A stretch of DNA of 35,676 bases from Bacillota bacterium (lineage in GTDB: Bacteria; Bacillota; Desulfitobacteriia; Desulfitobacteriales; Desulfitobacteriaceae): contig JAJZPA010000010.1 of the NCBI GenBank assembly GCA_021811425.1, forward strand, positions 1-35,676, given 5' to 3'. Position 1 is the first letter of the stretch. Every line of letters begins with the position of its first letter. The notes beneath the pieces were generated by a model. That model was not told the DNA's origin, ran no database searches, and saw only the letters and a program-made list of their open reading frames with translations. This document shows positions 1 through 35,676 of this stretch, piece after piece. The translations under genes and the position numbers were made by a program.

Positions 1-14
1 CTTGGCTAATTTTC

Positions 15-43
15 TTGACACTTCATGCATCTTATGATAAATT
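15..43 (+). promoter_or_regulatory. Sigma-A-type promoter for rpmG-secE-nusG
   Basis: A perfect -35 TTGACA (15-20) is followed by a 17-nt spacer and a -10-like TAAATT (38-43). Transcription would start near 50, about 50 nt before rpmG. The -10 matches consensus in four of six positions, so the -35 and spacing carry the call. Confidence 0.7.
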
Positions 44-98
44 ATTGTGAGTAATGGATTAGTTGCCAGAGACATACAGTTGCGGGAGGTGTTCGTGG

Positions 99-248
99 AT
101 GCGCGTTGGAATTATCTTAGCCTGTACGGAGTGCAAGCACCGTAACTACGCTACAGTGAAGAATAAGAAGAATAATCCGGATCGTCTGGAAGTCAAGAAA
201 TACTGCCGAAACTGCAAGACTCACACCGCTCATAAGGAGACCAAGTAA
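99..248 (+). CDS. rpmG: 50S ribosomal protein L33
   Basis: A 49-residue large-subunit protein bound near the E site. It carries two CxxC pairs (CTEC and CRNC), so it is the zinc-binding L33 form. The ORF track begins at a TTG at 63, but ATG at 99 is preferred: GGGAGGTG lies 8-15 nt upstream and the protein then begins MRVGIILAC, the usual L33 start. It is the first gene of the rpmG-secE-nusG unit. A terminator-like hairpin follows about 75 nt downstream, so it may be expressed more strongly than secE. Confidence 0.93.
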
Positions 249-323
249 TTTTTTTTTGTGCCAGTCAGAAAGTATATGTTTGTGGTGGCATAAGGGCAAC
301 TAGGCGGCCGCCGTCGCCAAAGG

Positions 324-347
324 CTTGGCGCCAGCCAAGTTTTCTTT
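324..347 (+). terminator. Rho-independent terminator or attenuator after rpmG
   Basis: A perfect 6-bp stem CTTGGC/GCCAAG with a GCCA loop is followed by TTTTCTTT. G-U and A-U pairs can extend the stem base. No clear promoter lies between it and secE, so it probably allows partial read-through. The rest of the 249-426 spacer holds no tRNA or ORF that I can support. Confidence 0.6.
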
Positions 348-350
348 ATC

Positions 351-392
351 CCCTGAGTCAGTCTGTGTGTACGCCAGGAGGCGTTGTCAGGG
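351..392 (+). promoter_or_regulatory. Two-helix leader hairpin upstream of secE
   Basis: Outer helix CCCTGA (351-356) pairs with TCAGGG (387-392). An inner helix ACGCC/GGCGT (371-375/380-384) closes an AGGA loop. No U tract follows, so it is not a terminator. It could be a protein-binding or processing site in the secE-nusG leader. The function is inferred only. Confidence 0.3.
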
Positions 393-426
393 TATTGGAT
401 GGATTGGCATTTAAGGATGTGATTGG

Positions 427-648
427 ATGGGTGCAGTAAAGAAGCCGACGAATACTCAAGGCCAGGTGAACAAATTAACCGAGTATTTTCGCGGGGTTTG
501 GACGGAACTCAAGAAGGTTCATTGGCCAAATCGTCAGCAATTGTTCACTTATACCGGAGTTGTTTTGATATCTGTGGCGATTGTGGCTTTCTTGCTCTGG
601 ATCGTCGATAGCGGCTTGGGCTTGGTTCTGGCAAAAATTCTGCCGTAA
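427..648 (+). CDS. secE: Preprotein translocase subunit SecE
   Basis: A 73-residue single-span SecE of the short Gram-positive type. A cytoplasmic amphipathic stretch (FRGVWTELKKVHWPNRQQL, about residues 22-40) contains the conserved helix that clamps SecY. One transmembrane segment (about 45-63) follows, ending near the C-terminus. SecE stabilises the SecYEG channel, and secY itself lies at the right edge of this window. An AAGGATGTGA ribosome binding site precedes ATG 427. It sits immediately before nusG, as in most bacteria. Confidence 0.93.
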   Translation: MGAVKKPTNTQGQVNKLTEYFRGVWTELKKVHWPNRQQLFTYTGVVLISVAIVAFLLWIVDSGLGLVLAKILP

Positions 649-727
649 GAGGCCCGCGCCGAGTAAAAGAGCGGGCTGTTAATAACACAGGGAGGTTGGG
701 GCTTTGCTGGGGAGGCCCCGATGTACG

Positions 728-1255
728 ATGGAGAAGAACTGGTACGTTATTCATACGTATTCCGGCTATGAGAACAAGGTCAAGACGAACTTGGAGAAGC
801 GGGTTGAATCCATGAACATGGAGGACAAGATTTTTCGCGTTCTTGTTCCCATGGAAGATGAGATCGAAATCAAGAATGGTAAGAAGAAAGTCATCAAACG
901 CAAGGTTTTTCCAGGCTATGTTTTGGTCGAGATGATTCTCACGGATGATTCCTGGTATGTTGTGCGCAACACTCCTGGGGTAACCGGGTTTGTGGGCACT
1001 GGGGCGAAGCCGATACCCTTGTTGGAGCAAGAAGTCGCTAGCATTTTGCGGCAGATGGGTTATGACGAGGTTAGGACAAAGATCGACTTTGGCTTGAACC
1101 AGAACATTCGCGTAATCGCGGGTCCGTTTAAGGATTTCGTCGGTGTTGTTCGTGAAATCCTTGAAGATAAAGAAAAGTTGCGTGTGATGGTATCCATGTT
1201 TGGGAGGGAAACTCCTGTTGAATTAGAGTTCAGTCAAGTGGAAAAGCTCGACTGA
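728..1255 (+). CDS. nusG: Transcription elongation/antitermination factor NusG
   Basis: NusG binds the RNA polymerase clamp and couples or modulates elongation. The N-terminal NGN domain starts with the hallmark WYVIHTYSGYENKVK. The second half ends in a KOW domain (VIAGPFKDFVGVVREI). I place the start at ATG 728, giving 175 residues, because GGGGAGG lies about 10 nt upstream and the family starts one or two residues before KNWYV. The ORF track start at TTG 704 would add eight atypical residues. It heads the nusG-rplK-rplA-rplJ-rplL run. Confidence 0.95.
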   Translation: MEKNWYVIHTYSGYENKVKTNLEKRVESMNMEDKIFRVLVPMEDEIEIKNGKKKVIKRKVFPGYVLVEMILTDDSWYVVRNTPGVTGFVGTGAKPIPLLEQEVASILRQMGYDEVRTKIDFGLNQNIRVIAGPFKDFVGVVREILEDKEKLRVMVSMFGRETPVELEFSQVEKLD

Positions 1256-1282
1256 GGATATCCTGACAAGGAGGTGTAAGAA

Positions 1283-1708
1283 ATGGCAAAAAAAGTTGTC
1301 GGCTTAGTAAAGTTAGCGATTACGGCAGGGAAAGCAACGCCTGCACCTCCGGTTGGTCCGGCACTCGGTCAGCACGGGGTCAACATTATGGCCTTCTGCA
1401 AGGAGTATAACGAGCGTACCAAGGATCAAGCGGGGTTGATTATCCCTGTAGAAATTTCGGTCTATGAAGATCGCTCCTTTACCTTTATCACGAAGACGCC
1501 GCCCGCATCAGTACTTCTAAAGAAGGCGGCTAACATCAATTCCGGGTCGTCTGAGCCCAATCGCAAAAAGGTTGCGAAGGTGAACCGGGGCAAAGTACGT
1601 GAAATCGCTGAGCTGAAGATGAAAGATCTGAATGCGGCGTCTGTAGAGGCTGCTATGCGTATGGTTGAAGGAACCGCACGTAGCATGGGAATAGAGATTA
1701 GCGATTGA
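1283..1708 (+). CDS. rplK: 50S ribosomal protein L11
   Basis: A 141-residue protein of the GTPase-associated centre. The proline-rich N-terminal motif [11 protein letters not shown] (about 22-32) is the region that contacts thiostrepton and the factor-binding site. The C-terminal RNA-binding half includes [13 protein letters not shown]. The length is normal and the start has AAGGAGGTG 9 nt upstream. It is followed after 51 nt by rplA, and the spacer carries a likely L1 operator. Confidence 0.97.
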
Positions 1709-1716
1709 TCTGAATC

Positions 1717-1745
1717 GTGGGAGGGCTAAAGCCCGAATGCACCAC
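1717..1745 (+). promoter_or_regulatory. L1-binding mRNA operator before rplA
   Basis: GTGG (1717-1720) pairs with CCAC (1742-1745) and GGGC pairs with GCCC around a TAAA loop, leaving an asymmetric internal loop GA/GAATGCA. The GTGGGAGG left strand matches the L1-binding helix of 23S rRNA, which is the known basis of L1 autogenous control. The structure abuts the rplA ribosome binding site AAGGAGG, so bound L1 would block initiation. The fold was read by eye. Confidence 0.65.
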
Positions 1746-1759
1746 AAGGAGGTAAAGGA

Positions 1760-2452
1760 ATGCCAAAAGTAGGTAAGAAACGCCAAGATGCGGTAAAAAG
1801 CTATGACAGCGACCAATTGTTCGAACCCGCTGAAGCGTTAGCAACGGTCAAGAAGATCGCAAGTGCTAAGTTTGATGAGACAGTGGATGTTGCGTTCAGA
1901 CTGGGCATTGATACCCGGCATGCCGATCAGCAGATCCGGGGAGCGGTTGTCCTTCCTCATGGGACCGGCAAGTCGAAAACGGTCTTGGTCTTCGCCAAAG
2001 GGGAGAAGGCTAAAGAGGCTGAGCAGAGTGGCGCTGATTATGTTGGGGCTGAAGACATGGTGGCTAAGATTGAGCAAGGATGGTTCGATTTCGATGTCGC
2101 TGTGGCTACACCGGACATGATGGGCATGGTTGGTAAGTTGGGCCGGGTGTTAGGTCCCAAAGGCTTAATGCCGAACCCGAAGACGGGAACCGTGACCTTT
2201 GAGGTTGCGCGTGCTATCAAGGAAATCAAAGCCGGCAAAATTACCTACCGCGCGGATAAGGCTGGGATCATCCACGCTCCCATCGGTCGGGTTTCTTTTG
2301 ATGAGAAGCAACTTTTCGAAAACTATCAGGTTTTGGCTGAAACACTTGCGAAAGCTAAACCGGCTGCAGCCAAAGGGCAGTATATTCGTAGCGTTGCGGT
2401 GTCCTCAACGATGGGGCCGGCTGTGAAGATTAACCCGATTAAAGCGCACTAA
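1760..2452 (+). CDS. rplA: 50S ribosomal protein L1
   Basis: A 230-residue L1-stalk protein that contacts E-site tRNA and represses its own operon. It has the two-domain L1 layout, with the middle segment containing the conserved [15 protein letters not shown] hinge motif (about 126-140) and [14 protein letters not shown]. Length and start (AAGGAGGTAAAGG before ATG) are standard. The likely operator is described in the spacer upstream. It is separated from rplJ by 179 nt that hold the L10 leader. Confidence 0.97.
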
Positions 2453-2477
2453 GCGTTTGGTTTGCGAATTGCATAGT

Positions 2478-2597
2478 TTCCGCTGTAGACAGCAGGAGCC
2501 ATTAAGGCTTAAACCATATGTCCTGCCGAGGTTGGATAGATGAGCCAACTTGTTTTTAAGTTTGGCATTCTTGACCTCTGCAGCAGCGGAGGTTTTT
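2478..2597 (+). promoter_or_regulatory. L10 leader (ribosomal protein leader, RF00557-like)
   Basis: The rplA-rplJ spacer contains the characteristic L10-binding leader: CCGCTGTAGACAGCAGG followed by a small AGCC/GGCT hairpin and CCTGCCGAGG, so GCAGGA (2492-2497) pairs with TCCTGC (2521-2526). A GCCAACTT/AAGTTTGGC hairpin and a terminator follow. GAGGT near 2528 can pair with ACCTC of the terminator stem, giving an antiterminator alternative. In Firmicutes L10(L12)4 binding is known to set rplJL expression through this element. Confidence 0.85.
2574..2597 (+). terminator. Attenuator terminator of the L10 leader
   Basis: An 8-bp stem ACCTCTGC/GCGGAGGT (one G-U pair) with an AGCA loop is followed directly by TTTT. 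It lies 35 nt before the rplJ start, within the L10 leader, so it is the likely off-state when L10 is in excess. Confidence 0.75.
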
Positions 2598-2631
2598 ACA
2601 TGTGTAGTCCCGGGAAGGAGGTGTAGAGTTT

Positions 2632-3150
2632 ATGCATAATGTTGAAGAAAAGGCTAAATTAGTGGCTGAGATTCGAGAGAAGTTTGACAAGGCTACGGGT
2701 GTGGTATTGGCTGACTATCGCGGCTTAACGGTAGCTCAAGTTACGCGCCTGCGGGCCGATCTACGACAGGCTGATGTTGAATATCGAGTGTTAAAAAATA
2801 CGCTCGTCAGCAGGGCTGCGAATGAAGTCGGTGTCAAAGGATTGGATCCTTATCTTGAAGGCCCGACTGCACTGGCTTTCAGTGCCGATCCGGTTGCGCC
2901 GGCCAAGGTTCTTTCCGAGTTTGCAAAAACTAATAAGAACTTTAAAATTAAGGCAGGGGTCCTTGAGGGGAAGGTCATTGGTCCGGATGGCGTGAAGGCT
3001 TTAGCCGATCTACCGCCGCGCGAAGTCCTTTTGGCCCAAGTGCTACGAGGCATGCAGGCTCCCTTGTCTGGCATGGCCAATGTTCTCCAAGGTCCGATTC
3101 GCAAGTTTGCTTATGCGCTTGAAGCATTGCGTAAAGCACAAGAGGCGTAA
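2632..3150 (+). CDS. rplJ: 50S ribosomal protein L10
   Basis: A 172-residue stalk-base protein. The N-terminal globular domain (VLADYRGLTVAQVTRLRADL, about 25-44) binds 23S rRNA next to L11, and the C-terminal helix (IRKFAYALEALRKAQ) is the docking site for L7/L12 dimers. The start is supported by AAGGAGGTG 12 nt upstream. It is co-transcribed with rplL after a 91-nt spacer that contains a short heptamer-like repeat run. Confidence 0.96.
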   Translation: MHNVEEKAKLVAEIREKFDKATGVVLADYRGLTVAQVTRLRADLRQADVEYRVLKNTLVSRAANEVGVKGLDPYLEGPTALAFSADPVAPAKVLSEFAKTNKNFKIKAGVLEGKVIGPDGVKALADLPPREVLLAQVLRGMQAPLSGMANVLQGPIRKFAYALEALRKAQEA

Positions 3151-3152
3151 TT

Positions 3153-3210
3153 CAGAAGTCGGAAGTCAGAGGTCGGAAGTCAGAAGTTGGAAGTCAGAAG
3201 TTGGAAGTTG
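3153..3210 (+). repeat. Degenerate 7-8-nt tandem repeat between rplJ and rplL
   Basis: Units resembling CAGAAGT(C/T)GGAAGT recur about seven times with small changes (CAGAAGTC, GGAAGT, CAGAGGTC, CAGAAGTTGG). The same units form the core of the composite repeats before rpsL, rpsG, rpsJ and rpsS, but here the GGGGACA/TGTCCCC ends are absent. It stops 22 nt before the rplL ribosome binding site AGGAGG. Confidence 0.75.
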
Positions 3211-3241
3211 AATAGAATTTATTATTTAGGAGGAAATAAAA

Positions 3242-3619
3242 ATGTCCAAGATTAATGAAATTTTAGAGACCGTCAAAGGTTTAACGGTGCTGGAACTGGC
3301 TGAATTAGTGAAAGCCTTCGAAGAGGAATTTGGTGTGAGCGCGGCGGCTCCGGTGGCCGTTGCTGCACCAGGGGCTGCCGCAGCGGCTCCTGCTGCTGTT
3401 GAAGAGCAAACCGAATTCGATGTCATTTTACTTGAGGCTGGCGCTTCCAAGATCAATGTGATCAAGGTTGTCCGCGAAGTAACGAGTTTGGGTTTGAAGG
3501 AAGCCAAGGATTTGGTTGATAGCGCCCCGAAGCCGATTAAAGAGAAGATTTCCAAAGAAGACGCTGAGGCATTAAAAGCTAAACTGTCTGGCGCTGGCGC
3601 AAAAGTTGAAGTGAAGTAA
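3242..3619 (+). CDS. rplL: 50S ribosomal protein L7/L12
   Basis: A 125-residue multicopy stalk protein that recruits translational GTPases. The N-terminal dimerisation domain (about 1-32) is followed by a flexible Ala/Pro hinge (about 36-58) and the C-terminal factor-binding domain with [35 protein letters not shown] precedes the ATG. The operon ends here with a strong terminator, whereas in most Firmicutes rpoB follows closely. Confidence 0.97.
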
Positions 3620-3634
3620 TAAATTCTGTATGCA

Positions 3635-3669
3635 AAGACAAGGTGCTCAGTGAGAGTGCCTTGTCTTTT
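3635..3669 (+). terminator. Rho-independent terminator after rplL
   Basis: A 14-bp stem AAGACAAGGTGCTC/GAGTGCCTTGTCTT with two G-U pairs and an AGTGA loop ends in a TTTT run. It closes the rplJL transcript and separates it from the accessory block. Confidence 0.88.
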
Positions 3670-3736
3670 CTCTGTTTGCTGGAAATTTCTTATTATGAGA
3701 GAGAAGCGGAAAGAAAGGGGATACGAGAAATGCTTA

Positions 3737-3988
3737 GTGCCCAAAACATTAGTGGCTCTGATTGCCCATGACAACAAAAAAACAGATATGATTCAGTTTG
3801 TTAAGGCATATCAGGCAGTGTTTGCGCAATGCCGTCTTATTGCTACTGGAACGACCGGACGGCGTATACACGTTGAAACAGGATTGGAGGTCGAGTGCTG
3901 CCAATCTGGACCTTTTGGAGGAGGTCAGCAAATCGGTTCGCGTGTGGCAACGGGAGAGGTCTTAGATGACACGATGACACTGTATTAA
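3737..3988 (+). pseudogene. mgsA: Truncated methylglyoxal synthase remnant
   Basis: About 83 codons from a GTG at 3737 (purine-rich AAAGGGG about 15 nt upstream) clearly match the N-terminal half of methylglyoxal synthase, which turns dihydroxyacetone phosphate into methylglyoxal. ALIAHDNKK, the phosphate-binding ATGTTGRRI and [11 protein letters not shown] align in order. The family has GGDQQ, where Asp (Asp71 in E. coli) is the catalytic base; here it is Gly. The C-terminal half, with further catalytic His and Asp residues, is missing: the frame stops soon after GEVLD. No remainder is visible before the lacI-type promoter. The ORF-track start at 3650 lies inside the rplL terminator and is unlikely. 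Confidence 0.8.
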
Positions 3989-4014
3989 GTTAAAAGGTTC
4001 ACAGATATGAGATA

Positions 4015-4044
4015 TTGACAAATATAATATTTCTATGGTATTCT
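4015..4044 (+). promoter_or_regulatory. Promoter of the LacI-regulated catabolic operon
   Basis: TTGACA (4015-4020), an 18-nt spacer and TATTCT (4039-4044). The predicted start near 4051 lies directly at the edge of the double operator, so repressor binding would block initiation or promoter clearance. No other good promoter was seen before the downstream genes up to 11613. Confidence 0.7.
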
Positions 4045-4055
4045 TATAGCGTAAT

Positions 4056-4089
4056 GGAAAACGTTTTCCGGAAAACGTTTTCCGGAAAA
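4056..4089 (+). promoter_or_regulatory. Tandem LacI-family operators with a third half-site
   Basis: Two identical perfect 14-bp palindromes GGAAAACGTTTTCC abut at 4056-4069 and 4070-4083, followed by another GGAAAA half-site (4084-4089). The central CG and flanking A/T arms are typical of LacI-family sites and also resemble catabolite responsive elements. The location, just downstream of the promoter and 33 nt before a LacI gene, points to autorepression. I found no further copy elsewhere in the block. Confidence 0.88.
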
Positions 4090-4121
4090 GGTGCTGACGA
4101 AAGGGGGGAGAAGTTAAGGGA

Positions 4122-5114
4122 ATGGTAACTATTAAAGACGTAGCGCGTTTGGCTGGTGTATCCATCTCAACAGTCTCTCGTGTTTTGAACAACAACTCTC
4201 ATCCTGTAAACTCGGAGACCAAAGAGCGTATTCTATCGGCCATAGAGGAACTTGGTTTTTATCCTAACGCAATAGCCCGTGGTCTACAGGCTAATAAGAC
4301 CAAAACTATTGGGTTGATTTTGCCTGATATTGGGAACCCCTATTATCCTGGAATTGTCCGAGGTGTGGAAGATGTTGCCCACGAATTGGGATATACTCTA
4401 ATTCTTTGTAATGCCGACCGTTCGAGAGAACGGACACAGGAATACGTACGAGTTTTACGGGAAAATCGGGTTGAAGGAATCATTTTCACGGGTGGCGGTA
4501 TTGCTCAAGATGCGCAGCAAGGGAATTTTTCTGAAAAGGATGCCGTGGCGACGGTTGTGATTGGAAAACACTGGTCGAATTTGCCTTCTGTCCAAGTTGA
4601 CAATGTTAAAGCAGCCCGGGAAGCTTGTGAACATTTGTTGAGTTTCGGTCACAGGCAAATCGCTACAGTCACCGGGCCGGAGAGCTCAACAACTGCCCGC
4701 GATCGTCTAGAAGGTTATCGGCAAGGGTTAGCAACTCTTGGCTTAACCGAACATCCTGAGTGGATTATTCTAGGCGATTTTGAGGTTGATAGTGGATACA
4801 GGGCGGTCGCTCAGTTGCCCAGACTGGGTCGGGAGGGTATAACAGCTATTTTTGCCCAAAATGATTTGATGGCCATTGGGGTGATTAATGCTCTCCAACA
4901 ACGAGGGATGAAGGTTCCGGATGATGTTGCCGTCGTGGGATTTGACGACATTCCTTTAGCTTCTTTTGTAACACCTAAACTGTCTACTGTTGCTATACCA
5001 GTTTACGAGTTGGGCATGACTGCTATGAAAGTCTTGGCAAAGCTCTTGGTTGGCCAGGAAACAGAGTCGGTTACCATTTTAGAGACAAAACTTGAGCTTC
5101 GCGAGTCCACTTAG
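4122..5114 (+). CDS. LacI-family transcriptional regulator
   Basis: A 330-residue repressor. The N-terminal helix-turn-helix is textbook (TIKDVARLAGVSISTVSRVL, residues 3-22), followed by the hinge region (NAIARGLQANKTKTIG, about 50-65) and a periplasmic-binding-protein-like effector domain with DIGNPYYPGIVRGVED, the domain-linking GFDDIPLASFVTPKLSTV and a typical C-terminus. It is the first gene of the operon it probably controls: the double operator lies in its own 5' leader. The effector is likely the imported substrate or a pathway intermediate. CcpA itself is an alternative given the cre-like sites, but the catabolic neighbours argue for a local regulator. Confidence 0.92.
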   Translation: MVTIKDVARLAGVSISTVSRVLNNNSHPVNSETKERILSAIEELGFYPNAIARGLQANKTKTIGLILPDIGNPYYPGIVRGVEDVAHELGYTLILCNADRSRERTQEYVRVLRENRVEGIIFTGGGIAQDAQQGNFSEKDAVATVVIGKHWSNLPSVQVDNVKAAREACEHLLSFGHRQIATVTGPESSTTARDRLEGYRQGLATLGLTEHPEWIILGDFEVDSGYRAVAQLPRLGREGITAIFAQNDLMAIGVINALQQRGMKVPDDVAVVGFDDIPLASFVTPKLSTVAIPVYELGMTAMKVLAKLLVGQETESVTILETKLELREST

Positions 5115-5158
5115 TCAAAATGGAGACTCGAGGTTATTGAGATGTAGGAGGTAAAGAA

Positions 5159-6010
5159 ATGGCAAAACGTCATAATTTATTGGAATGTGCGTACGTCGAT
5201 GCACAAGAATGGTTTAAGGAAACCGATACAGTTATGGTACCAGTTGGAAGTTGTGAAAAACACGGTGCTCACGTTCCTTTGGGGACGGATAGCTTCACGA
5301 CGATCAATGTTACAGAGAGGGCAGCTAAATTGGCTAATGTTCCTTACACGCCGCTAACGCCATTTGGTTATTCTCCTCACCATATGGGAAGAGAAGGAGA
5401 AGGAAGCGGCACGGTTACCCTTTCCGCCAATACCTATCGGGCAATGCTTAAGGATATCGCGCGCAGCTTAATCTTTCATGGCGCCAACAAGATCATCTTT
5501 GTGACTCACCATGGTTCCAACACCAAACCAATTGACGAGTTACTACGTCAGATCCGTTTGCAGACGGGAGCATTTGCTGCTTTTTATAAGACCCCGACCG
5601 AACGGGAATGTGAAGTTGTCAAGGGTATCCTGGAAGGACCCCCAGAAGAAACACCAGGCTGGCATGCTGGAGAAATGGAAACGGCGCAAATGATGGCCCA
5701 TGATATGAGCCTGGTAGACATGAGTCGCGCTGTGAATGACAGAGCCCATGCTCCACTCTGGATGGGACCGAACTTCTCCAAAAAAGATGGAACAATTACT
5801 GTCCAATTCCGCGGTTCAGAGAATATTTATGTACCTATGGAGCATCATGAATACTCAGACCACGCTACCATTGGTAATCCGTTCCGGGGCACTCCCGAAA
5901 AAGGCATTGCCCTTTTCGAGAAAGAAGCCGAGCATTTAGCAGCTTTTATCGAAGAAGTTAAAAAGTTCCCCTTCGAGGTCAAGAACCGCGAATTTAACGA
6001 AAGAGCCTAA
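5159..6010 (+). CDS. Creatininase-family metal-dependent hydrolase
   Basis: A 283-residue member of the creatininase superfamily, whose enzymes hydrolyse cyclic amides or carbon-carbon bonds in cyclic ketones using two metals. The signature VPVGSCEKHGAHVPLGTDSF holds ligands E33, H35 and D44. VTHHGSN (H118) and WHAGEMET (H169, E172) supply the other conserved positions. All key residues appear intact. Creatinine is an unlikely substrate beside an aldolase, epimerase and polyol-type dehydrogenase. The Thermotoga 3-dehydro-scyllo-inosose hydrolase IolN, which I recall as a member of this superfamily, is a better functional analogue. GTAGGAGGT precedes the ATG, 44 nt after the regulator gene. 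Confidence 0.85.
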   Translation: MAKRHNLLECAYVDAQEWFKETDTVMVPVGSCEKHGAHVPLGTDSFTTINVTERAAKLANVPYTPLTPFGYSPHHMGREGEGSGTVTLSANTYRAMLKDIARSLIFHGANKIIFVTHHGSNTKPIDELLRQIRLQTGAFAAFYKTPTERECEVVKGILEGPPEETPGWHAGEMETAQMMAHDMSLVDMSRAVNDRAHAPLWMGPNFSKKDGTITVQFRGSENIYVPMEHHEYSDHATIGNPFRGTPEKGIALFEKEAEHLAAFIEEVKKFPFEVKNREFNERA

Positions 6011-6029
6011 TGGTTATCTTTCGAAGAGG

Positions 6030-6061
6030 GTCAATCCGGGGAAAATGTCCCGGGTTGACCT
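6030..6061 (+). other. Intercistronic hairpin between hydrolase and aldolase genes
   Basis: A 12-bp stem GGTCAATCCGGG/CCCGGGTTGACC with one G-U pair and an 8-nt loop. No U tract follows, so an mRNA stabiliser or processing site is more likely than a terminator. It may set different levels of the two flanking genes. Confidence 0.6.
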
Positions 6062-6085
6062 CTAACGAAGAAGGAGTGAGTAGCA

Positions 6086-6673
6086 ATGGGCGATGTCGTT
6101 AAGGAGTTGCGCCAGGAGTTGGCCTCCATCACGCGTGAGCTTTTTCAGCGCGGTTTAAGCTCCGGAACCAGTGGTAATACCAGCGCTAGGATACCGGGTC
6201 AACCGGACCGTGTGTTGATCAAAGCCAGCGGAGTATGCTTCGGCCATTGTCAACCAGAGGATTTTGTGCTGGTTGACCTTGAGGGCAATGTTTTGGCCGG
6301 TGATAAAAGACCTTCCAAGGAGTACCGGTTCCACCTGGGAATCTATAAAGAGCGTCCGGAAGTACAAGCGATCGTTCATGGGCACTCTGCTTATGCCACG
6401 GCCTATGCCACAGCGAAGGGAGAATTACCTGTAGTGACAGCTGCAGCAGAGGCAGGTTTGAACAAAGTCGGTATCGTAGAATTTGCGGCGCCTGGGTCTC
6501 TGGAACTGGCAGACATGGTTGTTGATGCTTTTAAAGACCAGACGCTTAAGGCTGCGGTGTTGGTACGCCACGGATTTGTGACCGTTGGCCAGGATATTCG
6601 CAGGGCTTACTATCTGGGTGATGTCTTGGAGGATAATGCCAAGGTAGCTTGTCTCTTGGAACAAATAGGGTAA
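6086..6673 (+). CDS. Class II aldolase/adducin-family protein (fuculose-phosphate aldolase-like)
   Basis: A 195-residue zinc aldolase of the FucA/RhaD/AraD superfamily, which cleaves phosphorylated ketoses or sugar acids, epimerises ribulose 5-phosphate or decarboxylates 3-oxo acids. It shows the phosphate-loop motif SSGTSGNTSAR (25-35), the probable catalytic Glu79 in PSKEYRFHLGIY (FucA Glu73 equivalent), zinc ligands H98 and H100 in VHGHS, and H162 in LVRHGF. The chain is shorter than FucA (about 215), ending soon after the active-site part. It probably performs the carbon-chain cleavage or decarboxylation step. The product cannot be told from sequence. Confidence 0.87.
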   Translation: MGDVVKELRQELASITRELFQRGLSSGTSGNTSARIPGQPDRVLIKASGVCFGHCQPEDFVLVDLEGNVLAGDKRPSKEYRFHLGIYKERPEVQAIVHGHSAYATAYATAKGELPVVTAAAEAGLNKVGIVEFAAPGSLELADMVVDAFKDQTLKAAVLVRHGFVTVGQDIRRAYYLGDVLEDNAKVACLLEQIG

Positions 6674-6740
6674 TTTTTTTTAGGAAAATCTATTTGAAAA
6701 TTCTATCACTACATCATCTGATTAGTAAAGCAACTTATCT

Positions 6741-6793
6741 GTAAAAACGTAAGTGGCAATTACTGGTGGATGGTGTTGAAAACCCGTTTTTAC
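6741..6793 (+). other. Inverted repeat in the 151-nt aldolase-TIM barrel spacer
   Basis: GTAAAAACG (6741-6749) is perfectly complementary to CGTTTTTAC (6785-6793), enclosing 35 nt. The structure ends about 30 nt before the next ATG and close to AAAGGAGG. It could be a regulatory leader or processing site. The spacer is unusually long for this operon and has no ORF or clear promoter. Confidence 0.45.
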
Positions 6794-6824
6794 CCATGCT
6801 TTTGTTGTAAAGGAGGAATGTGCC

Positions 6825-7742
6825 ATGCAGACTTCCATTTATGAGTTTATGAAGGTTGGGGTAGTTCATTTTAAAGCATTTCCGGAAGTCGTAAACGGGA
6901 CTGGGCCGGTGGTTGAAACATTACGGAAAATCTGTGAAGACGATTTCTTTACCGCAGTAGAGATGGGAACGATCAAAGATATCAAGGCTCGAACCGAAGC
7001 AGCAAGATTACTTGACATTTCTGGGTTGGAAGTTGCCTATGCTCTGCAGCCGACTCTCTTTCCTGCGAAATTGAGCTTGAATCATCTTGATCCGGGCGAA
7101 CGGAAAAAAGCTATCAACGCTGTGATGAATGGTTTAAAAGAAGCTCATGATCTTGGGGCCACTTCAATCAGGATTCCAGCTGGCAAGGATCCAGGGGCTG
7201 AAAAACGGGAAGAAGCCAAAAAACTCTTAATCGATTCCTTTGCTCAAATTCTTGATAAAGCGAAAGAAATGGGCGATCCTCTGGTAACTTTAAAAATTTT
7301 TGATCGAGATATTGATAAGGAATCCCTCATTGGACCTTTTAGCGATGCGCTGGATATTGCCAAAGCACTAGCGCCCAGCTATGAAAAGTTTGGCTTACTT
7401 GCTGACTTATCCCACTTTCCCCTTCTTCGGGAGAAGCCGGAAGAGGCACTCCCACTGGTCAAAGATTATCTGAAAGCTTTCCATATCGGAAACTGCGTCA
7501 TGAATGACCCGCTCGATCTGCTCTATGGTGATTTACAGCCTCGTTTTGGTGTAAAAAACGGGGAGGTTAATATGCCGATGGTTAGGGATTATTATCGGCT
7601 ATTAGTCGATCTGGGCTTGATTGGACCGGAAAAACGGCCGATCATTAGCGCAGAAGTACGTCCGTTGCTTCCTGGGGAGACATCTGAGTTAATACTTGCC
7701 AATACAAAACGGGTCATTAAGGAGGCATGGGCATTAGCCTGA
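6825..7742 (+). CDS. Sugar phosphate isomerase/epimerase-family TIM barrel protein
   Basis: A 305-residue AP-endonuclease-2-type TIM barrel. Candidate metal ligands in the usual order are E46 (AVEMGTI), D194 and H197 in LLADLSHFPLL, H220 in FHIGN and E277 in SAEVRP. I could not place the usual mid-barrel Glu with confidence: the strand LVTLKIFDRD offers Asp instead. Family members isomerise or epimerise ketoses, keto acids or inosose derivatives (hydroxypyruvate isomerase, OtnI, IolE/IolI, IolO). It fits the isomerisation step between the dehydrogenase/hydrolase and the aldolase. AAAGGAGGAATG precedes the ATG. Confidence 0.82.
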   Translation: MQTSIYEFMKVGVVHFKAFPEVVNGTGPVVETLRKICEDDFFTAVEMGTIKDIKARTEAARLLDISGLEVAYALQPTLFPAKLSLNHLDPGERKKAINAVMNGLKEAHDLGATSIRIPAGKDPGAEKREEAKKLLIDSFAQILDKAKEMGDPLVTLKIFDRDIDKESLIGPFSDALDIAKALAPSYEKFGLLADLSHFPLLREKPEEALPLVKDYLKAFHIGNCVMNDPLDLLYGDLQPRFGVKNGEVNMPMVRDYYRLLVDLGLIGPEKRPIISAEVRPLLPGETSELILANTKRVIKEAWALA

Positions 7743-7775
7743 TTCAGGCTATTTGCTTGCTATGGAGGGAACAAG

Positions 7776-9002
7776 GTGACAGCAAAGTCCATTGCCATCA
7801 TCGTAACTGTTGATACAAAGGAGTTAGAAGCCAGATATCTGCATGAATTCATTAGCTCTCGGGGGTGGGATGCTCCGGTAATCGATGTCAGTACGCGTCA
7901 TCCCCATACGTTCCAAGTGGCGTTTTCGCGGGAAGAAGTCAGTCGCTCCGGCGGAGTTGAATTTGGAGACCTAGCTGCTTTGCGACGGGATGCTATCATG
8001 CAAACGATGGGTGGGGGAGCGGGCAATATTCTCAAACAACTCTATGCACGGGGACAATTGGCTGGAGTTTTGGCTATAGGCGGGAACCAAGGTACAGCAA
8101 TCGCTGCCATTGCCATGCGAACTTTACCGATCGGTGTACCAAAATTGATTGTCTCTACCGTCGCTTCCGGGAATGTCCGTCCTTATGTGGAGTATAAAGA
8201 TATCGCCATGTTGTTCTCTGTTTCAGACATTCTTGGGGGGCCCAATACAGTCAGTCGCACGATTTTGAGCAATGCTGCCGGAGCAGTCATGGGGATGGCC
8301 CTTAACGGAGAACCGCTGAAAGCTGGCGGGAAGCCCGTGATTTCTGTCACAGCTTTTGGTAATACGGATGCAGCAGTGACAGCTTCCCGTAAGCTCTTGG
8401 TCGAACAGGGTTATGAAGTTATAGCTTTCCATGCCTCTGGAGCGTCTGGTTCTGCCATGGAAGACATCATTGAACAGGGATTAATACAAGGAGTTCTCGA
8501 TCTTACGACCCACGAGTTGGTTGGAGAAATTTTTGGTCAAGACATTTACACGCCCTTGCGACCGCGTCTGGAAACTGCAGGTAAATTGGGGATTCCTCAG
8601 GTCATTGCTCCAGGGGGGCTGGACTATTTTTGCTTTGGTCCGGCAGAGAGTATTCCTGATGCTTTCAGAAAGCGAAAGACCCATTATCATAACCCGTATA
8701 ATACCAATGTGAGAACGACTAAGGAGGAATTGCTTAAGATTGGGGAGGTTCTGGCAGAGAAAGCGAATGCTGCTAAAGGTCCGGTTGCCATTCTGATTCC
8801 CTTGTTAGGTTGGTCGGAAAATGGCAGGTACGGCGGCCCTCTTTACGATCCAGAGGCTGATTCCGCCTTGGTAGAGGCTCTGGAGGACCATTTAGGGCCA
8901 GGAATTCGGTTGATCAAAGTGGAAGCGAATATTAACGATCCAATTTTTGCGCAGACAGCCGTTCGGGTTTTTCAGGAGTTAAACAAAAGCATGATTTTGT
9001 AA
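7776..9002 (+). CDS. Tm-1-like ATP-binding (UPF0261) family protein
   Basis: A 408-residue protein matching the UPF0261/Tm-1 family in length and motifs. The N-terminal Rossmann-like domain starts IAIIVTVDTKELEARYL and contains TMGGGAGNI (78-85), IGGNQGTAIA (101-110) and the conserved ASGNVRPYV. A second domain has SVTAFGNTDAAVTASR and GASGSAMEDIIEQG. The N-terminal domain of tomato Tm-1 binds ATP. The bacterial role is not established, though the family often sits in catabolic clusters. Here no sugar kinase is present, so an ATP-dependent step such as phosphorylation or ligation is a plausible but untested role. The GTG start is backed by GGAGGG 8 nt upstream. Confidence 0.86.
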   Translation: MTAKSIAIIVTVDTKELEARYLHEFISSRGWDAPVIDVSTRHPHTFQVAFSREEVSRSGGVEFGDLAALRRDAIMQTMGGGAGNILKQLYARGQLAGVLAIGGNQGTAIAAIAMRTLPIGVPKLIVSTVASGNVRPYVEYKDIAMLFSVSDILGGPNTVSRTILSNAAGAVMGMALNGEPLKAGGKPVISVTAFGNTDAAVTASRKLLVEQGYEVIAFHASGASGSAMEDIIEQGLIQGVLDLTTHELVGEIFGQDIYTPLRPRLETAGKLGIPQVIAPGGLDYFCFGPAESIPDAFRKRKTHYHNPYNTNVRTTKEELLKIGEVLAEKANAAKGPVAILIPLLGWSENGRYGGPLYDPEADSALVEALEDHLGPGIRLIKVEANINDPIFAQTAVRVFQELNKSMIL

Positions 9003-9018
9003 AAGGAGGCTAAAAAAT

Positions 9019-10095
9019 ATGAATTTTGAAATTCCGAATAAGATGAAAGCCCTTGTATTGTATGCGAAAGACGATGTGCGTATGGCCGAAAAGCCAGTGC
9101 CGAAGCCTGGCCCCGGAGAGGTGCTAATAAAGGTTGAAGCCTGTGGAATTTGTGGTACAGACGTAAAGATTATAACTAAGGGTATGCCTAAAATGCCCCC
9201 CTACGGTGATTTTACTTTCGGACATGAGTGGGCAGGGACGGTGGTAGCTTTAGGTGAGACCGTCGATGAATTTCATGTTGGAGATCGGGTTGCCATTGAA
9301 GCTCATAAAGGATGCGGCCGCTGTGATAATTGTTTAGCCGGGAACTATACAGCTTGTTTAAATTACGGACGTTTGGACAAAGGTCATCGCACCTCGGGAA
9401 TGACAGTAGACGGAGGTTTTGCGGAATACGCCGTACAGCATATTAATTCGATTTACAAGATTCCTGATAACATTTCATTTGTCGAAGCGACGTATGTAAC
9501 TACGGCCGGTTGTGCACTTTATGCCATTGATAAGGTAGGAGGCTATATTTCCGGCGACACCGTATTAATTATCGGGCCAGGCCCCATCGGACTGTCTGTT
9601 GTGCAGGGAGCCAAGGCACTAGGTGCCGACAAGATCATCTTGGTTGGTACGCGAGCCGACCGCTTGGCTAAGGGGATGGAATTAGGGGCGACCCATACCA
9701 TAAATATTCGTGAAGAGGCCAATCCGGTAGCTAAGGTGATGGAGATTACGGACGGAAAAGGAGCCGAGAAAGTATTCGAATGTGCCGGAAATACAGAATC
9801 TTTTGAGTTGGCAATCAAGTCCACCAAAAAAGGTGGTGATGTCTGCTTGGTTTCTTTCTACAAAGAACCGGTTACCGCAAATTTGGATTATGTCGTTTTG
9901 AATCAGATTACGTTATTTTCCGTACGTGGTGAAGGTAACTCCAATTGCAAAAGAGCCTTGTCATTGATGTCACAAGGGAGGATTGATGCTAAGCCGATCA
10001 TGACGCATACGTTCCCGCTGGAAGAATTCCATACAGGTTTAGACTATTTTGTTAATCGCAAGGACGGGGCGATGAAAGTAGTTATTATTCCGTAA
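9019..10095 (+). CDS. Zinc-dependent medium-chain alcohol dehydrogenase (sorbitol/threonine dehydrogenase-like)
   Basis: A 358-residue MDR dehydrogenase. It has the catalytic zinc motif ACGICGTD (C45) and GHEWAG (H69, E70). All four structural zinc cysteines are present in GCGRCDNCLAGNYTAC (C99, C102, C105, C113). The Rossmann fold has GPGPIG (185-190). The second strand ends LVGTRADR, lacking the acidic residue that usually selects NAD+, which hints at NADP+ use. It likely oxidises a secondary alcohol of a polyol or sugar acid. It lies 16 nt after the Tm-1 gene with AAAGGAGG, so it is tightly co-transcribed. The Thermotoga scyllo-inosose dehydrogenase IolM is a family relative with an analogous role. 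Confidence 0.92.
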   Translation: MNFEIPNKMKALVLYAKDDVRMAEKPVPKPGPGEVLIKVEACGICGTDVKIITKGMPKMPPYGDFTFGHEWAGTVVALGETVDEFHVGDRVAIEAHKGCGRCDNCLAGNYTACLNYGRLDKGHRTSGMTVDGGFAEYAVQHINSIYKIPDNISFVEATYVTTAGCALYAIDKVGGYISGDTVLIIGPGPIGLSVVQGAKALGADKIILVGTRADRLAKGMELGATHTINIREEANPVAKVMEITDGKGAEKVFECAGNTESFELAIKSTKKGGDVCLVSFYKEPVTANLDYVVLNQITLFSVRGEGNSNCKRALSLMSQGRIDAKPIMTHTFPLEEFHTGLDYFVNRKDGAMKVVIIP

Positions 10096-10167
10096 TTCCG
10101 ATTTTTGAGAATGGTAAAACGTGTTGGAAGTGTTATTTCAGAAAAATGCTAAAAGGGGGATAAAAAA

Positions 10168-11613
10168 ATGGCGGAAGTTGTAGTCAAGACAAATACACCC
10201 ATGAAATTAAATAACAAATTAGTTCACTTTGTCATTGGCATAGTTATTCTTCTGGGCTTCTTCTTTATTATACCCCAGCCTAACGGCTTAAAACCGGCGG
10301 CGATGTACACTTTCGGGATCATGATTACAACCGTTTACTGGTGGCTGACTGAAACATTACCTATTCCTATCACGGCCATGATGGTGCCCATCATGCTTCA
10401 TTTGATGGGTGTTCTCACCATTGACAAGACGATTACTCAGACCTTCGGGGACAGTTTCGTACCGTTTTTGATCGGCGTTCTGGCTCTTTCGGTTGCTTTT
10501 ACCAAATCCGGTTTGGGTAAACGGATAACCTATCTGCTGCTTTCAGTTTCAGGAACAAAAACCTATCGGGTTATCGGTATTTATCTCTTTGTGTCATTTG
10601 TAATTTCGATGTTTATTACAGATGTCGCCGTTGTTGCCATGATGTTACCCATCACTGTCGGTTTGTTGCAGTCTGTTGATGCCAAACCCGGAGAGAGCAA
10701 TTTGGGTCGGGGACTGATGATGGCCATCATGTTCGGTTCGACTCTTGGGGGGATATGTACACCTTCTGGGGTAGCTTCAAATGTGATTACGATGAGCTTT
10801 ATTACCAAAAGTGCAAAAGTGGGTATCACTTTCCTCCAGTGGACGGCAATCGCTACACCGATTTTCATAATCGTCGGATTGATTACGTGGTGGTTGATTT
10901 TAAAGATCTTTCCGCCGGAAATGAAAGAGCTCCCTCTCGGTGAAGAAACGATTAAGGGCGAATTGGCGAAAATGGGATCATGGACCGTTGAAGAGATAAG
11001 TACCTTGGTTATCTTTCTGGTGGCAGTTGTCCTCTGGCTTACCGGCCAATGGAATAAATTACCAATTGCCTTTGTTTCACTAGCGATCTTAGGATTACTA
11101 GCTATTCCGAAATATGGGGTTTTCAAAACATGGGGAGATGTAGAGAAACATTTGGAATGGGGTGCCTTATTGCTTGTTGTGGGCGGTTTTGCCCTAGGAA
11201 TAGCCGCAACCCAAAGCGGGCTGGCATCTTGGGTTGCCCTAAGAGCATTAAAACCAATGGCTGCATTGCCATTATTTCTGCAGCCCCTGGCAACTACCCT
11301 TTTAGTGGCTGTAGATTCACTTGGTTTTTCTAGTTTTACCGCTGCTGCCTCAGTTAACGTTCCTTTTATTATAGCCTACGCTCAGCAAAACGGTTTACCA
11401 GTTTTAACACTGGCTATGGCAGCAGGTTTTGCTTCCTCAACCCACTTCATTCTGGTTACCGAAAGCCCCTCCTTTGTGTTGCCATATGCCTTTGGATATT
11501 TTAGCTTTAAGGATCTATTTAAAATTGGGATTATTGTTACTTTGATTAGTGCAGTAGGAATCTCGGCCGGATTCATTTTAGCCGGAATGCCCGCTGGACT
11601 ACCACTGCATTGA
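10168..11613 (+). CDS. DASS-family (SLC13-like) anion transporter
   Basis: A 481-residue inner-membrane protein with about a dozen hydrophobic segments, matching the divalent anion:sodium symporter family. The start region reads WWLTETLPIPITAMMVPI (58-75), a strong family signature. Members import or exchange di- and tricarboxylates. Both substrate-binding SNT signatures look replaced: the first aligns at ITDVAVVAMMLP (150-161) and the second near SSFTAAA (388-394). The usual TPPN motifs are also altered (TPSGVASN, TESPSF). A divergent substrate or coupling ion is therefore likely. It is the probable importer for the operon. AAAGGGGG precedes the ATG. Confidence 0.88.
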   Translation: MAEVVVKTNTPMKLNNKLVHFVIGIVILLGFFFIIPQPNGLKPAAMYTFGIMITTVYWWLTETLPIPITAMMVPIMLHLMGVLTIDKTITQTFGDSFVPFLIGVLALSVAFTKSGLGKRITYLLLSVSGTKTYRVIGIYLFVSFVISMFITDVAVVAMMLPITVGLLQSVDAKPGESNLGRGLMMAIMFGSTLGGICTPSGVASNVITMSFITKSAKVGITFLQWTAIATPIFIIVGLITWWLILKIFPPEMKELPLGEETIKGELAKMGSWTVEEISTLVIFLVAVVLWLTGQWNKLPIAFVSLAILGLLAIPKYGVFKTWGDVEKHLEWGALLLVVGGFALGIAATQSGLASWVALRALKPMAALPLFLQPLATTLLVAVDSLGFSSFTAAASVNVPFIIAYAQQNGLPVLTLAMAAGFASSTHFILVTESPSFVLPYAFGYFSFKDLFKIGIIVTLISAVGISAGFILAGMPAGLPLH

Positions 11614-11711
11614 ACGATTTTTGAAGAGAGATTCTTTCACTTTTCCAGTTTTGTCGCTGCCTCCTTGTCCCACACCTAGCAGGTTCCCCGAGAAGAAAGA
11701 GGTTCCAAGGA

Positions 11712-13115
11712 ATGTTTAAGTCAAAACGGGGATTGGTCACCGGAAAAGACGATGTTTTTGTGCAAGTTCACGAGATTGAGTTACAGAAGTTAATTGGTGC
11801 CTTTACGAATCTTGATTTCCAAAAGCAGTTAGACATCAATCTCCCACTTTCAAGCCCCTGCTATCCTTTGCTCGAAGCATTCAATAAGTCCATGGAAAAG
11901 CGCGAGGCAGCTGGCGTTAAGGCTTTGAGAGATGTGAATTCCCGAGTCGAACGTATGGCCAACCTAACATCCATACGTGACATGGCGGAACATATCCTGG
12001 AACAGGCAAATCATCTCAACAAAATGGCTGCAGAAGCCGTGGAAATGGAAGCCGCATCAAGCCAAATTGCTAATTCGACCAACAACGCCTCTGCTTTCAT
12101 TGACCAATCAGTTGTCACTGGTATGTCTGGTGTAGAGAAAATTAAACAGGCGCTTTCTCTTGTCGAGGATTCCTTTGTGGACTTTCAGGAGGTAACTGTT
12201 CAAGCACGGGAAGTCCTAACCTCTATGGGGGAAATCGAGCAAATCGTGGGCGTAATTGCAGGCGTCGCAGAACAGACTAATCTCTTAGCCTTAAATGCTG
12301 CCATCGAAGCTGCTCGGGCAGGAGAACAGGGGAGAGGTTTTGCCGTTGTTGCCGACGAAGTACGTAAACTTGCCGAACACACGAAGACTTCTGTAGTTGA
12401 TGTGAGACTGAAGATTGGTAATTTGAGTCAAAACTCAGGCCAAACCGCCAACAAGATGTTGGCAGTGACCCAAACTATGCAGGGTGGGCGGAATACCTTG
12501 CATGATGCCGGCGCGGCAGTCGAACAAATCATGCAGAACGTACAAGCGGTTGCGGAAGACATTCGCCAGGTGGCAGCAGGAAATGAAGAACTTAGCGTTA
12601 CCGTTCAGGAGTTCAGCGGTCACATTTCGGCTTTGGCTCAATCAGCGGAGGTTACCAAGCGTTCTGTTGATGAGGCAGGCAGAGTTATTTACGATATTAA
12701 TCGGGAGTTAGCGGATCTACGCGATCAACGGATCGGTCAGACTCCAGAACTTGACTTGCTGGAAGCTGTAGCAATATGGAAAACAGATGACCATATACTG
12801 ATTTGGCACATCTACAATATGTTGCTAGGCTTCGAAAATCTTGAACTGGAAACGCTTGGAAGCGCAAGGGACAGTCGTTTGGGACGATGGATCAACAGTC
12901 CGGCTTCAGCTAGTTACCAATCAGAAATGTTGTTTAACGAGCTCAAGAACACTCACGTGCAGTTCTTTGACCTAGGCTGTAATGCAGCCAAGGCCTTGTT
13001 GCAAGGTGATCGGATGAAAGCTGAATATTTTGTGGAGCAAATGGTTCTTGCCTCCAACAAGGTTAACTACTTATTAGATGATCTGCAGGTTCTGGTCAAG
13101 GGCAATAGATCCTAA
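11712..13115 (+). CDS. Soluble methyl-accepting chemotaxis protein with C-terminal CZB-like domain
   Basis: A 467-residue cytoplasmic chemoreceptor with no transmembrane segment. The N-terminal 80-100 residues match no domain I recognise. The signalling hairpin is centred on [20 protein letters not shown] (about 186-205) followed by [16 protein letters not shown]. The tail resembles a chemoreceptor zinc-binding (CZB) domain: [13 protein letters not shown] (H361), RLGRW (389-393) and THVQFF (H415). By alignment to the DgcZ ligands H22, C52, H79, H83, the Cys falls at S388 and the last His at F419, so zinc binding is probably altered. It follows the transporter by 98 nt with no obvious promoter, suggesting co-expression and taxis tied to this metabolism. 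Confidence 0.86.
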
Positions 13116-13163
13116 TCTCTACGCGGGACCTAGTCCTGAAGATCACTCGTCAGTTTTAACTGC

Positions 13164-13202
13164 GGTCGCGCTGTGCGTTAACAAGCGACCTTTTTCTTTT
13201 TA
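13164..13202 (+). terminator. Rho-independent terminator after the chemoreceptor gene
   Basis: GGTCGC (13164-13169) pairs with GCGACC (13185-13190), followed by TTTTTCTTTTT. It ends the accessory block and isolates it from rpoBC. Confidence 0.75.
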
Positions 13203-13245
13203 GAGGGCAAATCCATAATGTATGAAGCATATTAAGTATGTTAAT

Positions 13246-13275
13246 TGGGTTTGAGTGGGTTTGAATTGGGTTTGA
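13246..13275 (+). repeat. Three direct TGGGTTTGA repeats upstream of the rpoB promoter
   Basis: Identical 9-mers at 13246, 13256 and 13267, spaced 10-11 nt, about one helical turn. They lie 29-58 bp upstream of the -35. They could be an activator site or a chance short repeat. Confidence 0.55.
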
Positions 13276-13303
13276 GATTTCTTTGGATTAGGAGCCTTAC
13301 CCC

Positions 13304-13332
13304 TTGACGTTTTTGTATTGCCTTGGTATAAT
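13304..13332 (+). promoter_or_regulatory. Strong promoter of rpoB-rpoC
   Basis: TTGACG (13304-13309), a 17-nt spacer and a perfect TATAAT (13327-13332). The start would be near 13339, giving a leader of about 230 nt. This dedicated promoter explains how rpoBC remains expressed although separated from rplJL. Confidence 0.88.
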
Positions 13333-13338
13333 TAAAAA

Positions 13339-13568
13339 CTGCTACCGTTAGTAAAATTGGTAGATCCTGCCCATTCTTAATGGTGGATGGGAAAAGATCC
13401 ATGCATAAGCCAAGAGTATTGGGGAGATAATAATTGGGTGTTTGTACCTTAAACTGGGAAAACCCATAGATAGTGGAAGCGAGGTTATTTTTGGCCTTGC
13501 TTTTAGCTGTTTATGTCATATATTAGGAGCCTCAGGAGAGGAAAACAAACTCGAGGGGTGAAGCATTA
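13339..13568 (+). promoter_or_regulatory. Long structured 5' leader of rpoB
   Basis: The untranslated leader holds at least three hairpins: TGGAT/ATCCA in the first 60 nt; TGGGT+GTTT (13435-13443) with AAAC+ACCCA (13451-13466), carrying a 7-nt bulge; and AAGCGAGG/CCTTGCTT (13477-13484/13495-13502), which is followed by a weak T-rich stretch. No ORF of note is present. This fits transcriptional or translational feedback control of rpoBC, but no known family is recognised. Confidence 0.4.
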
Positions 13569-16500
13569 ATGTTCTATCCTGTTAAGGTTGGGACGCGGGA
13601 GCGCTGGAGTTATTCCAGGATCCGGGAAGTCCTCGACATGCCAAATCTAATTGAAATCCAGCAGAACTCCTATCGATGGTTTCTCGACGAGGGGTTGCGC
13701 GAAATGTTTCACGACATTTCTCCGATTCAAGATTTTACAGGCAACCTCGTTTTGGAATTTATCGATTATAGCTTGGGTGAAGCTAAGTACGAAGTTGAAG
13801 AGTGTAAAGAACGCGATGTAACTTATGCGGCACCCCTGCGTGTGAAGGTTCGCTTGATCAACAAAGAAACGGGTGAAGTCAAAGAACAAGAGGTTTTCAT
13901 GGGGGATTTCCCTCTAATGACGGATAAAGGTACCTTTATCATCAACGGGGCTGAGCGCGTCATTGTCAGCCAACTCGTGCGTTCTCCCGGGGTATACTAT
14001 GCGGAACATATTGACCCTTCCGGGAAGAAGCTTTACGGGGCCACGGTGATTCCCAATCGGGGGGCTTGGCTCGAGTTTGAAAGCGATGTGAATGACAATC
14101 TTTATGTGCGGGTGGATAGGACGCGGAAACTCCCTGCTACCATTCTGATTCGGGCGTTGGGTTATAGCAGCAATGGCCATATTCTCGAATTGTTCAATGA
14201 TCACTCGTATGTGCGGGGGACGCTGGAAAGAGATAACTCTGAATCGACAGAGGAAGCTTTGGTTGAGATTTATAAACGCTTGCGGCCGGGAGAGCCTCCC
14301 ACAGTTGATAGCGCCCGCTCCCTTTTAGAAGCACTTTTCTTTGATCCAAAACGCTATGATCTGGCTAAGGTTGGTCGTTATAAGCTCAATCGCAAATTAG
14401 GCCTGGATATTCCGATGGATATCCGCCATTTAACGAAAGAGGACATCATTGCCTCTATGAGACGCATGCTTAATCTCATGGAGGGTGATGGACATAAAGA
14501 TGATATTGATCATTTAGGGAATCGGCGTTTGCGTTCAGTCGGTGAACTTCTCCAAAATCAGTTTCGTATTGGCTTGTCAAGAATGGAACGGGTTGTCCGT
14601 GAGCGCATGACGATCCAGGATGTCGATGTGATCACACCCCAGGTGTTGATCAACATCCGTCCGGTTGTGGCGGCGATCAAGGAATTTTTCGGAAGCAGCC
14701 AACTGTCTCAGTTTATGGATCAGACCAATCCCTTAGCTGAATTGACCCATAAACGGCGTTTAAGCGCCTTGGGGCCAGGCGGTTTGAGCCGGGAGCGCGC
14801 TGGGTTTGAAGTTCGCGATGTGCATCATTCCCACTATGGTCGGATGTGCCCGGTCGAGACCCCTGAAGGTCCGAATATCGGTTTGATTGGCTCGCTCAGT
14901 ACTTTCGGGCGGATCAATGAATACGGTTTTATTGAAGCGCCTTACCGCAAAGTAGATAAAGAACGGCATATGGTAACCGACGAGATTCACTATGTGACAG
15001 CCGATGAAGAGGAGAAATATGTCGTCGCCCAAGCGAACGCTCCACTGGATAAAGATGGGGTATTCCTCGGAGAAAAGATCGACGCAAGGCATGGACCGGA
15101 TTTTGTCTTGGTCGCTCCGGAGCGAATTGATTATATGGATGTTTCCCCGAAACAAATGGTGTCCATTGCGACGGCTCTTATCCCTTTCTTGGAGCATGAT
15201 GATGCCAACCGGGCTTTGATGGGTTCCAACATGCAGCGTCAGGCAGTTCCGCTTTTACGGACGGATTCACCCTATGTGGGCACGGGAATGGAATACAAGG
15301 CGGCCAAAGATTCGGGTGTCTGTGCTATCGCCAAGAAGCCCGGCGTTGTAGAACGATCCACCGCATGCGAAATTATCATTCGCCATGATGGCGGAACCGC
15401 AGAAAAACACAAGCTCTTAAAATATCTGCGTTCTAACCAGGGAACATGCATTAATCAACGCCCTATCGTCATGAAGGGTGAGCGGGTAGAGGCTGGCCAG
15501 ATCGTGGCGGATGGACCTTCCACCGACCACGGGGAGTTGGCTTTGGGACGTAATGTTCTCGTCGCTTTCATGACTTGGGAAGGGTACAATTACGAGGACG
15601 CGATTCTTATCAGCGAAAAGCTGGTGCGCGAGGATTATTATACCTCGATTCATATTGAAGAGTATGAGGCGGATGCTCGGGATACGAAGCTTGGTCCGGA
15701 AGAAATCACTCGAGATATTCCGAATGTCGGTGAAGATGTGCTGAAAGATTTGGATGATCGCGGGATTATCCGTATCGGTGCGGAAGTACGCCCTGGGGAC
15801 ATCTTGGTCGGTAAAGTAACCCCTAAAGGGGAAACTGAGCTCACGGCCGAAGAACGTCTGTTACGCGCGATTTTCGGTGAAAAGGCTAGGGAAGTTCGCG
15901 ATACCTCGCTCAGGGTTCCCCATGGTGAGGCTGGAAAAATCGTTGATGTCAAAGTCTTCACCCGAGAGAATGGAGACGAACTGGCCCCTGGGGTTAATGA
16001 ACTGGTTCGGGTCTATATTGCTCAAAAAAGAAAGATTTCAGTCGGCGACAAAATGGCAGGGCGTCATGGGAATAAGGGTGTTATTTCAAGAATCATGCGC
16101 CAGGAAGATATGCCTTTTATGCCTGACGGAACGCCTATCGAGATAGTCCTTAATCCATTAGGAGTGCCTTCCCGTATGAATTTAGGTCAAATCATGGAGA
16201 CACACCTGGGCTTGGCGGCCAAGACATTAGGAATTCGTGTAGCAACTCCTGTTTTTGATGGGGCTTCCGAAGATGACGTGTTTAAGACGCTGGAGAAAGC
16301 CGGGCTACCAGGAAAAGGGAAATCCATACTATATGATGGACGCACGGGCGAACCATTTGATAGCCCGGTTACCGTTGGCTACATGTATGTGTTAAAACTG
16401 CATCATTTGGTTGATGATAAGATCCATGCCCGATCGACCGGACCATACTCACTGGTTACCCAACAGCCACTTGGTGGCAAGGCACAGTTTGGCGGCCAAC

Positions 16501-16910
16501 GTTTTGGAGAAATGGAAGTGTGGGCACTTGAGGCCTACGGAGCAGCATACACGTTACAAGAGATTCTCACGGTAAAATCAGACGATGTGGTCGGTCGCGT
16601 GAAGACCTATGAGGCGATTGTAAAGGGCGAGAATATTCCTGAGCCCGGAGTTCCTGAATCCTTTAAGGTTCTGATCAAAGAACTTCAAAGCTTAGCCTTG
16701 GATATCCGGGTGCTCTCGGAAGATGATCGGGAAATTGAAATTCGGGAAATTGATGAGGATGTGACTGAAACCGCGAAGGAATTGGGGATTGATCTACATG
16801 AAGATTTGCCGATTGTGCAGACTCCGGTAGCTTCTGACGAAGAGGAAAAGGATTTCTTGGATGAAGAGGAGTCCTTGGATGATGAGACTGGGTTTGATGA
16901 TCTAGAGTAG
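13569..16910 (+). CDS. rpoB: DNA-directed RNA polymerase subunit beta
   Basis: The 1113-residue catalytic beta subunit. The rifampicin pocket (about 376-430) reads [15 protein letters not shown] then [14 protein letters not shown], i.e. the wild-type residues at the common resistance positions. Downstream are the strongly conserved [50 protein letters not shown] and the C-terminal clamp-forming [20 protein letters not shown]. The C-terminus is an acidic tail ([12 protein letters not shown]). The start uses GAGGGGTGA. The length is slightly short for Firmicutes but domains are complete. rpoC follows after 27 nt. Confidence 0.98.
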
Positions 16911-16937
16911 TCCCTGCGGGCGAAAGGAGAGAGAATC

Positions 16938-19900
16938 TTGCTGGACGTCAACAACTTTGACCGCATGCGCATAGGCCTAGCTTCTCCGGAAATGATTCGC
17001 GATTGGTCCTATGGCGAAGTTAAGAAACCGGAGACCATTAACTACCGTACACTCAAACCGGAACGGGAAGGGCTCTTTTGCGAGAAGATTTTTGGACCTA
17101 CCCGTGACTGGGAGTGCCACTGTGGCAAATACAAACGGGTTCGCTACAAAGGGATAGTCTGCGACCGTTGCGGGGTAGAAGTTACCCGTTCGAAAGTGCG
17201 GCGGGAACGTATGGGACACATCGAGCTGGCTGCACCCGTATCACATATCTGGTATTTCAAAGGGATCCCGAGCCGGATGGGGTTGTTGCTGGATATGTCC
17301 CCGCGGGCTTTAGAAAAGGTACTCTATTTTGTTTCTTATATTGTCACCGATCCTGGGGATACGTCGCTGATGAAGAAGCAGCTGCTTACCGAAACTGAAT
17401 ATCGCGAGTATCGCGACAAGTATGGCAACCGTTTTGACGCGACTATGGGTGCCGAAGCGATTAAGAAGCTCCTGGTTGAGATAGAACTACAAAAATTGAA
17501 TGATGAGCTAAGGACCGAACTCAAAGAAGTATCCGGGCAACGCAAGATTCGGGCGATACGTCGTTTGGAAGTCGTTGAGGCTTTCTTACAGAGTGGCAAC
17601 AAACCGGAGTGGATGATCTTGGACATTGTGCCCGTGATTCCGCCTGAACTTCGACCCATGGTACAACTGGATGGCGGTCGGTTTGCGACCTCCGACCTTA
17701 ACGATCTGTATCGCCGAGTCATTAATCGGAATAATCGCTTGAAGCGCTTGCTTGATTTAGGCGCACCTGACATTATTGTGCGCAATGAGAAACGCATGCT
17801 CCAGGAAGCGGTCGATGCCTTAATTGACAACGGTCGACGCGGACGTCCGGTCACTGGTCCGGGAAATCGACCGCTCAAATCTTTGAGTGACATGCTCAAA
17901 GGCAAGCAGGGGCGTTTTAGGCAGAATCTCTTGGGTAAACGGGTGGATTATTCGGGACGTTCAGTAATCGTGGTTGGGCCGAATTTGAAGCTCCATCAAT
18001 GCGGTTTGCCTAAGGAAATGGCGTTAGAACTCTTTAAGCCGTTCGTTATGAAGAAACTGGTGAATGAAGGACATGCCCATAATATCAAAAGTGCAAAACG
18101 CATGGTAGAGCGGGTTCGCCCTGAAGTGTGGGATGTTTTGGAAGAGGTTATTACCGGGCACCCGGTGCTTCTAAACCGTGCTCCAACCCTGCACCGCCTG
18201 GGCATTCAGGCCTTCGAACCTGTCTTGGTCGAAGGCCGGGCGCTACAGATCCATCCTTTAGTCTGCACAGCCTATAATGCGGACTTTGACGGCGATCAAA
18301 TGGCCGTCCACGTGCCCCTCTCAGCCGAAGCGCAAGCGGAGGCTAGGTTATTGATGCTTTCATCGCATAATATTCTTAATCCGAAGGATGGCCGACCAGT
18401 TGCCCAACCTAATCAGGATCTGGTATTGGGGGCATATTACCTGACAATGGATCGCCCGGGAGCCTTGGGTGAGGGTAAGATATTTCGGGATGTGGATGAA
18501 GCACTTCTTGCGTATGAAGCAAAACAAGTTCACTTACAAGCTTCAGTTAAGATTCGTTCCGGTGGGAAACGGATCGAAACTACCGTCGGTCGGACAATCT
18601 TTAATAGCGTAATTCCTGCGAACGGGAGTAATGTGAACAAAACAGTGAGTCTCGACGACCCGGATTATATTAATGAAGTTGCTGGTAAGAAGACTCTGGC
18701 TAATATCGTAGCAAAAACGTACCGGGTGGGAGGTTACGCTGCTACCGCAGCTCTTTTGGATGGGATTAAGACTTTAGGTTTTAAGTATTCCACTAAAGCA
18801 GGGATAACAGTTGGGTTATCGGATATCGAGGTTCCTAAGGAGAAGAAACGAATTCTGGCAGAGGCTGATGCCACGGTGGCAAAAATTGAGCAGCAATACC
18901 GTCGCGGTCTGATCACGGATGAGGAGCGGTACGGGCTGGTCATTGACACCTGGACCAAGGCCACCGATGCGGTGACTAAGGCGCTCATGGATACCCTGGA
19001 TCGTTTTAACCCAGTCTACATGATGGCTACCTCCGGGGCGCGCGGTAATATCCAGCAGCTGCGGCAATTAGCCGGAATGCGGGGGTTAATGGCAGATCCG
19101 TCTGGGCGTACTATTGAACTTCCTATTAAGGCCAATTTCCGGGAAGGTTTGACCGTTCTAGAGTATTTTATTTCTTCCCACGGTGCCCGCAAAGGCTTAG
19201 CCGATACCGCTCTACGGACAGCAGATTCCGGTTACCTTACACGGCGTTTGGTGGATGTGTCCCAGGATGTCATTGTTCGTGATGAAGACTGTGGTACCGC
19301 CACTGGAATTACCGTAGAGGACGTTAAAGATGGCCCTGAAGTCATTGAGAAGCTGGAGGAACGTATCGTAGGACGTTATCTGCTAGAGCCCATAGTGGAT
19401 CCGGAAACCGGCGAAATCCTGGCTACTCCTGACGCAGAAATCAGTGAGGAGCAGGCGACCAAGATTGCCAATTCCTATCGAACGGTAACTATTCGTTCAG
19501 TGCTCACCTGCAAAACTCGATATGGGGTTTGCCGCAAATGTTATGGTCGCAACCTGGCGACCGGACGGCCCGTAGAGATGGGCGAAGCCGTTGGAATTAT
19601 TGCGGCCCAATCCATCGGGGAGCCTGGTACTCAGCTTACGATGCGCACTTTCCATACCGGGGGTGTCGCAGGAGATGACATTACGCAGGGTTTGCCACGC
19701 GTTGAAGAGCTTTTTGAAGCACGCAAGCCTAAGGGCCAGGCGATTATTGCCGAGATGGGTGGCAAGGTTTCTGTGCGCGAGGTTAAACTTCGGCGCGAGG
19801 TTGAAGTCTTGGGTCTGAACGAGGAACATGCGACTTACACCATCCCGTATGGATCGAGGCTTCGTGTCCGCGATGGCCAAGAGGTTGTGGCCGGAGACGA

Positions 19901-20405
19901 ATTAACAGAGGGCAGTGTGAATCCGCATGATATGCTCAAAGTGAAAGGGATGCGCGGCGTCCAAGTTTACCTCTTAAGCGAGGTTCAGCGGGTTTATCGC
20001 CTGCAAGGGGTAGATATTAATGACAAGCATATCGAAGTCATGGTGCGTCAGATGTTGCGTAAGGTGAAGATTGAAGAATCGGGGGACACCGCTCTCCTGC
20101 CAGGCGGTCTCATCGATGTCTTCGATTTCCAAGAGGAAAATGCGCGTGTGATCGCAGCAGGCGGGGAACCGGCAGTAGCCCGTCCCGTGCTTCTGGGAAT
20201 CACTAAGGCTTCCTTGGCCACCGATTCCTTTCTCTCCGCCGCATCCTTCCAAGAGACCACCCGGGTTCTGACCGAAGCCGCGATTAAAGGCAAAGTCGAT
20301 CCGCTGCTTGGTCTCAAGGAAAATGTCATCATCGGCAAACTCATCCCTGCCGGTACCGGCATGTCCCGCTACCGCAACATTAAGGTGACCAAAACGGTGG
20401 AATAG
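16938..20405 (+). CDS. rpoC: DNA-directed RNA polymerase subunit beta'
   Basis: An 1155-residue subunit carrying the active-site magnesium: NADFDGDQ with D449, D451 and D453. The N-terminal zinc finger is C60, C62, C75, C78 (CHCGKYK...CDRCG). The second zinc site uses the Cys of DEDCGT and the [13 protein letters not shown] cluster. The trigger loop/bridge region ([21 protein letters not shown]) is complete. It has the short Gram-positive form without the large proteobacterial insertion. The TTG start is supported by AAAGGAGAGA and by the family start LDVNNFDRM. Confidence 0.98.
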
Positions 20406-20422
20406 TTGCATTCGACATCTCC

Positions 20423-20451
20423 TTGACACAAACGGACTCCAATGATAAAAT
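20423..20451 (+). promoter_or_regulatory. Promoter for the L7Ae-like/rpsL/rpsG/fusA/tuf unit
   Basis: A perfect TTGACA (20423-20428), 17-nt spacer and TAAAAT (20446-20451). The start near 20458 gives a leader of about 40 nt before ATG 20500. No rpoC terminator is visible upstream, so read-through from rpoBC probably adds to it. Confidence 0.85.
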
Positions 20452-20499
20452 ATCACAGTGTGATTTTGTGACCATTTGACAAAGGGGGAAAGCATCTTA

Positions 20500-20751
20500 A
20501 TGCTTGATGAATCCTTGAAGCACACGAAAAACAAAACCATAGGGATTAAGCAAACTCAGCGAGCATTGGAAAAAGGAATTGTTAGTAAGGTGTATGTTGC
20601 TCGTGATGCCGAAGCTCAAGTTCTGAAGCCGATCATTGAGTTGTGCCGCAACAAGCAGATTGCGTGCATTGAAGTAGGAAGCATGACAGAACTTGGGAAA
20701 GCCTGTGGAATTGAAGTTGGGGCCGCTGTGGCGGCGGTTATGGCCGAATAG
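20500..20751 (+). CDS. L7Ae/L30e/S12e-family ribosomal-like protein (YbxF type)
   Basis: An 83-residue kink-turn RNA-binding protein of the L7Ae family, always found between rpoC and rpsL in Firmicutes. Motifs include [22 protein letters not shown] (about 18-39) and a C-terminal [13 protein letters not shown], corresponding to the kink-turn recognition loop region. ATG 20500 with AAAGGGGGAAA upstream is preferred over the TTG at 20476, which precedes the ribosome binding site. Its partner RNA in this organism cannot be told. Confidence 0.9.
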
Positions 20752-20787
20752 TTATAGCGGCCATAAGGTGGAAAGAAAGCAAGTTTT

Positions 20788-20822
20788 GGAATGGCTTGCC
20801 GTATGCTGGCGCAAGCAATTCC
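20788..20822 (+). other. Intercistronic hairpin after the L7Ae-like gene
   Basis: GGAAT-G-GCTTGC pairs with GCAAGC-A-ATTCC, giving an 11-bp stem with one G-A mismatch and possible inner GCC/GGC pairing. There is no T tract, so it is a processing or stability element rather than a terminator. It sits directly before a composite repeat. Confidence 0.5.
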
Positions 20823-20827
20823 TGGAT

Positions 20828-20885
20828 CAGGGGACACACCTGAATCAGAAGTCAGAGGCCAGAGGTCGGAAGAATGTCCCCATTA
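20828..20885 (+). repeat. Composite intergenic repeat, copy 1 (before rpsL)
   Basis: Left end CAGGGGACACACC (20828-20840), a core of heptamer-like units (CAGAAGT, CAGAGGC, CAGAGGT), and right end GAATGTCCCCATT. GGGGACA and TGTCCCC are exact inverted partners, so the transcript can fold as one long hairpin. It ends 19 nt before the rpsL ribosome binding site. Confidence 0.85.
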
Positions 20886-20917
20886 AATTTATATCCGTCA
20901 GGGAAGGAGGTGTAGGC

Positions 20918-21337
20918 ATGCCGACGATTAGTCAGCTGATTCGTCATGGACGTTCCAAGATTGAAAAGAAGTCAACAGCCCCTGCATTGCAATGGGGCTA
21001 TAATTCCCTGGCGCGCAAGCAGTATCCTTCAGGTGGGTCTCCGCAGAAACGGGGCGTTTGCACCAGGGTATACACGACAACCCCAAAAAAGCCGAATTCG
21101 GCTTTGCGTAAAGTGGCTCGTGTGCGTTTGACCAACGGAGTTGAGGTGACCTCTTATATTCCGGGTATTGGCCACAATCTCCAAGAGCACTCTGTTGTGC
21201 TCGTTCGAGGAGGCCGGGTCAAGGATCTGCCTGGTGTCCGTTACCACATCATCCGTGGTGCTTTGGACACGACGGGGGTGCAAAAACGCAACCAGGCCCG
21301 TTCCAAGTACGGGGCCAAACGTTCTAAGAAGAAGTAA
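20918..21337 (+). CDS. rpsL: 30S ribosomal protein S12
   Basis: A 139-residue decoding-centre protein. It contains the Gram-positive insertion around [16 protein letters not shown] followed by [25 protein letters not shown]. The lysines and [13 protein letters not shown], where streptomycin resistance mutations usually fall, are wild type. Start ATG 20918 with AAGGAGGTG is right: the ORF-track start (20693) would fuse it to L7Ae-overlapping sequence. Composite repeats flank the gene on both sides. Confidence 0.97.
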
Positions 21338-21343
21338 ATCCTA

Positions 21344-21408
21344 AGGTCAGGGGACACACCGAATCAGAGGCCAGAGGCCAGAGGTCGAAGGAATGTCCCC
21401 GCTAGAGG
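21344..21408 (+). repeat. Composite intergenic repeat, copy 2 (before rpsG)
   Basis: Left end AAGGTCAGGGGACACACC, a core of CAGAGGC units (GAATCAGAGGCCAGAGGCC) and right end GGAATGTCCCC (21390-21400). The architecture is the same as copy 1, with the same orientation relative to the downstream gene. Confidence 0.85.
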
Positions 21409-21436
21409 TATTTTAGGCGTAAAGGGGGGAAATAAT

Positions 21437-21907
21437 TTGCCGCGTAAGGGTTATATTGCCAAACGCGAAGCTCTGCCGGATCCGATCCATAAGAACAGAG
21501 TAGTCGCTAAGTTTGTTAACCAGATCATGCTAGACGGTAAGAAAGGCCTGGCAGAATCGATTTGTTATAACGCTTTCAACATTATTCAGGAAAAGACCGG
21601 AAGAGATCCCGTCGAGGTGTTTGAAACGGCACTGAAGAATGTCATGCCGGTGTTGGAAGTAAAGGCTCGCCGGGTTGGAGGGGCGAACTACCAAGTTCCG
21701 ATCGAGGTGAGACCCGAGAGGCGTCAAACACTGGGTCTGCGCTGGTTAGTGTCGTACTCCCGCAAGCGCAGTGAAAAGACCATGGAAGAAAAGATCGCTG
21801 CAGAATTATTGGATGCAGCCAATAATACAGGCGGGTCTGTGAAGAAAAAGGAAGATACGCATAAAATGGCCGAAGCCAATAAGGCATTTGCGCATTACCG
21901 CTGGTAA
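21437..21907 (+). CDS. rpsG: 30S ribosomal protein S7
   Basis: A 156-residue head-assembly protein contacting E-site tRNA and mRNA exit. The family start [15 protein letters not shown], the hallmark [20 protein letters not shown] (about 76-95) and the C-terminal FAHYRW are all present. The start is TTG 21437 behind AAAGGGGGGAAA. The length is standard. fusA follows 41 nt downstream, as in the classical str operon. Confidence 0.97.
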
Positions 21908-21948
21908 TTGGACGGGGGTAATGACTTTGGCAGAAAGGGGGATTATCA

Positions 21949-24027
21949 GTGGCAAGGCAATTTCCATTAGGGAGGACTCGCAATATCGGCATTATGGCTC
22001 ACATCGACGCAGGCAAAACGACGACGACGGAGCGTATTCTCTTCTATACCGGTCGTGTGCATAAGATTGGGGAAGTTCACGACGGCGCCGCTACCATGGA
22101 TTGGATGGTGCAGGAGCAGGAGCGTGGCATTACGATCACCTCAGCAGCCACAACATGCGAATGGAAAAACCACCGGATAAACATCATAGACACACCAGGG
22201 CACGTTGACTTCACTGTAGAGGTTGAGCGTTCTTTGCGCGTGTTGGACGGCGCAGTGGCCGTATTCTGTTCTGTTGGCGGGGTAGAGCCCCAGTCGGAGA
22301 CGGTTTGGCGTCAAGCGGACAAGTACGGGGTTCCGCGTATCGCTTATATCAACAAGATGGACCGGATGGGTGCCGATTTCTTCCGAGGAGTCTCTATGAT
22401 TGCTGACCGGTTAGGTGCGAATCCTGTACCGATTCAGATTCCAATTGGAATCGAAGATTCTTTTAAAGGAATCGTGGATCTGGTTGCGATGAAATCGATC
22501 ATCTATACCGATGATCTGGGCACCACCAGTGACATCGCCGATATCCCCGGAGACTTAGTCGAACTAGCCAACGAGTATCGTGAGAAGTTAGTCGAGGCCG
22601 TGGCTGAGACTAATGAAGAACTCATGATGAAGTATCTTGAAGGTGAAGAACTGACGGAGAAAGAGATCCATGACGGTATTCGGCACGGTACGATTGCGTT
22701 GAAGTTTATCCCGGTACTTTGCGGTTCTTCGTTCAAGAACAAAGGGGTACAACCGTTGTTGGACGCGGTTGTCGAGTATATGCCTTCCCCACTTGATGTG
22801 CCTGCTATTAATGGGGTGCATCCGGAGACGGGTGAAGAGGATCAAAGGCATGCTGACGATAGTGAACCTTTCTCCGCCTTAGCCTTTAAGATCATGGCTG
22901 ACCCCTATGTGGGTAAATTGGCATTTTTCCGGGTTTATTCGGGAACTCTGGGTTCTGGCTCCTATGTCTACAATTCCACCAAAGGCAAGCGGGAACGCAT
23001 CGGGCGCATGCTGCAGATGCACGCCAATCACCGGGAGGAAATCCCGGAAGTGCGTTCAGGGGACATCGCAGCGGCGGTTGGCTTGAAAGATACCACAACC
23101 GGAGACACACTTTGCGATGAGAAGAGTCCTATCATTCTCGAATCGATGCAATTTCCTGATCCTGTTATTTCTGTCGCGATTGAACCGAAAACTAAAGCAG
23201 ACCAGGAAAAGATGGGTGGAGCATTAGCCCGCTTAGCGGAAGAAGATCCGACATTCAAGATGCATACGGATACTGAAACAGGACAGACGATTATTGAGGG
23301 AATGGGTGAATTGCATCTTGAAATTATTGTTGACCGCCTGCAGCGTGAGTTCAAAGTGGAATGTAACGTTGGGCGTCCGCAAGTAGCCTACAAAGAAACG
23401 ATTCGGAGAACCGTTAAATCTGAAGGAAAGTTCGTTAGGCAATCCGGCGGGCGCGGACAATACGGTCACTGCTGGATTGAGCTTGAACCCCTTGAGCCGG
23501 GAAGTGGTTTTGAATTTGTCAATAAGATTGTGGGCGGTGTTATTCCGAGGGAGTATATTGCTCCGATCGGTGCTGGCATTGAGGAAGCGCTGCAAAACGG
23601 TGTTTTGGCAGGCTATCCGGTTCTTGATGTGAGGGCTACCGTCTATGATGGATCCTATCATGATGTTGACTCTTCGGAGATGGCTTTTAAGATTGCAGGT
23701 TCGATGGCATTCAAGGCCGGTGCTCTTAAAGCCGATCCAGCGATTCTTGAGCCGGTAATGAAGGTCGAAGTCACAGTTCCCGAGGAATATATGGGAGATG
23801 TCATCGGTGATATGAACGCACGTCGTGGACGGATTGAAGGCATGGAGGCCCGGGCAGGTGCCCAGGTTGTACGCGGATTTGTGCCGTTGTCTGAGATGTT
23901 CGGTTATGCAACCGACCTGCGTTCCCGAACTCAGGGCCGAGGTACCTATGTGATGATGTTTGATCATTATGAAGAGGTTCCTCGCAACATTGCTGAAGGG
24001 ATTATTTCCAAACGTCAAGGGGCGTAA
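21949..24027 (+). CDS. fusA: Elongation factor G
   Basis: A 692-residue translocase GTPase. P-loop [15 protein letters not shown] (about 17-31), switch [22 protein letters not shown] and the SSF G5-type motif are present, followed by domains II-V, including [13 protein letters not shown] of domain IV and the C-terminal [12 protein letters not shown]. It starts with GTG behind AAAGGGGG. The protein is full-length with no odd insertions. It is co-transcribed with tuf after an 82-nt spacer carrying a short direct repeat. Confidence 0.98.
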
Positions 24028-24061
24028 CTCGAAGTTCGATGCTTGACGTTCGAAGTTCGAG
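24028..24061 (+). repeat. Direct repeat TCGAAGTTCGA between fusA and tuf
   Basis: An identical 11-mer occurs at 24029-24039 and 24050-24060. Similar GAAGTTC/GAACTTC words recur inside the repeat before rpsJ (about 25406-25441), suggesting the same intergenic repeat source. Confidence 0.7.
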
Positions 24062-24109
24062 TTTAGATCTTTCCTTACCTTAATTTTTATAAAGGAGTGA
24101 AAAACTCAA

Positions 24110-25312
24110 ATGGCAAAACAAAAGTACGAGCGTACAAAACCCCACGTTAATGTCGGCACCATTGGTCACGTTGACCATGGCAAGACGACGACCACGGCGG
24201 CTATCACCGTAGTGCTCTCCAAGTCCGGCGGTGCTGTTGCGACCGCATTTGATCAAATCGACAAGGCTCCCGAAGAAAGGGAGCGCGGGATCACGATTTC
24301 TACTGCTCACGTGGAATATGAGACGGCTACCCGTCACTACGCCCACGTTGACTGCCCAGGCCACGCCGACTACATTAAGAACATGATTACAGGTGCGGCT
24401 CAGATGGACGGTGCGATTCTGGTTGTGTCTGCAGCGGACGGCCCGATGCCGCAAACCCGCGAGCACATTCTCCTGGCTCGTCAGGTCGGTGTTCCCTATA
24501 TTGTGGTTTGGCTCAACAAGGCTGACATGGTAGATGATCCGGAACTGATGGAACTGGTTGAAATGGAAATCCGCGAACTTTTGAGTGAGTATGAGTTCCC
24601 TGGTGATGATATTCCCATCATTCCTGGTTCCGGCCTCAAGGCTTTGGAATGTGGCTGCGGCAAGCGGGAATGCGAATGGTGTGGCAAGATTTGGAACCTG
24701 GTGGACGCTGTCGATTCCTATGTTCCGACGCCTAAGCGTGATACCGACAAGCCGTTCTTGATGCCTGTTGAAGACGTATTTACGATTACTGGTCGTGGTA
24801 CAGTGGCCACTGGCCGTGTCGAGCGTGGAATGGTTAAGGTTGGCGACGAAGTTGAGATCGTCGGTTTGACGGATGCGCCCCGGAAGACGGTTGTAACGGG
24901 TGTAGAAATGTTCCGCAAGTTGCTCGATCAAGCTCAAGCTGGGGACAACATCGGCGCACTGCTCCGCGGTGTTGAGCGCAAGGATGTCGAGCGCGGACAA
25001 GTTCTGGCTAAGCCGGGTAGCATCAAGCCGCACACTAAGTTCACGGCTGAAGTGTACGTCTTGAGCAAGGAAGAAGGCGGTCGCCATACTCCGTTCTTCA
25101 ACAACTACCGGCCACAGTTTTATTTCCGGACAACCGATGTGACGGGTGTCATTACCCTTCCCGAAGGAACCGAAATGGTTATGCCTGGTGACCGGGTTAC
25201 GATCAATGTAGAATTGATTACCCCGATCGCTATGGAAGAAGGCCTCCGTTTCGCGATCCGTGAAGGTGGTCGTACGGTAGGTGCGGGTGTCGTGGCGAGC
25301 GTCATTGCGTAA
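24110..25312 (+). CDS. tuf: Elongation factor Tu
   Basis: A 400-residue GTPase that delivers aminoacyl-tRNA. [16 protein letters not shown] and NKAD are present, and the effector region contains ERERGITIS. All three domains are complete. One unusual feature is a Cys-rich segment in the G domain (residues 181-191, [11 protein letters not shown]) replacing the usual acidic loop after SGLKALE; the CxC...CxxC spacing could bind a metal. The protein ends GVVASVIA, which is standard. A strong hairpin and a composite repeat follow. Confidence 0.98.
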
Positions 25313-25314
25313 TA

Positions 25315-25472
25315 AGGTCAGGGGACACACCGGAATCAGAAGTCAGAAGTCAGAAGTCAGAAGCCAGAAGCCAGAATCAAAGAACCGTATCTGAAATATC
25401 CGATAGAAGTTCTTGGTTCGAACTTCGTGCCTCAAACTTCGATTCTGGGTCGGAGGAATGTCCTCCTTGAAA
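25315..25472 (+). repeat. Composite intergenic repeat, copy 3 (tuf-rpsJ spacer)
   Basis: Left end AGGTCAGGGGACACACC (25316-25332), then three CAGAAGT and two CAGAAGC units, a region with GAAGTTC/GAACTTC words, and a right end GGAGGAATGTCCTCCTTGAAA whose inverted arm is mutated (TGTCCTCC instead of TGTCCCC). It is the longest copy. Confidence 0.75.
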
Positions 25473-25475
25473 GGT

Positions 25476-25504
25476 GGATATGGCTGGTCTGGCCAGCCAT
25501 ATCC
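25476..25504 (+). terminator. Strong hairpin after tuf, probable weak terminator or attenuator
   Basis: A perfect 12-bp stem GGATATGGCTGG/CCAGCCATATCC with a 5-nt loop. It is followed by CGTTTGG, not a true T tract, so it may pause or partly terminate transcription or protect the 3' end of tuf mRNA. Confidence 0.5.
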
Positions 25505-25535
25505 CGTTTGGTATTTGACATGCTGCTCCCGGAAG

Positions 25536-25626
25536 AAAAGCCCGAAACATGAGGCTTTTGGGTCGGTCGAAGCGTAGAAGGTTGCCGTCAAAGGTGACTC
25601 CGCCGCTTGTCGGGTAATTTCTACGC
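25536..25626 (+). promoter_or_regulatory. Structured leader of the S10 operon
   Basis: AAAAGCC/GGCTTTT (25536-25542/25553-25559) is followed by a longer stem GCGTAGAA/TTCTACGC (25572-25579/25619-25626) enclosing a GC-rich 39-nt region. The position, about 40 nt before rpsJ, suits an r-protein feedback leader. The family assignment is uncertain, and I see no convincing promoter in the spacer. Confidence 0.4.
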
Positions 25627-25664
25627 CATTTGCCTAATGAAGGCTATAAGGAGGTTGCAAAAGG

Positions 25665-25970
25665 ATGAGTCAAAAGATTCGGATTCGCTTAAAAGCGTTC
25701 GATCATAAAGTGCTTGATCAGTCAGCGACAAAGATTGTGGAGACCGCTAAACGAACAGGGGCCCAAGTCAGCGGACCTATTCCCTTGCCCACTGAAAAGA
25801 GCATTTATACTATTTTACGTTCCCCTCATGTGAATAAGGATTCCCGTGAGCAGTTTGAGATGCGCACGCACAAACGCTTGATTGACATTCTGGAACCCAC
25901 GTCAAAGACGGTGGATTCGCTCATGCGTCTGGATTTGCCAGCCGGTGTTGATATCGAGATTAAGCTTTAA
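25665..25970 (+). CDS. rpsJ: 30S ribosomal protein S10
   Basis: A 101-residue head protein, also known as NusE in antitermination complexes. It opens [19 protein letters not shown] and has the conserved loop [38 protein letters not shown] lies about 9 nt before the ATG. It is the first gene of the S10/spc cluster, with about 150 nt of possibly structured sequence between it and rplC. Confidence 0.97.
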
Positions 25971-25983
25971 TCAAATAAAATGC

Positions 25984-26012
25984 TGGCGAAGTTATTCTTT
26001 TTGTGATAAAAT
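25984..26012 (+). promoter_or_regulatory. Possible extended -10 promoter before rplC
   Basis: TGA-TAAAAT (extended -10, 26004-26012) lies 17 nt after a weak -35 TGGCGA. The surrounding sequence is unusually A/T-rich for this operon. The evidence is weak. Confidence 0.3.
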
Positions 26013-26064
26013 AATTTTGTTTGTGGCGCGAAACGCCCGGCGGCGTGGAGTGCAAAAATATAGC

Positions 26065-26109
26065 AAACGCTCTCGTGCTCCGGAACACTCGGTGCACTTC
26101 AAAGCGTTT
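26065..26109 (+). other. Hairpin overlapping the rplC translation-initiation region
   Basis: AAACGCT (26065-26071) pairs with AGCGTTT (26103-26109), with inner GTGC/GCAC pairing. It ends one base before the GGAGGTGG ribosome binding site, so it could influence rplC initiation or be an r-protein binding site. Confidence 0.45.
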
Positions 26110-26123
26110 AGGAGGTGGCATTC

Positions 26124-26753
26124 GTGTCAAAAGGAATCTTGGGCAAAAAAGCCGGCATGACTCAGGTGTTTACGGAGGATGGCAAGCTCATTCCCGTGAC
26201 GGTGGTTGAGGCTGGCCCCTGCTATGTCGTGCAGAAGAAAACGACACATACGGATGGTTACAATGCGATTCAGGTTGGATTTTCTTTCAAGCGGGAGACC
26301 TTGGCCAACAAGCCTGAGAAAGGTCACTTTCAAAAGGCTTCTCTCAAGCCGTTACGGTTTATTCGTGAGTTTAGGATGGACGATGTTGATGCCTATCAAG
26401 TTGGCCAGGAAATCAAAGCGGATGTGTTTACGGCAGGGGATTACGTTGATGTGGTTGGAATCTCCAAGGGTAAAGGCTTTGAAGGCATGATTAAGCGCCA
26501 TGGCGCACGGCGTGGACCCATGAAACACGGTTCAAAGTACCATCGTCGGACAGGTTCCCTTGGCGCGAAAGGCCCGGCTCGTGTATTTAAGGGGCGGAAA
26601 CTACCCGGACGTAGCGGTGGTGAGCGCGTGACGGTGCAGAACCTCGAAGTGGTTCGGGTTGATGCGGATAGAAACATGATCCTAGTAAAAGGGGCTGTCC
26701 CCGGTGCCAGAAAAGGATTGCTCATTCTGAAGCCTTCCGTCAAGGCGAAATAA
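26124..26753 (+). CDS. rplC: 50S ribosomal protein L3
   Basis: A 209-residue early-assembly protein reaching the peptidyl transferase centre. The N-terminus [15 protein letters not shown] and the central loop with [19 protein letters not shown] are diagnostic. GTG 26124 is chosen over the track's GTG 26115 because GGAGGTGG ends about 6 nt before 26124 and the protein then starts M-SKGILG as in the family. Confidence 0.96.
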
Positions 26754-26777
26754 GGCGAGAGAAAGGAGGAATAAGCA

Positions 26778-27401
26778 ATGCCGAAAGTACAAGTGCTCAA
26801 CATGCAAGGTGCTCCGGTAGGAGAGATGGAATTGAGTGAAGATGTGTTTGGAATTAAACCGAATACACATGTCCTACATTCTGCAGTAGTAGGCCAGCTG
26901 GCCAGCCGTCGGCGTGGAACCCAATCAACGCTACTTCGCGGCGAGGTGCGTGGCGGGGGTCGCAAGCCGTGGCGGCAAAAGGGAACCGGTCGCGCTCGGG
27001 CAGGAAGCAGTCGCTCTCCGGTATGGAGAGGTGGCGGTGTTGTTTTTGGCCCTAAGCCGCGTCAGTATGGATTTAACCTGCCCAAGAAGGTTCGTCGCTT
27101 AGCTTTGCGCTCGGCTCTCTCAGCGAAAGTTCAGGTGGAAAATCTGATCGTGTTGGATGATCTTCAGCTATCCGAGGCCAAGACTCGCGAGATGGTCAAG
27201 GTCTTAACAGCCCTGAATATCGGCAAAAAGGCTCTGGTAGTGACTGCTGAAACGGATGAAAGCGTGCAAAGAGCGGCGCGGAATATCGCGGGAGTAAAGG
27301 CAATGGCTATTGAAGGCCTGAACGTAGTCGATCTGCTTTATCACGATGTACTGGTGCTAACCAAAGAGGCCGTAACTAAAGCGGAGGAGGTGTTTGCGTA
27401 A
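26778..27401 (+). CDS. rplD: 50S ribosomal protein L4
   Basis: A 207-residue exit-tunnel protein. The extended loop (about 40-100) with [39 protein letters not shown] and [17 protein letters not shown] reaches the tunnel constriction. The macrolide-resistance positions [12 protein letters not shown] look wild type. Its stop codon overlaps the rplW start by one base, indicating translational coupling. Confidence 0.97.
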
Positions 27402-27688
27402 TGCGCGATGCTCGTGATGTCCTCCAACGTCCGGTCATTTCCGAGAAGTCGGTGGCTTTGGCCGAAGAAAGCAAATACTCGTTTTGGGTGGCCACTGCAG
27501 CCAATAAGATTGAAATTAAGTATGCGATTGAACAAATGTTCAAAGTTCATGTGGTTGAAGTCCACACCATGAACGTAAAAGGTAAAATGAAGCGCGTCGG
27601 TCGTCACGTTGGTAAAAGGCCTGACCGCAAGAAAGCGATCGTTACCTTGCGGGCGGGAGACAAAATCGAAGGCTACGCTGGCCTCTAA
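27401..27688 (+). CDS. rplW: 50S ribosomal protein L23
   Basis: A 95-residue protein at the tunnel exit that docks signal recognition particle and trigger factor. [18 protein letters not shown] begins the family domain, and [22 protein letters not shown] is the basic extension. The start ATG overlaps the rplD stop (TAATG), and GGAGGTG lies within the end of rplD. Confidence 0.96.
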
Positions 27689-27712
27689 GTCTGAAGTAAA
27701 GGAGGTAAACCT

Positions 27713-28540
27713 ATGCCGGTTAAAGCATTTAAACCGACCTCGCCTGGACGCCGCCAGATGACGGTATCCACGTTCGAGGAGATCACGAAAGTTGAGCCAG
27801 AGCGCGCACTGACAGCGCCTTTGCGTAAGAATGCCGGACGTAATAACGACGGACGGCTGACGGTTCGTCACAAGGGAGGCGGTCATAAGCGTCTCTTTCG
27901 AGTGATTGATTTCAAACGAAATAAGGATAGTGTTCCTGCCAAGGTGGCTGCGATCGAATATGATCCCAATCGCTCAGCCAATATCGCGCTGCTTCATTAT
28001 CTGGATGGTCATAAAACCTATATTTTGGCCCCTAATGGCTTAAAGATCGGTTCGATGGTGGTATCCGGTGCGGATGCCGACATCAAGGTGGGCAATGCAT
28101 TGCCGCTACGCAACATTCCGGTCGGTACCCTCATCCATAACATTGAGATGAAGCCTGGCAAGGGAGCGCAGCTCGTCCGTACAGCTGGAGGCTCGGCTCA
28201 ATTGATGGCCAAAGAAGGAGCCTATGCGACGCTGCGTCTTCCTTCCGGAGAGATGCGTCTTGTTCATCTGGATTGCCGCGCGACCATTGGCCAAGTGGGT
28301 AATTTGGAACATGAGAACCTCCATTTTGGTAAAGCGGGCCGTAGCCGTTGGCTCGGGGTGCGCCCAACGGTGCGCGGTTCAGTGATGAATCCGGTGGATC
28401 ACCCGCACGGCGGCGGCGAAGGACGTAACCCGATTGGCCGCAACCCGGTCACGCCTTGGGGCAAACCGGCTCTTGGGGCGAAGACACGTAAGAAGAAGAA
28501 TCCCAGCAACCGGTTCATCGTTAAACGCCGGAGTAAATAA
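27713..28540 (+). CDS. rplB: 50S ribosomal protein L2
   Basis: A 275-residue protein needed for peptidyl transferase assembly. It has [20 protein letters not shown] and the C-terminal [19 protein letters not shown] with the conserved functional histidine. AAAGGAGGTAAACC precedes the ATG. The length is normal. A half copy of the composite repeat follows before rpsS. Confidence 0.97.
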
Positions 28541-28584
28541 CAGAGGCCGGAGGCCAGAGGCCAGAGGAATGTCCCCATTGAAAG
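28541..28584 (+). repeat. Composite intergenic repeat, copy 4 (right half only, before rpsS)
   Basis: Core units CAGAGGCCGGAGGCCAGAGG followed by the right end GGAATGTCCCCATTGAAA (28566-28583). The left GGGGACA end is missing, so this copy cannot form the full palindrome and is probably decayed or truncated. Confidence 0.75.
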
Positions 28585-28609
28585 TGTTTGGGTGAAAGGA
28601 GGCCTAGGA

Positions 28610-28891
28610 ATGAGTCGATCTCTGAAAAAGGGACCCTATGTTCAAGCCCGTCTCTTAGAGCGGGTTGAAGCCATGAATAATTCTGGCGAAAAGCGCGTCT
28701 TAAAGACGTGGTCACGCCGTTCGACGGTTTTTCCCCAGATGGTAGGACATACCATCGCGGTTCATGACGGGCGCAAGCATGTCCCAGTGTATGTTACAGA
28801 GGATATGGTCGGCCACAAGTTTGGTGAGTTTGCGCCGACCCGTACCTTTAAAGGACATGCGGGCAGTGAGAAGTCTAGCGGGTTGCGCTAA
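28610..28891 (+). CDS. rpsS: 30S ribosomal protein S19
   Basis: A 93-residue head protein contacting S13 and the A-site finger. [18 protein letters not shown] and the conserved [25 protein letters not shown] region are present. ATG 28610 with AAAGGAGGCC is preferred over the track start at 28592, which would add six atypical residues. Confidence 0.96.
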
Positions 28892-28908
28892 CAGGAGGAG
28901 GTATTGAA

Positions 28909-29250
28909 ATGCAAGCAAAAGCGATTGCCAGATATGTGCGGATCTCTCCTCGTAAAGTGCGCCAAGTCGTTGATCTCATCCGCGGCAAGCATGTGAGCGA
29001 GGCCATGGCCATCTTGCGATTTACACCGAAAGGCTCTACAGAACCTGTGACGAAAGTGCTTAAATCAGCGGTTGCTAATGCAGAACACAACCTGGAGCTA
29101 AGTGCCGATGACCTTTATGTCACAGCAGTCTATGTTGATCAAGGGCCGACGTTAAAGCGTATTAAGCCCCGCGCCATGGGACGAGCGGATCAGATCCGGA
29201 AACGGACGAGCCATATCACTGTGGTTGTCGGCGAAAAGAAGGAGGGCTAA
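28909..29250 (+). CDS. rplV: 50S ribosomal protein L22
   Basis: A 113-residue exit-tunnel protein. [20 protein letters not shown] starts the fold, and the beta-hairpin [27 protein letters not shown] projects into the tunnel, looking wild type at macrolide-resistance positions. AGGAGGAGG precedes the ATG, and rpsC begins 3 nt after its stop. Confidence 0.96.
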
Positions 29251-29253
29251 TCG

Positions 29254-29913
29254 GTGGGTCAAAAAGTTAATCCTAAAGGCCTTCGCGTCGGAATTATCCG
29301 TGATTGGGAAGGTCATTGGTATGCAGATAAGAACTATTCGGAGCTTCTGCATGAGGATTTGCGGATCCGGAAATTTGTCAAGAAGAAACTGGCGCAGGCT
29401 GGGGTGCCCAAAGTAGAGATCGAACGGGCGGCTAATCGGCTGAAAGTTTCCGTGCACGCGGCAAAACCGGGGATTGTTATTGGCCGTGGCGGCGTGGAAG
29501 TTGAGAACCTGCGCAAACAACTGGAAGCTCTGACAGGTAAACAAGTTGCGGTCAATATCGTGGAAATCAAGAAGCCGGAATTGGACGCTCAGCTTGTGGC
29601 TGAAAACGTGGCCCAACAGCTGGAGAAACGGACTTCCTTCCGGAGGGCTATGAAACAAACGGTAGGCCGGACGATGCGTCAGGGAGCCCAGGGGATCAAG
29701 ATTTCTTGCGCTGGACGCTTGGGCGGAGCGGAAATCGCGCGTACCGAGTGGTATAACGAAGGCAAAGTACCCCTCCATACACTGCGTGCCGATATTGACT
29801 ATGGCTTTGCCGAAGCCAATACGACGTATGGTAAGATCGGGGTCAAAGTCTGGATCTACAAAGGAGAAATTCTTCCCGCCAAGAAGGTTACTCAGGTGGA
29901 AGGAGGAAAATAG
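29254..29913 (+). CDS. rpsC: 30S ribosomal protein S3
   Basis: A 219-residue mRNA-entry protein. It opens [17 protein letters not shown]. The KH domain carries the GXXG loop in [13 protein letters not shown] (about 76-88), and the C-terminal domain has [22 protein letters not shown]. The start is GTG, with GGAGGG at the very end of rplV. The stop is directly followed by the rplP ATG. Confidence 0.96.
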
Positions 29914-30351
29914 ATGCTAGTCCCAACCAGAGTAAAACATCGGAAACAACACCGGGGCCGGATGTCGGGCAAGGCAACCCGTGGCAATACCGTGACGTTT
30001 GGCGAATACGGCTTAGTCGCTTTGGAACCCGCCTGGATTACGAACCGACAGATTGAAGCTGCCCGTATTGCGATGACACGTTACATCAAACGTGGCGGCC
30101 AAGTGTGGATTAAGATCTTTCCGGATAAGCCGATTACTGCGAAGCCGGCTGAGACCCGTATGGGAAGCGGCAAGGGTGCGCCGGAATACTGGGTGGCTGT
30201 AGTAAAGCCTGGCCGGGTTATGTTCGAACTGGCCGGGGTAACTGAAGAAATTGCCCTTGAGGCTTTGCGTTTAGCGACCCACAAGCTTCCTGTGAAATGC
30301 AAGGTTGTGCGCCGGGTCGAACTCGAAGGAGGTGGCGCAAATGAAGAGTAA
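29914..30351 (+). CDS. rplP: 50S ribosomal protein L16
   Basis: A 145-residue protein near the A site and peptidyl transferase centre. It has the family opening [15 protein letters not shown] and the [20 protein letters not shown] motif. The start abuts the rpsC stop with GGAGG inside the rpsC end. Its last codons overlap rpmC by 11 nt, so translation of the two is probably coupled. Confidence 0.96.
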
Positions 30352-30544
30352 AGACATCCGCGATATGACCGATGAGGAAGTTTTGAAGCAGATTGACGAA
30401 CTAAAGACAGAACTGTTCAATTTGCGTTTTCAATTAGCTACGGGGCAGCTAGAAAATGCCATGCGCATTCGAGACGTGCGTAAAGGAATTGCCCGTGGCA
30501 AAACAATTCTCCGTGAGCGCGAGTTGAAGATTGAGCGTGCTTAA
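30341..30544 (+). CDS. rpmC: 50S ribosomal protein L29
   Basis: A 67-residue two-helix protein at the tunnel exit near L23. It shows [27 protein letters not shown] and the basic tail [22 protein letters not shown] 30341 is favoured, with GGAGGTGG about 8 nt upstream inside rplP. The track's TTG-type start at 30305 would add 12 non-family residues. Confidence 0.95.
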
Positions 30545-30566
30545 TCGACGGAAAGGAGACTTCGCT

Positions 30567-30827
30567 GTGGAAAGAGCCCAACGCAAGGTACGCATTGGCA
30601 AAGTTGTCAGCGACAAGATGGACAAGACCGTGGTTGTGGCCGTTGAGACCAAGGAACGGCACCCGATCTATAAACGGACAATGACATTGACTAAGAAGTT
30701 CAAAGCTCATGATGAGAATAACGAAGCCCGTATAGGCGATACAGTTGTCATCATGGAAACCCGTCCGCTGAGTAAAGAAAAAAGGTGGCGTGTTGTTGAG
30801 ATTACCGAACGAGCGGTTGTTCTCTAA
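30567..30827 (+). CDS. rpsQ: 30S ribosomal protein S17
   Basis: An 86-residue OB-fold protein binding 16S rRNA helices 7 and 11. It has [16 protein letters not shown] (about 14-29) and the [23 protein letters not shown] region. GTG 30567 with AAAGGAGA is preferred to the track start 30531, which overlaps rpmC with non-family residues. Confidence 0.95.
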
Positions 30828-30862
30828 CACTCCGGACGTCAATCGAAAGGAGGTTTTTAAGG

Positions 30863-31231
30863 ATGATCCAAGTCCAGTCAACGCTCAGGGTCGGCGATAA
30901 TACGGGTGCTAAGAAACTTATGTGCATTCGTGTTTTGGGCGGATCGAGGCGTCGCTATGCGTCGATCGGCGATATCATCGTCGCTTCGGTTAAAGAGGCA
31001 ACACCAGGAGGCGTTGTCAAAAAGGGAGACGTCGTCAAGGCAGTCGTCGTGCGTACCTCCAAGGAAATTAAACGGCCTGACGGTTCTTATATTCGTTTCA
31101 GCGAAAACGCTGCAGTTATCATTAAAGACGATAAAAGCCCAAGGGGCACACGGATTTTTGGACCCGTGGCACGGGAACTGCGGGATCGTGATTTCATGAA
31201 AATCATTTCTCTGGCCCCCGAAGTGATCTAA
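30863..31231 (+). CDS. rplN: 50S ribosomal protein L14
   Basis: A 122-residue protein bridging to the small subunit. It begins [18 protein letters not shown] and has CIRVLGGS and the conserved [22 protein letters not shown] stands about 9 nt before the ATG. The length is standard. Confidence 0.97.
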
Positions 31232-31258
31232 GCGTGCATGGCACTGGAGGTGAAGAAA

Positions 31259-31597
31259 GTGGCTGCTGAGAGGCAAAAAATACACGTCAGAAAAGGCGAC
31301 CTGGTGATGGTGATCACGGGTAAGGACTCCGGCAAAAAGGGCAAGGTATTGCAAGTCCTTCCGAAGAAAGGCCGCGTGGTTGTGGAGAAGGTGAATGTTG
31401 TCAAGCGTCATACGAAGCCTTCCCAAAGCATGCCGCAAGGCGGAATTATCGAGAAGGAAGCTCCAATCGCCAGTTCCAACGTCATGCTTTATTGCTCGGA
31501 GTGCAACTCCGTGACGCGGTTGAGCGTGAAGATGACAGAGGCTGGCAAGGTTCGCGTTTGTAAGATGTGCGGTGTAAACCTGCCTGACACCAAGTAA
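31259..31597 (+). CDS. rplX: 50S ribosomal protein L24
   Basis: A 112-residue assembly initiator. The KOW motif lies in [21 protein letters not shown], with the later [12 protein letters not shown] typical. GTG 31259 is chosen because GGAGGTGA ends 6 nt upstream. The track's ATG 31238 lacks a ribosome binding site and would place the Shine-Dalgarno inside the gene. It carries two CxxC-like pairs (CSEC, CKMC) at its C-terminus, as is common in this lineage. Confidence 0.93.
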
Positions 31598-31614
31598 CGA
31601 AGGGAGGGACCAAA

Positions 31615-32154
31615 GTGGCTCGCCAAAAAGAAAGGTTTGTTAAGGAGATTGCTCCTGCTTTACAGCAGAAGTTTGCTTATAGAAACGTAATGCAAATTCC
31701 GAAGCTGGAAAAGATCGTTATCAATATAGGCATGGGGGAAGCGGTCAGTAATTCCAAGGCGATTGACGCCGGTGTAGGAGATCTGATGAAGATCACTGGC
31801 CAGCGGCCTGTTGTTACGCGTGCGAAGAAATCCATTGCTGCGTTTAAACTGCGTACAGGGATGCCGATTGGCGCGAAAGTCACCCTGCGCGGAGAGCGGA
31901 TGTACGAATTTATGGATCGTCTCATGAATGTGGCGTTGCCGCGTGTGCGCGATTTCCGCGGTGTTTCCGGAAAATCCTTTGATGGCAGGGGGAACTACAC
32001 CCTAGGACTCAGAGAGCAAATCATTTTCCCTGAAATCGAATATGACAAGATTGATAAGATCCGGGGCATGGATGTCGTTTTCGTAACCACGGCAAAGACG
32101 GACGAGGAAGCGAAAGAACTGCTTCGCCAGTTCGGAATGCCGTTCCGCGACTAA
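31615..32154 (+). CDS. rplE: 50S ribosomal protein L5
   Basis: A 179-residue 5S rRNA-binding protein of the central protuberance. It contains [21 protein letters not shown], the long conserved [17 protein letters not shown] and the [21 protein letters not shown] region. It starts with GTG behind GAAGGGAGGG. A nested composite repeat follows. Confidence 0.97.
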
Positions 32155-32156
32155 TA

Positions 32157-32288
32157 ATGTCAGGGGACACACCTCCTCACTTAGATGAACAAGGTCAGGG
32201 GACACACCTCCTCAGTAAGAATTAAATTGAGCGGTTCGGAGGAATGTCCCCATTGAAAAGTGTACGGAGGAATGTCCCCATTGAAAAG
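32157..32288 (+). repeat. Composite intergenic repeat, copy 5 (nested double, before rpsN)
   Basis: Two left ends (32159-32179 and 32193-32215, TCAGGGGACACACCTCCTCA) are followed by two right ends (32237-32260 and 32265-32288, CGGAGGAATGTCCCCATTGA). The order left-left-right-right looks like one element inside another, or a duplication. The heptamer core is missing. ACACCTCC in the left end is complementary to the downstream AAGGAGGG of rpsN and to the GGAGG of the right ends. Confidence 0.88.
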
Positions 32289-32301
32289 GAGGGTCCAAAG
32301 C

Positions 32302-32487
32302 GTGGCTAAGAAGTCAATGATTGTCCGCCAAGCAAAATCGCCCACTTTTACAGTGCGTGCGCATAACCGCTGCAAAATCTGTGGCCGTCCCCATGCTTAC
32401 ATGCGGAAGTTTGGGATGTGTCGGATTTGCTTCCGGGAATTGGCCTATAAAGGCGAACTTCCTGGGGTAACCAAGGCTAGCTGGTAG
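32302..32487 (+). CDS. rpsN: 30S ribosomal protein S14, zinc-binding type
   Basis: A 61-residue head protein with the zinc knuckle CKIC...CRIC in [20 protein letters not shown], the short zinc-dependent form. GTG 32302 lies 8 nt after AAGGAGGG, giving [16 protein letters not shown]. The track start at 32260 is within the repeat and is rejected. Translation may be sensitive to folding of the upstream repeat. Confidence 0.95.
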
Positions 32488-32515
32488 AACACGGTTAGGA
32501 AGGGGGAAGATTATA

Positions 32516-32914
32516 GTGTCAATGTCTGATCCGATTGCTGATTTTCTTACTCGCATTCGTAATGCGGGCATGGTCTATCACGACAAGGTCGAGATTCCGG
32601 CCTCCCGTGTTAAAAAGGATATGGCTGAATTGCTGAAAGCCGAAGGCTTCATCAAGGATGTCGAGACGATTAAGGACGACAAGCAGGGTGTCATACGACT
32701 CTACCTGAAATACGGTCCCAACAGGGAGCGTGTCATCACAGGGTTGAAGCGTATCAGCCGCCCGGGCCTGAGGGTCTATGCCAAGAAAGACGAGATTCCG
32801 AAGGTGTTAGGTGGCCTGGGTATAGCGGTCATTTCCACCTCCAAGGGAATCATGACCGACAAACAAGCGCGCAAAGAAGGGCTTGGCGGAGAAGTGGTTT
32901 GCTATATTTGGTAA
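32516..32914 (+). CDS. rpsH: 30S ribosomal protein S8
   Basis: A 132-residue central-domain organiser. It begins [15 protein letters not shown] and ends with the diagnostic GVISTSKG-type motif (here [29 protein letters not shown]). The GTG at 32516 sits 6 nt after AGGGGGAAGA. The ATG at 32522 is an alternative start two codons inside. Confidence 0.95.
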
Positions 32915-32937
32915 GAGAGACAACGGAGGTGCAGTGA

Positions 32938-33492
32938 ATGTCCAGGATTGGCAAGCTGCCCATTGGTGTTCCCAGTGGCGTAGAGGTCAAAATAGAGGGC
33001 AATGTGGTTTCGGTGCGCGGCCCCAAAGGGATGCTTCAGCGGGAAATGCACCCAGCCATTCATATTGCCTTGGAAAACGACAAAGTGCTGGTGACGCGCT
33101 CAAGCGACGAGCCGCTCGACCGTTCCTTGCATGGGTTGACTCGTACGCTGGTTGCGAACATGGTGCAAGGGGTGACCACGGGATTTACGAAAGGGCTTGA
33201 GCTAGTCGGGGTGGGCTACAGGGCTTCTAAGCAAGGGAACAAATTGGTTCTCTCAGTCGGCAAATCCCATCCCGTGGAACTGATACCGTATGAAGGGATC
33301 GAAGTCGAAGTCCCAGTACCCACGAAGATCTTGGTTAAGGGTATGGACAAGGAAAAGGTTGGAGCCTTTGCTGCGGTCGTTCGAGCCCAGCGCGAGCCAG
33401 AGCCTTACAAGGGTAAAGGTATCAAATATGAGAACGAAGTGATTCGCCGTAAAGTGGGTAAGACAGGCGGCAAAAAAGGCGGTAAGAAGTAA
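32938..33492 (+). CDS. rplF: 50S ribosomal protein L6
   Basis: A 184-residue protein near the sarcin-ricin loop. It opens [20 protein letters not shown]. The second copy of its repeated fold contains [18 protein letters not shown] and a C-terminal basic tail ([10 protein letters not shown]). GGAGGTG precedes the ATG. Confidence 0.97.
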
Positions 33493-33544
33493 GGTATAAA
33501 GGGTAAGGGCCAAATCTCTTGCCGGTGGAAAGGAGCGAATTTCG

Positions 33545-33913
33545 TTGAAGAAGACCATTGATCGCCAAGCAATTCGCAGGCATAATCATAAGCGTGTCCG
33601 GAAAAGCGTTTTTGGGACGGATAAGCGTCCGCGTTTGGCGGTGTTTCGCAGTCTGAACCATATGTACGCTCAAGTCATTAATGACGAACTCGGGGTAACG
33701 CTAGCCACAGCTTCCTCCCTTGACCCTGAATTTAAAGCGTCTGAGCTTGCCGGGGGCAATATCGATGGAGCACAGAAGGTTGGCGAACTGGTCGCCAAAC
33801 GGGCGTTGGCTAAAGGGATTACTCAGGTCGTATTTGACCGCGGAGGATATGTTTATCATGGTCGGGTGGCCGCAGTAGCACAAGCGGCACGCGAGGCCGG
33901 GCTGGCATTCTAG
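33545..33913 (+). CDS. rplR: 50S ribosomal protein L18
   Basis: A 122-residue 5S rRNA-binding protein. It has [19 protein letters not shown] and the conserved [25 protein letters not shown]-terminus. The TTG start 33545 lies 7-8 nt after AAAGGAGCG and gives [12 protein letters not shown]. Confidence 0.95.
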
Positions 33914-33937
33914 GACAGGGCAAAGGAGGGAAAATCA

Positions 33938-34438
33938 TTGGCGAAGATCGATGCGAGCAAGCTGGAATTGACAGAGAAAGTAGTGCATATCGCTCGGGTG
34001 GCAAAGGTCGTCAAAGGCGGTCGCCGCTTTAGCTTCAGTGCCCTGGTTGTCGTCGGCGACGGGCAAGGCCATATTGGTGCCGGGCTCGGCAAAGCGGGCG
34101 AAGTACCTGAAGCGATTCGTAAAGGGATTGAAGACGCGAAGAAAAAGTTGATTGCTGTTCCGCTCAAAGGAACCACAATTCCCCACTCAATTCTCGGGGT
34201 GTTCGGAGCCGGCCAAGTTCTTTTGAAACCCGCTGCGCCTGGTACAGGCGTTATCGCAGGGGGCGCAGTCCGTGCGGTACTTGAGGCCGCAGGAATCCAT
34301 GATATTTTGACCAAATCACTGGGTTCTGCGAATCCGCACAACATGGTGAATGCCACCATGGCAGGCCTCACGTCTTTGAAACGTGCAGAAGACGTAGCCA
34401 AACTCCGTGGCAAGACGGTTGAAGAGATTCTGGGTTAG
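33938..34438 (+). CDS. rpsE: 30S ribosomal protein S5
   Basis: A 166-residue decoding-fidelity protein. The N-terminal double-stranded RNA-binding domain has [20 protein letters not shown] (about 25-44) and [19 protein letters not shown]. The C-terminal lobe has [17 protein letters not shown] and [12 protein letters not shown]. It starts with TTG after AAAGGAGGG. Spectinomycin-loop residues look normal. Confidence 0.96.
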
Positions 34439-34449
34439 GAGGGTTGACC

Positions 34450-34632
34450 GTGAAAATCAAAGTCACACTGGTAAAAAGCCCGATCAGCCATCCAGAGCAA
34501 CAGCGGAAGGTACTGCAGTCCCTGGGTCTGGGCAAGATCGGCTCCAGCGCCGTTCATCATGATTCGCCTGCCATTCAAGGCATGATTCGCAAGTGCGACC
34601 ATTTAGTTTTGGTAGAAAATGTCGCTGAATAA
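34450..34632 (+). CDS. rpmD: 50S ribosomal protein L30
   Basis: A 60-residue protein with the bacterial L30 core [33 protein letters not shown] 34450 is chosen, with TAGGAGGG 6 nt upstream, overlapping the rpsE stop. The track TTG at 34444 sits against the ribosome binding site. Confidence 0.94.
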
Positions 34633-34649
34633 GGGAGGTGTCTGCAAGC

Positions 34650-35093
34650 ATGAAACTCCATGAACTGAAGCCCGCACCGGGAGCGACCCATGCACCCAAG
34701 CGTTTGGGCCGGGGAATTGGCTCGGGAACCGGCAAGACCAGCGGAAAAGGGCATAAGGGACAAAAAGCCCGTTCGGGCGGCGGCGTACGTCCTGGTTTTG
34801 AAGGCGGCCAACAGCCGCTTTATCGTCGCTTGCCGAAACGCGGATTTACCAACATTTTTAAGAAAGAGTACACCGTGATCAATGTCGGTGATCTAGAAAG
34901 CCGCTTTGAAAGCGGTACAGAGGTTACCATTGAATCCCTCTTCGAGGTCGGTTTGATTAAAGCCGTCAAGTATGGTGTGAAGATTTTAGGAACAGGAGAA
35001 CTGACCAAGGCCTTGACCGTTAAAGTTGACAAGGTCAGCGGGGCTGCCAAAGATAAGATTGAGGCGGCCGGCGGAAAAGTCGAGGTGGAATGA
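34650..35093 (+). CDS. rplO: 50S ribosomal protein L15
   Basis: A 147-residue assembly protein. The Gly/Arg/Lys-rich N-terminal tail ([20 protein letters not shown], about 21-40) penetrates rRNA, and a globular C-terminal domain follows. ATG 34650 has GGGAGGTG upstream. The track start 34638 lies within that Shine-Dalgarno region. secY begins 1 nt after its stop. Confidence 0.96.
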
Positions 35094-35094
35094 G

Positions 35095-35676
35095 ATGATT
35101 CTAGATTCCCTGAAGAATGCTTGGAAGGTCGCGGATCTCAGGAAGAAAATCGGTTTCACCTTGCTCATGTTTCTGATCTTCCGCATAGGTGCTCATATCC
35201 CAATTCCGTTTGTGAACCATAACGTGTTGCGCGACATGCTCGGCAGCGGTAGCATTTTCGATTTTTTCGATACGATATCAGGTGGTTCCTTTAAACGAAT
35301 GACAGTGTTTGCCTTAAACATTACTCCTTATATTACCGCCTCTATTATCCTGCAGCTTTTGACGATCGTTATTCCTTCCCTGGAGCGTCTGGCGAAGGAA
35401 GGAGATTATGGCAGGAAGAAGATCACGCAGTATACTCGTTATGGGACGGTCATTCTGGGGTTTGTACAGGGTCTTGGCCTGACACTTGGCATCCGCAATG
35501 CATTGCTTATTCAGAGTGAAGCCTGGAGGTGGCCGACGTATTTATTGATTACAGTAGTATTAACTGCAGGTACTGCCTTCTTGATGTGGCTCGGTGAGGC
35601 TATAACAGAGAAGGGAATAGGGAACGGGATTTCACTGATCATTTTTGCTGGGATTGTCTCTCGTGTTCCAGATGGA
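35095..35676 (+). CDS. secY: Preprotein translocase subunit SecY (partial, runs off window)
   Basis: The first 194 codons of the protein-conducting channel are visible, open to the right edge and absent from the ORF track for that reason. Features are a cytoplasmic N-terminus (LKNAWKVADLRKKIGFTLL), TM1 (about 17-35) with RIGAHIPIPF, the plug region with GGSFKRMTVFALNITPYITASI, and the LERLAKEGDYGRKKI cytoplasmic loop, followed by further membrane segments. The start ATG 35095 lies one base after the rplO stop, with GAGGTGG inside rplO. Its partner secE lies at the left end of this window. Confidence 0.96.
   Translation, partial: MILDSLKNAWKVADLRKKIGFTLLMFLIFRIGAHIPIPFVNHNVLRDMLGSGSIFDFFDTISGGSFKRMTVFALNITPYITASIILQLLTIVIPSLERLAKEGDYGRKKITQYTRYGTVILGFVQGLGLTLGIRNALLIQSEAWRWPTYLLITVVLTAGTAFLMWLGEAITEKGIGNGISLIIFAGIVSRVPDG

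Follow-up and report, generated by a model that had tools for sequence, protein, structure and literature searches.

A conserved, probably LacI-controlled operon predicted to encode an apparently undescribed pathway for the catabolism of an imported organic acid

We identified an operon that very probably encodes a conserved module dedicated to acid catabolism. It lies on the + strand, at 4122–11613 of the window, the 35,676-nucleotide stretch of Bacillota DNA analyzed here. Our whole model in outline, in which LacI represses a self-contained set of catabolic genes for an organic anion taken up from outside and the enzymes act as proposed below, has a probability of roughly 0.45. No characterized orthologue was found in NCBIfam, the PDB or the open papers searched, and literature searches on UPF0261, Tm-1-like proteins, Saro_1862 and apionate returned no pathway. 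As a preliminary description of this DNA had suggested, the evidence supports a single conserved pathway that acts on an imported acid and has apparently not been described before. Through it, two unexplained enzyme families, Tm-1/UPF0261 and an isomerase-like barrel in which a metal ligand is exchanged, gain a testable setting.

Operon structure and predicted regulation

Analysis of open reading frames and Pfam domains gave a co-directional run of genes for a LacI-family repressor, a creatininase-family hydrolase (Creat), a class II aldolase (AldII), a PF01261 TIM barrel (TIM), a UPF0261 (Tm-1) protein (Tm1), an MDR dehydrogenase (MDR) and a DASS importer, with intergenic gaps of 16–151 bp and lacI immediately 5' of the hydrolase gene (Table 1). 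Downstream of a single sigma-70-like promoter, two perfect 14-bp palindromes (GGAAAACGTTTTCC) adjoin each other at 4056–4069 and 4070–4083. The earlier picture of closely spaced, co-directional genes behind a LacI-type operator is confirmed. No other exact copy of the palindrome occurs in the draft genome (3.2 Mb), which argues against a regulon wider than the operon. The core GAAAACGTTTTC recurs upstream of orthologous lacI genes (or at the lacI start when the ORF was called longer); in Moorella, Thermanaeromonas and Gracilibacter these orthologues are 59–72% identical and come first in the operon. From this palindromic predicted operator at the promoter, conserved along with the gene set, we regard the operon as probably LacI-repressed. 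The chemoreceptor gene that follows may be the last of the transcript, and no terminator-like site was found between 11613 and 11712, i.e., between the DASS and MCP genes. Its membership in the operon is doubtful, since it was not seen in the operons of relatives.

Table 1 Predicted features of the operon and its promoter region in the window
Feature	Position	Strand	Basis
Sigma-70-like promoter	4015..4044	+	TTGACA-18-TATTCT, TG before -10; consensus match only
Double LacI-type operator (predicted)	4056..4083	.	Two abutting GGAAAACGTTTTCC palindromes; core GAAAACGTTTTC recurs at orthologous lacI genes
LacI-family repressor, first operon gene	4122..5114	+	PF00356, PF13377
Creatininase-family hydrolase (Creat)	5159..6010	+	PF02633, E 2.3e-52
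Class II aldolase family protein (AldII)	6086..6673	+	PF00596 Aldolase_II, E 4.7e-50; PSKE motif
Xylose-isomerase-like TIM barrel (TIM)	6825..7742	+	PF01261; Lys157 replaces metal-ligand Glu
UPF0261 / Tm-1-like protein (Tm1), GTG start	7776..9002	+	PF06792 + PF23189; solved relatives 9mpy, 3wrw
Zinc-dependent MDR dehydrogenase (MDR), Tdh/IolM-like	9019..10095	+	PF08240, PF00107
DASS-family sodium-coupled anion importer	10168..11613	+	PF00939; TIGR00785 219 bits > cut-off 198.6
MCP chemoreceptor, possible last transcript gene	11712..13115	+	PF00015

Conservation of the gene set and its importers

The gene set, mostly with the GAAAACGTTTTC operator, recurs in Moorella, Thermanaeromonas and Gracilibacter, and Thermus plasmids carry the five enzyme families together with TctCBA in another gene order, with an adjoining GntR gene. 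Creat is 83–89% identical in all Bacillota operons and 70% identical in Thermus; for MDR the identity is 71–84% in the other Bacillota operons. When 399 genomes of the phylum were surveyed with thresholds of at least 70% (TIM), 65% (Tm1) and 80% (Creat), close orthologues of TIM and Tm1 were present in an identical set of 11 genomes, and Creat was present in these 11 and one more. Among 15 genomes at the order level, Tm1 and Creat (full-length or as a fragment) were found in the same seven, all of which possess the K-type TIM discussed below, and in none of the six genomes without it. Because the same gene content and operator recur in many genomes, and because all 11 genomes in question out of the 399 have TIM, Tm-1 protein and hydrolase together, the grouping is, judged from these comparisons, not due to chance; the check proposed earlier, co-occurrence of the five families under the same operator, thus gave a positive answer. 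The comparison of this locus with a genome of the same genus (G040) extended to the start of that genome's contig, 357 bp before rpoB.

Most clusters contain an importer of either the DASS type, as here, or the tripartite tricarboxylate type (TctCBA), which takes its place in most relatives. This interchange of importers makes an organic anion the probable substrate. Additional Creat copies adjoin TctC/TctA genes at three loci (L118, L120 and L027) and, at L084, an ABC importer under the same operator. This adjacency of hydrolase and importer genes suggests that hydrolysis comes first, and we put the odds for the hydrolase as the first enzyme of the pathway at about even. The order of import, oxidation and ring opening given in the preliminary description would then probably be wrong in one respect, the position of the hydrolytic step.

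Properties of the individual proteins

Creat belongs to the creatininase superfamily (PF02633, 178.2 bits; gathering cut-off 31.3) and contains the E-x-H...D metal-ligand pattern in alignment with creatininase 3a6h. It is not creatininase itself, as it reaches only 88.2 bits with the equivalog TIGR04448 (cut-off 235). AldII carries the PSKE motif of YgbL/OtnC and not the SSD of UlaF. Its Glu is therefore of the aldolase/OtnC type, the earlier assignment as a class II aldolase stands, and an ascorbate route of the UlaE/UlaF type, with the epimerase Asp, was rejected. Of three E. coli references, OtnC was the best match (31.6%, 98 bits), with FucA at 90 and UlaF at 84 bits, a small spread; the score with the OtnC equivalog was 126 bits against a cut-off of 250.

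Every TIM barrel of the pathway has Lys157 at the position where relatives have a metal-ligand Glu, which is a new observation. The clade with this residue (K-type) corresponds to a single change on the tree, with a support of 100/100. Metal-dependent isomerases of this fold use the Glu in question, and because it is lost, the protein may catalyze a reaction other than isomerization. The structure model (pLDDT 90.8) has TM0416/IolO as its nearest solved fold, at 22% identity. Similarity to OtnI or Hyi was limited to about 21–24% over short stretches (E 0.04–0.05; YgbM, E 0.054), and TIM differs from OtnI, a Hyi-family isomerase with intact metal ligands, in having Lys157 for Glu. Genes for E-type relatives adjoin those for glyoxylate carboligase, D-2-hydroxyacid dehydrogenase and glycerate kinase, a neighborhood that is the setting of hydroxypyruvate isomerase, the family of OtnI. 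In two MAGs from Proteobacteria, a TPP enzyme that matches IolD best in NCBIfam (150 bits; cut-off 715) is encoded next to a K-type TIM.

UPF0261 proteins are found in bacteria, archaea and land plants, where tomato Tm-1 is a virus-resistance protein, and to our knowledge no enzymatic reaction is known for the family. Tm1 belongs to it (PF06792, 183.8 bits; PF23189, 239.2 bits; gathering cut-offs 27) and has the same fold as 3wrw and 9mpy. The latter is Saro_1862, the one bacterial UPF0261 structure, with bound acetovanillone, to which Tm1 is only about 35% identical. A fold search returned nothing beyond the family itself and weak Rossmann-type matches (UDP-GlcNAc 2-epimerases, for example), which argues against a recognizable kinase fold. 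In all contexts examined except one haloarchaeal locus, the gene is paired with one for a known or probable C–C lyase family: class II aldolase here, the DapA family at L088, L090 and L096, and a PF09370-type protein in Azospirillum, Sinorhizobium, Gluconobacter, Streptomyces, Rubrobacter, Thermomicrobium and Haloterrigena. The pairs with PF09370 (rhizobia, actinobacteria, haloarchaea; fused in plant Tm-1) likewise place UPF0261 beside a TIM-barrel/aldolase-type protein in a catabolic-looking cluster, whereas the partners here are a class II aldolase and a PF01261 barrel, and a creatininase-family gene is present. The clusters at L088, L090 and L096, from other Bacillota (group B), share UPF0261 (38–41%), the creatininase-family hydrolase (58–59%) and, in some, MDR, but have the DapA-type aldolase instead of the class II enzyme and different importers, and no K-type TIM was seen in them. 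At L088, genes for transketolase, RpiB, transaldolase and FBP aldolase come next.

In 8 of the 18 genomes with the operon, DUF1537 (PF07005) was not detected, and the operon analyzed here lacks it, so a DUF1537 kinase encoded elsewhere does not appear to be the pathway kinase. We tentatively consider UPF0261 as the activating enzyme that precedes the C–C lyase, a role that is possible but less than even in probability. It is unlikely that all of the following hold together: that UPF0261 proteins, as kinases or in a similar manner, form a new enzyme family that activates keto acids for C–C cleavage by varying lyase partners, that the acid pathway here is complete and undescribed, and that TIM acquired a new reaction through the Glu-to-Lys change.

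Proposed pathway and alternatives

From the gene content we infer as the most likely substrate a hydroxylated acid of the sugar type or a cyclic precursor of such an acid. Uptake would be through the secondary importer for anions, DASS in this operon and TctCBA in others, and the creatininase-family metallohydrolase would open or deacylate the compound. The zinc MDR would oxidize a secondary hydroxyl to a ketone, and the TIM barrel may shift or epimerize the carbonyl. UPF0261 would activate the keto acid, perhaps by phosphorylating it, for cleavage of a C–C bond (aldol cleavage or decarboxylation) by the class II aldolase-family enzyme, with a central three-carbon intermediate as the product. 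The presence of the operon in culturable Moorella and also in Thermus provides UPF0261 with defined upstream and downstream partners, the repressor offers an inducer read-out, and Lys157 poses a clear mutational question. Identification of the substrate would make it possible to test what Tm-1 relatives do, the plant fusion among them.

The ltn/otn (ygbJKLMN) pathway for L-threonate and D-erythronate also combines a dehydrogenase, a TIM-barrel isomerase, an activating enzyme, a class II aldolase-family enzyme and an acid importer in one operon. Its four steps are catalyzed by LtnD, OtnI, OtnK and OtnC, and the decarboxylase contains an Aldolase_II domain (PMC12540250). Our operon differs in its MDR dehydrogenase, in UPF0261 instead of DUF1537 in the kinase slot, in a non-orthologous TIM barrel without the first metal-ligand Glu, and in the additional hydrolase. 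It might nevertheless encode a four-carbon acid-sugar route with replaced parts (MDR for LtnD, TIM for OtnI, UPF0261 for the DUF1537 kinase), in which AldII acts as OtnC to form DHAP and CO2 and the hydrolase opens a lactone. The one-for-one match of enzyme roles, the PSKE motif, the top rank of OtnC among the references, the setting of the E-type relatives and the patchy DUF1537 favor this version, but the AldII score of half the OtnC cut-off, the faint resemblance of TIM to OtnI/Hyi with Lys at the ligand position, the putative status of a UPF0261 kinase role and the lack of anything tetronate-specific make it improbable. Even so, the enzyme roles would fit it better than the Thermotoga maritima inositol pathway (IolG, IolM, IolN, IolO), with which the operon shares the MDR, creatininase-family hydrolase and PF01261 barrel families. 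The closeness to IolN/IolM/IolO noted earlier did not hold up: the equivalog scores were 67.5 (cut-off 245), 211.2 (450) and 23.8 (300), about 28%, 47% and 8% of the cut-offs, so membership in that pathway was rejected, and TIM lacks the metal-ligand Glu. Least probable among the alternatives is a variant of this route with oxidation of a cyclitol acid or ketone by an enzyme resembling IolM, opening by a diketone hydrolase of the IolN kind and epimerization by an IolO-like barrel. It could draw on the TM0416 fold, on the IolD-like neighbor in the two MAGs, and on the group B cluster (Tm1 and Creat), which feeds pentose-phosphate enzymes and has ABC or TRAP-type importer genes at two loci; against it, the importer here is an anion carrier, an aldolase and UPF0261 are additional, and no IolG-type (Gfo/Idh/MocA) dehydrogenase was found among the ORFs at 4122–13112.

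Two further substrates are both quite unlikely, the second slightly more so. Creatininase is a cyclic amidohydrolase, and a nitrogen-containing cyclic acid (lactam or hydantoin-like) could be opened by such an enzyme before its carbon chain is oxidized and cleaved. The conserved core contains no deaminase, transaminase or nitrogen-regulation gene, and the aldolase and the TIM barrel belong to families of carbohydrate enzymes. Alternatively, UPF0261 may not be a kinase but cleave the C–C bond next to the carbonyl of an aryl or alkyl ketone acid. Acetovanillone in Saro_1862, neither a sugar acid nor a nucleotide, speaks against our model and for this possibility, which is also favored by the probable C–C lyases paired with UPF0261 in other genomes; but the ligand may be incidental, the identity of Tm1 to Saro_1862 is low, the remaining four enzymes are typical for polyhydroxy acids, and aromatic-degradation genes are absent nearby. 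A hint at nitrogenous substrates comes from genes adjoining some clusters: multi-domain RidA-family proteins lie next to the cluster or TIM at Gracilibacter-group loci (L026, L027, L029, L118), and an NCS2-family permease follows TctA in Thermanaeromonas-type loci, but the operon described here and most of those in relatives have neither.

Gene content and genomic setting

The catabolic operon in the window is real, conserved and apparently undescribed. No account of its gene set was found in searches of an open-access library. The enzyme families are already known; new are their combination, the proposed role of the UPF0261 protein and the Lys157 clade of barrels. Open reading frames together with domain and family matches gave the enzyme set listed in the preliminary description. 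Seven co-directional genes, with gaps of 16-151 bp, encode LacI, a creatininase-family hydrolase, a class II aldolase, a TIM barrel (PF01261), a UPF0261 protein, a zinc dehydrogenase and a DASS anion importer. The chemoreceptor gene that comes 98 bp after the importer gene may encode a sensor of the operon's substrate; none was seen in the operons of relatives. Two abutting copies of GGAAAACGTTTTCC lie downstream of the promoter-like site; no other exact copy occurs in the draft genome.

The window is contig C79 of this draft (3.23 Mb, 269 contigs, 84% complete), whose named kin are Desulfitobacteriales-type and Moorella-type Bacillota. Since rplL and rpoB are almost 10 kb apart here (3619-13569), whereas about 460-550 bp separate them in two relatives of the same family (L153, L154), the operon looks like an insertion into the ribosomal/RNA polymerase locus. 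DNA similarity to the same-genus genome G040 starts only at position 13323 of the window, downstream of all operon genes, and the G040 contig has 111 more bases upstream. The methylglyoxal-synthase-like fragment between rplL and the promoter is perhaps a remnant of the operon's insertion.

Features flanking or accompanying the operon genes in the window
Feature	Position	Remark
rplL	3242-3619	upstream flank of operon region
methylglyoxal-synthase-like fragment	3650-3988	truncated; PF02142, 26.8 bits
promoter-like site	4015-4044	upstream of doubled operator
chemoreceptor	11712-13115	MCP signal domain, weak CZB match
rpoB	13569 on	downstream flank of operon region

Conservation of the gene set and operator

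Named genomes were scanned with the barrel as query, and 12-20 kb were read around each match. Matches were found in Moorella mulderi, M. sulfitireducens, M. stamsii, Thermanaeromonas, Gracilibacter BRH_c7a and others. The order lacI-hydrolase-aldolase-barrel-UPF0261-dehydrogenase-importer is identical in Moorella and Thermanaeromonas, and is kept in Gracilibacter as far as the dehydrogenase, with importer genes near. The importer is of the DASS type in L022, L077 and L078, the tripartite tricarboxylate importer TctCBA in most loci, and both in L095. The operator core GAAAACGTTTTC lies upstream of lacI in most relatives' loci, in two of which the lacI reading frame was called past the core; L085 has a one-base variant. 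Thermus, of another phylum, is a separate case: plasmids of T. brockianus and T. thermophilus carry the five enzymes and TctCBA in a different order, with hydrolase-UPF0261-aldolase-TctCBA on one strand and GntR-dehydrogenase-CBS-barrel on the other. In T. thermophilus AA1-1 the UPF0261 gene is shortened and adjoins a transposase.

The co-occurrence counts are not independent, because related genomes share ancestry. Among 399 genomes of the phylum, the barrel (at least 70% identity) and the UPF0261 protein (at least 65%) occur in the same 11, and the hydrolase (at least 80%) in those 11 and G341; the next-best homologues fall to about 46%, 46% and 60% identity, respectively. In the order-level set, the hydrolase and UPF0261 protein share the same 7 of 15 genomes, every one with a Lys157 barrel (in one of the seven, G057, the hydrolase match is a fragment at a contig end). 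Candidatus Dichloromethanomonas and G063 have the barrel without hydrolase or UPF0261 protein, the former also with the dehydrogenase.

Further genes were observed near these loci. Fructose-1,6-bisphosphatase follows the Moorella-type operons (L022, L023, L030, L077, L078; FBPase_3 was identified in L077, the others by the same ORF cluster or position), as would be useful to cells growing on a three-carbon product. In L026, L027, L029 and L118, barrel or importer genes adjoin those for RidA-family proteins, several domains (two or three) being present in some of these.

The Lys157 clade of TIM barrels

The AlphaFold model of the barrel is confident (pLDDT 90.8, pTM 0.90); among solved folds it is closest to TM0416/IolO (22% identity). 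In known members of the fold, such as D-tagatose 3-epimerase and hydroxypyruvate isomerase, position 157 is a metal-ligand Glu. This Glu is present in E. coli Hyi, YgbM and UlaE and in 24/24 relatives that share 33-46% identity. In the pathway clade, Lys157 takes its place in all 23 sequences. They all retain Asp194 and Glu277, and all but two retain His220. Two more positions change alongside Lys157: His is replaced by Gln238 and Lys by Arg279, position 279 having a few other residues among relatives. In a tree of 47 sequences, one change separates the Lys from the Glu type (support 100/100).

Glu-type genes adjoin those for D-2-hydroxyacid dehydrogenases, glycerate kinase and glyoxylate carboligase, or for an FGGY kinase and class II FBP aldolase. 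Because of these neighbours and the change from Glu to Lys157, the barrels probably descend from an enzyme of sugar-acid metabolism that resembled hydroxypyruvate isomerase, and the Lys157 clade probably has an altered chemistry. Two proteobacterial MAGs also have Lys-type barrels, whose neighbours are TctA/TctC genes and those for an IlvD/Edd dehydratase, an aldehyde dehydrogenase and a TPP enzyme; this is a setting of acid catabolism, as in the operon. Glu-type barrels also occur within long reading frames (L140, 5745-7775, fused to a Cgl0159-type domain; L139, 6072-8210).

Proposed roles of the enzymes

Second copies of the hydrolase, 87-89% identical to that of the window, directly adjoin TctC/TctA genes (L118, L120, L027), and in L084 the hydrolase gene stands under the operator ahead of an ABC importer. 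A hydrolase that moves with alternative importers probably acts on the imported compound, which suggests that hydrolysis comes first. The NCBIfam score excluded creatininase equivalog identity. An AXE1-type esterase and a DUF1232 protein adjoin the second copies in L118 and L120. A third creatininase-family group (36-40%; L080, L086, L092-L094) has LeuA/HMG-lyase-type DRE-TIM enzymes nearby in L080 and L092, TctC/TctA genes in several loci, and SucC/SucD-like genes and a DASS gene in L094.

The likeness to the Thermotoga inositol route (IolM/N/O) proposed earlier was not supported, as NCBIfam scores excluded these equivalogs. The operon resembles the four-step threonate route of LtnD, OtnI, OtnK and OtnC (PMC12540250): the four roles would fall to the dehydrogenase, the barrel as isomerase, the UPF0261 protein as activating enzyme in the slot of the DUF1537 kinase, and the Aldolase_II enzyme. 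By this analogy we claim a pattern of roles, which does not require that the substrate be a tetronate. DUF1537 was undetected in 8 of the 18 operon-bearing genomes. The aldolase retains Glu, as in OtnC and FucA, where UlaF has Asp; its NCBIfam score excluded the OtnC equivalog.

Solved relatives of the UPF0261 protein are tomato Tm-1 and Novosphingobium Saro_1862, the latter with acetovanillone bound. Elsewhere UPF0261 genes adjoin PF09370-type proteins or a DapA-type aldolase, so that a known or probable C-C lyase nearby is the common theme. Because such neighbours recur, we infer that UPF0261 may prepare or join in C-C cleavage. Sister clusters in L088, L090 and L096 combine UPF0261, a DapA-type aldolase and a creatininase-family hydrolase; a transketolase subunit and RpiB follow in L088 and L096, and L088 additionally has a PHP protein, transaldolase and class II FBP aldolase.
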